Below are positions 1-64,000 of a DNA stretch of 64,000 nt, piece after piece (the stretch's first letter is position 1; each line of letters begins with the position of its first letter). The stretch covers positions 22,770 to 86,769 of the forward strand of contig QPGA01000012.1 in NCBI GenBank assembly GCA_003332265.1, written 5' to 3'. The notes below the pieces were generated by a model. That model saw only the letters and a list, made by a program, of their open reading frames with translations, was not told the origin of the DNA and did no database searches. The stretch is from Candidatus Accumulibacter meliphilus (GTDB lineage Bacteria > Pseudomonadota > Gammaproteobacteria > Burkholderiales > Rhodocyclaceae). Position numbers and translations under genes: made by a program.

Positions 1-731
1 TCGAAGAAAAGCGCAAATCCGGCATCTCGTTGTCGACCCTCGGCTTTGGCACCGGCAACTACAACGAAGCGATGATGGAGCAGATCGCCGATGTCGGCGA
101 CGGCGCTTATTCCTACATCGACAACCTGATGGAAGGCCACAAGGTACTGGTCAATGAGCTGACTTCCACCCTGGCCACCATCGCCCGCGACGTGAAAGTG
201 CAGATCGAATTCAATCCCGCCGTGGTCAAGGAGTATCGCCTGATCGGCTACGAGAACCGCCAGCTGGCGCGCGAGGATTTCAACAACGACCAGGTCGATG
301 CCGGCGACATTGGCGCAGGCCACACCGTCACCGCACTCTACGAGCTGACCCTGGCCGGCAGCAAGGCCAGCGTGGACCCGCTGCGCTATGCCCGGCAAGC
401 CAGTGTCGAAAGCCCCTTGGGCAACGAACTCGGCCACCTCAAGCTGCGCTACAAGCAGCCCGGAAGCAGCACCAGCGAGCTCATCGACTTCCCTCTGCAA
501 CGTAGCGCGATCAAAGCGCTCGACGCCGCCAGCAGCGAATTTCGCTTCGCCAGCGCCGTGGCGGCCTACGGGCAGCTGCTGCGGGGAGGCAAATACACCG
601 GCGACTGGCGCTATGCCGACGTCCGCAAGCTGGCGCTGGCCAACACCGGCAGCGACCCCTACGGCTACCGCGGCGAGTTCCTGCGCCTGCTCGATCTGGC
701 GGCAGCCCTGGGGAGCAAGCCCGCGAGCTGA
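1..731 (+). CDS. vWA-domain protein, YfbK-like (5' truncated)
   Basis: C-terminal 242 codons of a larger protein; the reading frame is open from base 3 and the true start lies outside the window. The visible part runs from the end of a von Willebrand factor A domain (ISLSTLGFGTGNYNEAMM, then the ADVGDGAYSYID segment) into the C-terminal region typical of YfbK-type proteins (DUF3520), with VKVQIEFNPAVVKEYRLIGY and the GAGHTVTALYEL motif. In this family vWA domains bind a divalent metal and mediate protein contacts, usually at the cell envelope. The next two genes are an ECF sigma factor and a membrane protein, a common arrangement for YfbK-like loci, so a role in envelope signalling is inferred. 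Confidence 0.85.
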   Translation, partial: EEKRKSGISLSTLGFGTGNYNEAMMEQIADVGDGAYSYIDNLMEGHKVLVNELTSTLATIARDVKVQIEFNPAVVKEYRLIGYENRQLAREDFNNDQVDAGDIGAGHTVTALYELTLAGSKASVDPLRYARQASVESPLGNELGHLKLRYKQPGSSTSELIDFPLQRSAIKALDAASSEFRFASAVAAYGQLLRGGKYTGDWRYADVRKLALANTGSDPYGYRGEFLRLLDLAAALGSKPAS

Positions 732-844
732 TCCGCCGCCCGTTCTCGTTCCCGGCGCCTCGCCGCCGCCTCTCCTGCAGGCGAGAGTGGGGGCAGGTGG
801 CGGCAAACACCCCCGGCAAGGCGGCCAAGTCTATACTGCGCGCC

Positions 845-1417
845 ATGAAGACCGCCGCCGAACTTGCCACGCTGCCCGACGAAGACCTGATGCTGCTGGT
901 TGCCAACGGCCTGGTCGAGAAGCCCGCCACCGAGCTCTTCCGCCGCCACAACCGGGCGCTCTTCAACTTCATCGCCTGGCAGTGCCAGGGCAATGTCGCC
1001 CAGGCCGAAGACATCACCCAGCGCAGCTGGGAGAAGCTGATGACGCGCTGCGCGGATTACAAACCGCAAGCGGCTTTCCGGACTTTCCTGTTCCAGATTG
1101 CCCGCAACCTGTGGCTCGACCTGCGCCGCTCTGCGGCCGAAAGCCAGCGCGCAGAACTCGACGACAGCCGCCCCGAAGCGCCCACCGAGGATCTGGCGCC
1201 GGAAGCCGAACTGATACTGCGCCAGAATCTCGACCGGGTGCACCAGGCCTTGCTCGCCCTTCCCGCCAATCAGCGCGAAGTGGTGGTCCTGCGCTTTTTC
1301 AGCGAAATGACTCTGGAGGAAATCGCGCACACCGTCGGCGAAGGTTTCGAAACCGTCAAGAGCCGCCTGCGCTACGCTTTCACCCGCCTGCGCCGCGAAC
1401 TGGAGGCACAGGCATGA
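845..1417 (+). CDS. ECF-family RNA polymerase sigma factor
   Basis: 190 residues, the usual ECF size. Region 2 is visible as a LFRRHNRALFNFIAW helix followed by AEDITQRSWEKLM and the FLFQIARNLWLDLRR segment that contacts the -10 element. Region 4 is the helix-turn-helix LPANQREVVVLRFFSEMTL with EEIAHTVGEGFETVKSRL, which reads the -35 element. The ATG at 845 is chosen over the in-frame ATG at 797 because family alignment starts near there. Its stop overlaps the next ATG by four bases (ATGA at 1414-1417), so sigma factor and following membrane protein are translationally coupled, as expected for a sigma/anti-sigma pair. Target promoters are unknown. Confidence 0.9.
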   Translation: MKTAAELATLPDEDLMLLVANGLVEKPATELFRRHNRALFNFIAWQCQGNVAQAEDITQRSWEKLMTRCADYKPQAAFRTFLFQIARNLWLDLRRSAAESQRAELDDSRPEAPTEDLAPEAELILRQNLDRVHQALLALPANQREVVVLRFFSEMTLEEIAHTVGEGFETVKSRLRYAFTRLRRELEAQA

Positions 1418-2670
1418 ACCAGGTGAGCCAGGTGAACCAGATGAGCCGGGCTTTCGAAAAATTCCTTCAGGGCGAGGACCGCCTGGCCCGCCTGCTCTGC
1501 GAGCTGCCCGCCTACACCCCGTCGGACGAAGCTGAATTCGAAGCGGCTTTTGCGCGGGCGGCACAGGCCGCACAGGCTGCACAGGCCGCGGCAATTGCCA
1601 CACCGCCCGAGGCGGCCGCCACGCCAACCACCTCACCCAGCCCTGCGCCAGCAACAGCCGCGCGTCTCGAGACCATTCCTTCGGCTTTCGAACCACCCGC
1701 CAGCCTGGAAGCCAACTTCCTGAAGATGGCCGCCAGCATTGAATCTGCGCAAGCTCCCCGCCGCGAGGCCGTCCTGACGGGCATCGCCAAAGGCGATAGC
1801 CCACAAGCGATGCTTGGCGCCGCACTTGCGCCGGCCAGCGAAGAATGGCTGCGTGCGCAAGCAGTTGCCGCGCCAGCCACCGAAGCTGCCCCGCCAGCCA
1901 CCCCGGTCAAGAAACGCGCCTTCCTCGGCTTTCGCTGCTTCGACCTGCGTTTGGCGGCACTGGCTGGCCTGCTGGCAGCAATCGGCACGCAACTCGTGCT
2001 CACCCTCACCCCCGACGCGCAGCAAGTCGCGGTGCAAGACGCTTTCCAGACAGCAATGCTGGCCAAGGACGCGGCGAAGAAAGAGGCGCCCGGCCAAAAC
2101 GCCGAGCCCGCACTTGCCGAAGCGCAAGTCGCGCTGGAGCAGACGCCTGGCGCCATGCGGCAAGGCCCGCAAGACAAGGGCAAACTCGGCGCACGAGAAC
2201 GCCATGCCGCGCCGGGCAGCGGCATGGCACAAGACGCGCGCGCCGACGCACGCGCCGCGCAGCCTGCACCTCCAGCCGCAGCCCGGATGACGGAACAGAC
2301 AAGCCGCCCGGGGAAAATGGCGGCAAGCGGCATTACAAACACCCCGAAAGAAGAAGGCCCGGCAACTCTGGCGGCTGCGCCGATGACCCGCCAGAAGAGC
2401 GTCGACACCGGCATCAGCGCCACGCTCGCCGACGACCCGGCCGACATCGCTGCCCGGCTGCCGGCCCGCCCGGCAGGCGCGGTATGGACGGTATGGGCGG
2501 TCTATAGCCGCCACATCGGCCAGCCTGAACTCGATCGCTGGCTTGAAACCCTGCGCCAGCACATACCGGAAAGCAGCCGCCCGGCGCGTTTCGAGCTGAT
2601 CAGGGACGACGCTAGCGGCGGCCCAAGCCATCTGCGCATCGTGCCGCCGACCCTGCCCGCGGTCCGATAA
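1414..2670 (+). CDS. Ala/Pro-rich single-pass membrane protein, probable anti-sigma partner
   Basis: 418 residues with no clear family match. The N-terminal 50 residues (AFEKFLQGEDRLARLLCELP) are followed by an Ala/Pro/Thr-rich linker. One hydrophobic helix (LRLAALAGLLAAIGTQLVL, about residues 190-208) follows a basic KKRAFLGFR stretch, which predicts a cytoplasmic N-terminus and periplasmic C-terminus. The periplasmic part is low-complexity until a compact end beginning near AVWTVWAVYSRHIGQPELDRW. Position directly behind the sigma gene with a 4-bp overlap, plus this topology, suggests an anti-sigma or sensor role. That is inference; no ZAS-type zinc motif is seen. Confidence 0.6.
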   Translation: MNQVSQVNQMSRAFEKFLQGEDRLARLLCELPAYTPSDEAEFEAAFARAAQAAQAAQAAAIATPPEAAATPTTSPSPAPATAARLETIPSAFEPPASLEANFLKMAASIESAQAPRREAVLTGIAKGDSPQAMLGAALAPASEEWLRAQAVAAPATEAAPPATPVKKRAFLGFRCFDLRLAALAGLLAAIGTQLVLTLTPDAQQVAVQDAFQTAMLAKDAAKKEAPGQNAEPALAEAQVALEQTPGAMRQGPQDKGKLGARERHAAPGSGMAQDARADARAAQPAPPAAARMTEQTSRPGKMAASGITNTPKEEGPATLAAAPMTRQKSVDTGISATLADDPADIAARLPARPAGAVWTVWAVYSRHIGQPELDRWLETLRQHIPESSRPARFELIRDDASGGPSHLRIVPPTLPAVR

Positions 2671-2692
2671 GTTTTCGCCAACTGCGAGATTG

Positions 2693-2716
2693 TTTGTCTG
2701 GGACTTTGTCTGGGAC
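2693..2716. repeat. 12-bp perfect tandem duplication
   Basis: TTTGTCTGGGAC occurs twice head to tail in the 312-bp gap before the sulfatase gene. No function is evident. The rest of 2671-2982 shows no convincing gene. Confidence 0.6.
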
Positions 2717-2982
2717 TGCAAGGCGACGGTGAATATTGGCGACGCTGCATGCGGGTTTCGGTCTGTGGCTGCGCAACCGACGCCAAAGATGTCGCGCGGG
2801 CCATTGCCGCCATCGCCAAAGCACTCTGAGCGCGCTTGGCCAGCAATGATTCTCGGCGTACAGCCCGTCCCTTGCCCCCTGGCGTCAGTCTGCTGTAATG
2901 CGCGTAGGCAACAATGCCGGGCCACTCGCCTTCATTGGCCAGGTAAGCTAATATGCATACTCCTTTTTTGACGGAGAAAAAC

Positions 2983-5559
2983 GTGGACAAAACTCAACGC
3001 GTGGCCGGGATATTCGCCTGCGTGGTGAGCCTGGCTACCATAAGCGGCGCCGCACTAGCCCAGCAGGTCACCGGCACGCTCGGCTCACCCAGTGCCACCA
3101 CCACCCTCAGCGGCAAGCAACTTCCACCGCCGGCCCCGAAATTCGGCGGCGTCATCAAGGACGACGCCTTGCAATCCAAACCCTGGTGGCCACCGCGCGT
3201 CGTGCCGCCCAAAGGCGCGCCCAACGTCCTGCTGATCATGACCGACGACGCCGGATTCGCCGTGCCGAGCACTTTCGGCGGCGTCATCCCGACACCGACC
3301 ATGGACCGCATCGCGGCCAGCGGGCTGCGCTACAACAGGATGTTCTCCACCGCGCTGTGCTCGCCGACACGGGCCGCGATGATCACCGGGCGCAACCACC
3401 ACTCGGTCGGCTTCGGCGTCATTGCCGAGCAGGCCACCGGCTTCCCCGGCTACGATAGCGTCATCGGCGTGGACAACGCTACGATCGGCCGCATCCTGCG
3501 CGACAACGGCTATGCGACGAGCTGGTTCGGCAAGGATCACAACACGCCGACCTACCAGGCCAGCCAGGTCGGACCCTTCACCCAGTGGCCGACGGGCATG
3601 GGCTTCGACTACTTCTACGGTTTCGTTGGCGGCGACGCCAACCAGTGGGGACCGAACCTCTTCCGCAACACCACGCAGATCTACCCGTGGATTGGCCATG
3701 AGGGCACCCTGAAGATGGATCGATCGGATCCAAAAGCGGAGATCTGGCCAGTCACCGGCAAGGAGCCCTCATGGAACCTGATCACCGCAATGGCCGACGA
3801 CGCCCTTGACTGGATGTATCGGATTCACCAGACCGATCCCAGGCAGCCGATCTTTATCTGGTATGTGCCCGGCGCCTCACACGCGCCACATCACCCGACC
3901 CGAGAGTGGGTGGACAAGATCCACGCCATGCATCTCTTCGATGACGGTTACGAGAAGGTGCGCGAGCGCATTTTTGCGAACCAGAAGAAGCTCGGTGTGA
4001 TTCCGCAGGACGAAGAGTTGACGCCCTGGCCCAACGACCTGCTTACGCCGTGGGACAAGCTCACGCCGGAAGCAAAGAAGCTCTACATCCGGCAGGTTGA
4101 GGTGTTCGCCGCCTACGTGGCTTACAACGACCACGAGATCGGCCGGGTGATCAAGGGGTTCGAGGATTTGGGCAAGCTCGACAACACCCTGATCATCTAT
4201 CAGAACGGCGACAACGGCACCAGCGCCGAGGGCGGGCCGGAAGGCACGTTCAGCGAAGTCGCATTTTTCAACGGCGTTCGTCCGCCCGTGGACGTGCAGA
4301 TGAAGTTCTACGAAGCATGGGGAACCGAATTCGCCTACAACCACATGTCGGCGGGCTGGTCCTGGGCATTTGACACGCCCTTCGACTGGTTCAAGCAGAA
4401 CGCCTCCCGGCTCGGCGGCATCAACCAGAACATGGTCATCTCGTGGCCGGCGCGCATCAAGGACAAGGGCGGCCTGCGCGAGCAGTTCATGCACGTCATC
4501 GATGTGGTCCCCACGCTGCTGGAAGTCACCGGCATCGCCGCGCCCGAAACCGTGGACGGCATCAAGCAGAAGCCGATCGAGGGCACCAGCTTTGCCTACA
4601 CTTTCGATGCCGCCAACGCCAAGGAGCCGTCCCGCCACAAGATCCAGTACTTCGAGATGATGGGCCAGTGGGCTCTTTACAGCGAAGGCTGGCTCCTGAG
4701 CACCAAGGTCGACCGTGCCCCGTGGGACGCATTCAGTGCTGCCAACGAGGATCCGCTCAACAACCAGGTGTTCCAGCTCTACGATCTGACCAAGAACTTC
4801 AACCAGTCCGAAGATATCGCCGCGCAGCATCCGGAGAAGGTCAGCGAGATGCGCAAGCTGTTCGTCGAGGAAGCGAAGAAGTATCAGGTCTTCCCGCTGG
4901 ATGCGTCGGTGGGCGCCCGGGTCGCGGCTCCGCGTCCGAGCCTCACCGCCGGCCTCAGCGAACTGGTCTATACGCGGCCGATGACCGGCCTGCCGCAGGG
5001 CGACGCGCCCTACCTGCTCGACACCTCCTACAGCTTGACGGCGGACATTACCGTGCCGGAAAGCGGCGCGGAGGGCATGATCGCGACTTCCGGCGGACGT
5101 TTCGCGGGCTGGGGCTTCTACCTGCTCAAGGGCAAGCCGGTGTTTTGCTGGAATCTGCTCGATCTCGAGCGAATCAAGTGGGAGGCGCCGGAGGCGCTGA
5201 CGCCCGGCGAGCATACGCTGGTGTTCGACTTCAAGTATGACGGCCTCGGCGTTGGCACCATGGCGTACAACAACTTCTCCGGCATCGGCAAGGGTGGCAC
5301 CGGTACGCTCAAGGTGGACGGCAAGGTGGTCGCGACGAAGAGGATGGAGAAGACGCTCCCCATCATCCTGCAGTGGGACGAGAGCTTCGACATCGGTTCG
5401 GACACCATTACCGGCATCAACGACGCCGACTACAAACCGCCCTTCCCGCTGACCGCCAAGTTCAACAAACTGACGATCAAAATCGACCGGCCGCAATTGT
5501 CGCCGGAAGACATCAAGAAGTTGGAAACGGCGATGAAGACCAAGGCCGTCGCCGACTGA
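2983..5559 (+). CDS. exported arylsulfatase (type I, formylglycine-dependent)
   Basis: Large sulfatase of 858 residues that hydrolyses sulfate esters, probably in the periplasm. The active-site signature CSPTRAAMITGR is present; its cysteine codon is at 3358-3360 and would be oxidised to formylglycine. Metal-ligand aspartates appear in LLIMTDDAG. A C-terminal beta-rich domain (about 230 residues) follows the sulfatase fold, as in bacterial arylsulfatases annotated as AtsA-like. I prefer the GTG at 2983: it has GGAG at 2973-2976 six bases upstream and begins directly with a signal peptide (VAGIFACVVSLATISGAALA). The ATG at 2953 would add ten residues before it. No formylglycine-generating enzyme gene is in the window. 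A strong terminator follows. Confidence 0.92.
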   Translation: MDKTQRVAGIFACVVSLATISGAALAQQVTGTLGSPSATTTLSGKQLPPPAPKFGGVIKDDALQSKPWWPPRVVPPKGAPNVLLIMTDDAGFAVPSTFGGVIPTPTMDRIAASGLRYNRMFSTALCSPTRAAMITGRNHHSVGFGVIAEQATGFPGYDSVIGVDNATIGRILRDNGYATSWFGKDHNTPTYQASQVGPFTQWPTGMGFDYFYGFVGGDANQWGPNLFRNTTQIYPWIGHEGTLKMDRSDPKAEIWPVTGKEPSWNLITAMADDALDWMYRIHQTDPRQPIFIWYVPGASHAPHHPTREWVDKIHAMHLFDDGYEKVRERIFANQKKLGVIPQDEELTPWPNDLLTPWDKLTPEAKKLYIRQVEVFAAYVAYNDHEIGRVIKGFEDLGKLDNTLIIYQNGDNGTSAEGGPEGTFSEVAFFNGVRPPVDVQMKFYEAWGTEFAYNHMSAGWSWAFDTPFDWFKQNASRLGGINQNMVISWPARIKDKGGLREQFMHVIDVVPTLLEVTGIAAPETVDGIKQKPIEGTSFAYTFDAANAKEPSRHKIQYFEMMGQWALYSEGWLLSTKVDRAPWDAFSAANEDPLNNQVFQLYDLTKNFNQSEDIAAQHPEKVSEMRKLFVEEAKKYQVFPLDASVGARVAAPRPSLTAGLSELVYTRPMTGLPQGDAPYLLDTSYSLTADITVPESGAEGMIATSGGRFAGWGFYLLKGKPVFCWNLLDLERIKWEAPEALTPGEHTLVFDFKYDGLGVGTMAYNNFSGIGKGGTGTLKVDGKVVATKRMEKTLPIILQWDESFDIGSDTITGINDADYKPPFPLTAKFNKLTIKIDRPQLSPEDIKKLETAMKTKAVAD

Positions 5560-5568
5560 GCGCCGTTC

Positions 5569-5596
5569 GTCGACACGGCGCACGCGCCGTGTCGAC
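5569..5596. repeat. near-perfect palindrome after sulfatase gene
   Basis: GTCGACACGGCG pairs perfectly with CGCCGTGTCGAC around a 4-base centre. There is no T-run, so it is not by itself an intrinsic terminator. It lies just upstream of one and may add 3'-end stability. Confidence 0.6.
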
Positions 5597-5621
5597 TCAA
5601 TTTGACGAACTGTCTGAAATA

Positions 5622-5660
5622 CGCGGGGTGTTTCCTGATCGAACGCCCCGCGCTTTTTTT
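5622..5660 (+). terminator. rho-independent terminator of the sulfatase gene
   Basis: Stem GCGGGGTGTT (5623-5632) with AACGCCCCGC (5642-5651), one G-T wobble, a 9-base loop, and seven T at 5654-5660. Confidence 0.85.
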
Positions 5661-5672
5661 GGAACCTCATAA

Positions 5673-6377
5673 ATGAAATGGCACATGCCACATCAAGACA
5701 AGACAGCCATGAAAATGATTGACGCCTCCTTGCTTCGCGCAGCGTGCAAGACTGCCGTGCGCCTGCTGCTCTGTTCGAGCCTGGCACTGACCATGCAGCC
5801 GGCGCAGGCCGGCTTCGACGAAGCCGCCGCGGCTTTCGCCGCGGGCGATTACGCCAAGGCGCTGCAGGAAACCCGCCCGCTGGCCGAAAGCGGCGATGCG
5901 CGTGGCGAATACGCCATGGGCGTACTCTATGAAAACGGCTACGGAGTGACGAAAGACCTGAAACTGGCGGCAGCCTGGTACCTGAAAGCCGCGCAACAGG
6001 GCAACGCCGATGCCCAGTACAACCTCGGCGCGATGTACGAGCACGGCGTCGGCATGGCGGTGAACTATCCCGAGGCAGCGCGCTGGTATCGTCCGGCCGC
6101 CGAGATGGGTGACATCGATGCGCTGAGCAACCTGGGCGTGCTCTACCAGGGCGGCAAGGGCGTGCCGCAGGACAAGATTCTGGCCATGGCGCTGTACAAC
6201 GTCTCGGTGGCCTATGCCGGCAAGGGCAAGACCCAGGCGGCGCAGAACCGTCAGGTGCTGGCCAACCAGATGTCGCTGGACGATGTGAAGAAAGCGCTGG
6301 CGCTCACCGAGGAGTTGCTCAAGCCGGGCCAGCTGAAACCTGCGCTGGCAGCCTATTTGCAAGAACGGCCGCGCTGA
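5673..6377 (+). CDS. exported Sel1-repeat protein
   Basis: 234 residues with an N-terminal signal sequence (LLLCSSLALTMQPAQA) and three to four Sel1-like TPR units. The consensus is visible as GEYAMGVLYENGYGVTKDLK, then AQYNLGAMYEHGVGMAVNYP, then ALSNLGVLYQGGKGVPQD. Sel1 repeats form helical scaffolds for protein binding; a periplasmic location is inferred from the leader. The ATG at 5673 has a weak GGAA eight bases upstream. The in-frame ATG at 5709 lacks one but would give a tighter signal peptide, so the start is not settled. It lies just past the sulfatase terminator and is probably transcribed separately. Confidence 0.85.
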   Translation: MKWHMPHQDKTAMKMIDASLLRAACKTAVRLLLCSSLALTMQPAQAGFDEAAAAFAAGDYAKALQETRPLAESGDARGEYAMGVLYENGYGVTKDLKLAAAWYLKAAQQGNADAQYNLGAMYEHGVGMAVNYPEAARWYRPAAEMGDIDALSNLGVLYQGGKGVPQDKILAMALYNVSVAYAGKGKTQAAQNRQVLANQMSLDDVKKALALTEELLKPGQLKPALAAYLQERPR

Positions 6378-6460
6378 TTGTCGGCTGATTGTCGGCTGCC
6401 GAGCGCCGTCATCCGGCGGCCAGCAAAGCAATTTCTGTCAATGAACACAGCACCTGTCCA

Positions 6461-9115
6461 ATGACTATCCGGAATCTGGAATTTCTCTTTCGTCCCCAGT
6501 CGGTGGCCGTTGTTGCCGAACCCGACGAGCCGAGCCGCTACGCCGAGGTGGTGCTACGCAATCTCGGCGCCGGTGGATTTTCCGGGCCGCTCATTTCGGT
6601 CACCGCCAGGAAAGCCTGGCGCTTCGCGATCGGCGCCCATGTGCGTCTTGACGGGCTGGATGTGGTGCCTGATCTGGCGGTCGTCTGCGCAGCGCCGGAC
6701 CACGTCCCGCAAATCATCAGCCAACTCGGGGCACGCGGCACGCGGGCGGTGATCGTTGGCATGTCGCTGCGCGACAGGATGAACAGCCGCCAGATCGCGG
6801 CGGCTCACAAGGCCATTCTCGAGGCGGCGCAACCGTACCTGATACGCGTCCTCGGACCGGGGAGCGGCGGTCTCGTCGTGCCACCGAAGGGTCTCAACGC
6901 CAGCGTCGCCCCGATCGTCGCCCGGCCCGGAAAGATCGCCCTGCTCACCCAGTCGGCTTCAATCACCGCCGCCGTTCTTGATCGCGCCGACAGCAAGGGC
7001 ATCGGCTTCTCATTGGTGTTGCACCTGGGTGCCAGCATCGACATCGATCTCGCCGACGCTCTCGACTGGCTGGCGGCAGATCCGGATACCGGATCGATCC
7101 TGGTGCAGTTCGATGCCGTCACCGGCGGACGAAAATTCATGTCCGCAGCGCGCGCGGCGGCGCGCAATAAGCCGGTCGTCTACTTACGCAGCGGACGGAT
7201 GGCGAGCCGGCAGCCGGCAAGCGAGCCGTTTGCCGCCAGCGCGGTCTACGAAGCCGCCCTGCGCCGCGCCGGCTGGGTGCGCATCGACACTCTGGGAGAC
7301 TTGTTCGAAGCCGCCGAGGCGATGGCGCGGGTGCGTTCGCTGCGCGTCGAACGGCTGACCATTCTGGCCAACGGTCACGGTCTCGGGCGGATTGCCGCTG
7401 ACACGCTGCTGGCTTCCGGCGGCCAGCTGGCAACACTTTCAAAGGACACCCTGAAGCGCCTCGGCCAACGCCTGCAGATGCGCCTGACGCCGAGCAATCC
7501 GCTCGCCTTGCCGGCGAACATTTCCGCGGAAAACTGGGCGGCGGCGCTGGCTGCAGTACTCGACGACCGGGACACCGACAGCGTGCTCACCGTCTGTTCG
7601 CCGTCGCCCTTTGCGCAAAGCACGGCGATCGCCACGGCCCTGTGTAAAGTGATCGAGGACAGCGGGCGCAACGTGTTCACCTGCTGGGTCGGCGGTACGG
7701 CAATGCTCGAGGCGCAGCGCATCGCGGCGGCGCACGGGGTCTTGAGCCATGACTCACCGGGCAAGGCGATCGCCGTTTTTCTGGGCATCGTCGATTACCA
7801 GCGCAATCGCCGCTTGCTGATGCAGATGCCGCCGTCGCAGACGGATGGCTTCTCCCCCGACATCACTGCCGCCCGTACAGTGGTCGCGGAAGCGATCGCG
7901 GCCGGCATGGAGACGCTGACGCCGGTCCAGGCGCGCCGCCTGTTGCACGCCTACGGCATCGACTCTGCCGAGTATCAGCTGGCGCGCAACATCGATGCGG
8001 CGATCCGCAGCGCTGACGATATCGGCTATCCGGTCGATCTCGGCCTGGTGCTGGCCAACGCCCTGCCCTTTGCAGCGCTCGCCTCTGGACTGCGTTCGCC
8101 GGCCGACATCCATGCCGCCGTTCGCCACCTGCGCCGCATTGCCAAGACTCAGCACCCGGGGCACCGCGTCAGCAACTATCTCTTGCGACCCAGCGCCGCA
8201 CGCAGTGGCGCCCCTGCCCTGCGTCTCGGCGTTGCCGACGATCCGGTGTTCGGTCCGGTGATTTTCCTCGCTCCCGCCGGCGCAAAGAGATCCGGTGAAG
8301 GCGCTTTCGTTGTCGCCCTGCCGCCGCTCAACCCGACCCTGGCCCAGGACCTGCTTGCGCGCAGCCGTTTTGCCGAGGAGCTTGGCGATGACGAGCGTGC
8401 CGCGCTGGAAGCAGCGCTGCGCACGGCGCTGCTCCGCTTGTCACAACTGCTCAGCGATATCGACGAGCTGCTTGGCGTCGAACTCGATCCGCTGCATGTC
8501 GAGACCTCCGGCGTGCTTGCCTTGAACACCCGCATCCGCATCGCAAAAAGCGGCGGCAAGCGCGGCCTGCGACGCTTTGCGATCCGCCCCTATCCGCAAG
8601 AACTGGAACAGCAAGTCGACTGGAACGGTAGGCAGCTCTTGATCCGCCCCATCCGCCCGGAGGACGAGATCGCGCTCGGCGATCTCATTCGCTCGCTCGA
8701 TGCAGAGGATGCACGCATGCGCTTCTTTGCCGCGATGCGCAATCTGCCCCGCTCCCAACTCGCTCGCTTCACCCAGATTGACTACGATCGCGAGATGGCG
8801 CTGGTAGCCATCGAGCGCAGCAGCGACGGTGTCGAGCGTTCGCTCGGAGAGGTCCGTGCCGTGTCCCATCCCGACCACGCCATCGCGGATTTTGCCATCG
8901 TGGTCAGTTCGGGATGCAAGGGCAAGGGGCTCGGACGCCTGCTATTGCAGAGCCTCATCAACTACGCGCGCAGCCGCGGCATCGGCGAACTGCGCGGCGA
9001 AACCCTGGAGGGCAACCTGCGCATGCAGCACCTGGCCCAGGATCTTGGCTTCAAGCTGACGGCCGGCGCCGACCGCGGCACGGTGGATCTTCGTCTTGTG
9101 CTGTGCGCGCCCTGA
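6461..9115 (+). CDS. Pat-like protein: degenerate NDP-forming acyl-CoA synthetase fused to GNAT acetyltransferase
   Basis: 884 residues in the order CoA-binding domain (FRPQSVAVVAEPDEPSRYAE), succinyl-CoA-ligase-like domains, a weakly conserved ATP-grasp region, and a GNAT domain from about residue 721 with the acetyl-CoA loop GKGLGR near 821-826. This is the architecture of the Pat/YfiQ protein lysine acetyltransferases that control acyl-CoA synthetases. The loop that in active enzymes carries the phospho-histidine (SHTGA-type) reads ASEPFAAS here, near residue 253, so the histidine is absent. The ATP-grasp lysine/histidine motif after GYPV is also lost. The ligase half is therefore probably a sensor rather than an enzyme. 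The start at 6461 matches family alignment; an in-frame ATG at 6389 adds 24 unrelated residues. Confidence 0.85.
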   Translation: MTIRNLEFLFRPQSVAVVAEPDEPSRYAEVVLRNLGAGGFSGPLISVTARKAWRFAIGAHVRLDGLDVVPDLAVVCAAPDHVPQIISQLGARGTRAVIVGMSLRDRMNSRQIAAAHKAILEAAQPYLIRVLGPGSGGLVVPPKGLNASVAPIVARPGKIALLTQSASITAAVLDRADSKGIGFSLVLHLGASIDIDLADALDWLAADPDTGSILVQFDAVTGGRKFMSAARAAARNKPVVYLRSGRMASRQPASEPFAASAVYEAALRRAGWVRIDTLGDLFEAAEAMARVRSLRVERLTILANGHGLGRIAADTLLASGGQLATLSKDTLKRLGQRLQMRLTPSNPLALPANISAENWAAALAAVLDDRDTDSVLTVCSPSPFAQSTAIATALCKVIEDSGRNVFTCWVGGTAMLEAQRIAAAHGVLSHDSPGKAIAVFLGIVDYQRNRRLLMQMPPSQTDGFSPDITAARTVVAEAIAAGMETLTPVQARRLLHAYGIDSAEYQLARNIDAAIRSADDIGYPVDLGLVLANALPFAALASGLRSPADIHAAVRHLRRIAKTQHPGHRVSNYLLRPSAARSGAPALRLGVADDPVFGPVIFLAPAGAKRSGEGAFVVALPPLNPTLAQDLLARSRFAEELGDDERAALEAALRTALLRLSQLLSDIDELLGVELDPLHVETSGVLALNTRIRIAKSGGKRGLRRFAIRPYPQELEQQVDWNGRQLLIRPIRPEDEIALGDLIRSLDAEDARMRFFAAMRNLPRSQLARFTQIDYDREMALVAIERSSDGVERSLGEVRAVSHPDHAIADFAIVVSSGCKGKGLGRLLLQSLINYARSRGIGELRGETLEGNLRMQHLAQDLGFKLTAGADRGTVDLRLVLCAP

Positions 9116-9472
9116 GGAGCTCGAGAGCATCATCATGGTCATGTTCGTCACCCGTGATCGATTCGCCAGACGGGAGCTTGAGTTTGCATGATATCGTTTT
9201 GAGATGCGCAGCAAGGCGAAAGGTGGCATTCGTCTTGACCGTCAAGCAGCGTCCGAGACGCACGGATACGCTCCCATCTTTCCGGCGGTACAACCGTATG
9301 GAAGTGTCCGCGAGCCGAATCATTGATGCGCTCTAAGTGTGTTTTGGGGCGACAGTTTTTTGCGTAGCATCGGAGCTTTTTTCCGGGATTGAGCTCGCTC
9401 GGAGTGCTGGAAGCCGTGTGGCAGACTTCGCCACTGTCTCTCTGTGGTCCTAACCCGCCCGGCGGCAAATGC
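9116..9472. other. intergenic region without a recognised gene
   Basis: 357 bp between the Pat-like gene and the TumA-like gene. Short open frames on both strands have no recognisable motif or convincing ribosome site. Confidence 0.5.
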
Positions 9473-9832
9473 TCAGGCTGCCGTCGCCATGTGCATATCG
9501 ACATGGATGTCACAAAACGGACAGCGCAAGGCGCCGGCCTCGGTGCGCTCGAGCAGCCCCAATGTGACGAGTTCTGCTGCATCCTCGTGCACACGTTTCA
9601 CGTCACGTCCAAGACGGCGTGCAAGTTCGCGAACCCCGACCGTGCCGCCATCGTGCTGCAAGGCCTGGACGATGGCCCAGCGCCGTTCGGTCAAGCTTCC
9701 AAGGAAGGCTGCCGGCGTCTCGAAGTTCAGGGTCTCTCCCTCGTAGGTCGAGGCTGTCGCGGCCTTTCCAGCCTGGCGCAGGGCCGCTCGCCAGTCTGAG
9801 CCCAAGGTGATTGTCAGTCTGCGTTTGGTCAT
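9473..9832 (-). CDS. HTH antitoxin/regulator of a TumE-TumA type pair
   Basis: 119 residues. The centre holds a winged helix-turn-helix (SLTERRWAIVQALQHDGGTV then GVRELARRLGRDVKRVHEDA). The C-terminal CPFCDIHVDMH is a short Cys/His motif. Proteins of this type are encoded just after DUF6516 toxins and act as antitoxin and autorepressor. Its ATG overlaps the stop of the upstream toxin gene by four bases (9829-9832), so the two are co-translated. Assignment rests on gene pairing plus the HTH; the exact family was not verified by search. Confidence 0.7.
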   Translation of the reverse strand: MTKRRLTITLGSDWRAALRQAGKAATASTYEGETLNFETPAAFLGSLTERRWAIVQALQHDGGTVGVRELARRLGRDVKRVHEDAAELVTLGLLERTEAGALRCPFCDIHVDMHMATAA

Positions 9833-10185
9833 CGCGTCCTCCGTTTATCCACTTCCTTGATGAAGTCCTCGATCAGCTGATCGATCGTAGCGAAGCGATA
9901 GGGAAACTCCTTGCCGTCAAGATGGCAGTGATCGCCCTTGCCTCTCTCGTTATCAAAGCCGACGACGCGGGCTCCATCGACGACATCTACGAGCCGGTAC
10001 TTGAAGCCATGCGTCGTTGGCGGCACCGGTACAGGCAGGCGCCAAACAATTCCCCGTGCATTGGGGAAAAGTAAAGACCTGGGCTCGCGAGTTATCGAGT
10101 TGTGCTGTCGACGCGCCCCCGAGAGTTTGACTCCAACAAGCCGGCCTCGATGACCGGAATCAGGGCTGCGGCGGCTCTTCGACAA
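9829..10185 (-). CDS. TumE-family toxin (DUF6516), start uncertain
   Basis: The C-terminal two thirds carries the family hallmarks: VWRLPVPVPPTTHGFKYRL, VVGFDNERGKGDHCH and PYRFATIDQLIEDF. Family members are about 100-120 residues. No ATG lies near the expected start; a TTG at 10185 with GGAA five bases upstream gives 118 residues. The only in-frame ATG (10293) would add 36 unrelated residues. The region between 10185 and the first recognisable motif is unlike family N-termini, so the gene may be 5'-degraded. The toxin precedes its antitoxin with a 4-bp overlap. The family is linked to RNA or translation targets, but mechanism cannot be read from this sequence. Confidence 0.6.
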   Translation of the reverse strand: MSKSRRSPDSGHRGRLVGVKLSGARRQHNSITREPRSLLFPNARGIVWRLPVPVPPTTHGFKYRLVDVVDGARVVGFDNERGKGDHCHLDGKEFPYRFATIDQLIEDFIKEVDKRRTR

Positions 10186-10296
10186 TTGATTTCCGGCGTA
10201 GAAGGCGGCATCTGCTTCGACATGCCACCATTCTAGCCACAGCTGAGTAAAATATAGGGGATTTAGCCAACACTTCTGGCTTGCCCAGACCATGAA

Positions 10297-10854
10297 ATGA
10301 ACAAGCTTCTAGCAGCCATCGCCCTCGGGGTGTTTGCCACAACCGCGCATGCCCAATACCGATGTGTAGAGAACGGGCACACGCTCCTCACCGACCGCCC
10401 CTGCACGTCTGAAGAGGGCCAAAGCGACCAGCAGCCCCAGGGCAAACCGAACAAGGTCTTTGGTGACGCTGCCAATTCGGCCTACACGACAAGCACTGGA
10501 GGTTGGCGAGGCCAAACACAGTATCAAGCAACTGTCTCTGGCGCAGTTTCTCCGGAGGCACATGCCGTCGTTCAGATGACCATCGAAATTGATCCGCAGG
10601 GCAAGGTGATTGGGGCAAGCCCCGAAAACGGCTGCAAGTTGAAGGGACTTGCTACGCCGGGGGTGACGGCAGCTATTGCAAACCTTGACGTTACGTTCTC
10701 TGAATGTAGTTACAACGGCTTCAATCGCCGTATGTCAGGAAGGCTGGCAGTCTATTCCGCCAAGAAGTATGCGCAGCTCAGCCTCTCTGGTGTTTCCATC
10801 GGTGTGGGTAAAATTACAGCATCGTTTGACATTCGCGCAACGATGCGCCGATAG
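10297..10854 (+). CDS. secreted hypothetical protein with DUF4124-like N-terminus
   Basis: 185 residues. A clean signal peptide ends at AHA (MNKLLAAIALGVFATTAHA). It is followed by QYRCVENGHTLLTDRPC, which resembles the DUF4124 pattern of small envelope proteins (aromatic, K/R, then a T-D-x-P-C motif). The rest (about residues 50-185) is a beta-rich region with two further cysteines (NGCKLKG, FSECSYNG) that could pair. No enzyme motif is seen. It is only 42 bp upstream of the Mrr-like gene, in the same direction, so the two may be co-transcribed; its role there is unknown. Confidence 0.75.
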   Translation: MNKLLAAIALGVFATTAHAQYRCVENGHTLLTDRPCTSEEGQSDQQPQGKPNKVFGDAANSAYTTSTGGWRGQTQYQATVSGAVSPEAHAVVQMTIEIDPQGKVIGASPENGCKLKGLATPGVTAAIANLDVTFSECSYNGFNRRMSGRLAVYSAKKYAQLSLSGVSIGVGKITASFDIRATMRR

Positions 10855-10896
10855 CCGACGATGCTTCATGGACCGTAACGCTGAAAGGACTCAGTG

Positions 10897-11772
10897 ATGG
10901 CAAGAAGAAAGAATAGTAGCGCCTTTGAAGACCTTTTTGGAATCGCTGCGATGCTTCCGTGGTGGGTCGGGAGCATCTTGGCTGTCGTCGCCTATGCGAT
11001 CCTGCACAGGTATGCGTCTGCGGACCTGCCGACCAACGCGCCCCCTGGTCAGATTGGGCAGATAGTCGTCGGTCAGATGACGAAGGCGCTGGCCTACTAC
11101 GGTCAGTTCATCGTCCCGCTGCTTTTCTTGGCCGGCGCAGCCACATCCTTCTTCGGACGGCGCAAACGTAAAGACCTCGTCCGCGACACTGCCGGCGACA
11201 AGTCCGGAGCTACCCTGCGCGCGTTGAATTGGAGCGACTTCGAGCTGCTCGTAGGCGAAGCCTTCCGGATGCGTGGTTTTTCAGTGGTTGAAACCGGCGG
11301 CGGTGGTCCCGACGGCGGCATTGATTTGGAATTGAGGAAAGGTAGCGAGGTTTTTCTCGTGCAGTGCAAGCAGTGGCGCGCGTACAAGGTTTCGGTCAAT
11401 GTTGTGCGTGAATTGTTCGGTGTGATGGCATCGCTGGGAGCAACCGGAGGATTCGTTGTCACCTCGGGCACCTTCAGTGCAGACGCGCGCGCTTTCGTGG
11501 ATGGGAGGAATATCGAGCTGATTGATGGGTCGGCGCTCAAAACCATGATTGACAGGGTGCGCACCGCCCGACCCGAGATGGCATCGCCCAGAACAATGCC
11601 AGCCAGCGCACAGACATCCGCACCAACTCCCACGCCTTCAGCCGAGCCAAGCTGTCCCCGTTGTGGCGGCCCGATGCTAAAGCGGATTGCGAAACAGGGA
11701 TCGAACGCCGGAAACGCGTTCTGGGGATGTACGGCGTTTCCGAAGTGCCGCGGTATCAAGACAATCGAGTAA
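10897..11772 (+). CDS. membrane-anchored Mrr-like restriction endonuclease with C4 zinc ribbon
   Basis: 291 residues. Two membrane helices (about residues 22-38 and 70-86) precede an Mrr-type nuclease domain. Its PD-(D/E)xK core is visible as GGGGPDGGIDLEL (Asp143) and VQCKQW (Gln156, Lys158), with Glu121 in the helix before it. The C-terminus is a topoisomerase-type C4 zinc finger: CPRCGGPM, then FWGCTAFPKCRG. Mrr-family enzymes cut modified or foreign DNA; membrane forms with this architecture are common and of uncertain function. ATG 10897 has AAAGGA at 10884-10889. It sits in an island with two toxin-antitoxin-like pairs and a STAND protein, which favours a defence role. Confidence 0.85.
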   Translation: MARRKNSSAFEDLFGIAAMLPWWVGSILAVVAYAILHRYASADLPTNAPPGQIGQIVVGQMTKALAYYGQFIVPLLFLAGAATSFFGRRKRKDLVRDTAGDKSGATLRALNWSDFELLVGEAFRMRGFSVVETGGGGPDGGIDLELRKGSEVFLVQCKQWRAYKVSVNVVRELFGVMASLGATGGFVVTSGTFSADARAFVDGRNIELIDGSALKTMIDRVRTARPEMASPRTMPASAQTSAPTPTPSAEPSCPRCGGPMLKRIAKQGSNAGNAFWGCTAFPKCRGIKTIE

Positions 11773-11943
11773 CGCGTTTCCGGAACCCGCGGATACACAT
11801 CGCCACAGGAACGCCCAATACCACACAGTGACTTGTGGCCCGACCACTACTATAAAATCATCCCATACACTTATGGGATCACGTCTTTCCCCGTGCCTCG
11901 GGCAAAGGTAAAGACCAGACCCCGAAGACCCGATTTGGTTGAT

Positions 11944-11967
11944 TTGCTTGGTTGCTTGGTTGCTTGG
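11944..11967. repeat. three tandem copies of TTGCTTGG
   Basis: Three exact 8-bp units in tandem, preceded by a degenerate unit (TTGGTTGA). It is non-coding. Slippage could change its length. Confidence 0.8.
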
Positions 11968-12035
11968 TTTTGAACTAGAGTAACAGCCCTCACTACTGAC
12001 CGGAAGCGCGCCACGAATGCTTCAATGCGTTATTC

Positions 12036-12077
12036 GGTAGAGTAGAGGTCAGGCTTTCGCCTTCCCTCTACTCTACC
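12036..12077. repeat. 13-bp perfect inverted repeat
   Basis: GGTAGAGTAGAGG (12036-12048) and CCTCTACTCTACC (12065-12077) with a 16-base loop. There is no T-run on either side. It lies between the Mrr-like gene and the converging PIN gene, so it may act as a shared 3'-end structure. Confidence 0.75.
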
Positions 12078-12167
12078 CGTGACGCCGTGACCCGGACCAA
12101 GTGGCAGACAACGGACAGCGAAGCCGGCTGTTCACTGGCCGGTTGAACGAAGCGTTTAGCGTCAGCT

Positions 12168-12632
12168 TCACAGGCTACGCAGATGATTGAAATTGAGTGC
12201 CTTATTACCGTTCCGAACCGCGGCCAGGAACAACTTGATATCGACGGTGATCAGTGGCGTGCCTGCTGCACAGACTTCGAGTAGAGCGCAATCAGTTAAA
12301 CCCAATCGCGGTAGCTCGGTTCGGCCTGATGCCGCTCTGCTGTCAACATAGATTTCTCGTGTCTCGGGCAGGTCCACGAGTTCGCGAAGCTTCGAATAGA
12401 TTCGCGATCTCGCAGGATCCCCTATGTGATCGATTAGGTTTGAAGTCTCAGTCAATGTGTTCGGCGTGACAACAATTTCTGTAGCAACGGTCAGTTGTTC
12501 CTGCAGAAGGTCATAGTCGCTCAGCGTGAACTCCTTTAACCGCTTGTGTTTGGAAACGTAATCCTTCTCGGTCATTCCGACCACCAGTAGCAAAAGCAAG
12601 TTGCTGTCAATGGCCACCGGGAGTCGAGTCAC
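12168..12632 (-). CDS. PIN-domain protein (putative ribonuclease toxin)
   Basis: 154 residues. The four PIN acidic positions are all in place: Asp9 in AIDSN, Glu62 in NTLTETSN, Asp114 in GLTDCALLEV and Asp131 in LITVDIKLF. PIN domains are Mg-dependent RNases, most often toxins of VapBC-like pairs. The ATG overlaps the stop of the upstream 95-residue gene by four bases (12629-12632), a toxin-antitoxin-like arrangement. That partner does not look like a known VapB, so the pairing as antitoxin is inferred from layout alone. Confidence 0.8.
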   Translation of the reverse strand: MTRLPVAIDSNLLLLLVVGMTEKDYVSKHKRLKEFTLSDYDLLQEQLTVATEIVVTPNTLTETSNLIDHIGDPARSRIYSKLRELVDLPETREIYVDSRAASGRTELPRLGLTDCALLEVCAAGTPLITVDIKLFLAAVRNGNKALNFNHLRSL

Positions 12633-12916
12633 GCCTTCACGTCCAGTGTCTTAACGGAGATAACATTCGACGTGTCCTCGTCAATCGTGACGACTTTGTA
12701 GGTGCGCCGCGAGTACATATTCTGGCCGGCTATGGCCGCGAGTGCGTTTTTTGGTTCGTCCCAAGGTCTCGAAAATCCGATAGTGACTCTCCATACGGCC
12801 TGCGCGTCGTCGTAAGCAACCTCCTCGAGCCCAAGATTCCTTATTTCTTCGTCCCCAAAGAGAAGCTGAATCTGATTTTTCGCACGATCAACTGCCGCTT
12901 TTACATCCATGGCCAT
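12629..12916 (-). CDS. small protein co-encoded with the PIN-domain gene
   Basis: 95 residues, soluble, acidic and basic mixed (KAAVDRAKNQIQLLFGDEEI, then VWRVTIGFSRPWDEP and YKVVTIDEDTSNVISV). No family is recognised, and there is no obvious HTH or AbrB-type DNA-binding fold. It may start at the third residue (ATG GAT), which is equally compatible. It overlaps the PIN gene by four bases and would be translated first, so it is the candidate partner or antitoxin. Confidence 0.6.
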   Translation of the reverse strand: MAMDVKAAVDRAKNQIQLLFGDEEIRNLGLEEVAYDDAQAVWRVTIGFSRPWDEPKNALAAIAGQNMYSRRTYKVVTIDEDTSNVISVKTLDVKA

Positions 12917-14055
12917 CGCGAACTCTCCTTGTACGTAGACAGGATGATGCTATTCAAACAAGACGCAGATAACAGACTGCTGAGGCCCGACTTTATTATA
13001 TGGCGACAGCTTCGCTGCACAACATCGGAGTTGGTGCCTGAATCGGCGTCCCCCGGTACGCTGGAAGCCTTTCTGCAGGAACCTTTGCGTCTGATGTGTG
13101 CCGATTCTATACAGTATCAAGAAATCGTGGAAAGCGGTATTTTGCAGGCTGGGTCGATAGCCTACACCTTCGTCGCTCCAGTGACTCGTTTGGATAGACC
13201 TCTCCAGCGTCCGTTGCTAGCCGAAAGACGCCGCCGGATGATCGTCTTACACAGCGGCCATCGACCAGCAATCGAGCGTGACGGTCGACCGTCCGGCCCG
13301 GTCAATTAGGAGTCGTGGGAGCGAGAAGATGGCACTTGGCGTCTTCATTCGCCGTGGCGGTTGGCCAAATGGGGATCGCCCGATTCATCGGGCGATGGCG
13401 AGGCGCCGGCGTGGCGATGGCTTTTGTTGAGCCGCCCTAAAGGCGGTCGTGCGGCGCTTGTCCTTGACCCTGGACGATTCCACGAAGTGAAAAAGCACCC
13501 TTGCCGGTCGCCGCCTGCTTGGCGGCCGGCCTTCCCGGTGAGTTCGTCAGACGCTCGCCGACCGAGTGCGCGGCTTATTGTCCAGGCACGACGCGGCACT
13601 TTGCCGCACTGCACAGGACGCCCGCAGGACTGCGGGCGGCGATTGCCGCCGCGAGCACTACCCCGCAGGAGAAACTCGGGGGCCTGATCGAACTCTTGGT
13701 CGATCAGCGGCGCAGCCTGACCAAAATAGGCGACACGTCGGAAGCCTGTTGCCGACAGACGCTGATCGTCCAGGCGCAGAACAGGCAGATCACCCCGCCG
13801 GAGCTCGATCTCGCCGAAGCCGAGCGTGATCTCCACAAGCTCGATCTTTTGCGCCCGCAGCTGGCCAACCTGCGGCAGCTCGTGGTCAGGGCCGACGACA
13901 CCTGTTGACCTGGGTCGAAGCGCAAGCCGATGCCCTCGCGGCGGCCGGCCGCTCCATAGCGCAGCGTGGTCGCTGGCGCTGTCTCGCCTTATTCCTGGCC
14001 GGTCTACTGCGGCGTCGAAGAAACGGGGTGTGTGCACACCGCTACCGAGAGACCC
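12917..14055. other. 1.1-kb region without a supported gene, rich in hairpins
   Basis: Short open frames exist on both strands (for example 12929-13309 and 13501-13908 on plus, 13345-14037 on minus) but none shows a known motif or a good ribosome site. Six perfect short hairpins cluster in 13375-13650: 9-bp stem at 13375-13396, then stems at 13432-13446, 13510-13526, 13593-13607, 13620-13637 and 13635-13650. It could be a structured RNA, a REP-like cluster or a decayed mobile element. Confidence 0.5.
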
Positions 14056-17000
14056 TTACTGGTCCTCTCCCGACCGTTCAGACCAGGCAGTACGTAACCA
14101 ATCTACCAGCGATTCTGGCAACTCGGCGAGTGCCGCCTCATCGAGCACGCCTGTCGCCTTGGCTTCTTCCAGGATGGCGAGAATCTTCGGCATGAACGCC
14201 TCGATCGCAGGGTCGTCGGCGGCCGATTCGCCACCACCGAGCGCCCGCGCAACGCGCTCGAGCAGTGCGCGGTCCGGCGCTTGTTGCGCGGCGTCGCTGT
14301 ATTGCCGCAGATTAGCGCTGATTGCGCGTGCCAGATCCGCAAAGGTCTCGGGATAACGCTCGACAAAGGGCGCGAGAATTGCAAGTGCCTCATGTGCTGC
14401 CTGCGCTGCTTCCGTTTGCCGATCAAGCGCCGTCAAAGCGTGCGATGTGACGCCGAGGCTCCTCGCGAGGTCGGGCAGGAAGGCGTCGGGGCGGTCTTGC
14501 ACCAGGCGCCGATAGAGGTCCACCGCCTCCTGGCTGGCGGCGAGCGCCTTCTTGCGCCGGCCGAGGTCGGAGAGGAGGATGCCGAGGTTATTCAGGCTCC
14601 GCGCGAGGTCGGGCAGGAAGGCGTCGGGGCGGTCTTCCGCCAGGCGCCGTCGGATGTCGACCGCCTCCCGGCTAACGGCGAGCGCCTCTTCGCGCCGGCT
14701 GAGGTTGGAGAGGTCCCCGCTTAGGTCACTCAGGCTCCTCGCGAGGTCAGGCAGAAAGGCGTCGGGACGGGCTTGCGCCAAGTGCCGACAGAGGCCCACC
14801 GCCTCCTGGCTGGCGGCGAGCGCCTCTTCGCGCCGGCCGAGGTCGGAGAGGTGGATGCCGACTCTACTCAGGCTCCGCGCGAGGGCGGGCAGGAACGCGT
14901 CGGGGCGGTCTTCCGCCAGGCGCCGTCCGATGTCGACCGCCTCCTGGCTGGCGGCGAGCGCTTCCTCGCGCCGGCCGAGGCTGGAGAGGGGGATGCCGAG
15001 GTTATTCAGGCTCCCCGCGAGGTTGGGCAGGAAGGCGTCGGGGCGGGCTTGCGCCAGGCGCCGATAGAGATCCACCGCCTCCTGGCTGGTGGCGAGCGCC
15101 TCCTCGCGCCGGCCGAGGTCGGAGAGGCCGGGGCCGAGGTTATTCAGGCTCATCGCGAGGTTGGGCAGGAACGCGTCGGGGCGGGCTTCCGCCAGGCGCC
15201 GTTGGATCTCCACCGCCTCCTGGCTGGCGGCGAGCGCTTCCTCGCGCCGGCCGAGGTCGGAGAGGCGGTTGCCGAGGTTATTCAGGCTCATCGCGAGGTT
15301 GGGCAGGAAGGCGTCGGGGCGGGCTTGCGCCAGGCGCCGATAGAGATCCACCGCCTCCTGGCTGGCGGCGAGCGCCTCGTCGCGCCGGCCGAGGCTGGAG
15401 AGGTGGTTGCCGAGGTTACTCAGGCTCATCGCGAGGTTGGGCAGGAACGCGTCGGGGCGCGCTTGCGCTAGGCGCCGTCGGAGGCCCACCGCCTCCTCAC
15501 TGGCGGCGAGCGCCTCCTCGCGCCGGCCGAGGTCGGAGAGGTGGATGCCAAGGCAAGTCAGGCTCGTCGCGAGGTTGGGCAGGAACGCGTCGGGGCGCGC
15601 TTGCGCTAGGCGCCGTCGGAGGCCCACCGCCTCCTCACTGGCGGCGAGCGCCTCCTCGCGCCGGCCGAGCTCGGAGAGGCCGTTGCCGAGGTTATTCAGG
15701 CTCATCGCGAGGTCGGGCAGGAAGGCGTCGGGGCAGGCTTGCGCCAGGCGCCGATAGAGATCCACCGCCTCTTGGCTGGCGGCGAGCGCCTCCTCGCACC
15801 GGCCGAGGGCGGAGAGGCCGGGGCCGAGGTTATTCAAGCTTATCGCGAGGTCGGGCAGGAAGGCGTCGGGGTAGGCTTGCGCCAGACGCCGATAGAGATC
15901 CACCGCCTCCTGGCTGGCGGCGAGCGCCTCCTCGCGCTGGCCGAGCTCGGAGAGGCGGTTGCCGAGGTTATTCAGGCTCTTAGCGAGGTGGGGCAAGAAG
16001 GCGTCGGGGCGATCTTGCGCCCGGCGCCGAAGGAGGTCCACGGCCTCCCGACTGGCGGCGAGCGCCTCCTCGCGCCGGCCGAGGTCGGAGAGGCGGTTGC
16101 CGAGGTTACTCAGACTCATCGCGGGGTCGGGCAGGAAGGCGTCGGGGCGGGCTTGCGCCAGGCGCCGTCGGATGTCCACCGCCTCCTGGCTGGCGGCGAG
16201 CGCCTCCTCGCGCCGACCGAGGTCGGAGAGGCCTTCACCGAGGTCACTCAGGCTCATCGCGAGGGCGGGCAGGAAGGCGTCGGGGCGGGCTTGCGCCAGG
16301 CGCCGTTGGATCTCTACCGCCTCCTGGCTGGCGGCGAGCGCCTCCTCGCGCCGGCCGAGGTTGTGGAAGCGGAGGCCGAGCGTGGCCGCGCTCGCGGCCA
16401 GCCGGCGCAGTATCGTTTCGCGCTGATCGGCCGCAGCGTCTTCCAGTGAGTCAACTGCAGCGAGCCGTTCTCGCGCCAAGCCGGCGCGCCGCACAGCCAC
16501 ATGGAGCGACAAGTCCATCAGCGACACCGACTGGATCGGCAACTCGGTATTGATGGCGTCCAGAGACTCTTCATCGAGCGCGTCAATTTGTCGATCGACC
16601 CGCTCGGCCAGGGCCCCCTGCGTGTCCATCATGACCGCGACCAGGTCCGCAGCGAGCGCCTTCGCGTGCTTGCCGACAAGATGGTCCAGCAGCTCGACGG
16701 CTTGATCATTGGCCCGGGTTCCGTGTTCCGGCTGGGTGGCACGCTGCAGCACCGTGAGGAGACTACGGCGCCGCTTTGCCTGGATCTCCGTCGGCTCTGC
16801 CGCGATCCAGCGCAGGCAGCCGTCGATGAGCTCGACGTCGGCGACCGTGGCGACGTGGTGCTCGCCGATCAAGTCGGGCTCCAGCGGACCGACACCGCCG
16901 TCAGGCTGGCCATAGACACGGCAAAGCTGGCGCAGCACGGGATCGACGGCGACGCGCGCCGTGCGCTGACCCTGGTAGAAGTCATCGGCCATCAACAGGT

Positions 17001-18387
17001 CTGCGGTGGACCGCCGCGCGGCGACGCCCTGCACGGCGGTGACCTGCGCGACGCCGCGAGCCATGTCGCGCGTGCGCTCCTCATCCAGCGCGCCTATGAG
17101 CTTCTTCCAGTGATTGCGCTCCAGCCCGAGCACGCGGCGCAGGAGTTCATCGACGCCGCTGGCGCCCGCTTCCGGCGTGGCCGCAGCAAGCCAGAGCAGC
17201 GCTTCCATCTGGATGGCAAGCGGCCGGGCGTAGCCGGCTCCGGACTCGATGCGCCAACGCCGTTGCTGCGGAAAGTCGCCGCTGGGCAGAACGTAGCCCT
17301 GGGCGCTGAGCAGCGGTGCGAACACCGCGCAGCTGGCGTCGAAGAGAGCGAGCCGTTGTTGACCCGTAGAAAGATCCGGGAGGGCGGCGACATTGGCAGC
17401 CCCGGCGGTGCCGCGGAACACGCGTTGCAGTTCGGGGCTGTCATCGTGCAGCGTGCTCCACCATTCACCTGCGCTGCGGGCGAGCAGCACCAGGCGGAGC
17501 GGTCGCGTGGCGTTCCCGGGTCGGGCGCTCAAGCGCTCGGCGAGGCGCTTCACCTCGTCCTGACGGCCCTCGGCATAGTCCAGGACGATGAGCAGGCCGC
17601 GGTCCTCGCCGTGGGCAAGCAGCTGCTCGAGCGCCTGCCAGCGCTGCCTGAGCGTCGCGTCGAATGTTGCATCGAGCGGCTCATGTGGCGGGTCGAGGAA
17701 GCCGGCCGTCCAAGCCTGCTGCCGCAGACTCGCCGCGACCTCGATCATCAAGCGCGTCTTGCCAAGCCCGCCCGGGCCGTGGATCAGGCGCCCAGCGGTG
17801 GGCCGCTCCTCGCTGCACCAGGCGAGGAGCTGCGCCCGAAGGCCCGTCGCATCGAGATAGCCGAGCACCTCGAATTTGGCCTGCAGCAGCTCGGCGGGAG
17901 CGATCTCGCGTGGATCGCGCGCGAGCTGGCGCTGCTTGGGGTCGATCAGGCGCTGGCCATGCTGGCGGAAATAGATTTCGTGCAGTGGCACGCGGGTCGG
18001 AATCGGCACACCCGCCATCACCTGGGCGATGGTGGCCAGGATGCCCGCGTGATCCTCGGCGTCGTCGATGTGATGGATGTTGAAAGGCTCGGGGATGTCG
18101 CTAAAGCGCATGTCCGCGGGCCGCACATTGACCAGCTTGCCTTGCGCTTGTGCGCGCACTGCCTCGGCATAGACATAATCGGAGATCATCGCGCCCGCCG
18201 TCCAGAGCACCACGACGACCCGCGCCTCTTCAAGAGCGGCCCTGATTTGCTCCGAATACGAGGCACGACTCTCCAGCTCCTCGTCCCACCACACCGACCC
18301 GGCACCGTACTGCGCCTCGATCACGCCCGCGAGCGCGCGGGTCAGATCACGATGCTGCGAAGAGTAGCTGATGAAAATCGGTTTCAT
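14056..18387 (-). CDS. TIR-STAND NTPase with 46-residue TPR array (candidate anti-phage sensor)
   Basis: 1443 residues in three parts. Residues 1-140 form a TIR-type domain (FISYSSQHRDLTRALAGVIE; WWDEELESRASYSEQI; likely catalytic Glu75 in SDYVYAEAV). Residues 180-600 form a STAND-type NTPase, with Walker A GPGGLGKT (204-211) and Walker B LLIVLDYAE (Asp270). Residues 679-1322 hold fourteen TPR-like repeats of exactly 46 residues (R-R-E-E-A-L-A-A-S, then RPDAFLPxLAxSLxxLG), followed by one degenerate unit and a 75-residue tail. In known systems TIR domains degrade NAD+ or signal when a STAND core assembles after its repeats bind a trigger. Function as phage defence is inferred from this architecture and the island context. 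The gene is single, with its ATG at 18387. Confidence 0.88.
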   Translation of the reverse strand: MKPIFISYSSQHRDLTRALAGVIEAQYGAGSVWWDEELESRASYSEQIRAALEEARVVVVLWTAGAMISDYVYAEAVRAQAQGKLVNVRPADMRFSDIPEPFNIHHIDDAEDHAGILATIAQVMAGVPIPTRVPLHEIYFRQHGQRLIDPKQRQLARDPREIAPAELLQAKFEVLGYLDATGLRAQLLAWCSEERPTAGRLIHGPGGLGKTRLMIEVAASLRQQAWTAGFLDPPHEPLDATFDATLRQRWQALEQLLAHGEDRGLLIVLDYAEGRQDEVKRLAERLSARPGNATRPLRLVLLARSAGEWWSTLHDDSPELQRVFRGTAGAANVAALPDLSTGQQRLALFDASCAVFAPLLSAQGYVLPSGDFPQQRRWRIESGAGYARPLAIQMEALLWLAAATPEAGASGVDELLRRVLGLERNHWKKLIGALDEERTRDMARGVAQVTAVQGVAARRSTADLLMADDFYQGQRTARVAVDPVLRQLCRVYGQPDGGVGPLEPDLIGEHHVATVADVELIDGCLRWIAAEPTEIQAKRRRSLLTVLQRATQPEHGTRANDQAVELLDHLVGKHAKALAADLVAVMMDTQGALAERVDRQIDALDEESLDAINTELPIQSVSLMDLSLHVAVRRAGLARERLAAVDSLEDAAADQRETILRRLAASAATLGLRFHNLGRREEALAASQEAVEIQRRLAQARPDAFLPALAMSLSDLGEGLSDLGRREEALAASQEAVDIRRRLAQARPDAFLPDPAMSLSNLGNRLSDLGRREEALAASREAVDLLRRRAQDRPDAFLPHLAKSLNNLGNRLSELGQREEALAASQEAVDLYRRLAQAYPDAFLPDLAISLNNLGPGLSALGRCEEALAASQEAVDLYRRLAQACPDAFLPDLAMSLNNLGNGLSELGRREEALAASEEAVGLRRRLAQARPDAFLPNLATSLTCLGIHLSDLGRREEALAASEEAVGLRRRLAQARPDAFLPNLAMSLSNLGNHLSSLGRRDEALAASQEAVDLYRRLAQARPDAFLPNLAMSLNNLGNRLSDLGRREEALAASQEAVEIQRRLAEARPDAFLPNLAMSLNNLGPGLSDLGRREEALATSQEAVDLYRRLAQARPDAFLPNLAGSLNNLGIPLSSLGRREEALAASQEAVDIGRRLAEDRPDAFLPALARSLSRVGIHLSDLGRREEALAASQEAVGLCRHLAQARPDAFLPDLARSLSDLSGDLSNLSRREEALAVSREAVDIRRRLAEDRPDAFLPDLARSLNNLGILLSDLGRRKKALAASQEAVDLYRRLVQDRPDAFLPDLARSLGVTSHALTALDRQTEAAQAAHEALAILAPFVERYPETFADLARAISANLRQYSDAAQQAPDRALLERVARALGGGESAADDPAIEAFMPKILAILEEAKATGVLDEAALAELPESLVDWLRTAWSERSGEDQ
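14422..16353 (-). repeat. fourteen tandem 138-bp coding repeats
   Basis: The TPR region of the STAND gene is a DNA-level tandem array. Homologous positions recur every 138 bp (for example at 15511 and 15649), and many units differ at only a few bases. The array begins at codon 679. Such identity implies recent amplification or gene conversion and allows copy-number change. It also makes this stretch prone to assembly error. Confidence 0.9.
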
Positions 18388-18565
18388 GGCTATCCAGGAT
18401 TTTCTTGGTTTGCTTTATTTTGAACCCTTGCTGGCGCTGCCGGGAAGGTCAAGGCACAATTGAAGGCCGAGGGGCGGGAACTTGAACCCGGTTTTGCTTC
18501 GCACGATGGCGAAGCTCATACTGCCGCAGCTGGCCTCATCCAAAAAAGGCAATCAGGACCTGCAG

Positions 18566-19570
18566 ATGGAAGTTTTCAAGTGGTTGAACGATCAAGTGCT
18601 ACGCATGGACTGGCTGGCCTGGCTGGTCGGCCGGCTGGTCGAGGACGGCTTCGGCATGGACATGGCCGGCCGCACCGGGGCCAGCGTGCATTTCTTCATC
18701 TATGACGTAATCAAGATCTTCATTCTGCTCGCGGTGCTGATCTTCTCCATTTCCTGGGTGCAGAGCCATTTCCCGCCCGAGCGCACGCGGCGTATTCTCG
18801 GCGGCATGCAGGGCGTCAGCGCCAAACTTGCCGGCGCACTGCTGGGCACGATCACGCCGTTCTGTTCGTGCTCGTCGATTCCGATCTTTATCGGTTTCAC
18901 CAGCTCGGGATTGCCACTGGGAGTGACTTTCGCGTTCCTGATCTCTTCGCCACTCGTGGATCTGGCTTCGGTGATCCTGCTGGCCAGCATCTTCAACTGG
19001 ACGATTGCCATTGCCTACGTGCTGGTGGGCCTGGTGCTGGCAGTTATCGGCGGCATGCTGATCGGCAGGGCGAAGATGGAAGCTTATGTGGAATCCTTTG
19101 TCATGCACAACCCGGTGCTCGACACGCCGCAAGAGGAGTTGAGCAGCCGCGATCGCCTGCAATTTTCCTGCGCGCAAGTCAGCGACATCTTCGGACGTGT
19201 CTGGGTCTACGTGCTGATTGGGGTGGGCATCGGCGCCGCCATCCACAACTGGATTCCGGCTGAATGGACCGAATCATTGCTCGGCCAGAACAACTGGTGG
19301 TCGGTGCCCCTGGCCACCCTGATTGGTGTGCCGATGTACGCTGACATTTTTGGCACTTTGCCGATCGCCGAGGCCCTGGTCGACAAAGGTGTTGGTCTCG
19401 GTACCGCGCTGGCGTTCATGATGGCCGTCACGGCGCTGTCGCTACCTTCCCTGATCATGCTCAAGAAAGTCGTCAAGGCGCCGCTGCTGGCCCTGTTCTT
19501 CGGCATCGTCACGTTTGGCATCGTACTCATCGGCTATCTGTTCAACGCCTATGCGGATCTCTTCATCTAA
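18566..19570 (+). CDS. DUF318-type membrane permease
   Basis: 334 residues with about eight membrane helices. The family motif TPFCSCSSIPIFIGF followed by SGLPLGVTFAFLISSPLVD is intact, and its half-repeat GVPMYADIFGTLP is in the second half. Related permeases (ArsP-like and SO_0444 groups) export organo-arsenicals or metals; substrate here is unknown. ATG 18566 is chosen for its AGGA at 18555-18558; an open frame from 18482 has no better site. A small CxxC thioredoxin-like gene follows, a frequent partner of this permease family. The stop codon TAA (19568-19570) overlaps the edge of a dispersed repeat copy. Confidence 0.85.
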   Translation: MEVFKWLNDQVLRMDWLAWLVGRLVEDGFGMDMAGRTGASVHFFIYDVIKIFILLAVLIFSISWVQSHFPPERTRRILGGMQGVSAKLAGALLGTITPFCSCSSIPIFIGFTSSGLPLGVTFAFLISSPLVDLASVILLASIFNWTIAIAYVLVGLVLAVIGGMLIGRAKMEAYVESFVMHNPVLDTPQEELSSRDRLQFSCAQVSDIFGRVWVYVLIGVGIGAAIHNWIPAEWTESLLGQNNWWSVPLATLIGVPMYADIFGTLPIAEALVDKGVGLGTALAFMMAVTALSLPSLIMLKKVVKAPLLALFFGIVTFGIVLIGYLFNAYADLFI

Positions 19571-19692
19571 CGGTCATGACACGTGGCGACACCCCAAGTC
19601 ATGAAAGTCATGACCGTTTCCCTCTTCCCCTGACCCTTCTCCCGCGAGGGGAGACGGGAGTTTCGTGAGTCGCGTGCGCGACTTTCACATTA
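19571..19692 (+). repeat. dispersed 122-bp repeat, copy A
   Basis: Begins CGGTCATGAC after the permease stop TAA and ends TTTCACAT, flanked by TA on both sides. Internal hairpins: GTCATGAC palindromes, CTTCTCCCGC/GGGGAGA, and GTCGCGTGCGCGAC. It ends 16 bp before the thioredoxin-like gene. Confidence 0.85.
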
Positions 19693-19708
19693 AGCTACGG
19701 AGCGCAAA

Positions 19709-19942
19709 ATGATCATCAAGATTCTCGGACCAGGGTGCAAGAAATGCAGCACCCTCACGGAAAACACCGAAAAGGCCCTCGCCAGTCTGGGCCTGACGGC
19801 GGAATTGATAAAAGTGACCGACTTCGCGCAGATCGCTGCGCATGGGGTGATGTCGACGCCGGCCCTGGCGATTGACGACAAAGTGGTCTCGGTCGGCAAG
19901 GTGCTGACTACCGCGGAAGTGGAGAAGATGCTGCAGTCGTGA
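19709..19942 (+). CDS. small thioredoxin-like redox protein
   Basis: 77 residues with a thioredoxin fold and an N-terminal CxxC in LGPGCKKCSTL; the cis-proline is visible in VMSTPALAIDDK. This matches the redox-active disulfide protein family of about 80 residues. It is cytoplasmic, with no leader. It follows the DUF318-type permease across repeat copy A and probably serves it by reducing or handing over substrate; that partnership is inferred from recurring gene order in this family. GGAG at 19698-19701 precedes the ATG by seven bases. Confidence 0.88.
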   Translation: MIIKILGPGCKKCSTLTENTEKALASLGLTAELIKVTDFAQIAAHGVMSTPALAIDDKVVSVGKVLTTAEVEKMLQS

Positions 19943-20049
19943 TTGCGTGATTGCATGACTCCATGATTCGGCGGGCGCCGCAAGAACGTCTTGCCGGGCG
20001 CGATTTGTCGTGCGCTGCTGCTGGCCGGCGCCTACACTCTCGCAGGTGA

Positions 20050-21865
<1,816 letters not shown>

Positions 21866-21869
<4 letters not shown>

Positions 21870-22141
21870 GCGACCGCGACAAGCTGCTCGAAGACACCGC
21901 CAAGGATGTGCGGCGGCTGAACCAACGCGAGCGGGCACCGGCGACCTGGGCCGGCATCGCCTTCTATGGCGGTACGGTCGGACTGCTGTTCGTGGTGCCC
22001 GTCGTCGGCGGCGCCTACCTCGGTCGCTGGCTCGACTCCCTGGCATCCGGCTACTCGGTGCGCTGGACGGTGAGCCTGATCGTTCTCGGCATCGCACTGG
22101 GCGCCTACAACGCCTACCGCTTCATGAAGGGACGCCAATGA
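21866..22141 (+). CDS. atpQ: N-ATPase accessory membrane protein AtpQ (AtpI/gene-1 family)
   Basis: 91 residues with two membrane helices ([20 protein letters not shown] and [18 protein letters not shown]) and a charged N-terminal helix. It matches the small AtpI-like protein found third in N-ATPase operons, thought to help c-ring assembly or magnesium supply. It overlaps both neighbours by four bases. In typical N-ATPase operons a second small membrane protein, AtpR, follows; here atpB comes next with a 4-bp overlap, so there is no room for atpR. Confidence 0.85.
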
Positions 22142-22872
22142 ATACTGGCGAACTGGGCGGCAGCGTCGTCTTCCATCTCGGGCCACTGGCGATCACCGAC
22201 ACCGTGCTCACCACCTGGGGCGTCATGCTCTGTCTGGCAATCGCGGCACTGCTGCTGCGCTACCGGCTGGCGCTGCTGCCGTCGCGCCGGCAGACGATTG
22301 CCGAGGGCATTGTCGCAGTGATCGAGCGCGCCATCGGCGAAGTGCTGCCGGCCGACGCGGTGCGCCGCGTGCTGCCTTTCGTGGCCACTTTGTGGATCTT
22401 CGTCCTGACCGCCAATCTCGCCGGCCTGGTCCCCGGCCTGCACGCGCCGACCCGCGACCTCTCGGCGACCGCCGCCCTGGCGGCGCTGGTCTTCGCCTCC
22501 ACGCACTGGTACGGTATCCGCAGCAAGGGCCTGCGCGCCTACCTCCGCCACTATGCCGAACCCAGCCTGATCCTGCTGCCCTTCCATGTCATCAGCGAAC
22601 TGACGCGCACTCTGGCGCTGGCCATCCGCCTCTTCGGCAACATCATGAGCCTGGAGATGGCGGCGCTGCTGGTGCTGCTGATTGCCGGCTTCCTGGTGCC
22701 GGTACCGTTGTTGATGCTGCATGTGATCGAAGCAGTGGTGCAGGCCTATATCTTCGGCATCCTGGCCCTGATCTATATCGCCGGCGCCATCGAACCCATA
22801 GCCACGCAGGAAAGGCCTGGCGAAGCGCCGTCGCCGACGTTTGCGAAATCGAAAAACAAGGAGGAATCATGA
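22138..22872 (+). CDS. atpB: N-type F1Fo ATPase, a subunit
   Basis: 244 residues, about five membrane helices. The essential arginine lies in [13 protein letters not shown], and the last helix holds [20 protein letters not shown]. It forms the ion half-channels against the c-ring. The start at 22138 overlaps the atpQ stop by four bases and the stop overlaps atpE by four. The hydrophilic C-terminus ([20 protein letters not shown]) is short. Confidence 0.93.
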
Positions 22873-23135
22873 ACGAACTGCAGCAGTTCAGCATGTTGTC
22901 GACCATCGTCGCCGGGGTGGTGATCGCGCTCGGCACGATGCTGCCGGCAATTGCCATGGGTCGCGCCATCGCCAGCGCCCTGGAGGCACTAGCGCGCCAA
23001 CCGGAAGCCGAAAAGACCATCACCCGCACACTGTTCATCGGCCTGGCGATGATCGAGTCGCTGGCCATCTACTGCCTGGTGATCGCGCTCATCGTGCTGT
23101 TCCGCAACCCATTGCTGGAATACTTCCTGAAATAG
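22869..23135 (+). CDS. atpE: N-type F1Fo ATPase, c subunit
   Basis: 88 residues, two helices joined by the polar loop ARQPEA. The ion-binding carboxylate is Glu63 in MIESLAIY. Compared with sodium-binding c subunits, Ser64 and Tyr68 are kept, but the helix-1 glutamine position is Met30 and the residue after Ser64 is Leu. The glycine-rich helix-1 motif is replaced by alanines ([17 protein letters not shown]). The coupling ion is therefore uncertain, with protons at least as likely as sodium. GGAGG at 22859-22863 precedes the ATG closely. Confidence 0.93.
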
Positions 23136-23144
23136 GTAACTGCC

Positions 23145-23894
23145 ATGCAATTCGACTGGACGACCTTTGTTCTCGAAGTCCTCAATTTCCTGGTACTGCT
23201 GTGGATCCTCAAGCGCTTCCTTTACCAGCCGGTGCTCGATGTACTCGATGCGCGCCAGGCGCGCATAAAGGCCGAGATGGCGCAGGCCGAAAAATTGCAG
23301 GACGACGCGGCGGCGCTGGGAAAACAGTACGCGGAGCGCCTGGCGCAGTGGGCGCAGGAACGCGAGCAACTGCGTCAGCAACTGCAGCAGGACCTCGCAC
23401 AACAGCGTGCCAGCGGCATGGAGAAGATTCGCCAGTCGCTGAGCGACGAAGAGGCCAAGGCGCGCGTGCGCAACGCCGCCACGACGGCCAGCCACGAAGC
23501 CGAACTGATCCGGCAAGCGGCCGACCAGGCCTACGCAGACGTCGCGGCAATGCTCGCGCGCCTGGCCTCGCCGATGCTGACGGCAAGCATCGTGCGCGTG
23601 CTGCTCGAAGATCTGGCGGCGCTACCGAAAGAACAGCGCGAGTCACTGCGTTCCGCCGCCGAAAAAGTCGCCGCGGCAACGGCAGAAGTCGCCTCGGCGC
23701 ACCCGCTGGACGATGCTGCGCAGCAGGAAATCGCCCGCGGCCTGGCAGCAGTCGCCGGGCGCAAGCTGCCGCTCGCGGTCAGCTCGGACCCGGCACTGAT
23801 CGCTGGCGTACGCATTGCCGTCGGTGAATGCCTGCTGCATGCCAATCTGCTCGACGAACTGGCCTTCTTCAGGCGCCCGGATGGCCAGAGCTGA
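23145..23894 (+). CDS. atpF: N-type F1Fo ATPase, b subunit (long form with delta-like C-terminus)
   Basis: 249 residues, much longer than a standard b subunit (about 156). One N-terminal membrane helix (VLEVLNFLVLLWILKRFLYQ) leads into a long charged coiled coil (AQWAQEREQLRQQLQQDLAQ) and a C-terminal segment resembling the delta subunit. No separate atpH is present, which fits the N-ATPase layout in which b carries the delta function. Repeat copy B lies between its stop and atpA. Confidence 0.9.
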   Translation: MQFDWTTFVLEVLNFLVLLWILKRFLYQPVLDVLDARQARIKAEMAQAEKLQDDAAALGKQYAERLAQWAQEREQLRQQLQQDLAQQRASGMEKIRQSLSDEEAKARVRNAATTASHEAELIRQAADQAYADVAAMLARLASPMLTASIVRVLLEDLAALPKEQRESLRSAAEKVAAATAEVASAHPLDDAAQQEIARGLAAVAGRKLPLAVSSDPALIAGVRIAVGECLLHANLLDELAFFRRPDGQS

Positions 23895-23915
23895 GGACCG
23901 CATGCGCCTGCCGAG

Positions 23916-24036
23916 CGGTCGTCACATGTTGAGCTTCCCGAGATCATGAAAGCGACGACCGTCCCCCTCTTCTCCGACCCTTCTCCCGCAAGGGGGGAAG
24001 GGAGCTTCGTGAGTCGCGTACGCGACTTTGACAATA
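23916..24036 (+). repeat. dispersed 122-bp repeat, copy B (inside the atp operon)
   Basis: Diverged copy (CGGTCGTCACATG... to ...GACTTTGACAATAA) lying between atpF and the conserved part of atpA. It carries GGGAG four bases before a GTG (24009) that is in frame with atpA. Confidence 0.85.
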
Positions 24037-25463
24037 AGGATGCCTACCGTTTTGCCCTGCGCCTGTCCGAACGCGGCGAGGTGGTCGGCATTGGCGACGG
24101 TATCGCCTGGATTCGCGGGCTGCCCTCGGTGCGGCTCGACGAGCTGATCGGCTTCGCCGACGGCAGCACCGGCCTGGTCTTCCAGCTCGGCCGCGACCTC
24201 CTTGGTGCCATCCTGCTGACCGAGAAGCACGGCATCACCGCCGGCATGGCAGTCACCCACGTCGGTCGCACGCTGGCGATCGCCGCCGGCGACGCCCTGC
24301 TCGGGCGGGTCATCGATCCACTCGCCAACCCGCTGGACGGCCTGCCGCCGCATACGGCCCGCGAGTTTCGCTGCCTCGAAGCGGCTGCGCCGCAGATCAT
24401 CGAGCGCGACTTCGTCAGCGAACCGCTGTACACCGGTAGCAAGATCGTCGACACACTGATCCCGATCGGCAAAGGCCAGCGCCAACTGATCATCGGCGAC
24501 GATGGTCTGGGCAAATCGTCGCTGGCGCTCGATGCGGTGATCAACCAGGCCGGTCGCAATATCCTGTGTGTGGTGGTGCTCATCGGCCAACCGCGCTCGG
24601 CGGTTGCGGCGACCGTCGAGGCACTGCACAAGGCGGGCGCGCTCGATTACACGGTGGTGGTGGTCGCCGAGGCCAATGCCCTGCCCGGTTTTCGCTACCT
24701 CGCACCCTTCGCTGGTTGTGCCCTTGCCGAGTACTGGATGCGTTCCGGGCGCGACGTGCTGGTGGTCTACGACGACCTCACCCGCCACGCCCAGTCGTAT
24801 CGCGAACTCTCGCTGTTGCTGCGGCGGCCCCCAGGGCGGGAGGCCTACCCCGGCGACATCTTCTACCTGCATTCGCGGCTGCTCGAACGGTCGACGGTGC
24901 TGCTGCCCAGCTTCGGCGGCGGCAGCATGACCGCGCTGCCGATCATCGAAACCCGGCAGGGGGAATTGTCGGCCTACATCCCGACCAACCTGATATCGAT
25001 CACCGACGGCCAGATCTATTTCGACGCCAGGCTCTTCGCCGCAGGCACGCTGCCGGCCATCGACATTGGCCGTTCGGTATCGCGCATCGGCGGCAAAGCC
25101 CAGCATCCGGCGATCAAGGCCGCGTCGGCGCGTATTCGCCTCGACTACCTGCAGTTCCTGGATCTCGAACTTTTCGCCCGCTTCGGCACCCGCCTTGACC
25201 CGGCCGTCGAGGACAAGCTGCGCCGCGGACGCCTGCTGCGCGCGCTCCTCAAGCAGGACCGCCTGTCACCATTGCCGGAACTGGCGCATCAGGCCTGGCT
25301 GCTGGCCTACGGCGAAGGACTGCTCGACGAGTACGCGCCGCAGGCCGCCGCAGCCCTGTTGCCGACGCTCTTCGCCGCAGTCGCCGCCGCCGGCTTGACG
25401 CTGGAGGACGACAGGGAACGCTGGCTGGCGACCATCGCCTCGCAGCTGGCAAGGCTGAAATGA
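24009..25463 (+). CDS. atpA: N-type F1Fo ATPase, alpha subunit; start supplied by a repeat
   Basis: 484 residues from GTG 24009, or 505 from ATG 23946. The conserved protein begins only at about [20 protein letters not shown]; everything before it is encoded by repeat copy B. GTG 24009 has GGGAG four bases upstream; ATG 23946 has only a weak site. The nucleotide loop is GDDGLGKSS where alpha subunits usually have GDRQTGKT-type, keeping the lysine. ARG-finger region ([15 protein letters not shown]) is intact. It is the non-catalytic nucleotide-binding subunit. The stop overlaps atpG by four bases. The normal alpha N-terminus, which binds b/delta, is therefore short or altered. Confidence 0.88.
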
Positions 25464-26260
25464 GTCAGCGACGTGAGATCGAAGCGCGACTTGCGCTCTA
25501 CGACGATCTGGGCGGGATTCTCGGCGCCATGCGCAGCTTCGCGCTCGCCGAACTGCAGCGCCTCAGCCGCCGTGAAGAAGCGCAGCAGGAGGTGGTGCAA
25601 GTTCTCCGGGAAGCACTGCAGGAGACCGCGCCCTTTCAGCCAGCACGCGAAGAAGCGCTTGCCGACGTCTGGCTGCTGCTCGGTTCGGTACGTGGCTTTT
25701 GCGGCAGCTTCAACGAAGACGTCGTGCGCGCGTGGCAGGCAAAGGCCGACGCACGCCAGCCGCTGATCGTCGTCGGCGAGCGCCTGGCGGCGACGATGCC
25801 CGAGAGCGCAAGCCTATTCCCGGTGGCCGGCGCAGACGGCGGACTCGATGCCGTCGCCGCCATCGACCGCATTCTTGCTGCTTTCGCCACCGCCCGCCGC
25901 AGCCTTGGCAAGACCTGTGGTCTACTCGCCTGCCTGCGCGACGAAGACGGCGTGCGCTGGCAGCGGCTGCTACCACTGCCGCTGGCGATCGCCGGCGCCA
26001 GTCTGCCGCCGCTGATCAACGAAGCGCCGGCAACCGTCGCCGCGGGCGTCGCCGAACATTTCCTCTTCCATCAACTGCTGGCCCTGCTGCTGCGCTCGAT
26101 TCGCGTCGAAAACCGGCAGCGCCTGATGCAGATGGAAAACGCCTTGCGCCACCTCGAACAAGGCAGCGACGAACTCGCCCGCCAGCGCAACCGGCTGCGT
26201 CAGGAAGAAATCGTCGAGGAAATCGAAGTCATTACCGGCATGCGTGGCGGCATGCACTGA
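25460..26260 (+). CDS. atpG: N-type F1Fo ATPase, gamma subunit
   Basis: 266 residues. Gamma subunits are recognised by N- and C-terminal helices that make the central shaft: here [20 protein letters not shown] and [19 protein letters not shown]. Between them is the [13 protein letters not shown] motif (canonical D/S-RGLCG-x-N). The start overlaps the atpA stop by four bases. It is the last gene of the operon; the next gene converges from the other strand, with no clear T-run terminator in the 166-bp gap. Confidence 0.9.
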
Positions 26261-26426
26261 AGTATTCGGACAAGACGGGTTGGCCACCGGCAAGCAGTTG
26301 CACAAACGGGCGCGAAGGCAGCATCGTGCCGTACCGATGCGGCGCATCCCGCGGCTGGAGAAACTGACATCCTTGGGCTTGCCCGGAGTGCCAATTACAC
26401 CGGTCGTGCTGGCGAGCCATTGCCTA

Positions 26427-27257
26427 CTACCTACGGCGCGAGAAGCCGAGGCCGGCGAGACCGAGACCGAAAAGCGCCAGCGTGGCCGGTTCCGGAACCA
26501 CGGCTCCCGTCGCGGTGTGCGTCGCCAACACGTCTTCCTCGGTAACGACACCTCCTCCCTGGAGGTAGAAATCGGCACACTGGAAATCTACATTTGACGG
26601 GCAGACGAACGAGAAGGCGTGGCGGTTGGCGTCCTGATCGCCGACAGGGCCATTAACGAACAGGAAGTCCGTAGACGGCAACGGCTCGATCGTCGTCCAG
26701 CTGGCGCCCGTTTGTACCAGGTGCAGCGGATCGATGGTCGCCCCATTACCTGGGTTCCAGTCAAATTGGACAAAGTTCACACCGTCCAGGCTGACATCGA
26801 CGAAGATGTCGAAGAAGGAATCAAAAGTTCCGCCGAAGCCCGAGCCGTCGCTCACCATGGTCATCATGCCGCTACTACGGCTGCTTCCCGGGACGCTTCC
26901 AGGCGACTCACGAACCTGCAGCGTCGGGAAATTCGGGTCGTCGCTGATCAGCGACAGCGCCACCATCTCGATCGGAATGGTACAACTCGTCCCCGCTGTG
27001 CTCAGGTCCAGAAAGCAGTTGTCTTGGCGCTGCACGATGGTGTCACTATTCCCGGGGCCGATGGGCAGCCCTTTCATCGGGATCATCGTGCCGGCAAAGA
27101 TGGAACCTGGGGGTCCTATGAAGAACGTCGGCTGGACGGTCTGAAAGTAGTCCGAACCCAATAGCACCACCGTGCTCGCACGGGCTGGGCTGGCGACCAC
27201 TGCAGCGGTTAGGGCCAGCGCGAGGCCGACCCGTGAGACAAAAATCGAGGATTTCAT
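26427..27257 (-). CDS. PEP-CTERM sorting domain protein
   Basis: 276 residues. A signal peptide (ALALTAAVVASPARA) and a textbook PEP-CTERM tail: VPEPATLALFGLGLAGLGF followed by SRRR. Such tails direct exosortase-dependent export and anchoring in Gram-negative bacteria that make exopolysaccharide; the sortase is not in the window. The middle is beta-rich and without known motif, with four cysteines (DNCFLDL, SCTIP, FVCPSN, QCADF) that may pair. Confidence 0.9.
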   Translation of the reverse strand: MKSSIFVSRVGLALALTAAVVASPARASTVVLLGSDYFQTVQPTFFIGPPGSIFAGTMIPMKGLPIGPGNSDTIVQRQDNCFLDLSTAGTSCTIPIEMVALSLISDDPNFPTLQVRESPGSVPGSSRSSGMMTMVSDGSGFGGTFDSFFDIFVDVSLDGVNFVQFDWNPGNGATIDPLHLVQTGASWTTIEPLPSTDFLFVNGPVGDQDANRHAFSFVCPSNVDFQCADFYLQGGGVVTEEDVLATHTATGAVVPEPATLALFGLGLAGLGFSRRR

Positions 27258-27510
27258 GACGGGCTCTCCATTGAAATCAGGCAGCTGACAAACCTCGCAA
27301 CGGCGCCAGCGATGATGGCGCGAGTCATTCCGCTGCGCCCGTCAAACGAAAGCATATTGCGTACCACAAAATAAACGCGCATATAAACAATGCGTTGAAG
27401 AGGCGTGAACATCACAACTGTAAAATTTCCCGACAGCGACTCCCCGCTGGGACGGACTTTCATTGGCTCTGTATAGCGCGTCAATCGCTACGGGCAATGG
27501 TACGGTTAAC

Positions 27511-27540
27511 GAAAAAGCGGGCCGCGGCCCGCTTTATTTT
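27511..27540 (-). terminator. bidirectional hairpin terminator
   Basis: A 22-bp palindrome (AAAGCGGGCCG and its complement, 27514-27535) with A-run on the left (T-run for the minus strand) and TTTATTTT on the right. It lies 16 bp beyond the stop of the minus-strand small gene. Confidence 0.85.
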
Positions 27541-27555
27541 CAGGAAGCCGTACGG

Positions 27556-27747
27556 CTATTTCTTCTCTTCCTTCATGTCTTTCTTGTCGTCCATCTTCTT
27601 GTCGTCCACCTTCATGTCTTTGCTGTCGGGCTTCTTCTCTTCCATCTTCTTCTCGTCCTTGGGGGCGCCGCCATGCGACATGGCGAAGGAGCTAGCCGAA
27701 ACAGTGGCGAAGGTCGCTGCAATCAGAAGGGAAAGTAGCTTGCTCAT
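27556..27747 (-). CDS. small exported Lys/Asp/Glu-rich protein
   Basis: 63 residues. A signal peptide (LLSLLIAATFATVSASSFA) is followed by a hydrophilic tail made almost only of Lys, Asp, Glu and Met, with repeating KKM and DDKK units. The ATG at 27747 has GGAG seven bases upstream; the longer frame to 27801 has no such site. Low-complexity exported peptides of this type are common and uncharacterised. A metal- or polyanion-binding role is possible but unsupported. Confidence 0.7.
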   Translation of the reverse strand: MSKLLSLLIAATFATVSASSFAMSHGGAPKDEKKMEEKKPDSKDMKVDDKKMDDKKDMKEEKK

Positions 27748-27815
27748 ATGAAACTCCTCTCGATTTGTTGGAGAATGTGACGGCCGATTTGGCACGCACA
27801 AAAATAGTAACGCGA

Positions 27816-29048
27816 ATGACCTGTCTCAAGTTGACCTCTTTCATCCACTTTCGCTTTCTGCCCTTGTTGCTGGCGGCCGGGGTAGCGCTGCTGGCGCTGA
27901 CCGCGCCTGCCGCGCCACGCAAGCCGAGCGACGATTCCGAAGTGCTGGAACGTCTGCCGACGCGGGCCGGCGACGCCAGCGCCCGCGAACTGCTCGCCTT
28001 GCGTGCGGCGATGGCTGCCGCAGCAAACGATCCACTGCCGGCAGCGCGGCTCGCCCAGCGCTATTTCGAGCTGGCCATGGCGCGTGGCGATCCGCGCTAT
28101 GTCGGCTATGCCGAAGCGGTGATCGCTGGTTTCCCGGAGCCACTGCCGCCCGAGTTGCTGTCCATTCGGGGGATGCTGCGCCAGTATCGGCATGGCTTTC
28201 AAGCGGCGCTGGACGATTTTGCGGCGGCCCTGGCGCGCAATCCGCAACTCGCGCAGGCGCACGCCTGGCGCGCCGCCATTTTTCTGGTCCAGGCCAACTA
28301 CGCCGCCGCGCAACAGGAATGCGCTGCCCTGCAGGCGCTGGGAAAGACGATTCTGCAGGCCAGCTGCCGCGGTCTTGCCCTGGCCTACGGCGGTCAACTC
28401 GCAGCCGGCTACGGCGCCTTGCAGCAGGCGCTGGCGAGCAGCCGCGACCCCGACAATCGCCTCTGGCTGCTGACGCGTCTGGGCGAAGTGGCGGCCTGGC
28501 GTGGCCAGTCGAAACGCGCGGAAGAGCACTACCGGGAGGCCTTGAGCATCGGTCGCGACGACGGCTATCTGCTCGCCGCCTGGAGCGATTTTCTCCTCGA
28601 CAGCGGCCGGCCCGCCGAAGTGCTTCGCGAACTGGCGGATTGGGAATCATCCGACACGCTGCTGCTGCGCCTCGCCGAGGCGGCCGCCCTGGAGAACGCG
28701 CCCGACGCCGCACGCCTGGCGCAAACGCTCGACGATCGCTTTGCGGCGGCCCGCCAACGTGGCGACACGACCCATCGCGCCGAGGAGGCGCGCTACGCCC
28801 TGCATCTGCGCAAGGACCCGGCAAGCGCCGTGCGCCTGGCCGCGGAAAACTACGCCGTCCAGCGCGAACCGCGCGACGCGCGCATCCTGCTCGAAGCGGC
28901 GATCGCCGCCGGTGACCCGGCAGCGGCACAGCCGGCGCGCGACTGGTTGCGCGACAGCGGCTTCGAGGATCAGCGGCTGCGCGAGCTGGGTCAGAAGTCG
29001 GCGCCGGGCCCGGCACAAGCAGCGTCCAGGGCGGGAGCTCCGCGATGA
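27816..29048 (+). CDS. TPR-repeat protein with membrane/signal segment
   Basis: 410 residues. The N-terminus has a hydrophobic segment (FLPLLLAAGVALLALTAPA) and is probably exported or anchored. At least six TPR-like helical pairs follow (for example LSIRGMLRQYRHGFQAALDD, then AHAWRAAIFLVQANYAAAQQ, then AEEHYREALSIGRDDGYLL). The stop overlaps the next gene (HupE-like) by four bases, so both are coupled. An open frame extends to a TTG at 27765, but ATG 27816 places the hydrophobic segment nearer the N-terminus. The molecular role is unknown. Confidence 0.75.
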   Translation: MTCLKLTSFIHFRFLPLLLAAGVALLALTAPAAPRKPSDDSEVLERLPTRAGDASARELLALRAAMAAAANDPLPAARLAQRYFELAMARGDPRYVGYAEAVIAGFPEPLPPELLSIRGMLRQYRHGFQAALDDFAAALARNPQLAQAHAWRAAIFLVQANYAAAQQECAALQALGKTILQASCRGLALAYGGQLAAGYGALQQALASSRDPDNRLWLLTRLGEVAAWRGQSKRAEEHYREALSIGRDDGYLLAAWSDFLLDSGRPAEVLRELADWESSDTLLLRLAEAAALENAPDAARLAQTLDDRFAAARQRGDTTHRAEEARYALHLRKDPASAVRLAAENYAVQREPRDARILLEAAIAAGDPAAAQPARDWLRDSGFEDQRLRELGQKSAPGPAQAASRAGAPR

Positions 29049-30193
29049 GTCTCCGCCATGTCCCGTTTCGCCTGCCGGCCTTGCTGCTGTTCTTCGTGCT
29101 GCTCGTCCTCGCGCCGCTGGCATCGGCGCACAAGGCCAGCGACAGCTACCTGATCCTCGAGGTCAATGGCCGCGAAGTCAGTGGGCAATGGGACATCGCG
29201 CTGCGCGACATCGATTTCGCACTCGGGCTCGATGTCGACGGTAACGGCGAGATCACCTGGGGCGAACTGCGCGCGCGCCAGCCCGATATCGATGCCTGGG
29301 CGCTCGGCCGCCTCGGCCTGCAGCGCGGCGGTGCCTGCCGGATACGGGTCGCCGACCACCTGGTCGACACGCACACCGACGGCGCCTACGCCGTGCTGCA
29401 ACTAAGCGGCGAGTGCCCGCGCGCCGATGCCGAGCTGAGCATCAGCTACCGGCTTCTGTTCGAGCTCGATGCCTTACACCGCGGCCTGCTGCGCCTGACG
29501 CTGGACGGCAGCTCGCATTCCGCAGTCCTCGCCCCGGATCGTGCCGAACAGCGCTTTGTCGCCGGCGAGAGCTCGCGCCTGGCACAGTTCGGCCAGTATC
29601 TCGTCGAAGGTATCTGGCACATCTGGATTGGCTTCGATCACATCCTCTTTCTGCTCGCTTTGTTGCTGCCCGCGGTGCTGGTGCACGAAAACGGCGGCTG
29701 GCGCGGGGTGGCGCGCTTCCGGGACGCGCTGCACGAGGTGCTGTGGGTGGTCACGGCCTTTACCGTCGCCCATTCGATCACTCTCTCGCTGGCCGCACTG
29801 GGCCTGATCCAGCTACCGTCGCGGCTGGTCGAGTCCGCGATCGCCGCGTCGGTAGTGCTGGCGGCGGCCAACAATCTCAAACCGCTGGTCGAAGGCCGGC
29901 GCTGGCTGGTGGCCTTCGCCTTCGGCCTGATCCACGGTTTCGGCTTCGCCAGCGTGCTCGCCGAACTCGGCCTGCCACAGCAGGCGCTGGTGCTCTCCCT
30001 GCTCGGCTTCAACCTCGGCGTCGAAGTGGGCCAGCTGGCAATTGTCGCCGTCTTCCTGCCGCTGGCCTACGCGCTGCGCAACACCGGCTTCTATCGCCGC
30101 GGCGTGTTCATCGGCGGTTCCCTGGCCACGCTGACGATCGCCCTGGTCTGGCTGCTCGAGCGCGCTTTCGATCTGAAGCTGACCGGCGGCTGA
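29045..30193 (+). CDS. HupE/UreJ-family membrane protein with EF-hand-like loop
   Basis: 382 residues. A signal peptide (ALLLFFVLLVLAPLASA) leads to a soluble domain of about 170 residues, then six to seven membrane helices of the HupE/UreJ_2 type (HIWIGFDHILFLLALLLP; VTAFTVAHSITLSLAALG; GLIHGFGFASVLAELGL). The histidine/aspartate motif in the membrane part is that of nickel/cobalt-like transport families. The soluble part contains DVDGNGEITWGE, which matches a 12-residue EF-hand calcium loop at positions 1, 3, 5, 7, 9 and 12. Metal-dependent transport is inferred. It is coupled to the TPR gene upstream. Confidence 0.85.
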   Translation: MSLRHVPFRLPALLLFFVLLVLAPLASAHKASDSYLILEVNGREVSGQWDIALRDIDFALGLDVDGNGEITWGELRARQPDIDAWALGRLGLQRGGACRIRVADHLVDTHTDGAYAVLQLSGECPRADAELSISYRLLFELDALHRGLLRLTLDGSSHSAVLAPDRAEQRFVAGESSRLAQFGQYLVEGIWHIWIGFDHILFLLALLLPAVLVHENGGWRGVARFRDALHEVLWVVTAFTVAHSITLSLAALGLIQLPSRLVESAIAASVVLAAANNLKPLVEGRRWLVAFAFGLIHGFGFASVLAELGLPQQALVLSLLGFNLGVEVGQLAIVAVFLPLAYALRNTGFYRRGVFIGGSLATLTIALVWLLERAFDLKLTGG

Positions 30194-30230
30194 GCGCAGC
30201 CATGGCGCGTCGCGCCGGACGACTCAGTTA

Positions 30231-30250
30231 TACTGTCGATAAGCACAGTA
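30231..30250 (+). promoter_or_regulatory. LexA (SOS) operator upstream of a UvrD-like helicase
   Basis: TACTGTCGATAAGCACAGTA matches the LexA pattern TACTG-N10-CAGTA at every fixed base. It overlaps a -10-like TATACT (30229-30234) and ends 15 bp before the helicase start, so repressor binding would block transcription. Confidence 0.8.
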
Positions 30251-30265
30251 ATCAAGGAGCCGCCG

Positions 30266-32422
30266 GTGCGCGCCCCGCAAGCCGTTGAACATGCCCCGTC
30301 CGAAAGCGCAGCCGCACAAAAAGCGGCAACTCCGCGCGCGACCGACCCGCTGTCCCAGCTCAATGCAGCACAGCGCCAGGCGGCAACTTTCGGCATCGGC
30401 GACGCGGGCCGGGCCGCTGGCGACGCTGCGCATCCGCCGCTGCTGGTCATCGCCGGCGCCGGATCGGGCAAGACCGCGACGCTGGCGCAGCGCGTCGCGC
30501 AGCTGCTCGCCCACGGCGCCGACCCGGGGCGAATCCTGCTGCTCACTTTTTCGCGACGGGCGGCGAGCGAGATGAGCCGCCGCGTCGAACGCCTTCTGAC
30601 GCGCCGCGCCGCGGGTCAGGCGCGCACTGCCGCGCCGTCGCTCAACTGGTCGGGGACTTTTCACGGCGTCGGCGCACGCCTGCTGCGCGAGTACGCGGGC
30701 CGCATCGGCCTCGACCCAAATTTCACCATTCACGACCGGCAGGACTCGGGCGACCTGATCAACCTGGTGCGCCACGAGCTCGGCTTTTCGGTCAAGAGCA
30801 AACGCTTCCCCCTGAAAGGGACCTGCCTGGCAATCTACTCGGCGACGGTCAACACCCAGTCGCCGCTGCGCGAAGTATTGCAGACGAGCTTTCCCTGGTG
30901 CGCCGAATGGGAGAGCGATCTGCAGCGACTGTTTCTCGCCTACGTCGAAGCCAAACAGGCGCAGCAGGTGCTCGACTACGACGATCTGCTGCTCTACTGG
31001 GCGCAGATGGTCAGCGATCCGGCGCTCGGTGGGGAACTCGGCGCGCGCTTCCGGCACGTGCTGGTGGACGAGTATCAGGACACCAATCGCCTGCAGGCAG
31101 CGATTCTGCTGGCCATGAAACCCGATGGCAGCGGCCTCACGGTGGTCGGCGACGACGCGCAGTCGATCTACGCTTTCCGCGGCGCAACGGTGCGCAACAT
31201 CCTCGATTTCCCGGCGCACTTCGAACCGCCCGCGCAATTGGTGACGCTAGAGCGCAACTACCGCTCGACGCAGCCGATCCTGGCCGCCGCCAACCAGGTC
31301 ATTGCGCTCGCCGCCGAGCGCTTCAGCAAGGATCTGTGGAGCGAGCGTCAGTCATCGCAAAAACCGACTCTGGTCTCGGTTCGCGACGACGCCGATCAGG
31401 CGAACTATGTCGTCGGGCAGGTGCTCGCCCGGCGCGAAGCCGGCGTCAAGCTCAAGGCACAGGCGGTCCTTTTCCGAACCGCACAACATAGCGTGCGCCT
31501 GGAACTCGAACTCACTCGCCGCAACATCCCTTTCGTCAAATTCGGCGGCCTCAAGTTTCTCGAAGCCGCACACGTCAAGGACCTCCTGGCGGTGCTGCGC
31601 TGGGCCCGGAACCCGCGCGACCAGATCGCCGGCTTCCGGGCCATGCAACTGGTCGCCGGCATCGGCCCGAAGACGGCCAGCCGGGTGCTGCGCAATGTCA
31701 CCGAAACCGCGCCCGCGCCCGCCCTCGCCCTGCTCGGCGAGCAGCCGGTCCCTGAAGGCGCGCGCGCCGCCTGGCTGGAATTCGCCACGCTGGTCGACTG
31801 CTGCGGCGCGGCTGGCGCGGCCTGGCCGACCGCCTTCGAGCAGATCTGCCGCTGGTACGAGATGCAGATCGACCGCCTGCATGAGGATGCGGAAATCCGC
31901 CAGGCCGATGTCGAGCAGCTCGGCCGCATCGCCAGCACCTACGCCAGCGCCGAGAGCTTTCTCACCGAACTGACCCTCGACCCGCCGGACGCCAGCAGCG
32001 ACCAGGCCGGAGCACCGCTGCTCGATGAGGACTACCTGATCCTGTCGACGATTCACTCGGCAAAGGGGCAGGAATGGACGGCGGTCAGCATTCTCAACGC
32101 CGTCGATGGCTGCATCCCGTCCGACATGGCCACCGGCTCGGCGGCCGCAATCGAGGAGGAGCGGCGCCTGCTCTACGTGGCCATGACCCGCGCCAGGGAG
32201 CACCTGGAAATCATCGTCCCGCAGCGCTTCTACGTCACCCATCAGCCAGGCTTCGGCGACCGGCATCTCTACGCCAGCCGCAGCCGCTTCATCAGCAACG
32301 CGCTGCTGCCCCATTTCGAGCAAAGCTCGTGGCCACCGGCGCCAGAAGCTCCGGCCGCCAATCCCGAAGCCAAACAACAGGCGCTCGACCTGGCGGCGCG
32401 GATGCGGGCGATGTGGAAATGA
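30266..32422 (+). CDS. UvrD/Rep-type superfamily 1 DNA helicase
   Basis: 718 residues. SF1A motifs are in order: Q-motif LNAAQRQAA, motif I AGAGSGKT (63-70), Ia TFSRRAASEM, II VDEYQD (267-272), III GDDAQSIYAFRGA, IV YRSTQPIL, V STIHSAKGQEW, VI YVAMTRARE. The length and motif V fit the UvrD/PcrA group that unwinds DNA 3'-5' in repair. A 35-residue Ala-rich N-terminal extension precedes the Q-motif. GTG 30266 has AAGGAG six bases upstream. A LexA box directly upstream predicts DNA-damage induction. It converges with the DUF389 gene, only 22 bp apart. Confidence 0.92.
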   Translation: MRAPQAVEHAPSESAAAQKAATPRATDPLSQLNAAQRQAATFGIGDAGRAAGDAAHPPLLVIAGAGSGKTATLAQRVAQLLAHGADPGRILLLTFSRRAASEMSRRVERLLTRRAAGQARTAAPSLNWSGTFHGVGARLLREYAGRIGLDPNFTIHDRQDSGDLINLVRHELGFSVKSKRFPLKGTCLAIYSATVNTQSPLREVLQTSFPWCAEWESDLQRLFLAYVEAKQAQQVLDYDDLLLYWAQMVSDPALGGELGARFRHVLVDEYQDTNRLQAAILLAMKPDGSGLTVVGDDAQSIYAFRGATVRNILDFPAHFEPPAQLVTLERNYRSTQPILAAANQVIALAAERFSKDLWSERQSSQKPTLVSVRDDADQANYVVGQVLARREAGVKLKAQAVLFRTAQHSVRLELELTRRNIPFVKFGGLKFLEAAHVKDLLAVLRWARNPRDQIAGFRAMQLVAGIGPKTASRVLRNVTETAPAPALALLGEQPVPEGARAAWLEFATLVDCCGAAGAAWPTAFEQICRWYEMQIDRLHEDAEIRQADVEQLGRIASTYASAESFLTELTLDPPDASSDQAGAPLLDEDYLILSTIHSAKGQEWTAVSILNAVDGCIPSDMATGSAAAIEEERRLLYVAMTRAREHLEIIVPQRFYVTHQPGFGDRHLYASRSRFISNALLPHFEQSSWPPAPEAPAANPEAKQQALDLAARMRAMWK

Positions 32423-32444
32423 CCGCCGCCGCCCGCTACCCTCA

Positions 32445-34178
32445 TCACTCCTTGCGCAATTTCTCGGCGACGACCGGCAGCAGCACCGACACCGCTCGAA
32501 ACGCCGCTTCGCCCAGTTCGCGTTCGGCGGCCAACTGGTTCGGGAGCGGATAGCGGGCCACCGAAACCACCTCGATCCCGCCAGCGCGCAAAGCCTCGGC
32601 AACCCGTTCGGCACGCACGCCAGCGAGCCGCGGCGACCCGCCACGGTCACTACTCGCGTGCCCGACGACTTCGACGCGATCGATGTTCCAGCGTTGCAGG
32701 GCCCAGACGATGGTCGCGATGCGCAGCTCTGCGGCCTCGTCGAGGCCCTTGCTGCCGGGTTCGAAATAGATCGGCGGCAGCGCCTGCGGCGGCGGCAGCA
32801 AGCGGATCTGCCACTGCGGATGACGCTTTCCCAGGTCGCTCTCCATTGCCCGCCAGGCGGCGAGATCGATTCCCGCTTGCGCTTCGGGAACCAGCGTCGC
32901 GCGTCGCTGCGCAGAATCGGCATCAAAAGCGGCCAGCGGCAGGGGAAAAGCGCTGCGCAGGCTGTCGGCGACGCTGCTGTCGAGCTTGGGCGCACTCTCG
33001 CCAAGCCCGAGGGCAAGGACTTGTGGTGACACTTTTTCAGACGTGCGTAGCTGTGTCAGCTGCAAATCGACCGCCTGACGCAACTGCCGTGCGATCTCCT
33101 CGCCCAGGCGCAGCTCCAGCTCGGCCTCAGGTTCGACGCTCAAGACCATGGCGCGCACCCGCGGTGGCTTGCTGTCGATGAACAGCACCTCTACGGCGCC
33201 CAGCTGGCCGCCCGGCAACGAGGCCGCGCCGGCCTCGAGCACATTGCGAATACGAATCTGCGCAAAGCTCTCGAAAGCGATCGCTTTCAGCGAAATGAAC
33301 AGCGGTATGCCGAGGGGAACGAGCACCAGAAAGGAGATCGCCGCCTGGCGGGCAAAGCGCTTGCGCAAACCACCGCGGCCGAAACCGTACCATTCGGCAA
33401 CGGCGGCGACCGCAAGGCTGATCGCCGCCATGTTGGTGAAGAACAGCAGCAGCGCGCCGCGCGCCACCGACCAGCGCTCGGTGACCAGGCCATAGCCAAT
33501 GGTGGCCAGCGGCGGCATCAAGGCCGTGGCAATGGCCACTCCGACGATCGCGCCACCGCGGCCGCGGATCAGGGCATAGCCGCCGGCGGCACCCGAGAGG
33601 ATGGCGACCACCAGGTCGAAAAGATTCGGGCGGGTACGCGCCAGCAGTTCTGGCGTCAGTTCCTTGACCGGCGAAAGCAGCACGATCAGCGAAGTGAACG
33701 CCACCGCTGCGGCGGTACCCAAAGCCAGCGCGCGCAAACTTTTTCGCGCCAGATCGAAGTCGAGGGTGGCGATGGCCATGCCGCTGCCGACAATCGGCCC
33801 CATCAGCGGCGAGATCAGCATCGCGCCGATGATCACCGCCGGCGAATTGAGCAGCAGGCCGATGGTCGCTATGCCACCGGCGACGACGATCATGAAGCAG
33901 AAATTGAACGAGAAATTAGCGTCCTGTTCAACCTGATCGAGAATCCCCCGGTGATCGATCTCGCGCACCAGAGCTCGCCACCAGCGCCCCCAGGCCCGCG
34001 GCCCCAGCCACAGCGCGCGGAAGAAGCTGCCCGTGCTGAGCAGATCCTCGCCGAGGCCGGCAGTCTCGGCGACCTCGGCGACATTGGCAGGCGCGGCAGC
34101 CCCGGCTGCTGTCGCGCTTGCTGGTGGTGGCGCAGTGGATTCTTGGCTGGCTGGTGATGCAGGTACGGGCGTGGGCAT
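32445..34178 (-). CDS. DUF389 membrane protein with OmpA-like C-terminal domain
   Basis: 577 residues. A Pro/Ala-rich leader (about 40 residues) is followed by about six membrane helices with the DUF389 hallmarks SPAVIIGAMLISPLMGPIVG and AIVGVAIATALMPPLATIGYG. From about residue 340 a soluble region ends in an OmpA-type fold (IDRVEVVGHASSDRGGSPRL then RAERVAEALRAGGI), which in other proteins binds peptidoglycan. DUF389 proteins are of unknown function, possibly transport. The fusion would link an inner-membrane protein to the cell wall; that is inference. Confidence 0.82.
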   Translation of the reverse strand: MPTPVPASPASQESTAPPPASATAAGAAAPANVAEVAETAGLGEDLLSTGSFFRALWLGPRAWGRWWRALVREIDHRGILDQVEQDANFSFNFCFMIVVAGGIATIGLLLNSPAVIIGAMLISPLMGPIVGSGMAIATLDFDLARKSLRALALGTAAAVAFTSLIVLLSPVKELTPELLARTRPNLFDLVVAILSGAAGGYALIRGRGGAIVGVAIATALMPPLATIGYGLVTERWSVARGALLLFFTNMAAISLAVAAVAEWYGFGRGGLRKRFARQAAISFLVLVPLGIPLFISLKAIAFESFAQIRIRNVLEAGAASLPGGQLGAVEVLFIDSKPPRVRAMVLSVEPEAELELRLGEEIARQLRQAVDLQLTQLRTSEKVSPQVLALGLGESAPKLDSSVADSLRSAFPLPLAAFDADSAQRRATLVPEAQAGIDLAAWRAMESDLGKRHPQWQIRLLPPPQALPPIYFEPGSKGLDEAAELRIATIVWALQRWNIDRVEVVGHASSDRGGSPRLAGVRAERVAEALRAGGIEVVSVARYPLPNQLAAERELGEAAFRAVSVLLPVVAEKLRKE

Positions 34179-34474
34179 ATTCGGGCTTTGTTTGCGACGG
34201 GGAGAGTTTCACGCTCTGACTCGCTGGAGCGCTTGCGACGGGCGTCGAGGAGGAACCGCGGCGCTGCCGGTGCGGCGCCGACCGTCGCCGTTCTGGAAGG
34301 CATGTCCACGGATTTCGACATCCGCAGCGATGCAGGCAGCGATTCTACCAAGGGATGGCACGGCAAGGGGCCGCATTGAACCGTGCGACGAACACAGGCA
34401 TCGCGATCGGGCGCGGTCCGGCTGCGGTAAAGTTGGGGTAAAGTGGCGCCTCAAGAAATCGGCACCAGGAGACC

Positions 34475-35227
34475 ATGAGCGACCCCCTTGCCAGCGCAGC
34501 GTTCGTCGCCCTCGCCTTCATGGCCGCCGGCTTTATCAAGGGCGTCGTCGGCATGGGCCTGGCGGCCGTCGCCATGGGCTTGCTCAGTCTGCTCATGGCG
34601 CCCGCTGCCGCAGCCGCGCTGTTGATCGTTCCGTCGCTATTTACCAATATCTGGCAACTCGTCGCCGGCCCGCAGTTCATGGTGCTCGTGCAGCGACTGG
34701 CCACGATGATGTTGGCGATAGTGATCGGCACCGCGCTGACGATCAGCGTCCTGACAGGAAGCACGTCGTCTCTTGCCAGTGGCGCGCTTGGCGCGATCCT
34801 GGCAGTGTACGGCGCCGTTGGCCTTGCCGCACATCGATTTGCCGTGCCGGCCCACGCCGAACCCTGGTTATCACCGCTGGTCGGCCTGAGCACCGGTCTG
34901 ATTACCGGGGCGACAGGCGTCTTTGTCATTCCTGCCGTGCCCTATCTGAGCTCCCTTGGTCTCGGCAAGGAAGAACTGATTCAGGCCCTCGCGCTATCCT
35001 TCACGATCTCCACGCTGGCTCTGGGCGCCGCGCTCGCCGTGTCCGGCGAATATCGCTGGGTCGCTGCCGGCAACTCACTGCTGGCCATTGTGCCGGCGCT
35101 GCTCGGCATGTTCATCGGCCAACGTGTGCGCGGCAAGCTCGCACCCGAAGCGTTTCGCCGCTGGTTCCTGTTCGGCCTGGTGGCCCTGGGCCTTTACATG
35201 CTCGGCAGAGCGCTGCTACACAGCTGA
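34475..35227 (+). CDS. TauE/SafE-family membrane exporter
   Basis: 250 residues, seven to eight membrane helices. The family signature GFIKGVVGMGLAAVAMGLLS and its internal repeat SPLVGLSTGLITGATGVFV are clear. The family exports sulfite, sulfoacetate or other organic anions; the substrate is not readable here. The gene is divergent from the DUF389 gene, with a 296-bp gap that shows no gene. GGAGA precedes the ATG. A BNR-repeat gene follows after 93 bp. Confidence 0.88.
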   Translation: MSDPLASAAFVALAFMAAGFIKGVVGMGLAAVAMGLLSLLMAPAAAAALLIVPSLFTNIWQLVAGPQFMVLVQRLATMMLAIVIGTALTISVLTGSTSSLASGALGAILAVYGAVGLAAHRFAVPAHAEPWLSPLVGLSTGLITGATGVFVIPAVPYLSSLGLGKEELIQALALSFTISTLALGAALAVSGEYRWVAAGNSLLAIVPALLGMFIGQRVRGKLAPEAFRRWFLFGLVALGLYMLGRALLHS

Positions 35228-35320
35228 GGCCGGAACCTTGCGGCTTGACATGAGGTCTGCAAGGCAGGTGCCAGGCGCTACCAGCACTGGCAAGACAAGG
35301 GACAAGGAGAAGGAGAAACG

Positions 35321-36526
35321 ATGATGGCCGAGAATACGAATACCCAGCACGCTGACCATGGCGCTGCCGGCACGGCAGAGCAGGGTCAGGTGCTGCTGCT
35401 GGTGGCCACGCGCAAGGGCGCGTGGCTTTATCACGGCGATGCGGCACGCGAAAACTGGCGGATCGATGGCCCGCACTTTCTCGGCCACATCATCAGTCAT
35501 CTGGTGCTCGACCCGCGTGATGGCCAAACCCTGCTCGCCGCCGCCAAGACGGGACACCTCGGTCCGACGATCTTCCGCTCGACCGATCTTGGACGCAGCT
35601 GGAGCGAAGCAAAGCGCCCACCCGCTTTTGCTGCGCGCAGCGAGGGGGCGACCGCTGGCAGCGCCCTGCCCGGCCGCACGGTCGATCACACTTTCTGGCT
35701 AACGCCGGGGAATGCCCGGCAGCCGGACGTCTGGTACGCCGGCACCTCGCCGCAGGGACTGTTCCGTTCCGACGACGGTGGCGTCAGCTGGGCGCCGTTC
35801 TCGTGCATCAACGACGATCCGCAATACCGGCAGTGGATGGGAAGCGTACAGGACGGCACACCGGACGGGCCGAAGCTGCACTCGATCATCGTCGATCCCC
35901 GCAACGCCGATCACCTCTACCTGGCGATGTCGGGAGGTGGCGTGCACGAGAGTAGCGATGGCGGCGAGAGTTTCAAGCCCCTGCTCGACCAGCTCGACGT
36001 CGTCGGCGGTTTCGATCGCGCCGATCCCACTTTCCACGACCCGCATTGCGTCCGCCTGTGCCCGAGCAACCCGGATCGTCTCTATCAGCAGAACCACTGC
36101 GGCATCTATCGCCTCGACCGGCCCTCCGAGCAGTGGCTGAACATCGGCAAGAGCCTGCCCGCAGAGGTCGGCGACGTCGGCTTTCCGATGGTGGTTCACC
36201 CGCGCAACGCAGAAACCGCCTGGGTCTTCCCGATGGACGGCACTTCCGTCTGGCCACGTACCAGTCCCGATGGCAAGCCGGCGGTGTATGCGACCGGCGA
36301 CGGCGGCCAGAGCTGGCAACGTCGCGACGCCGGCCTGCCGACCAGCCAGGCGTGGTGGACGGTCAAGCGCCAGGCGATGAGCGCCGACCCGCTGCAGCCG
36401 GTAGGCCTCTACTTCGGGACCACCAGCGGCGAGTTGTGGATGAGTCGCGACGAAGGCCTGCACTGGCAATGCATCGCCCGCCACCTGCCGGAAATCTACG
36501 CCGTCGAAGCCGCACTCCTGGCGTAG
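35321..36526 (+). CDS. BNR/YVTN-type beta-propeller protein
   Basis: 401 residues, cytoplasmic (no leader). At least four BNR motifs of the S-x-D-x-G-x-x-W type: RSTDLGRSWSEA, RSDDGGVSWAPF, ESSDGGESFKPL, ATGDGGQSWQRR and MSRDEGLHWQCI. These form a propeller like sialidases and photosystem-assembly factors, but no sialidase arginine triad was confirmed. Twelve bases after its stop begins a MoaD/ThiS-like gene, a recurrent pairing. The biochemical role is unknown. GGAGAAGGAG lies just upstream of the start. Confidence 0.8.
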   Translation: MMAENTNTQHADHGAAGTAEQGQVLLLVATRKGAWLYHGDAARENWRIDGPHFLGHIISHLVLDPRDGQTLLAAAKTGHLGPTIFRSTDLGRSWSEAKRPPAFAARSEGATAGSALPGRTVDHTFWLTPGNARQPDVWYAGTSPQGLFRSDDGGVSWAPFSCINDDPQYRQWMGSVQDGTPDGPKLHSIIVDPRNADHLYLAMSGGGVHESSDGGESFKPLLDQLDVVGGFDRADPTFHDPHCVRLCPSNPDRLYQQNHCGIYRLDRPSEQWLNIGKSLPAEVGDVGFPMVVHPRNAETAWVFPMDGTSVWPRTSPDGKPAVYATGDGGQSWQRRDAGLPTSQAWWTVKRQAMSADPLQPVGLYFGTTSGELWMSRDEGLHWQCIARHLPEIYAVEAALLA

Positions 36527-36538
36527 CGCTGGCCGCCA

Positions 36539-36796
36539 ATGAAAGTCCTCATCCCGAGCGCCTTGCGCTCCTACACCACACAGGGCGAAGTCGAGGCCAG
36601 CGGCGCGACCCTCGCCAGCGTGCTGGCCGACCTCGACCGCCGCTACCCGGGAATTCGCTTCCGCATGATCGACGAGCAGCAGCAGATACGAGCACACATC
36701 CGCTTCTTCTACGCCAGCAAGCAGCTCCGCGACCTCGCGCAGCCGCTGGACGCGAACGGCGAACTGATCATCGTACAGGCACTGAGCGGCGGCTGA
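36539..36796 (+). CDS. MoaD/ThiS-family ubiquitin-like protein
   Basis: 85 residues with the beta-grasp fold and the C-terminal di-glycine (IVQALSGG) that is adenylated and thiolated in sulfur-carrier proteins. Pattern: MKVLIPSALRSYT, ATLASVLADLDRRYPGI, and ELIIVQALSGG. It lies 12 bp after the BNR-repeat gene and is probably co-transcribed. It could be a sulfur carrier for a cofactor, or a protein modifier; no E1-like or partner enzyme is nearby. Confidence 0.85.
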   Translation: MKVLIPSALRSYTTQGEVEASGATLASVLADLDRRYPGIRFRMIDEQQQIRAHIRFFYASKQLRDLAQPLDANGELIIVQALSGG

Positions 36797-36889
36797 GAGG
36801 CGGCAGCGCGTCGGCGAAGTCGGCTGCGGCGTCGCGTGCAGTGTCGTCTGCAGTATCGCGAGCCGCCTGCCAGCGGCCGTAGCGACGAA

Positions 36890-37339
36890 CTACTTGCCAG
36901 CCGCTTCGCGCTTTTTGCGCGAGGTGGGCATCAACATCGCTTCGCCATCGATGACCACGGTGTCACCCACGGTGCACACGGTGTCGAGCGCCACTCGGCC
37001 CTTTTCGGCGAACACTTCCTTGACCGTCACCTTGGCATGCACCGTGTCGCCGGGACGCACCGGCGCGCGGAAACGCAAGGACTGGTTCATGTAAATACAG
37101 CCGGGCCCGGGCAAGCGATTGCCGAGCACCGCCGAGATCAGGCTGGCGGATAGCATGCCGTGCGCGATACGGCCGCCAAACATCGTCGTGCGCGCAAAAT
37201 CCTCGTCCATATGCACCGCATTGACGTCGGTGGACACGCCAGCAAACAGGACCAGATCTGCGTCAGTAATGGTCTTGGCAATTTCCGCGCTCATACCGAC
37301 CGACAAGTCTTCAATATCGTAACCGTTCTGGGGATTCAT
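36890..37339 (-). CDS. phaJ: (R)-specific enoyl-CoA hydratase (MaoC/PhaJ type)
   Basis: 149 residues, single hot-dog fold. The catalytic Asp/His dyad is visible in STDVNAVHMDEDFA, and the FGGRIAHGMLSASLI motif follows. PhaJ hydrates crotonyl-CoA to (R)-3-hydroxybutyryl-CoA or the reverse, linking polyhydroxybutyrate to the EMC pathway. It is last in the minus-strand EMC gene set, after the quinone-reductase-like gene with a 204-bp gap holding a perfect palindrome. The start at 37339 has AAAGG seven bases upstream; an open frame to 37414 gives an unrelated extension. Confidence 0.88.
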   Translation of the reverse strand: MNPQNGYDIEDLSVGMSAEIAKTITDADLVLFAGVSTDVNAVHMDEDFARTTMFGGRIAHGMLSASLISAVLGNRLPGPGCIYMNQSLRFRAPVRPGDTVHAKVTVKEVFAEKGRVALDTVCTVGDTVVIDGEAMLMPTSRKKREAAGK

Positions 37340-37364
37340 GATAGGCCTTTCATAATGATTATCA

Positions 37365-37382
37365 GCACGGACATGTCCGTGC
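37365..37382. promoter_or_regulatory. 18-bp perfect palindrome upstream of phaJ
   Basis: GCACGGACATGTCCGTGC, 26 bp upstream of the phaJ start, in a locally AT-rich stretch. It is a candidate operator for a dimeric regulator; the regulator is unknown. Confidence 0.5.
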
Positions 37383-37543
37383 CCAGGGAAAACGGCAGCA
37401 GCGATCGCTGGCACCGGTGCATTTTTTTCAAAAATAGAAAAGAGCTTGAATCTAAAATGTCGCGAGGAGGATAATGTTTAATAAACGACAAGGAGTATCT
37501 CTGATATTGGTACAGTGGTCAATCCAAACGGCACCGGGGTGGT

Positions 37544-38521
37544 TCAATCCATAGTAATCACCACCTTGCCGGTCGATTTTCTGCTCACCACCTGCTCAAG
37601 CGCTTCACACGCCTGCTCCAGTGGATAGGTCGCCGAGACATGCGGCTTGATCGCGCCGTCGAGATACCAGCGAATCAGCGTCTGAAAACTCTCGGTCATC
37701 ACCGCGGGGTTCAAGTCCACGTACGCCGGCCAGTTGACACCGATGACGTCCACGTTCTTGACCAGCAAGTGATTGGCCGGAATCTGCGGCACGCCGCCAG
37801 CGGCGAAGCCGATGATCAGGATGCGCCCTTCGAAAGCGATACTGCGTAGCGAAGCGGTAAACAAGTCGCCGCCAACCGGATCGTAGACCACATCGGCACC
37901 GCGACCGGCGGTCAATTCCTTGATCCGTTCACGAACGTCATCACGGCTGGAATCAATCAGATGATCGGCGCCGTGCGCGCGGGCGACTTCGAGTTTTGCC
38001 GGGCTGCTGGCAGTGGCAATCACCGTCGCCCCCAGTTGTTTGCCAATCGCGACAGCGGTCAAGCCGACGCCGCCGGAGGAGCCATGGACGACCAGAGTTT
38101 CGCCGGCACGCAAGCGGGCCCGGTGCCACAAGGCGATATGCGATGTGCCAAACACCACAGGAAAGGCAGCAGCGTGCTGCCAGGACATTTCCGCCGGAAT
38201 CCGCAGGCAGCGCTGCACATCGGCGATGGCCTGCTCGGCATAACCGCCACAGGGCAGCATGGCCAGCACCCGATCGCCACGGGCAAACCCTTTTACGCCT
38301 GTCCCCAACTCCAGCACCTCGCCGGAAATTTCAAAGCCCGGACTGAAGGGAAGCGCTGGCTGTTTTTGATATTGGCCGCGGGTGATCAGGCTGTCGGCGA
38401 AATTGACGCCGCAGGCGCGGACCCGGATGTGCAGCTGGCCAGGACCAGGGCAAGCTTCGGCAAGTTCCTCCAGCTGCAAGGATGATGGACCGCTCAGTTC
38501 ACGGCAGACGATGGCTCGCAT
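37544..38521 (-). CDS. NADPH:quinone oxidoreductase-type MDR dehydrogenase
   Basis: 325 residues of the medium-chain dehydrogenase/reductase family without catalytic zinc ligands. N-terminal GroES-like domain (VRACGVNFADSLITRGQYQ) and NADPH-binding site VVHGSSGGVGLTAVAIGKQLG. It belongs to the quinone reductase/zeta-crystallin group and also resembles short acryloyl- or crotonyl-CoA reductases. Located between ccr and phaJ on the same strand, so it may reduce an enoyl-CoA in the pathway; substrate is not established. Confidence 0.85.
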   Translation of the reverse strand: MRAIVCRELSGPSSLQLEELAEACPGPGQLHIRVRACGVNFADSLITRGQYQKQPALPFSPGFEISGEVLELGTGVKGFARGDRVLAMLPCGGYAEQAIADVQRCLRIPAEMSWQHAAAFPVVFGTSHIALWHRARLRAGETLVVHGSSGGVGLTAVAIGKQLGATVIATASSPAKLEVARAHGADHLIDSSRDDVRERIKELTAGRGADVVYDPVGGDLFTASLRSIAFEGRILIIGFAAGGVPQIPANHLLVKNVDVIGVNWPAYVDLNPAVMTESFQTLIRWYLDGAIKPHVSATYPLEQACEALEQVVSRKSTGKVVITMD

Positions 38522-38660
38522 GCTGGGAAATTCTCCATGGTTGCGGAGAAAAGCTCCTCCCCGTCGCGAAAGACGGGAAGGGTCTTTGTGGACTCGCCTG
38601 CCTGGCCAGGCAGAGATTAGGCCAGAGGCCAGGCAGCGGCGTCGATTGAAACGGCTGCGA

Positions 38661-40415
38661 CTAGTCGCCGATGATCTTGCGCACCACGTCGGTCATCGAA
38701 ATAACCCCGACCGGCTGACCCTGCTCGGTGACGACCAGGCGATGCATGCGCCGTCCGGTCATCAGGCTGACCGCGTCGCTCAACAGCATTTCCGCATCGC
38801 AGGTCGCGCAACCCGGGGTCATGACTTCGCTGGCCAGCATCGAGCGTGCCTGATCCGGAGTGCGGCCCTGCCGCGCCAGCACCATATCGGTCTGCGACAC
38901 GACGCCGACTGCCGCGCCCTGCGCATCCATGACTACCACCGCATGGATTTCGTTGCCGACCATGATCTTGGCCACGGCGCCGACGGTATCATCCGGCGCG
39001 CAGGAAATGATGCCACGATGCATCAAATCGCGAACCTTGCTGCCGTCGTCGGCAATGGTGATCGGCTCGCCCTCGGCAATGTCCGGCAAGGGCGTGGACA
39101 TCGGGTACGGCGCCGGCGTGGTATGCACGTCGCCCTTGGGCAGCGTCGGTTGTACCATTGCCACCGCCGGCTTGCCACTGGCACCGAGACCGAACTCGGT
39201 GGCGCCGATGAGCACCGACATGTTGCCGTGCGGGTGTTTGTTGTCGGCCATCAACTGATGGGCAATCGGTAGTTCTTCATAGGTAAACGCCCGCGACATA
39301 CAGGGATCAAGCTGGCCGCTCTGCGCCAACTCGTTCATCTCGTTGCACTGCTTGGTATTGGCGAAATGCGAGCCTTGCAGACGCTTTTGCCGCATCCACA
39401 GGTAGCGCAAATCGACCGTCGCATTGTAGCCGCTGGTACCGGCGCAGACCACCACCATGCCGCCGGTTTCGCAAACAAAAATCGAACTCGGAATAGTCGT
39501 TTCGCCGGGATGCTCGAAGACAATGTTCGGCGCCCGCTTTTCACCCAGCACTTCCCAGATTTTTGCACCGAAGCCGCGCACACCCTTCAACCACTTGGCG
39601 TAGCCGGCATTGTCCTTCCAGTGCGGCAACATGCCCCAATGATCGAAGTCATTGCGGTTGATGCAGCCCTTGGCGCCCAACTTCATGCAGTAGTCGTATT
39701 TGTCCTCGCCCGAAACGATGGCCACGGAGGTTGCACCCACCGCTTTGGCGATTTGAATCGCCATCGAGCCGAGACCGCCCGCGCCACCCCAGATCAAGGC
39801 CACGTCGCCCTTCTTGACCGAACTGCTTTCCCAGCCGTGCAGCATCCGCCAGGCGGTCGCTGCAACCAGGACATAGGCAGCGGCCTGTTCCCAGTTCATG
39901 TGCTTGGGCTTGGGCATGCACTGTTGCGCCTGCACTCTGGTGAATTGGGCAAAACTGCCGTAATTGGTCTCGTAACCCCAGATCTTGAACGACGGCGAGT
40001 ACATCGGATCGCCACCTTTTTTGACCCACGCACAATTGCGATCATAGGTCCCGCAATGCATGACCACTTCGTCGCCCACCTTGACGTTGGTGACGTCTTT
40101 GCCCACCGCGTAGACGATGCCGGAGGCATCGCTACCGCCGATATGGAAGTCTTCGGGCTCGCCGGCCTTGTTGCGCGCGCCGATCACATTGACGGGAACA
40201 CCCATCCCCGCCCACACGTTGTTGTAGTTGATTCCCGCCGCCATCACGTAGACGAGAACCTCGTCGTCAGCAATTGACGGCGTATTCACCACTTCCTTCT
40301 GGAACGCTGCTGTCGGCTGGCCAAAGCGCTCGGCACGAATCAGCCAGGCGTGCATCTGTTCCGGAACTTCGCCCAGGGGAGGCTTGTTACCCACTTCGTA
40401 AAGCTGCTTGCTCAT
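38661..40415 (-). CDS. ccr: crotonyl-CoA carboxylase/reductase fused to a tandem CBS domain
   Basis: 584 residues; typical Ccr is about 430. Residues 1-430 are Ccr: substrate region [15 protein letters not shown] (Asn63-66), [13 protein letters not shown] with Glu149, NADPH loop GGAGGLGS (210-217), and FEHPGETT with the conserved His. It reductively carboxylates crotonyl-CoA to ethylmalonyl-CoA with NADPH and CO2. A linker (about 430-460) leads to two CBS motifs ([40 protein letters not shown]) ending at the stop. CBS pairs bind adenosine nucleotides, so energy-state control is inferred. AAGGAG eight bases upstream. It follows meaB by 32 bp. Confidence 0.95.
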
Positions 40416-40447
40416 CAGGATGCTCCTTCGTTGGTTGAACTACTCGA

Positions 40448-41446
40448 TCAATCTGACGACTTGAATCTGGAAATAATCTGCTGCCGCATACGCTGACATT
40501 CTTCGAATTGATTGCCAGGTGTTTCCTTGAGGCGCCTGCCGATTTCAGCATAGCCACCGACCAGCTCGATGCCAAAAGTTCCGAACTCCTCTTTCAATAC
40601 CCGCACTACCCAGGCACTCTGGTGACGGGTGCGCAGTTTGTCCAGCAAGCCAGCGTCAGCGAGAAAGCTGCGATGCCTGGCGAAATGCCCATGCAGCGCT
40701 TTTATCCCGCTATTCATCGTCGCGCTCACCAGGCACACCGGATAATCCCAACCGTCCCGGCGATCCTGCCGGGGAGCGCTACGGCCGATTTCGCTGGCTG
40801 TCTTGTGCGCCGGAGCGCCAAGGTCAGACTTATTGACTGCGAAAACATCCGGAATCTCGATGATTCCCGACTTCAAATACTGGATCGTGTCGCCCGAGGC
40901 CGGCTGCGCCACATAACAGACTGTGTCGCCGATCTCGGCAATATCGATTTCCGTTTGCCCGACGCCAACGGTCTCGATCAGCACGATATCGAAACAGGCC
41001 AGCAGCAGCCAGCTCATTGGCCAGACCTCGCTCGCCACGCCGCCCAACTGGTTGCGGTTGGCCAGTGAGCGAATGAACAGGCCTTCGTCGTAGGACGCGT
41101 TCTTGATACGAATGCGATCACCCAGCAAAGCGCCACCGCCCAATTCGGGGCGACTGGATGGATCGACAGCCAGCACTCCGACGGTCCTGCCGGCCAGGCG
41201 CCACTCGCGAATCAGCGCCGCAACGAGTGACGATTTCCCGGCGCCGGGAGGGCCCGTTACGCCAATGAGGTGGCCGTCATTGAGCGCCCGCTCGCCGGAC
41301 AGCGCCGCCAGCAAACGTGCCGAGCGCTGACGCGCGGCCGCCAGCTTGTTGTCCAGCAGATTCAGACCACTGGCCACCGCCGCACGCTCCCGGCGCAGTA
41401 TCCGCACGGCCAACTGCTCGGGATCGGGAAGCGGCACCTGGGTCAT
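40448..41446 (-). CDS. meaB: MeaB-type GTPase chaperone of the B12 mutase
   Basis: 332 residues of the ArgK/MeaB G3E family. P-loop VTGPPGAGKSSLV, switch region VDPSSRPELGGGALLGDR, Walker B ETVGVGQTEID and the NKSD specificity motif. It protects and reloads adenosylcobalamin-dependent acyl-CoA mutases. It starts seven bases after the ecm stop, which fits service to that mutase. I prefer ATG 41446; an upstream in-frame ATG at 41494 would overlap ecm. No strong ribosome site is seen, suggesting translational coupling. Confidence 0.93.
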   Translation of the reverse strand: MTQVPLPDPEQLAVRILRRERAAVASGLNLLDNKLAAARQRSARLLAALSGERALNDGHLIGVTGPPGAGKSSLVAALIREWRLAGRTVGVLAVDPSSRPELGGGALLGDRIRIKNASYDEGLFIRSLANRNQLGGVASEVWPMSWLLLACFDIVLIETVGVGQTEIDIAEIGDTVCYVAQPASGDTIQYLKSGIIEIPDVFAVNKSDLGAPAHKTASEIGRSAPRQDRRDGWDYPVCLVSATMNSGIKALHGHFARHRSFLADAGLLDKLRTRHQSAWVVRVLKEEFGTFGIELVGGYAEIGRRLKETPGNQFEECQRMRQQIISRFKSSD

Positions 41447-41453
41447 GCGCGGG

Positions 41454-43472
41454 TCAGGGCAGCGGTCCAAGGCGTCCCAGCCCGTTGGCGGCACGGATTA
41501 CGTCCACCATATCCGCCATGATGGTATTGAAACTGAAATCCTTGGGCGTATAGACCGCACTGACGCCCAGCGCCGCCAGTTTCGTCGCATCCTCCTGTGG
41601 GATGATCCCACCGGCGATCACCGGCACGCTTGCCAGATCGCGTACGCGCAGTTCGTCGAGGACCGACTCCACCAGTTCCATATGGCTTCCCGACAGTATC
41701 GACAGGCCAACCATGTGCACGCCCTCTTCCTCGGCGGCCTGGGCAATCTGTTGCGGCGTCAGCCGGATACCGTCGTAGACCACCTCGAAGCCAACGTCCC
41801 TGGCCTTGACGGCAACCTGTTCCGCGCCGTTCGAGTGTCCGTCCAGGCCCGGTTTGCCGACCAATAACTTCAGGGGACGGCCCAAAGCCTCGCCCGTACT
41901 GGCGACGCGGGCCCTGAGCTCGGTGACCTGATCCTTCTTGCCAAGCACGGCGCGGCTGTCGATGGCGATGTCGATTCCCGTCGGTGGCCTGAACTCGCCG
42001 AACACTGCGCGCAGCGAATCGCCCCATTCGCCGGTACTGACTCCCGCCAGGGCGCAGCGAATCGAACTGGGCATGATGTTTTCACCGCTCCTGGCGGCAT
42101 CCCCAAGCCCCTGCAAGGCAGCCTGCACGTCGGCGTCGTTGCGGTTTTTTCGATGCGCCTGCAGGCGTTCGATCTGCTCGCGTTCGGCGGCCGGATCGGT
42201 TTTCATGATGCCGCCATCGCTGCCCAGGGTCAGTGGCGATTCGGCGCTTTCCTGGAAACAGTTGACGCCGATGATTTTCAGCTCGCCCGACTCGATGGCA
42301 CGCAGGCGCTTCATATGACTGGCGACCAGTTCACGCTTGACGTAGCCGGATTCGATGGCGGCGATGATGCCGCCCTGCGCTTCGACATTGGCGATCTCTT
42401 TTCTGGCGCCTTCGACCAGTTGCCTGACCTTGGCAGCAATGACCGGCGAGCCATCGAAGATATCTTCGTACTCCAGCAGATCGGTTTCGAATGCCAGTAC
42501 CTGCTGCATGCGCAGCGCCCATTGTTGATCCCAGGGGCGCGGCAAACCCATGGCCTCGTTCCAGGCGGGAAGCTGGATGGCGCGCGCCCGCGCACCTTTC
42601 GACAGCGCCACCGCGAGCATCTCCAGAACGATTCGCTGGACGTTGTTTTCCGGCTGCGGCTCGGTGAGGCCGAGCGAGTTCACCTGTACGCCATAACGGA
42701 AGCGCCGCAGCTTCGGGTCTTCAACCTTGTAGCGGGTGAGGGTCAGCTCATCCCACATTTCGCCGAAGGCGCGCAGCTTGCAGCACTCCTCGACGAAGCG
42801 GATGCCGGCGTTGACGAAGAAGGAGATACGCTCGACGACCTGTGAAAACTCGTCCGGCCTGATCTCGCCAGAGGCCTGCACCCGGTCCAGAACCGCCATC
42901 GCTGCGCACAGTGCATAGGCCAGTTCCTGAACCGGTGTCGCCCCCGCCTCCTGCAGATGGTAACTGCAGATGTTGGTCGGATTCCACTTCGGCACGTGCT
43001 TGATGGTGTAGTTGATGGTGTCGGCGATCAAGCGCATCGACGGGCCCGGCGGATAGATGTAGGTGCCGCGCGACAGGTATTCCTTGATGATGTCGTTCTG
43101 GGTCGTGCCGCTCAATTTTTTCGGATCGATTCCCCGCCGTTGTGCCAGGCCGATGTACAAGGACAGCAACCATGGTGCGGTGGCATTGATGGTCATCGCC
43201 GTATTCATCTGATCGAGCGGGATCTGGTCGAACAACTGGTCCATATCCTCGATATGCGATATCGGCACGCCGACCTTGCCGACTTCGCCCCGCGCCAGGG
43301 GACTGTCGGCGTCGTAACCGGTCTGCGTCGGCAAATCGAAGGCCACCGACAATCCCGTCTGACCTTTGGCCAGATTGGTTCGATAAAGCGTGTTCGACGC
43401 CTTCGCCGAGCTGTGACCACTATAGGTGCGCATCAACCATGGTCGATCGCGTTTCGTTTGCAGAACATCCAT
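41454..43472 (-). CDS. ecm: ethylmalonyl-CoA mutase (B12-dependent)
   Basis: 672 residues, one chain. The catalytic barrel (RTYSGHSSAKASNTLYRTNL; FDLPTQTGYDADSP) and a C-terminal cobalamin domain with DGHSNGA (Asp544, His546 as lower axial ligand) and GLSILSGSHMEL. Length and the single-chain layout match MeaA-type ethylmalonyl-CoA mutase, which makes methylsuccinyl-CoA. Position between a MaoC gene and meaB, with ccr downstream, supports ethylmalonyl- over methylmalonyl-CoA as substrate. It starts two bases after the MaoC stop. Confidence 0.94.
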   Translation of the reverse strand: MDVLQTKRDRPWLMRTYSGHSSAKASNTLYRTNLAKGQTGLSVAFDLPTQTGYDADSPLARGEVGKVGVPISHIEDMDQLFDQIPLDQMNTAMTINATAPWLLSLYIGLAQRRGIDPKKLSGTTQNDIIKEYLSRGTYIYPPGPSMRLIADTINYTIKHVPKWNPTNICSYHLQEAGATPVQELAYALCAAMAVLDRVQASGEIRPDEFSQVVERISFFVNAGIRFVEECCKLRAFGEMWDELTLTRYKVEDPKLRRFRYGVQVNSLGLTEPQPENNVQRIVLEMLAVALSKGARARAIQLPAWNEAMGLPRPWDQQWALRMQQVLAFETDLLEYEDIFDGSPVIAAKVRQLVEGARKEIANVEAQGGIIAAIESGYVKRELVASHMKRLRAIESGELKIIGVNCFQESAESPLTLGSDGGIMKTDPAAEREQIERLQAHRKNRNDADVQAALQGLGDAARSGENIMPSSIRCALAGVSTGEWGDSLRAVFGEFRPPTGIDIAIDSRAVLGKKDQVTELRARVASTGEALGRPLKLLVGKPGLDGHSNGAEQVAVKARDVGFEVVYDGIRLTPQQIAQAAEEEGVHMVGLSILSGSHMELVESVLDELRVRDLASVPVIAGGIIPQEDATKLAALGVSAVYTPKDFSFNTIMADMVDVIRAANGLGRLGPLP

Positions 43473-43474
43473 GG

Positions 43475-44656
43475 CTAGCCCCTTTTCCTGATCAAGAGAC
43501 GTCTCTCGATCTCAAAAATCTTCGCATCGATCTTCTCCCTGGCCAGCGCTTTCTTGTCGCCTTCCTTGACGAACAAATCCGCGCCGTATTCGGCAAGGGC
43601 CCTGGCCGCACTGATGTTCTTGACGCCGATCAGCTGGAAACTCACGATGCCGAACTTCGCGCTCAAGTCGCCCGGCGCATCTTCGGCAGCCAGTACCCGC
43701 GACAGGGCGGCAACGGTATCGCCACTGACCGACGGCTGCGTGTGATAGCCCTCGGTAAAACCCAGTTCCCAAACGCTGTTCTCGCTGACATCGCGACTGG
43801 CCAGACCTTCCAGCCAGGCGAAGACCAGGCCGCCATAAACGATGGGATCACCGCTCATCTTGCCGGACAGGCCGGAACTGAAGACGCGATCGAAATGCAG
43901 CGGATGCGTATTGCCCACCGCGTAGGTCAGTGGCAAGTGCTCGTCAGTGATTGTTCGGCCATTGGCATGGACAATGATTTCGCCGACGGAGAAGTCCTCG
44001 AAATAGGAGTTTGGACCAGTCAGGCCGGAAGGGAGCGACTCGGGAAACTCCGGCAGGGCGACCTCGGCATCCGCGACCCAGGGGAAGGCCGGCATCACGG
44101 ACGACGGCGGCAAGGGCGTCGTTGGCGGACCATCGCCCTGCCCGCCGACCATGATTTTCCGCTCGTATTGCAGCACCACTTCGTCATTCTGGTTGAGGCC
44201 CAGGGTACGGATGGTGACAATGCCCGGCTTGCCGGCACCGCGCTCCTTGCGGTCCATGACCTTGGTCAGCGAGCGAATCGTATCCAGCGGATAGACGGGC
44301 CGCAGGAACTGGGCATCGTAATAGCCGAGATTGGCCATCGCCTTTTCAGAATCGTTCTGCACGCCCAGCGAGAGAACGACATTGAAGACCATTTGCGGCG
44401 AAGCGACCAGACCGGCAAAGCCGCTGGCCCGCGCGTACTGGTCATTGACATAGAGCGGATTGCACTGCATGTAGGTACGCGCAAAAGCCTCCATCTGGGC
44501 AGGAAAGAAAGTGAAACCACGCGGGTGAACAAACACCTGCCCCGGTACAAACTCCTCCAGATAGCGGCCATAGTGGGGATAGCGGACTTGCTGCACGTTC
44601 AGCTTCACTTTTTCAGCCAGTTCCACCTGCGCTCGGAAACGAATCGCTTGCGACAT
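43475..44656 (-). CDS. double-hot-dog MaoC-family dehydratase of the EMC operon
   Basis: 393 residues with two MaoC-like halves: VPGQVFVHPRGFTFFPAQME and later YFEDFSVGEIIVHANGRTIT. The second half has the GNTHPLHFDRVF region with Asp/His and IVYGGLVFAWLEG. It is paralogous in layout to Mch at 52753, which starts FFEDFSVGQTIVHATPRTIT, so it may be a second mesaconyl-CoA or methylmalyl-CoA dehydratase. Substrate is unknown. The start at 44656 has GAGGAAG five bases upstream; the annotated frame to 44686 is longer without a site. It is operonic with ecm (2-bp gap). Confidence 0.85.
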   Translation of the reverse strand: MSQAIRFRAQVELAEKVKLNVQQVRYPHYGRYLEEFVPGQVFVHPRGFTFFPAQMEAFARTYMQCNPLYVNDQYARASGFAGLVASPQMVFNVVLSLGVQNDSEKAMANLGYYDAQFLRPVYPLDTIRSLTKVMDRKERGAGKPGIVTIRTLGLNQNDEVVLQYERKIMVGGQGDGPPTTPLPPSSVMPAFPWVADAEVALPEFPESLPSGLTGPNSYFEDFSVGEIIVHANGRTITDEHLPLTYAVGNTHPLHFDRVFSSGLSGKMSGDPIVYGGLVFAWLEGLASRDVSENSVWELGFTEGYHTQPSVSGDTVAALSRVLAAEDAPGDLSAKFGIVSFQLIGVKNISAARALAEYGADLFVKEGDKKALAREKIDAKIFEIERRLLIRKRG

Positions 44657-44707
44657 GAAATCTTCCTCGTACGGTAAGAGTCGCATTCAACCTTCAGCCT
44701 TCACCAA

Positions 44708-44757
44708 TCGCGACTCACGAATCTCCTTTCTCCCGCGGGCGGGAGAAAGCTTGGGCG
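44708..44757 (-). repeat. dispersed repeat, partial reverse copy C
   Basis: GCGACTCACGAATCTCCTTT and the GCGGGCGGGAGAAAGC that follows match the 3' third of the repeat in reverse orientation, directly before full copy D. Confidence 0.7.
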
Positions 44758-44758
44758 A

Positions 44759-44880
44759 ACGGTCATGACAGTCGAGATACCCCGGATGATGGAAGTCATG
44801 ACCGTCTCCCTCTTCCCCCGGCCCTTCTCCCGCAGGGGGAGAAGGGAGGTTCGTGAGTCGCATACGCGACTTTCACATTA
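44759..44880 (+). repeat. dispersed 122-bp repeat, copy D (tandem with E)
   Basis: Full copy, ACGGTCATGAC to TTTCACATTA. It is identical to copy E over nearly its whole length. The 366-bp gap between the MaoC gene and mcd holds only copies C, D and E. Confidence 0.9.
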
Positions 44881-44999
44881 ACGGTCATGACAGTCGAGAT
44901 ACCCCGGATGATGGAAGTCATGACCGTCTCCCTCTTCCCCCGGCCCTTCTCCCGCAGGGGGAGAAGGGAGGTTCGTGAGTCGCATACGCGACTTTCAGA
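44881..44999 (+). repeat. dispersed 122-bp repeat, copy E (tandem with D)
   Basis: Second unit of a head-to-tail pair with period 122 bp; diverges from D only at its last bases. Confidence 0.9.
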
Positions 45000-45022
45000 T
45001 CAAATGCAGACTGAAGCCGGAC

Positions 45023-46699
45023 CTACGCGGCGTCGATCAGGGAGCGGGCGATGACTTTCAGCGCCAGCGTTTCTTCGGCCCCTTCAAAAATCGACAGCAC
45101 GCGCGCATCCAGGAAATAGCGACTGACCGGCGACTCCTCGGCGTAGCCCATGCCGCCATGAATCTGCAGCGCTTCACGGGTTAGCCATTCGGCCGTCCGA
45201 CAGGTAAACAGCTTCACCATGCTGGCTTCCATCTGCCCGGAACCCTCATCCATCAAACGCCCGACGGCGTAGGTGAATTGGCGGGAAACGGTCAGCAGGG
45301 TCGCCATGCGCGCCAACTTGACGAGCGTCAGCTGATACTCGCCGATGGGTTTGCCGAATGCCTTGCGCTCGCCGGCATAGGAAACCGCACGTTCGAAGGC
45401 GGCCTGCATGACACCGATGGCACGTGCGGCCGTCTGAATGCGCCCGCCGGCAAAGCCGGCCATCGTGAAGTAGAAGCCCTTTCCTTCGCCTTCCGGCCCA
45501 CCAACCAGGTTTTCGTCGGGGACGAAAACATTGTCGAAGAAGACTTCATAGGAATGCATTCCACGATAACCGATGGTCGAAATCGCCCGACCGCTGAGCA
45601 CGCCGCCCTGGGCCTGCCGATATTCGAAATCGTGGCCGTCATAGGAGTCCTTTTCGACCAGGAACATGCTCAAGCCCTTGTGGCCAAGCGCGCGGTCGGG
45701 GTTGGAACGTGCGAGAACCAGGAGAACACCCGCTTTGCCGGCCATGGTGCACCAGGTCTTGACGCCGTCGAGCAGCCAGCCGCCATCGCACTTGCTCGCC
45801 TTGAGGCGCATGGCAGCAACGTCGGAGCCGGTATCCGGTTCGGTGACGGCAATGGCACACAGCGGGTCGCCCATCGCCACCAAGGGCAACCACTTCTGTC
45901 GCTGCTCTTCCGTGCCCCCTTTTTGCAGGGCGCGACTGAGAATTTCCGGACGGGTAATCAGGCTGCCTGCGGCACCGAGCGAGCCACGCGAAAGCTCTTC
46001 GGTGACCACGATCATGCCCATGTTGTCTTCATGATCGTCGCTCTGGATGCCGCCGTAGCGTTCCGGAATCGACAGGCCGAAGCAGCCCATTTCGGTCAGC
46101 GGATCGAGAATTTCCTGCGGGATGATGCGGTCCTCGCGATGAATCTCCTCCGCCAGGGGCATCACCACATTGGTCGCCAGCCGGCGAAATGCGTCCTGCA
46201 TCATCAGGGCGTCGTCGCCGAGCATGTAGGCGCCGCTATCACCCTCCAGGGCCACGACCTCGCGGCCCAGAGCCGCCAGATTGTCGGCATCCAGTTGCGC
46301 CTGGCAGAAGGTGGCAAGTGCGCTTGACGCGAAAGCCGCCAGGTCGGCGGCGTGCAGACCGAAACTCTGCGGCCGTGCCCAGAAACGATTATGGATGTTC
46401 TGCAAAGCCTCGGCACAAAAGGCCTGCGCCATCCGCTCTTCCAGACACATACCGTCGCTGTCCGCCGCAGCAGCGGCAAGCTTGTCGGCATACTCCACCG
46501 CAAAACGCGCGGCGGTCGCTTCAGCGGCACACCAGGCCAGATCGAAGCTGGCCATCTGATGTGCGTCCAGTTTCTCGTTCGAGACGCCCTTCTCGCCGGC
46601 GCACTGCTGCTTCACCCAGCTTAGCGATTTCTTGATCAGTGCATCGGCTGCCTGGAGATACTGTCGTGCTTCCTGCGTCCCGTTCTTGACCTCAGTCAT
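45023..46699 (-). CDS. mcd: methylsuccinyl-CoA dehydrogenase
   Basis: 558 residues, longer than most acyl-CoA dehydrogenases (about 380) because of an N-terminal helical domain of about 150 residues, as in Mcd. Flavin/substrate motifs: AIAVTEPDTGSDVAAMRLKA, TWCTMAGKAG, and the C-terminal QIHGGMGYAEESPVSRYFLD. It oxidises (2S)-methylsuccinyl-CoA to mesaconyl-C1-CoA, passing electrons to ETF. It begins the pathway block above ecm and ccr on the same strand. AGGGA lies seven bases upstream of the ATG. Confidence 0.93.
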   Translation of the reverse strand: MTEVKNGTQEARQYLQAADALIKKSLSWVKQQCAGEKGVSNEKLDAHQMASFDLAWCAAEATAARFAVEYADKLAAAAADSDGMCLEERMAQAFCAEALQNIHNRFWARPQSFGLHAADLAAFASSALATFCQAQLDADNLAALGREVVALEGDSGAYMLGDDALMMQDAFRRLATNVVMPLAEEIHREDRIIPQEILDPLTEMGCFGLSIPERYGGIQSDDHEDNMGMIVVTEELSRGSLGAAGSLITRPEILSRALQKGGTEEQRQKWLPLVAMGDPLCAIAVTEPDTGSDVAAMRLKASKCDGGWLLDGVKTWCTMAGKAGVLLVLARSNPDRALGHKGLSMFLVEKDSYDGHDFEYRQAQGGVLSGRAISTIGYRGMHSYEVFFDNVFVPDENLVGGPEGEGKGFYFTMAGFAGGRIQTAARAIGVMQAAFERAVSYAGERKAFGKPIGEYQLTLVKLARMATLLTVSRQFTYAVGRLMDEGSGQMEASMVKLFTCRTAEWLTREALQIHGGMGYAEESPVSRYFLDARVLSIFEGAEETLALKVIARSLIDAA

Positions 46700-46748
46700 G
46701 GCTCATCCCTTTCTTGCTTGCTTGGTACCCGATCGGCTGTTACGTCCC

Positions 46749-48191
46749 TTACTTGCTGGTTCTATTATTGACAATCTGCACAAACGAGCGCGAGCGCAAT
46801 TCGTCGAGGGTGATTCCCGTCGCCAGCACTTCCTGCTCGGTGATCGCTCCGCACGCCATTCCGCGCAGGAAAAAATTCAGCAAGCCCTGCCCTGTCGCCG
46901 CATCGTCGAAAGTATTGCCGACCAGGGTCGCCTGAGCAGCCTTGTTCAGGAAAGCGTTCAGTCGCGCCGAGGCATCCTGCAGACTGCTCAGGAAGAAGGT
47001 ATCGATGGCGGCATAGCGCACCGGTAATTGCCCCGGATTCAAATCCCATCCCTGGTAGTAGCCGTGCCGCAGAGAGTGCATGATATTGTCGTAATGAAGC
47101 TTCCAGGCGCCGTGTACCACGGTGCGGTTCTCGTCCATCTGCTGCGCCGTCAGCGGCGCGTCCTTGGCTGCCTTGTGGGGTCCAATCGGCATACTGGTGG
47201 TCGCGCCGTCGCTGATCGTGATGCCGGTACCGGCGAGGCTGACCTGCATCACGTGGCGGGCAAAATCGCAGGCCGGATGGGTGTGATTCTGATGCGCGGC
47301 GGTGATGTTGCACGAGGCCGTGTAATCGTAAGTCCCGAAAATCGCCGAGCGGCAGCGGCTACCCGCAGCGGCGACCAGTAAGGGCACCGTATTCTCGCCC
47401 TGGTAGTTGATGATCGACTGCGTCGTTTCGATCATGATTTCCATCTTCAGCGAATCTTTCGGGAAACCAAGTCTGGCTTCAAGATTTTCGAGGATCTTCG
47501 CGCAGGTCGACACCTGGCCTGGCGTCGTCACCTTGGGCAGAGTAACGATGAAGTTCTCGGGCAGCTTGCCGCCGGTCTGTTCGGCCAGCCGGGTCAGGAA
47601 AATATCGAGGGTGCGAATCGAGCGCTGCTTGCACTCGTCCGAAAAGGTCTTCACGCGGATACCGATGAACGGCGGCAGCAGGCCTTCGCGCATACCTTTG
47701 GCGACTTCGTCTGCCGCCGCAGCGGCATGGCCATCTTCCTCAGCGTCCGGGCGATTACCGTAGCCATCCTCGAAATCGATGCGGTTGTCCTCAACCGGCT
47801 CGGTTTTCAGCTTCTTCACGACCCGGTTATAAACCGTAAAAGCCAGCCAGGCCGCCTGCTTGGTCTCGCGCACCTGCTCGGGATTCGCTTCCAGCGCACG
47901 CGTCAGACTCGCCAGTTCCATGGCGTTGGTCGGCAAGGTATCGGCGCGCGGCAAACCAAGAGCACGGGCAAAAACACTGTAGCTGGGCGCATAGGTTTCC
48001 AGCGTCTTGAGCGCCACCTCACCCAACTTGGCGGCAAAACCGGCCTTGAGCAGATTGGCCCCCCCGTAAACCGTGTGCACCGGCTGCCGGTCAAAAGAAT
48101 CTGCCGGATAATGGGACTTGAACGCTTCGTTGGAAGCGTGCAACTCGCCACAATAGGCAGCTACTTCGTCATGGGTCAGTGTGAGTTTCAT
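46749..48191 (-). CDS. DUF6986 CitE-like aldolase, function unknown
   Basis: 480 residues. The core keeps positions seen in HpcH/CitE lyases: RIDFEDGYGNRP (acidic metal ligand; compare GNLEDAIP in Mcl), MEIMIETTQSIIN (Glu ligand; compare LLETAQGV) and AIFGTYDYTAS (compare LGPADLAAS). The family is uncharacterised. It is the first gene of the EMC set, 49 bp before mcd, making it a candidate C-C lyase or synthase of a pathway acyl-CoA such as citramalyl-CoA; no assay or specific signature shows which. ATG 48191 has GGAGG six bases upstream; the longer frame to 48230 does not. Confidence 0.8.
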   Translation of the reverse strand: MKLTLTHDEVAAYCGELHASNEAFKSHYPADSFDRQPVHTVYGGANLLKAGFAAKLGEVALKTLETYAPSYSVFARALGLPRADTLPTNAMELASLTRALEANPEQVRETKQAAWLAFTVYNRVVKKLKTEPVEDNRIDFEDGYGNRPDAEEDGHAAAAADEVAKGMREGLLPPFIGIRVKTFSDECKQRSIRTLDIFLTRLAEQTGGKLPENFIVTLPKVTTPGQVSTCAKILENLEARLGFPKDSLKMEIMIETTQSIINYQGENTVPLLVAAAGSRCRSAIFGTYDYTASCNITAAHQNHTHPACDFARHVMQVSLAGTGITISDGATTSMPIGPHKAAKDAPLTAQQMDENRTVVHGAWKLHYDNIMHSLRHGYYQGWDLNPGQLPVRYAAIDTFFLSSLQDASARLNAFLNKAAQATLVGNTFDDAATGQGLLNFFLRGMACGAITEQEVLATGITLDELRSRSFVQIVNNRTSK

Positions 48192-48886
48192 GTCCAGCCT
48201 CCATAATTGCGCACAATAGATATCCGCCACTATTATGCGGTTGTCTTGATCAATTATTCCCCGTCGCTGAGAATGATTCTATCGACGATCGTGGTGCAAG
48301 GCAACACGCTCACGGCTCTCGAAAAGCAATCTCTTACGTCTTATACAAAACGCAAGACAGAAGACTTACGCGCGCCAGGCCTTGCCGAAGGCCTTGAAGG
48401 TCAGCGCCTCGACCGAGCGCCTGCCTCGCCATCGTTCGCCCGCGGACAAACTGCCTGTGCTGGCCAGGTTTTTTGGGATGATCGCCATTTTCCGGATCGC
48501 CCCATTACTCGCCGCGAACAGAATGTGCTTACGATAAAAGATAAGCAGCCGCATTCATCAATGTAATCGTCCGCGAGAGGAAGACGGGTAATTCGCCCCT
48601 CGTCGGACTCAAGACGGTCCATTCCCGGGCCCCTCTGGCCGACAAAGCAGCTCTTCAGCGACGCCTGCACTGCATTGAGCGATGCTCCGAAGCTTATTGC
48701 CGATGACCCCTTGCCGGTCAGTTTCTAATGGCCCATTGGGCGAACGACCGCTACTCTATAATGCAATCGCTTTGATGACTTCGGGGTATTCAGGAAATTC
48801 ACCTGTGCTAGCTCAGACGTAGCAGCAGCGCCAGCGGCATCACCGTCTAGCGGCGACCATGCACCCCAGGCCCGACCGCAATACAA
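48192..48886. other. intergenic region without a recognised gene
   Basis: 695 bp upstream of the EMC operon and downstream of meh, both on the minus strand. Short open frames (for example 48366-48554 and 48401-48670, minus) show no known motif. It must contain the promoter of the EMC operon, but no confident -10/-35 pair was found. Confidence 0.5.
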
Positions 48887-49750
48887 CTACGATGGCATGA
48901 GCTCGGCGTTGGCGCTCATGGCCACCACGCCGTCGGGCGCCTGCGCCTCGAGAGACATCTGGCCGTCCTTGCCGGCGCACACGAGGCGAAACGGGGCCAG
49001 GTCAAAAAGCGGCGCCAGTCCGCGGAAGCTGAAGCTGGCTACTGGGCGCAGCGAATTCTTTCGCAGCAGCTCGATCAGCAAGATGGCGGTCAAGGGGCCA
49101 TGCACCACCAGCCCCGGATAGCCTTCTTCCTCGACCGCATACGGCCGGTCGTAGTGAATGCGATGGGCATTGAAAGTCAGTGCTGAGAAGCGAAACAGGA
49201 GCTTCGGGTCCGGCGTCACAATGTGCGACCACGCTCCATCCTCGACGGGCGGCCACTCGATCACCGGCGGGCGAGCAAGCACCGGGCCCGGTTCGCGATA
49301 GACGATGTCCTGCTCTTCCTCGATGCACAACACATCCTCCTGATAGAAGCGGCAAAGCACGGAAACAAAGGCCAGCGACCCGGATCGCCCCGATTTCTGC
49401 CGGACATCGCGAATCACGGCCTCGCGCCGCGCCGGCTGACCGATCAGTAGCGGCCGGTGGAAGCGCATGCGAGCACCGGCAAACATCCGGCGCGGATAGG
49501 GAATCGGCGGCATGAAGCCGCCACGCTGTGGGTGCCCGTCGACATCGAGCTGCGCCTGCGCTGCCCGAGGAAGAAAGTAAAACCAGTGCCACAGCGGCGG
49601 CAGCGGGCTACCCTTGGCGAAGCGCGTCGTCGTGTCGTCCAGCGTCGCGGCCGCCGCCAAGGCCGGCGCCAGAGCCAGTTCATCGTCGGTGATCTCACTG
49701 CAGCCAATCCATGCTGCATAGTCTGCTATCGCGTCCGTCATCAGGTCCAT
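48887..49750 (-). CDS. meh: mesaconyl-C4-CoA hydratase (FAS1-like dehydratase)
   Basis: 287 residues of the HTD2/FAS1-like hot-dog family: LPPLWHWFYFLPRAAQ, GGFMPPIPYPRRMFAGARM and, near the C-terminus, FNAHRIHYDRPYAVEEEGYP and VVHGPLTAILLIELL. This matches mesaconyl-C4-CoA hydratase of the 3-hydroxypropionate bicycle, which gives (S)-citramalyl-CoA. Assignment rests on family plus its position divergent from mct. The start has no clear ribosome site; ATG 49741 is an alternative. Repeat copy F begins five bases upstream. Confidence 0.82.
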   Translation of the reverse strand: MDLMTDAIADYAAWIGCSEITDDELALAPALAAAATLDDTTTRFAKGSPLPPLWHWFYFLPRAAQAQLDVDGHPQRGGFMPPIPYPRRMFAGARMRFHRPLLIGQPARREAVIRDVRQKSGRSGSLAFVSVLCRFYQEDVLCIEEEQDIVYREPGPVLARPPVIEWPPVEDGAWSHIVTPDPKLLFRFSALTFNAHRIHYDRPYAVEEEGYPGLVVHGPLTAILLIELLRKNSLRPVASFSFRGLAPLFDLAPFRLVCAGKDGQMSLEAQAPDGVVAMSANAELMPS

Positions 49751-49754
49751 CCAA

Positions 49755-49880
49755 TAATGTGAAAGTCGCGCCCGCGACTCACGAATCTCCTTTCTCCCCT
49801 GGCGGGAGAAAGGCCGGAAAAGAGGGGGCGGTCATGCCTTTCGTGATCAGGGGGTCTCCACATATCATGAATCATGACCG
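49755..49880 (-). repeat. dispersed 122-bp repeat, copy F
   Basis: Reverse-oriented copy (TAATGTGAAAGTCGCG to ATCATGACCG) occupying half of the 372-bp divergent gap between meh and mct. Confidence 0.85.
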
Positions 49881-50010
49881 CCTGAGAGTTCGCCCCACCG
49901 GCATTCGGCAAGTACAGCACAGCCTTCCGTCAAACTCAAGCCGTCGCACGACCATCGCGCGCCGCTACCCAAAAACTCGGAGCGCGTGCGCCTGGCCCCC
50001 CCTTTTCCCA

Positions 50011-50016
50011 TATACT
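50011..50016 (+). promoter_or_regulatory. -10-like element upstream of mct
   Basis: TATACT in the meh-mct gap, 107 bp before the mct ATG. No good -35 lies 17 bp upstream, so activation may be needed or the site may be chance. Confidence 0.35.
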
Positions 50017-50122
50017 GTGCGCTCCGCGTCCGGACAGGAGCCAGCCTTGAGCAAGGTGGCGCTTCGCTCACCTGGCGAATCGATGGGCGCCCTACGGCAG
50101 GCAGGCAGGATTGGTGAAACTC

Positions 50123-51343
50123 ATGGACGGAATTCTAAAGGGCTTGCGCGTCGTCGAAGGATCGGCTTTCGTCGCCGCACCGCTTGGCGGCATGACGCTG
50201 GCCCAGCTCGGCGCCGACGTCATTCGCTTCGACCCGATAGGTGGCGGCCTCGATTATGGTCGCTGGCCAGTGACCCTTGATGGCCAGCACAGCCTGTTCT
50301 GGGCCGGCATGAACAAGGGCAAGCGTTCAATCGCCGTCAATCTCCGCAATCCCCGCGGTCAGGCATTGCTGACCCAGCTGATCTGTGCGCCCGGCGACAA
50401 CGCCGGCCTGTTCAGCACCAACTTCCCGGCCGAGGGCTGGCTGAGCTACGAAGCACTGAAAGCCCATCGTCAGGACCTGATCATGGTCAACCTCACCGGT
50501 CGCCGCGACGGCAGTTCCGAAGTCGATTACACGGTGAACCCGCAGGTCGGCCTGCCCTACATGACCGGGCCGAGCAATTCCCCGGAAGTGGTCAACCATG
50601 TCTTTCCTGCCTGGGACTTCATCAGCGGCCAGATGATTGCCATCGGCATGCTCGCCGCCGAAAGGCAGCGGCGCCTGACCGGTGAAGGACAGTTGGTGCG
50701 CCTAGCGCTGAAGGACGTGGCACTGGCGATGCTCGGCAACGTCGGCATGATCGCCGAGGTGATGGTCAACGACGCCGACCGACCGAAGCAGGGAAACTAC
50801 CTGTACGGCGCCTTCGGGCGCGATTTTCAGACTCTCGACGGCAAGCGCCTGATGATCGTCGGACTGACCCGCAGGCAGTGGCGCAGCCTGATCAAGGCAA
50901 CCGGATTAAAAGAGTCGATCGACGCCCTCGGGGTCCGCCTCGGCCTCGATCTTGACGACGAAGGCAATCGCTTTCGCGCCCGCCAGCAGATCGCTGCCCT
51001 GATCGAAGCCTGGTGCCAGGCGCGGACGCTGGCCGAAGCCGCAGCCATCCTCGATGAGCACCGCGTCACCTGGGGCCCTTATCGCAGCGTTCGCGAGGCG
51101 CTGGCCAACGATCCCGATTGCTCAATTGACAATCCGCTGTTCACCATGACCGAGCAGCCTGGCGTCGGCAGCTACCTGATGCCCACAACGCCGCTCGACT
51201 TCAGCGGCTCGCCACGCCTGCCGGCGCTGCCGGCGCCGGCACTGGGTGAGCACACCGACCAGATTCTGCTCGAAGTTCTCGGCATGAGCGAAGCGGAAGT
51301 TGGCCGCCTGCATGACGCCGGTGTCGTCGCCGGGCCGGCCTGA
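50123..51343 (+). CDS. mct: mesaconyl-CoA C1-C4 CoA transferase
   Basis: 406 residues of the family III (CaiB/BaiF) CoA transferases; the Chloroflexus enzyme is of the same size. Diagnostic N-terminus: [20 protein letters not shown], then [20 protein letters not shown], then [16 protein letters not shown]. It moves CoA within mesaconate from C1 to C4 without free acid release. ATG 50123 is chosen because it matches family starts and has GGTGA upstream; TTG 50111 and GTG 50114 are possible. It precedes mcl by 88 bp. Confidence 0.87.
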
Positions 51344-51431
51344 AATCTTCGCCGACGAGACTTTGGCCTCTTGTGGCCACCTCGTGCCACCTTTGCCAAC
51401 CAGACCGTTTCTTTCACCAGGGGAAAACGCC

Positions 51432-52475
51432 ATGAAGCTACCCGTCCATTTCTACAAGCCGCTCGCCATTGGCGCGCCACCACCCCTGCGCGAATTACCG
51501 GTGCGACCGGAGCGAATGATCCATTTCTTCCCACCGCACATCGAAAAAATCCGTGCCAAAGTGCCGGAGACGGCCAGGAGATGCGATGTGATGTGCGGCA
51601 ACCTCGAGGACGCGATCCCGATCGAGTCGAAAGAGGCCGCCCGTGCCGGCTTCATCGAAGTTCTCGAGAACAACGACTTCGGCGACACGGGCATGTGGGT
51701 GCGCATCAATGCGCTGAACAGCCCCTGGGTTCTCGACGACCTCAGCGAAATCATCAAACATGTCGGCAACAAGCTCGACGTAATCATGATTCCCAAAGTC
51801 GAGGGGCCATGGGATATTCACTTCGTCGATCAGTACGTCGCTCTGCTCGAGGCGAGGTACGCGATCCGCAAGCCGATTCTGCTGCACGCCCTGCTCGAAA
51901 CCGCGCAGGGGGTGACCAACGTCGAGGCGATCTGTGGCGCCAGTCCTCGCATGCACGGCCTGAGCCTCGGCCCGGCCGACCTGGCCGCGTCGCGCGGCAT
52001 GAAAACCACCCGCGTCGGTGGCGGCCACCCCGGTTACGGCGTTCTCGCCGACGTGCAGGAAGGCCAGGAACAGCGCGCTTTCTTTCAGCAGGATCTGTGG
52101 CATTACACGGTGGCGCGCATGGTCGATGCGGCCGTGGCCCACGGCCTGCACTCGTTCTACGGCCCGTTCGGCGATCTCAAGGACGAAGCGGCCTGCGAAG
52201 CGCAATTCCGCAATGCTTTCCTGATGGGCTGCTCCGGCGCCTGGTCGCTGGCACCGAACCAGATTGCCATTGCCAAGCGCGTCTTCAGCCCCGACGTCAA
52301 GGAAGTCCTGTTCGCCAAACGCATCCTGGAAGCGATGCCCGATGGCAGCGGGGTAGCGACCATCGACGGCAAGATGCAGGACGACGCGACCTGGAAACAG
52401 GCACGGGTGATCGTCGATCTGGCCAGCCTGGTGGCCAGGCGAGATCCGGATCTGGCGGCAGCCTATGGCCTTTAA
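51432..52475 (+). CDS. mcl: malyl-CoA / beta-methylmalyl-CoA lyase
   Basis: 347 residues of the HpcH/CitE family. Motifs: [18 protein letters not shown] (metal Glu/Asp), [25 protein letters not shown] and [14 protein letters not shown]. It cleaves beta-methylmalyl-CoA to glyoxylate and propionyl-CoA, and malyl-CoA to glyoxylate and acetyl-CoA. It lies between mct and mch. ATG 51432 has a weak upstream site. The TAA stop (52473-52475) is shared with the edge of repeat copy G. Confidence 0.93.
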
Positions 52476-52593
52476 TGTGAAAGTCGCGTATGCGACTCAC
52501 GAACCTCCCGTCTCCCCTCGCGGGAGAAGGGCCGGGGGAAGAGGGGACGGTCATGACTTTCATCATCCGGGGTATCTCGACTGTCATGACCGT
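52473..52593 (-). repeat. dispersed 122-bp repeat, copy G (tandem with H)
   Basis: Reverse orientation; begins with the TAA that is also the mcl stop, ends CATGACCGT, flanked by TA. Confidence 0.88.
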
Positions 52594-52717
52594 TAATGTG
52601 AAAGTCGCGTATGCGACTCACGAACCTCCCTTCTCCACCTGCGGGAGAAGGGCCGGGAGAAGAGGGGGACGGTCATGACTTTCATCATCCGGGGTATCTC
52701 GACAAGTCATGACCGTT
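52594..52717 (-). repeat. dispersed 122-bp repeat, copy H (tandem with G)
   Basis: Second unit of the reverse tandem pair, period 121 bp. An apparent 62-residue open frame at 52490-52678 is only repeat sequence. Confidence 0.88.
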
Positions 52718-52752
52718 AGCGCGGCAATCGACAACAGCAGGGAGAAAAGAAA

Positions 52753-53832
52753 ATGAGCGAGAAAACCAGATGGGGCAATTTCTTCGAGGACTTTAGCGTC
52801 GGCCAGACCATCGTCCATGCGACGCCGCGGACAATCACCGAAGGTGACGTGGCCCTATACACAGCGCTGACCGGCTCGCGCTTTGCCCTGACCTCGGCCG
52901 ACACCTTCGCGCACAGCCTGTCCTTCCTACGTTCCCCGGTGGACAATCTCTTGGCCTTCAACGTGGTATTCGGCAAGACCGTGCCCGATATCTCGCTCAA
53001 TGCCATTGCCAACCTCGGCTACGCCGCTGGGCGCTTTGGCCACCGCGTCTACCCAGGAGACACGCTCACCGCCGATTCGACGGTGATCGGGCTCAAGGAG
53101 AACCGCGACGGCAAGACAGGCATCGTCTACGTGCGCTCATGCGGCGTCAATCAGCGTGGCCAAATTGCTCTCGACTACTGCCGTTGGGTCATGGTTCGCA
53201 AGCGCGACCCGGCGTCACCGGCGCCCGAAACGGTCATTCCCGAGCTACACGATGCCGTGCCGGCGAGCGACCTGGTCATCCCGCCCGGAATCAGGGTGGA
53301 AGGCTACGACACCGCCCTCTCCGGCAGTACCGATCTATGGGACGACTATCGGGTCGGGGAAAGAATCGATCATCTCGACGGGATGACCATCGAAGAAAGC
53401 GAGCACATGATGGCCACCCGCCTGTACCAGAACACGGCGCGGGTACACTTCAACCAGCACGCGGAACAGAGCGGACGCTTCGGACGCCGCATCGTCTATG
53501 GTGGCTACATCATCAGCTTGGCGCGCTCGCTGTCGTTCAACGGCCTGGCCAATGCCTTCAGCATCGTGGCGATCAATGCCGGCAGGCATGTTGCGCCAGC
53601 ATTCGCCGGCGATACGGTCTACGCCTGGTCGGAAATCATCGAACAGATGTCCTTGCCTGGCCGCCATGACCTGGGGGCACTGCGCGTGCGTACGGTGGCG
53701 ACCAAGGACCGCAGCTGCGCCGACTTCCCATACAAGCAGGCCGACGGTTCCTACGATCCAAGCGTCCTCCTCGACTTCGACTATACGGTCCTGATGCCGA
53801 AAAGACCGGGGAGTAGCCCACCGCCGGCATGA
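52753..53832 (+). CDS. mch: mesaconyl-C1-CoA hydratase (beta-methylmalyl-CoA dehydratase)
   Basis: 359 residues with two MaoC-type halves: NFFEDFSVGQTIVHATPRTI, then DYRVGERIDHLDGMTIEESE. The pattern YQNTARVHFNQHAE and RIVYGGYIISLARSLSFNGL is diagnostic of mesaconyl-CoA hydratase. It interconverts mesaconyl-C1-CoA and beta-methylmalyl-CoA, the substrate of Mcl just upstream. AGGGAGAA precedes the ATG. Copies G and H separate it from mcl. Confidence 0.93.
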   Translation: MSEKTRWGNFFEDFSVGQTIVHATPRTITEGDVALYTALTGSRFALTSADTFAHSLSFLRSPVDNLLAFNVVFGKTVPDISLNAIANLGYAAGRFGHRVYPGDTLTADSTVIGLKENRDGKTGIVYVRSCGVNQRGQIALDYCRWVMVRKRDPASPAPETVIPELHDAVPASDLVIPPGIRVEGYDTALSGSTDLWDDYRVGERIDHLDGMTIEESEHMMATRLYQNTARVHFNQHAEQSGRFGRRIVYGGYIISLARSLSFNGLANAFSIVAINAGRHVAPAFAGDTVYAWSEIIEQMSLPGRHDLGALRVRTVATKDRSCADFPYKQADGSYDPSVLLDFDYTVLMPKRPGSSPPPA

Positions 53833-53936
53833 GCACTGACCAGCAAGCGGGTGGCATCGCCGCCCGCATCGGCAGCACGAGCACCGGCACCGGACCAAGC
53901 TGCTGCAAAAAGGCGGCGAGCGAACAAATGCTGCCT

Positions 53937-54060
53937 AACGGTCATGACATGTCGAGATACCCCGAATCATGAAAGTCATGACCGTTTCCCTCTTCCCCAG
54001 ACCCTTCTCCCGCGAGGGGAGAAGGGCGCGTCGTGAGTCGCTTGCGCGACTTTCACATTA
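53937..54060 (+). repeat. dispersed 122-bp repeat, copy I
   Basis: Full copy, ACGGTCATGACATG to TTTCACATTA, flanked by TA, in the 378-bp gap between mch and the oxidoreductase operon. The rest of that gap shows no gene. Confidence 0.88.
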
Positions 54061-54210
54061 GCGGAGGCCGATTCTGACGGCTTTCCGGAAAAGCACGGCA
54101 GCCGGCGATCCAGATCGAGGTCGATGTTTTCAATGAACTCGAACTGAGCTATGCTGCGCAAACTTCAAAACGACACCGATGTACAACCGAAGTTCAACAC
54201 TGGAGGAAAC

Positions 54211-54807
54211 ATGTTCCAAGTCCGAATACATGGTCGCGGTGGCCAGGGCGTGGTTACCGCTGCCGAGATGTTGTCGATTGCCGCATTCGAGGAAGGCCGC
54301 CATGCACAGGCTTTTCCGAGCTTCGGATCGGAGCGCACCGGCGCCCCGGTAGTCGCTTTTTGCCGTATCGCTGACCAGGAGATCCGGCTGCGTGAGCCAA
54401 TCATGGAGCCCGATGCCCTGATCATTCAGGATCCGACCCTGCTCTTCCAGGTGGATGTCTTCTCCGGCTTGAAGAAAGGCGGCTATATCCTGATCAATAC
54501 CAGTCGCAGCTTTACCGAGTTGGGCCTTGCCGATTTTGTCCGTGACTGGCCGGCAGACCGGCTGCTCACCGTCCCGGCCACCGATCTCAGTCGCAAGCAC
54601 GTCGGCCGGCCAATGCCCAATGTTCCCTTGCTGGCCGGATTCGCCGCCGCCTCCGGAATCATCCGCCTGGAGTCGGTGATCAAGGCCATCAATACCAAGT
54701 TCTCGGAGAAGATCGCCAGCAACAACATCGCCGCCGCCAGCGAGGCTTATCAGTTCGTCCTTGACGAAGTTGCCGGGGCAAGTCACGAGGAGGCCGCACA
54801 TGCTTAA
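54211..54807 (+). CDS. 2-oxoacid:acceptor oxidoreductase, gamma subunit
   Basis: 198 residues, the usual size for the gamma subunit of pyruvate/2-ketoacid oxidoreductases. N-terminal VRIHGRGGQGVVTAAEML, central FPSFGSERTGAPVVAFCRI, and DALIIQDPTLL. It binds CoA/structural contacts in the heteromeric enzyme. ATG 54211 has GGAGG four bases upstream; the frame to 54151 adds unrelated residues. It overlaps the alpha gene by eight bases. Confidence 0.92.
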   Translation: MFQVRIHGRGGQGVVTAAEMLSIAAFEEGRHAQAFPSFGSERTGAPVVAFCRIADQEIRLREPIMEPDALIIQDPTLLFQVDVFSGLKKGGYILINTSRSFTELGLADFVRDWPADRLLTVPATDLSRKHVGRPMPNVPLLAGFAAASGIIRLESVIKAINTKFSEKIASNNIAAASEAYQFVLDEVAGASHEEAAHA

Positions 54808-56053
54808 ACAGACTGAAGGTTCACACGCGGTTGCCGAAGCGGTCGGCCTTTGCCGGCCCGAAGTCATTTGCGCCTACCCGATTTCACCCCAGACACACAT
54901 CGTCGAAGGCCTTGGTGAAATGGTCAAAGCTGGTGAAGTCACCGACTGCGAGTTCATCAACGTCGAATCGGAGTTTGCGGCCATGAGCGTCGCCATCGGT
55001 TCGTCGGCGACCGGTGCGCGCACCTATACCGCCACCGCTTCACAGGGCATTCTGTTCATGTGCGAGGCGGTGTATAACGCTTCCGGCCTCGGCCTGCCGA
55101 TCGTCATGACCGTCGCCAACCGGGCCATCGGAGCACCGATCAATATCTGGAACGACCATACCGATGCGCTTTCGCAACGCGACAGCGGCTGGATCCAGCT
55201 CTTTGCCGAGACCAACCAGGAAGCGCTCGATCTGCACATCCTGGCTTTCAAACTCGCTGAGGAAGTCAGCCTGCCGGTAATGGTCTGCATGGACGGCTTC
55301 ATTCTCACGCACGCTTACGAACGCGTGGACGTACCGACTCAAGAGCAGGTCGATGCCTTCCTGCCGCCTTACGAGCCGCGCCAGGTTCTTGACCCGACCG
55401 ATCCGGTGTCGATCGGTGCGATGGTCGGTCCGGAAGCTTTCTCCGAAGTGCGCTACCTCGCGCACGCCAAGCAGATGCAGGCCCTGGAACTGATCCCGAA
55501 GTTGGCCGCGCAGTTCAAGACCATTTTCGGTCGCGATTCCGGTGGTCTGACCCATTCCTATCTCACCGACGACGCGGAAACCATCGTCGTCGCGATGGGT
55601 TCGATCCTGGGCACCATCAAGGATGTCGTCGACGAGATGCGCCAGGCGGGCGAGAAAATCGGCGTCCTGGGAATCATTTCCTACCGTCCTTTCCCGCTCG
55701 AAGAGGTACGTAATGCGCTGCAGAACGCAAAACGCGTCGTCGTGCTCGAAAAAAGCCTCGCCGTAGGCATCGGCGGCGTCGTGTCTACCGATGTGCGCAT
55801 GGCGATGTCCGGGCTGCAACTCGAAGGACATACCGTCGTCGCCGGACTCGGCGGACGGGCGATCACCATGAAGTCGCTGCACGCGCTGTTTGCCAAAGCC
55901 GTCGCCGGCGAACTTGAGCGCCTGACCTTCCTCGATCTCGACTGGGACGTGGTCAACAAGCAACTCGAACGCGAGCGTACGACGCGCCGTTCGGGTCCGG
56001 CAGCAGAAAGCATGCTGCGCGACGTCGGCGTCGTTGCCGCCCGTATTGGCTGA
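54800..56053 (+). CDS. 2-oxoacid:acceptor oxidoreductase, alpha subunit
   Basis: 417 residues. Typical PorA-type motifs: EAVGLCRPEVICAYPISPQT, VESEFAAMSVAIGSSATGAR, TATASQGILFMCEAVYNASG and ANRAIGAPINIWNDHTDAL. The pyruvate-type YPISPQT and the NIWNDH segment suggest pyruvate or an arylglyoxylate as substrate; 2-oxoglutarate is less likely. GAGGAGG precedes the ATG. It carries part of the TPP site with the beta subunit. Confidence 0.92.
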   Translation: MLKQTEGSHAVAEAVGLCRPEVICAYPISPQTHIVEGLGEMVKAGEVTDCEFINVESEFAAMSVAIGSSATGARTYTATASQGILFMCEAVYNASGLGLPIVMTVANRAIGAPINIWNDHTDALSQRDSGWIQLFAETNQEALDLHILAFKLAEEVSLPVMVCMDGFILTHAYERVDVPTQEQVDAFLPPYEPRQVLDPTDPVSIGAMVGPEAFSEVRYLAHAKQMQALELIPKLAAQFKTIFGRDSGGLTHSYLTDDAETIVVAMGSILGTIKDVVDEMRQAGEKIGVLGIISYRPFPLEEVRNALQNAKRVVVLEKSLAVGIGGVVSTDVRMAMSGLQLEGHTVVAGLGGRAITMKSLHALFAKAVAGELERLTFLDLDWDVVNKQLERERTTRRSGPAAESMLRDVGVVAARIG

Positions 56054-56064
56054 GGAGACCCACG

Positions 56065-57078
56065 ATGAGCTTTCAACCCGTCCATTTCTATCAGACCGGC
56101 ACCTTCACCGTCGGCAATCGCCTCCTGGAAGCATCAGAACGCAGCGTCCAGGCCAATATTGAACGCACCAATTCGCTGAACTCCGGACACCGTGCGTGTC
56201 AGGGTTGTGGTGAAGCACTCGGCGCTCGTTACGCCATCGACGCGGCGATGAATGCCGCCCGCGGCCGCCTGATTGCCGCCAATGCCACCGGCTGTCTGGA
56301 AGTCTTCTCGACCCCCTACCCCGAAACCTCGTGGCAAATCCCGTGGATTCACTCGCTCTTCGGTAATACCGCGGCCGTCGCCACCGGCATTGCCGCCGCG
56401 ATCAAGGTGAAAAAACAGAAAGGCCAGATGGGTGACGTCCGCGTCGTCGCCCAGGGTGGCGATGGCGGCACCACCGACATCGGTTTCGGCTGCCTGTCGG
56501 GCATGTTCGAGCGCAATGACGATGTTCTGTACATCTGCTACGACAACGGCGGCTACATGAACACCGGCGTGCAGCGCAGTTCGGCAACGCCACCGGCAGC
56601 GCGCACGGCGACGACCATGCCGGTCGGCCCAGAACCGGGCAACCAGTTCGGCCAGGGCAAGTTCCTCCCGGCGATCGCCATGGCCCACGAAATTCCTTAC
56701 GTCGCGACGGCCACCGTCGCCGACCTGCGTGATCTGGAATACAAGGTCACCAAGGCCATGGGCATGCGTGGCGCGCGCTACATCCACATTCTCGTCCCCT
56801 GTCCGCTGGGCTGGGGCGCGGCCTCGGAAGACACCATTCTGCTGGCGCGCCTGGCCAAGGAAACCGGCATTTTCCCGGTCTTCGAAGCGGAGAACGGCGA
56901 GATCACCGGCAACCTGAAGATCCGCAGAAAGCAGCCGGTCGAGGAATACCTCAAGCGGCAGAAGCGCTATGCGCACCTCTTCGGCAAGAAGCCGGCAGTG
57001 GCAACGATCGCCCGCCTGCAAGCGGCGGCAGACAAGAATATTCGCAAATACGGACTGCTCGACCAGGAGGCGAACTGA
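56065..57078 (+). CDS. 2-oxoacid:acceptor oxidoreductase, beta subunit (TPP-binding)
   Basis: 337 residues. The TPP motif is clear: VVAQGGDGGTTDIGFGCLSG, then YICYDNGGYMNTGVQRSSAT. Cysteines in GHRACQGCGEALG and CLEVFSTPYPETSW position the FeS cluster as in PorB. It starts 11 bp after alpha, and its stop TGA overlaps the next ATG by one base. The missing delta-ferredoxin subunit is replaced by the FeS domain of the following gene. Confidence 0.92.
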   Translation: MSFQPVHFYQTGTFTVGNRLLEASERSVQANIERTNSLNSGHRACQGCGEALGARYAIDAAMNAARGRLIAANATGCLEVFSTPYPETSWQIPWIHSLFGNTAAVATGIAAAIKVKKQKGQMGDVRVVAQGGDGGTTDIGFGCLSGMFERNDDVLYICYDNGGYMNTGVQRSSATPPAARTATTMPVGPEPGNQFGQGKFLPAIAMAHEIPYVATATVADLRDLEYKVTKAMGMRGARYIHILVPCPLGWGAASEDTILLARLAKETGIFPVFEAENGEITGNLKIRRKQPVEEYLKRQKRYAHLFGKKPAVATIARLQAAADKNIRKYGLLDQEAN

Positions 57079-58700
57079 TGGAAAAACCCTTTGCCATTAC
57101 CCTAGACCCCGGCTCCTCGCTGGCCAACCACACCGGCTCGTGGCGTACTTCGCGGCCGGTCTATATCGACCGCTTGCCCCCCTGCAACAAGCAATGTCCC
57201 GCTGGTGAGGACATCCAGGGCTGGCTGTTTCATGCCGAATCCGGCGACTATGAAAGCGCCTGGCGGCACCTGACCAAAGACAACCCTTTCCCGGCGATCA
57301 TGGGACGTGTTTGTTACCACAGCTGCGAAAGTGTCTGCAACCGTGGCCAGATCGACGAGCCGGTGGGCATCAATTCGGTCGAGCGCTTTCTCGGCGACGA
57401 GGCGCTCAAGCTCGGCTGGAAACTCACCCCACCGAGCAGCGAGTCGGGCAAGAATGTGTTGGTCGTCGGTGCCGGTCCGTCCGGCATGTCGGCGGCCTAC
57501 CACCTGCGCCGCCTCGGCCACAGCGTCACGGTGTACGAGGCGGGACCGCTGCTCGGCGGCATGATGCGCTTCGGGATCCCGAAATACCGCCTGCCGCGCG
57601 ACATTCTCGAGGCAGAAATGCAGCGCGTCGTGGAACTCGGCGTCAAGGTGAATCTGAACACCAAAGTCGATAACATTCTCAACACCATGGCCGACGGCAA
57701 GTTCGACGCCGCCTTCCTGGCCGTTGGTGCGCACATCGGCAAACGCGCCCGCATCCCGGCTGGCGACGCGGCGAAAATCGTCGACGCCATCTCGCTGCTA
57801 CGCAGCATGGAGGGCGAAGAGAAGCCGATGCTCGGTCGCCGCGTCGTCGTCTATGGCGGTGGCAATACCGCTATCGACGTGGCGCGTACCGCGAAGCGCA
57901 TGGGCGCCGAACCCTTGATCGTCTACCGCCGCACACGCGCGGCAATGCCGGCCCATGACTTCGAGATGGAAGAAGCCCTTCAGGAAGGGATCATGGTCAA
58001 GTGGCTGTCGACCATCACCCAGGCCGACGAGTCATCCCTGACCATCGAGAAGATGGCCCTGGACGAGACCGGCTTCCCGCAGCCGACCGGCGAGTTCGAG
58101 ACCATCGAGGCCGATTCACTGGTCCTGGCGCTGGGACAGGATGTCGATCTCGGACTCCTTGAAGGCGTTCCCGGCCTGGAGGTCAAAGACGGCGTGGTCA
58201 AAGTCGCACCGAACATGATGACCGGTCATCCGGGAATTTTCGCGGGTGGCGACATGGTTCCCGCGGAGCGCAACGTCACCGTCGGCATCGGTCACGGCAA
58301 GCAGGCGGCGCGGCATATCGACGCCTGGCTGCGCGGCGAGGAACACGTTCCGGCAGTGCAGCACGAAGTGGCCAACTTCGAGAAACTCAACACCTGGTAT
58401 TACGCCGACGCACCGAAAACCGTGCGCCCGATGCTGGACATCATTCGTCGCCAGTCGACTTTCGATGAAGTCCAGGGCGGCCTGGACGAGAGCACGGCGC
58501 TGTTCGAAGCCCGCCGCTGTCTGTCCTGCGGCAACTGCTTCGAGTGCGACAACTGCTACGGCGTCTGCCCGGACAATGCAGTCATCAAGCTCGGCCCCGG
58601 CAAGCGCTTTCAATTCAACTATGACTACTGCAAGGGCTGCGGCATGTGTGTTGCCGAATGCCCCTGCGGCGCGATCAAGATGGAGGCAGAAGAAATCTGA
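57078..58700 (+). CDS. NAD(P)-binding GltD-like subunit fused to 2[4Fe-4S] ferredoxin domain
   Basis: 540 residues. N-terminal Cys cluster (PPCNKQCPAGEDIQGW; CYHSCESVCNRGQ) as in glutamate synthase small subunit, FAD site VLVVGAGPSGMSAAYHLRRL, NAD(P) site VVVYGGGNTAIDVARTAKRM, and a C-terminal ferredoxin domain (CLSCGNCFECDNCYGVCPD; CKGCGMCVAECPCG). It would carry electrons between the oxidoreductase and NAD(P), like the epsilon subunit of phenylglyoxylate dehydrogenase. Whether pyruvate is oxidised or made depends on conditions. ATG overlaps the beta stop. Confidence 0.9.
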   Translation: MEKPFAITLDPGSSLANHTGSWRTSRPVYIDRLPPCNKQCPAGEDIQGWLFHAESGDYESAWRHLTKDNPFPAIMGRVCYHSCESVCNRGQIDEPVGINSVERFLGDEALKLGWKLTPPSSESGKNVLVVGAGPSGMSAAYHLRRLGHSVTVYEAGPLLGGMMRFGIPKYRLPRDILEAEMQRVVELGVKVNLNTKVDNILNTMADGKFDAAFLAVGAHIGKRARIPAGDAAKIVDAISLLRSMEGEEKPMLGRRVVVYGGGNTAIDVARTAKRMGAEPLIVYRRTRAAMPAHDFEMEEALQEGIMVKWLSTITQADESSLTIEKMALDETGFPQPTGEFETIEADSLVLALGQDVDLGLLEGVPGLEVKDGVVKVAPNMMTGHPGIFAGGDMVPAERNVTVGIGHGKQAARHIDAWLRGEEHVPAVQHEVANFEKLNTWYYADAPKTVRPMLDIIRRQSTFDEVQGGLDESTALFEARRCLSCGNCFECDNCYGVCPDNAVIKLGPGKRFQFNYDYCKGCGMCVAECPCGAIKMEAEEI

Positions 58701-58763
58701 TCGCTTGCGCTGTGCCCGTTTTCCGCTCCACATCCGCTTGCGGATCGGGAGCGCTGCAATTCA

Positions 58764-58791
58764 GTGACCCGGCGTAACTTGCCCGGGTCAC
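58764..58791 (+). terminator. hairpin after the oxidoreductase operon
   Basis: GTGACCCGG (58764-58772) pairs with CCGGGTCAC (58783-58791). No T-run follows, so it is a weak intrinsic terminator at best. Confidence 0.55.
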
Positions 58792-58805
58792 TCACTCTAG
58801 GGCCT

Positions 58806-58826
58806 CTTCGAGCGTGCTGCTCGAAG
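58806..58826 (+). promoter_or_regulatory. 5'-leader hairpin of ppdK
   Basis: CTTCGAGC and GCTCGAAG, 5-base loop, followed by a pyrimidine-rich run and then GAGG before the ppdK ATG. It could be a terminator/attenuator or an mRNA-stabilising leader. Confidence 0.45.
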
Positions 58827-58860
58827 CTCCTTTCCTTCTTTCCTCATACGCGAGGTATTT

Positions 58861-61593
58861 ATGTCAACTGAAACAAAGAACGTGTACGTATTTGGTGCCA
58901 GCCGCACTGACGGTGATGCCACGATGAAGAATCTTCTCGGCGGCAAGGGCGCCAACCTGGCCGAGATGTGCCGCCTGGGAATCGTCGTTCCGCCCGGTTT
59001 GACCATCAGTACCGAAGTGTGCACCGTCTACACCGAGCAGGGTCAGGATGCTGTCGCCAAGTTGATCGATGCGGAAGTCCGTGCCAGTGTTGCCTTCATC
59101 GAAAAAGAAATGGGCAAGAAGTTCGGCGACTCCTCCGATCCGCTGCTGCTCTCCGTACGCTCGGGCTCGCGCGCCTCGATGCCGGGGATGATGGACACCA
59201 TTCTGAATCTCGGCCTCAACGACGATGCCGTCGCCGGCCTGGCCAGCAAGGCTGGCAACGAACGTTTCGCCTGGGACTCGTACCGCCGTTTCATCCAGAT
59301 GTACGGCGACGTGGTGATGGGCCTCAAACCGGTATCGAAGGAAGAGCACGACCCCTTCGAAGTGGTCATCGACGCGCTCAAGGAACAAAAGGGCGTCGAA
59401 CTCGATACCGATCTGAACACCAACGACCTGAAAGAGCTGGTGCTGCGCTTCAAGGGACTGATTCGTGCCCGCATCGGCCGCGAGTTCCCGACCGATCCGT
59501 GGGAACAGCTGTGGGGTTCGGTGATGGCCGTCTTCCAGAGCTGGAACAATGACCGCGCCGTGGTATACCGCGAACTGAACGACATCCCTGACGCCTGGGG
59601 AACGGCCGTCAATGTGCAGGCCATGGTCTTCGGCAACCTTGGCGACAACAGCGGTACCGGCGTGGCCTTCACGCGTGATGCAGGGACCGGCGAAGACCTC
59701 TTCAACGGCGAGTTCCTGATCAATGCGCAGGGTGAAGATGTCGTCGCCGGCACCCGTACGCCGCAACAGATCACCCTCGAGGGCTCGCAGCGTTGGGCAC
59801 AGCTGGCGATGGTCAGCGAAGAAGATCGCCGCAGCCGCTTCCCATCGCTCGAAGAGCTGATGCCGGATATTTACAAGCAGCTGCTGGCCGCCGAAACCAA
59901 GCTCGAGGAACACTACAAGGACATGCAGGACGTCGAGTTCACCATTCAGGAAGGCCGCCTGTGGATGCTCCAGACGCGTGGCGGCAAGCGTACCGGCGCG
60001 GCCATGGTGCGCATCGCCATGGAAATGCTGCGTCAGGGCATGATCGATGAGAAGGAAGCCCTGCGCCGCGTCGGTCCGGATCGCCTCAACGAACTGCTGC
60101 ACCCGGTCTTCGACCCGGCAGCGATCAAGAAGGCCCGTTCCATTGCCCACGGCCTGCCGGCTTCGCCGGGCGCCGCCACCGGCCAGATCGTGTTCTTCGC
60201 CGACGAGGCCGAAGAATGGGTCCGCAAGGGCAAGGCCGTGATCCTGGTGCGCCAGGAGACTTCGCCCGAAGACCTGCGCGGAATGAGCGTCGCCACTGGC
60301 ATCCTGACCGCGCGTGGCGGCATGACCTCGCACGCGGCAGTCGTCGCACGCGGCATGGGCAAGTGCTGTATCTCGGGTGCCGGCGCGGTGCGTGTCGATT
60401 ACCACGCGCGGACCATGTCCGTCGGTGGTGAGACCTACAAGGAAGGCGACTGGATTTCGCTCGACGGCTCGACCGGCAATGTCTTCGAAGGCCAGGTGCC
60501 GACCAAGGAAGCCGAACTGACCGGCGACTTTGGCGCCCTGATGGACCTGACCGACAAGTACAAGCGGCTGGGCATTCGTGCCAATGCCGACACCCCGGAC
60601 GACGCCAAGGCCGCGCGCAATTTCGGCGCCAAGGGCATCGGCCTCTGCCGTACCGAGCACATGTTCTTTGAAGGCGACCGCATCAAGGCCGTCCGCGAAA
60701 TGATCCTCGCCGAGGACGAAGCCGGCCGCCGCAGGGCACTGGCCAAGCTGCTGCCGATGCAGCGCGGTGACTTTGAAGGCCTGTTCCGTGAAATGAGCGG
60801 GCTGGCGGTCACCATTCGCCTGCTCGACCCGCCGCTGCACGAATTCGTCCCGCACGACGAAGCCAACCAGAAGATCATGGCCCACGAAATGAATGTGCCG
60901 CTGGGAGTGATCAAGATGAGGGTCGATGACCTGCACGAGTTCAACCCGATGATGGGTCACCGCGGCTGCCGCCTCGGCATTACCTATCCGGAAATCACCG
61001 AAATGCAGACCCGCGCGATCATCGAGGCGGCGCTCAACATGAAAGCCAAGGGGTTCGACGTCAAGGCCGAGATCATGGTGCCACTGGTCGGGACGGTACG
61101 TGAATTCAACGCCCAGGCCAAGATCATCCGCAAGACCGCCGACGCCGTCTTCGCCGAGCGTGGCGAAAAGATCGACTACATGGTCGGCACGATGATCGAG
61201 ACGCCACGTGCGGCCCTGATCGCCGACAGCATTGGTCAGCAAGCGGAGTTCTTCTCGTTCGGGACCAACGACCTGACGCAGATGGCGATGGGTTTCTCGC
61301 GCGACGACGCCGGCAAGTTTCTGCCGAGCTATCTGAAAGACGGCATGTACGAGCGCGACCCCTTCGAGTCGATCGACCAGAAAGGTGTTGGCCTGCTGGT
61401 CGAAATGGCCGTCGAGAAAGGACGCAAGGCGCGTCCGGGGATCAAGCTGGGCGTCTGTGGTGAGCACGGTGGCGACCCGGATTCGATCACCTTCTTCCAT
61501 CGTACCGGCCTCGACTACGTCAGTTGCTCGCCTTTCCGCGTGCCGATTGCCCGCCTGGCAGCGGCGCGAGCGGCCATCGACGACGCCAGCTGA
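58861..61593 (+). CDS. ppdK: pyruvate phosphate dikinase
   Basis: 910 residues, typical PPDK. N-terminal nucleotide-grasp domain ([40 protein letters not shown]), phospho-histidine in [18 protein letters not shown], and C-terminal PEP domain ([10 protein letters not shown] type [22 protein letters not shown]). It interconverts pyruvate + ATP + Pi and PEP + AMP + PPi. Its position after the 2-oxoacid oxidoreductase suggests acetyl-CoA to pyruvate to PEP flow. GAGG lies five bases before the ATG. Confidence 0.95.
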
Positions 61594-61596
61594 GCT

Positions 61597-61723
61597 TAAT
61601 GTGAAAGTCGCGCAAGCGGCTCACGAAGCTCCCTTCTCCCCTTGCGGGAGAAGGGTCTGGGGAAGAGGGGGAAACGGTCATGACGTTCATGATCCGGGGT
61701 ATCCCGACATGTCATGACCGTTA
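61597..61723 (-). repeat. dispersed 122-bp repeat, copy J
   Basis: Reverse copy just after the ppdK stop (TTAATGTGAAAG to CATGACCGTTA), flanked by TA. Confidence 0.88.
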
Positions 61724-61898
61724 GCAGCCACTCCTCCGACAGTCTCCGTTCCCGGTTCCCCTGCGCAGCGACATCGCCAGGTTCCGGGCACGCAGGAAGT
61801 CGGAGCTGTCAGTTCTTGCGCCCGCCAGGGCCCCCCGGCCCTGGCGGACCGCAATCGCCGACGCAACGCACCGCCTGGCTCCCAGGCGGTGTTTTTTT
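61724..61898 (+). ncRNA. candidate structured small RNA ending in a strong terminator
   Basis: Non-coding stretch with an 11-bp stem of CCGCCAGGGCC and its complement (61822-61847, loop CCCC) and then the terminator at 61869-61898. No RNA family is recognised and no promoter is clear; it could simply be a ppdK 3' region. The other 81 bp to tgt hold no gene. Confidence 0.25.
61869..61898 (+). terminator. strong rho-independent terminator
   Basis: CACCGCCTGG (61869-61878), loop CTC, CCAGGCGGTG (61882-61891), then seven T (61892-61898). It ends transcription from ppdK or from a small RNA, before tgt. Confidence 0.92.
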
Positions 61899-61979
61899 GT
61901 CGGGAAAGTACTTGCCCGCATTTTCACGCCGTGCTGCGCAGTGGCTTGCCACTTTCGGCGCCATAATGGTCTTCAATAG

Positions 61980-63092
<1,113 letters not shown>

Positions 63093-63095
63093 TAG

Positions 63096-63104
63096 TGCTA
63101 TAAT
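63096..63104 (+). promoter_or_regulatory. extended -10 promoter before yajC-secD
   Basis: TGCTATAAT, a perfect TATAAT with the extended TG, just after the tgt stop and 40 bp before yajC. The -35 region is weak, consistent with extended -10 promoters. Confidence 0.65.
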
Positions 63105-63143
63105 TACGGGTTCAATTTAAACCTTCCATTCCAGGAGACTGAT

Positions 63144-63470
63144 GTGCTAATCAGTACCGCCCACGCCCAAACCGCTGCCGCCGCCGACCCAACGGGTGGC
63201 TTCATGCAGCTCCTGCCGATCATTTTGATGTTCATCGTCCTCTACTTCCTGATGATCCGGCCACAGATGAAGCGCACCAAGGATCACAAGGCGCTGGTCG
63301 AAGCCCTTGCCAAAGGCGATGAAGTAGTCACCGGTGGCGGCATTGCCGGCCGCATTACCAAGGTCAGCGAGAACTTTATCGCCATCGAAGTTGCCACCGC
63401 CGTCGAAATCCAGGTCCAGAAACAGGCGGTCACGCTGCTTCTGCCAAAAGGCACGCTGAAGGCACTCTAA
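63144..63470 (+). CDS. yajC: Sec translocase accessory protein YajC
   Basis: 108 residues, one membrane helix (LLPIILMFIVLYFLMIRPQM) followed by the conserved KRTKDHKALVEALAKGDEVV and GGIAGRITKVSENF. It binds SecDF. The start is GTG 63144 with AGGAG six bases upstream; the ATG two bases earlier is out of frame and meets a stop at once. Confidence 0.95.
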   Translation: MLISTAHAQTAAAADPTGGFMQLLPIILMFIVLYFLMIRPQMKRTKDHKALVEALAKGDEVVTGGGIAGRITKVSENFIAIEVATAVEIQVQKQAVTLLLPKGTLKAL

Positions 63471-63532
63471 CCACCAGCCGGGCGCCTGCCTCCGGGCGGC
63501 GCTCGCGTCCTCTGACGGCACAAAAAGTATTC

Positions 63533-64000
63533 ATGAATCGCTATCCGCTCTGGAAGTACATTCTCGTCGGCCTGGCACTGCTGTTCGGCCTGATCTACAC
63601 CTTGCCCAACTTCTTTGGCGAATCGCCTGCGGTGCAGGTTTCAAGCGCCAAGGCGACGCTGAAGATCGACACCAGCACCCGAGAACGGGTCGCCAGCACT
63701 CTGCAGGCAGCCGGGATAGCGAACAGTGGCCTCTTTCTCGACAGCAATGGCGTCAAGGTTCGCCTGTTGAGCAACGATACGCAGCTGCAGGCAAAAGATG
63801 CCCTGGAGAAGCAATTCAACCCGGACAGTAGCAACCCGCAATACGTCATCGCCCTGAATCTGCTGTCGAGTTCGCCGCAATGGCTGACCAGGCTGCACGC
63901 GCTACCGATGTACCTCGGCCTCGACCTGCGTGGCGGCGTACATTTCCTGCTGCAGGTGGACATGCCGGGCGCGCTGACCAAACGCCTGGACTCGATCGGC
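63533..64000 (+). CDS. secD: protein translocase subunit SecD (3' truncated by window end)
   Basis: First 156 codons. The N-terminal helix NRYPLWKYILVGLALLFGLI, the conserved YTLPNFFGE and the LGLDLRGGVHFLLQVDM motif identify SecD. It helps late steps of protein export using the proton gradient. It follows yajC by 62 bp, as usual. Confidence 0.95.
   Translation, partial: MNRYPLWKYILVGLALLFGLIYTLPNFFGESPAVQVSSAKATLKIDTSTRERVASTLQAAGIANSGLFLDSNGVKVRLLSNDTQLQAKDALEKQFNPDSSNPQYVIALNLLSSSPQWLTRLHALPMYLGLDLRGGVHFLLQVDMPGALTKRLDSIG

What the first reader, a model, noticed from the sequence alone, without database searches (positions are those of the whole stretch)
14056..18387. TIR-STAND-TPR protein: candidate single-gene anti-phage system
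An N-terminal TIR domain with an intact putative catalytic Glu75, a STAND NTPase with Walker A and B, and a long TPR sensor are fused in one chain. This is the plan of NLR-like immune proteins. Neighbours (Mrr-like nuclease, TumE/TumA, PIN pair) form a defence-like island. I do not recognise this exact repeat type in a named system.
Basis: partly seen in the sequence, partly recalled or inferred. Interest (0 to 1): 0.75.

Follow-up and report, generated by a model that had tools for sequence, protein, structure and literature searches.

The report
Bacterial immune receptor with hypervariable repeats
This gene encodes a probable bacterial counterpart of plant and fungal immune receptors: a likely cell-shutdown enzyme, a molecular switch, and a long stack of near-identical repeats that differ mainly at the spots expected to touch the invader.

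Summary
ORF 14056-18387 (-) encodes one 1443-aa chain: TIR (Glu75 at the catalytic column), a P-loop NTPase closest to Pfam nSTAND_NTPase5 (Walker A K210), and 14 tandem 46-aa TPRs. Relatives of this NTPase-TPR core carry other effectors (GT4-conflict, trypsin with an adjacent trypco2 gene, DUF4062), as STAND conflict proteins do. A 52%-identical TIR-NTPase-TPR protein lies on a viral contig beside phage primase and RuvC-like genes. Two same-genus copies share only the gene itself with the window and have 11 and 6 repeats; three more are broken or cut short. At three of the four loci whose neighbours I scanned, neighbours match defence profiles; the fourth has a TIR gene. The main new point: the repeats differ mostly at ligand-facing TPR positions (dN/dS 3.2 there, 0.64 elsewhere), and 19 of 26 family arrays show similar enrichment. 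Repeat-shuffled fungal NLRs look alike. Best reading: a single-gene NLR-like anti-invader switch whose TIR consumes NAD+ once the array binds an invader protein. Defence, NADase activity and ligand are untested. It is a new variant of a known kind. The window's TumE and Mrr genes do not travel with it.

The parts
14056..18387 (-). TIR-nSTAND-TPR gene, 1443 aa, one open reading frame
   Evidence: in its own genome the full-length match occurs only here, plus one TIR-only hit of 37% identity
18115..18378 (-). TIR domain, residues 4-91
   Evidence: Pfam TIR_2 41.2 bits, cut-off 28; weak model, pLDDT 49-67 per ten-residue block over residues 1-90
18163..18165 (-). codon of Glu75, at the catalytic-Glu column of the TIR (motif SDYVYAEA)
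   Evidence: alignment of 16 TIR rows; that this column is the catalytic Glu of TIR NADases is recalled
17755..17778 (-). Walker A GPGGLGKT, residues 204-211 (K210)
   Evidence: G204, G206, G207, G209, K210, T211 invariant in 21 rows
17569..17586 (-). Walker B VLDYAE, residues 268-273
   Evidence: D270 invariant in 21 rows
16402..16947 (-). helical region between NTPase and repeats, residues 481-662 (winged-helix/arm role inferred)
   Evidence: secondary structure of model m77fd7d5fbc33
14470..16401 (-). array of 14 TPRs of 46 aa, predicted ligand sensor with hypervariable positions
14059..14469 (-). C-terminal cap, residues 1307-1443, one diverged TPR-like unit and helices
   Evidence: model m218e038d39eb, low confidence in the last 100 residues

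Best explanation
A single-gene, NLR-like immune switch. Resting state: the STAND NTPase is closed with ADP and held off by the TPR solenoid (inferred from STANDs in general). Trigger: an invader protein, most likely a conserved phage protein, lies along the concave face of the 14-repeat solenoid and contacts residues that differ from repeat to repeat (inferred from where the variation sits). Switch: nucleotide exchange and oligomerisation bring the TIR domains together (inferred). Output: the TIRs cleave NAD+ through Glu75 and the infected cell stops growing or dies before the phage matures (inferred). Shown here: domain order, intact motifs, the effector-swapping NTPase family, single-gene mobility, defence and phage contexts of relatives, repeat-number change, and excess amino-acid change at ligand-facing TPR positions.
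For: Domains and motifs. Foldseek's top PDB matches of the TIR-NTPase model are the plant TIR-NLR RPP1 (rank 1) and NLRC4 (rank 2), with Avs3-terminase at rank 8 and CED-4 at rank 28. Relatives of the NTPase carry GT4-conflict, trypsin, DUF4062 or TIR N-termini; TIR needs at least two changes on the NTPase tree. Single-gene block: homology to the two G001 copies runs from 18403 to 13965 or 14032 and stops. Context: SIR2-TPR protein and OLD/AriA-like ATPase (G001 copy 1), AbiEi/AbiEii amid conjugation genes (copy 2), TIR plus CHAT-NTPase-TPR (G009 remnant), a TIR gene (G015 remnant; no PADLOC match). A relative 52% identical over 757 columns lies on a viral contig beside phage primase and RuvC-like genes. 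Ligand positions: omega 3.18 in the window array, bootstrap 2.44-5.25, versus 0.64 elsewhere; mean entropy reached by 18 of 20000 random position sets.
Against: No phenotype, NADase or ligand data. The TIR matches no TIR of a solved chain by sequence (one spurious hit at E 0.28) and is poorly modelled. Foldseek TM-scores normalised by the query are 0.17-0.26 in the 50 rows shown, and generic AAA+ proteins (ORC, NSF/Sec18, Cdc48) fill most of them. PADLOC gives only a generic TPR match, no Avs or TIR-NLR. Relatives are sparse: 5 of 28 same-genus genomes, 3 of 199 in the family, 4 of 369 in the class, own genome included each time; only the best few candidates per genome were scored, so these are lower bounds. 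Three of the six same-genus copies are broken or cut short. In sister copy A omega at the ligand positions is only 0.92, and with seven positions instead of five the window's value falls to 1.84.
Confidence: 0.72

Rival explanations
1. Same switch, but the TIR makes a signalling nucleotide (a cADPR-type product) for a separate effector instead of depleting NAD+ itself.
For: Some bacterial TIRs signal (Thoeris ThsB; recalled). The viral-contig relative shows a weak ThsB_TIR match (18.7 bits, cut-off 21.2).
Against: No partner gene is seen to travel with it: DNA homology to the G001 copies ends at the gene on both sides, and neighbours differ between loci. A partner encoded elsewhere was not sought.
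Confidence: 0.12
2. The target is not a phage but a plasmid or other element, or a non-kin bacterial protein (allorecognition, as for repeat-shuffled fungal NLRs).
For: In fungi a similar repeat signature serves heterokaryon incompatibility (PMC4986451 and PMC12222747, passages). One copy lies amid conjugation genes.
Against: A relative sits on a phage-type contig, and neighbours at three loci match anti-phage profiles.
Confidence: 0.1
3. Ordinary STAND regulator (MalT-like) with a TPR sensor for a metabolic inducer; the TIR is a protein-protein adaptor.
For: TPR-sensor STANDs of this kind exist (PMC6468293, abstract). The divergent neighbour is an ArsP-type permease.
Against: No DNA-binding domain among the Pfam matches; effectors in the family are GT4, trypsin, DUF4062 and TIR; of the five other same-genus loci compared only G015 shares the permease; patchy, decaying distribution.
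Confidence: 0.04
4. About the repeats alone (not exclusive of the others): their variability is relaxed constraint or assembly error rather than selection for recognition.
For: TPRs in general vary most at these positions (PMC1261162, passages). The omega permutation is only marginal (507 of 10000 random five-position sets as high). In copy A omega at these positions is 0.92. Genomes are draft assemblies, and short reads can misjoin repeats.
Against: Amino-acid change at the a-priori positions is reached by only 16 of 10000 random sets, and the other positions stay constrained (omega 0.64); a similar enrichment appears in 19 of 26 arrays (uncorrected, repeats found with a profile built from these very repeats).
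Confidence: 0.2

Closest known systems
trypsin-STAND-TPR proteins with an adjacent trypco2 gene (Streptomyces, Nocardia plasmids)
   Same: Homologous NTPase (27-30% identity) followed by TPR arrays
   Different: Trypsin-like or unassigned N-terminus, and a trypco2 gene as the nearest listed upstream gene in 6 of 6 annotated regions; the window has TIR and no such gene upstream
GT4-conflict-STAND-TPR (L008, L041, L043, L088)
   Same: Homologous NTPase and TPRs; effector swap at the N-terminus; one supported clade (95/91)
   Different: Glycosyltransferase PF20706 in place of TIR
TIR - AP-ATPase - TPR proteins of conflict systems (PMC7159879, passages)
   Same: TIR, STAND-class ATPase and TPR in one chain
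   Different: Those are AP-ATPases beside peptide-processing genes; here the nearest Pfam model is nSTAND_NTPase5 and the gene stands alone
Avs (AVAST), e.g. Avs5 Sir2-STAND-TPR (PMC12931631, passages)
   Same: Effector-STAND-sensor plan; NAD+ hydrolysis as output in Avs5
   Different: Avs5 has SIR2 and nSTAND3; no Avs profile matches here
Fungal NLRs with high internal repeat conservation (PMC4986451, PMC12222747, passages)
   Same: Very similar repeats, changing repeat number, excess amino-acid change at concave TPR positions
   Different: NACHT/NB-ARC type, eukaryotic; mean amino-acid identity between repeats here is about 0.77, below that paper's 85% threshold
Plant TIR-NLR RPP1
   Same: TIR-NOD-repeat order (recalled for RPP1); top Foldseek match
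   Different: NB-ARC and LRR (recalled); low TM-score, 0.23 by query length

Membership tests
nSTAND_NTPase5 (PF25199) | profile match at or above the curated cut-off of 34 bits | tested here: inconclusive
   Window 30.2 bits, E 4.5e-7. Of 29 relatives scanned, 28 match and 10 exceed the cut-off
STAND/P-loop NTPase | Walker A and B | tested here: met
bNACHT | NACHT domain (PF05729) | tested here: not met
   no NACHT match at E <= 1
AP-ATPase/NB-ARC | NB-ARC domain | tested here: not met
   no NB-ARC match at E <= 1
Avs (AVAST) and PADLOC TIR-NLR | PADLOC profile match | tested here: not met
   only PDLC01169 (generic TPR) at E <= 1
Avs (AVAST) | recognises a conserved phage protein | not testable with these tools
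   needs expression and infection
TIR domain | TIR_2 above cut-off | tested here: met
   41.2 bits versus 28
TIR NADase | Glu at the catalytic column | tested here: met
   E75
TIR NADase | NAD+ cleavage | not testable with these tools
   biochemistry needed
trypsin-STAND-TPR with trypco2 | trypsin-like N-terminus and trypco2 gene directly upstream | tested here: not met
   TIR at the N-terminus; the upstream neighbour is an ArsP-type permease. The downstream ORF 13345-14037 has no PADLOC or NCBIfam match and was not scanned with Pfam
Fungal-type high-internal-conservation NLR | repeats over 85% identical | tested here: not met
   0.76-0.77 mean amino-acid identity, 0.85 nucleotide; three relatives reach 0.87-0.90 (L033, L036, L047)
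Fungal-type high-internal-conservation NLR | repeat-number change between close copies | tested here: met
   14, 11 and 6 repeats in three copies 88-91% identical in the N-terminal 662 aa; copies from two genomes, not alleles of one locus
Fungal-type high-internal-conservation NLR | selection at concave ligand positions | tested here: inconclusive
   omega 3.18 (window) and 2.25 (31 repeats) versus 0.64-0.65 elsewhere; copy A 0.92, copy B 2.07; counting method only, omega permutation 507 of 10000

The most novel reading that the evidence does not exclude
A bacterial NLR family with a re-writable repeat code: a constant TPR scaffold in which each 46-aa unit shows its own residue set at a few concave positions, and gain, loss and shuffling of units re-programmes which invader protein is read, convergent with fungal allorecognition NLRs and needing no diversity-generating retroelement. 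In the window all 14 repeats carry different residue sets at TPR positions 2, 9, 10, 13 and 31, and none is shared with the two sister copies (positions chosen after seeing the variation; all 6 repeats of copy A and 10 of copy B's 11 were read).
Probability: 0.3. Interest if true: 0.8.

Novelty: new variant of a known kind. Interest (0 to 1): 0.56.

Why it matters
Avs-type defences read conserved, essential phage proteins (PMC12931631, passages), and some bacterial STAND sensors are diversified by retroelements (PMC10907252, passages). A sensor built from swappable, very similar repeats with changes focused on the binding face would be a further route to new specificities, shared in principle with fungi, and could be tested in a laboratory strain by changing repeat number or order. 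It would also widen the catalogue of defence genes, since the PADLOC profiles tried here miss it.

Tried and rejected
A diversity-generating retroelement as the source of variation: the three RVT_1 hits of this genome lie on contigs C27, C99 and C87, none on the window's contig C14, so I dropped the idea without searching for template repeats. Membership in bNACHT, NB-ARC and Avs was rejected on profiles. The window's TumE/Mrr genes as partners: rejected because no DNA match of 150 bases or more outside the gene joins the window to the two G001 loci (about 6-9 kb of flank on each side of those copies; protein-level similarity of flanks not tested). A PDB sequence search with the TIR gave one spurious hit and with the NTPase alignment P-loop proteins of other kinds. 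The phage-genome search found nothing, the plasmid megablast nothing, and the viral-contig scan with the window protein alone no relative, whereas the alignment query found three loci, of which I examined only L095. Two other TPR proteins taken as possible controls have repeats too dissimilar to serve. The gene is 68-72% GC, above its flanks, and a promoter scan found none; neither is used as evidence.

Full report
WHAT IS THERE. The ORF at 14056-18387 on the minus strand is exact. Its 1443 residues hold a TIR domain (TIR_2, residues 4-91, 41.2 bits, cut-off 28), a P-loop NTPase whose best Pfam model is nSTAND_NTPase5 (residues 191-311, 30.2 bits, just below the cut-off of 34) and a long TPR array (TPR_10, E 7e-71). 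Walker A begins at residue 204 (K210) and Walker B at 268; G204, G206, G207, G209, K210, T211 and D270 are invariant among 21 rows. E75 falls in the Glu column of a 16-row TIR alignment. The array is 13.8 copies of a 138-bp unit with 87% matches. AlphaFold gives a regular alpha-solenoid for residues 642-1443 (mean pLDDT 81.9, single sequence), whose PDB matches are TPR and other helical solenoids such as OGT and LGN. For residues 1-660 it gives a mostly confident NTPase and helical region and a poor TIR. Foldseek against PDB ranks the plant TIR-NLR RPP1 first, NLRC4 second, Avs3 eighth and CED-4 28th, but TM-scores by query length are 0.17-0.26 in the 50 rows shown, and generic AAA+ proteins such as ORC, NSF/Sec18 and Cdc48 fill most of the list. 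This supports a STAND/AAA+ fold in an NLR-like order and no more.

THE FAMILY. The N-terminal 649 residues found 22 plasmid records. I scanned 29 relatives with Pfam: 7, 20 of the 47 loci, L088 and L095; 27 loci were left unscanned. Of these 29, 28 match nSTAND_NTPase5 and 10 exceed its cut-off. Their N-termini are trypsin-like in 8 (4 above the Pfam cut-off, 4 below), GT4-conflict in 4, TIR in 2, DUF4062 (with a sub-threshold TIR_2 match) in 1, and unassigned in 14. In 6 of 6 annotated plasmid regions a trypco2 gene is the nearest listed upstream gene (a seventh region has no annotation). On a tree of 38 NTPases, without L095, the GT4 rows form one clade (95/91) and the TIR rows need at least two changes. 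One switch with exchangeable effectors is what Aravind and colleagues describe for conflict systems (PMC7159879 and PMC8195603, passages only).

MOBILITY AND CONTEXT. Five of 28 same-genus genomes, own included, hold the gene or a piece of it, six copies in all. DNA identity between the window and the two copies in G001 starts at 18403, 16 bases before the start codon, and ends at 13965 or 14032, around the end of the gene; no other match of 150 bases or more joins the window to the 19-20 kb held around each. The unit is therefore one gene. I scanned chosen neighbours at four loci. Copy 1 of G001 lies between an OLD/AriA-like ATPase and a SIR2-TPR protein. Copy 2 lies beside an AbiEi/AbiEii pair, amid TraG_N, TraI_2 and Peptidase_S26 genes. 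The G009 remnant lies beside a TIR gene and a CHAT-NTPase-TPR gene. The G015 remnant, at the same ArsP-permease site as the window, has a TIR gene nearby that matches Pfam TIR_2 but nothing in PADLOC. The G012 locus, cut by a contig end, was not scanned. In G009 the NTPase and nearly all repeats are missing; in G012 the match spans about two repeats' worth of array, which may be assembly collapse. A TIR-NTPase-TPR relative, 52% identical over 757 columns (TIR 55%, NTPase 53%), lies on an 8-kb IMG/VR contig beside a phage primase (PHROG 6088, E 3.7e-102) and a RuvC-like gene. That the contig is viral rests on the collection and these two genes. No relative was found in the phage genome collection.

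THE REPEATS. I compared 31 repeats: 14 here, 6 and 11 in the G001 copies. In standard TPR numbering the most variable positions over all 31 are 9, 2, 10, 13, 31, 45, 5 and 6. Magliery and Regan (PMC1261162, passages) list 2, 5, 9, 12, 13, 33 and 34 as the most variable positions, exposed on the concave, ligand-binding face. I took 2, 5, 9, 12 and 13 as the main set, because 33 and 34 may not be equivalent in a 46-residue unit. Mean entropy there in the window array is 1.71 bits against 0.61 overall, reached by 18 of 20000 random position sets; with all seven positions, 113 of 20000. Nei-Gojobori omega at the five positions is 3.18 (bootstrap 2.44-5.25) against 0.64 elsewhere in the window array, and 2.25 against 0.65 over all 31; the amino-acid change rate is reached by 16 of 10000 random sets, but omega itself by 507 of 10000. 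So the excess of replacement is firm and the claim of omega above background is marginal. Separately, omega at the five positions is 0.92 in copy A and 2.07 in copy B; with seven positions it is 1.84, 1.22 and 1.27 in window, A and B. TIR, NTPase and helical regions evolve under constraint (omega 0.31-0.65). Across the wider family, arrays with at least four repeats show the enrichment in 19 of 26 cases at p <= 0.05, window included and uncorrected; 7 do not (L030, L043, L047, L049, L054, L058, L064), and 3 proteins had too few repeats. Repeats were found there with a profile of the 31 repeats, and several rows come from one genus. TPRs in general vary at these positions, so the enrichment alone does not prove an immune role. 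The closest published parallel is fungal: Dyrka et al. report NLRs with highly similar TPRs, repeat-number polymorphism and positive selection on the concave face (PMC4986451, passages); the window's mean amino-acid identity (0.76-0.77) is below their 85% threshold. In the searches I made (listings, with passages of nine papers and the abstract of a tenth) I saw no report of this signature in bacterial TPR-STANDs; that library lacks most subscription papers and all bioRxiv preprints. Doré et al. report retroelement-diversified lectin sensors in bacterial STANDs (PMC10907252, passages), a different mechanism; no RVT_1 hit lies on the window's contig.

HOW IT MOST LIKELY WORKS. Effector TIR, STAND switch, TPR sensor. 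Binding of an invader protein along the solenoid's concave face opens the NTPase, the protein oligomerises, and the TIRs cleave NAD+ so that the infected cell stops. Architecture, motifs, mobility, context and repeat pattern are shown; ligand, oligomerisation, NADase activity and protection are inferred. Rivals are a signalling TIR, a non-phage target, a metabolic regulator, and, for the repeats alone, relaxed constraint; each is scored with its test in its own section.

VERDICT. It is a new variant of a known kind: a TIR-armed member of an effector-swapping nSTAND-TPR family, whose repeat array is the interesting part. No call names the host organism.

Noticed in passing
window 9473-10293 (-): TumE toxin gene (PF20126) with an overlapping winged-helix HVO_A0114 gene (PF25212, 74.6 bits), a probable toxin-antitoxin pair.
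   Followed up: partly
window 10894-11772 (+): Mrr_cat nuclease with a topoisomerase-type zinc ribbon; weak type IV restriction and Zorya ZorD matches in PADLOC.
   Followed up: no
window 44758-44997 and 52465-52718: Two-copy tandem repeats of about 121-122 bp that, by eye, are related and in opposite orientation; a piece of the first also occurs in the G015 locus L026.
   Followed up: no
L008 (G030), L041, L043, L088: GT4-conflict glycosyltransferase fused to a relative of this NTPase with TPRs, a single-chain receptor with a sugar-transferase effector.
   Followed up: partly
L025 9928-14497 (G009): Small TIR gene followed closely by a CHAT-NTPase-TPR gene of 1211 aa, a possible two-gene conflict system.
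   Followed up: no
L023 13712-16216 (G001): SIR2-like domain fused directly to TPRs (834 aa), next to a copy of the finding's gene.
   Followed up: no
L095 2515-4851: TIR-NTPase-TPR relative on a viral contig; by eye its array runs into unrelated sequence near the contig end, perhaps a misassembly.
   Followed up: partly
L026 10626-12102 (G015): Decayed copy of the gene (two short matches) beside the same ArsP permease as in the window, so the site is shared and the gene appears to be lost there.
   Followed up: partly
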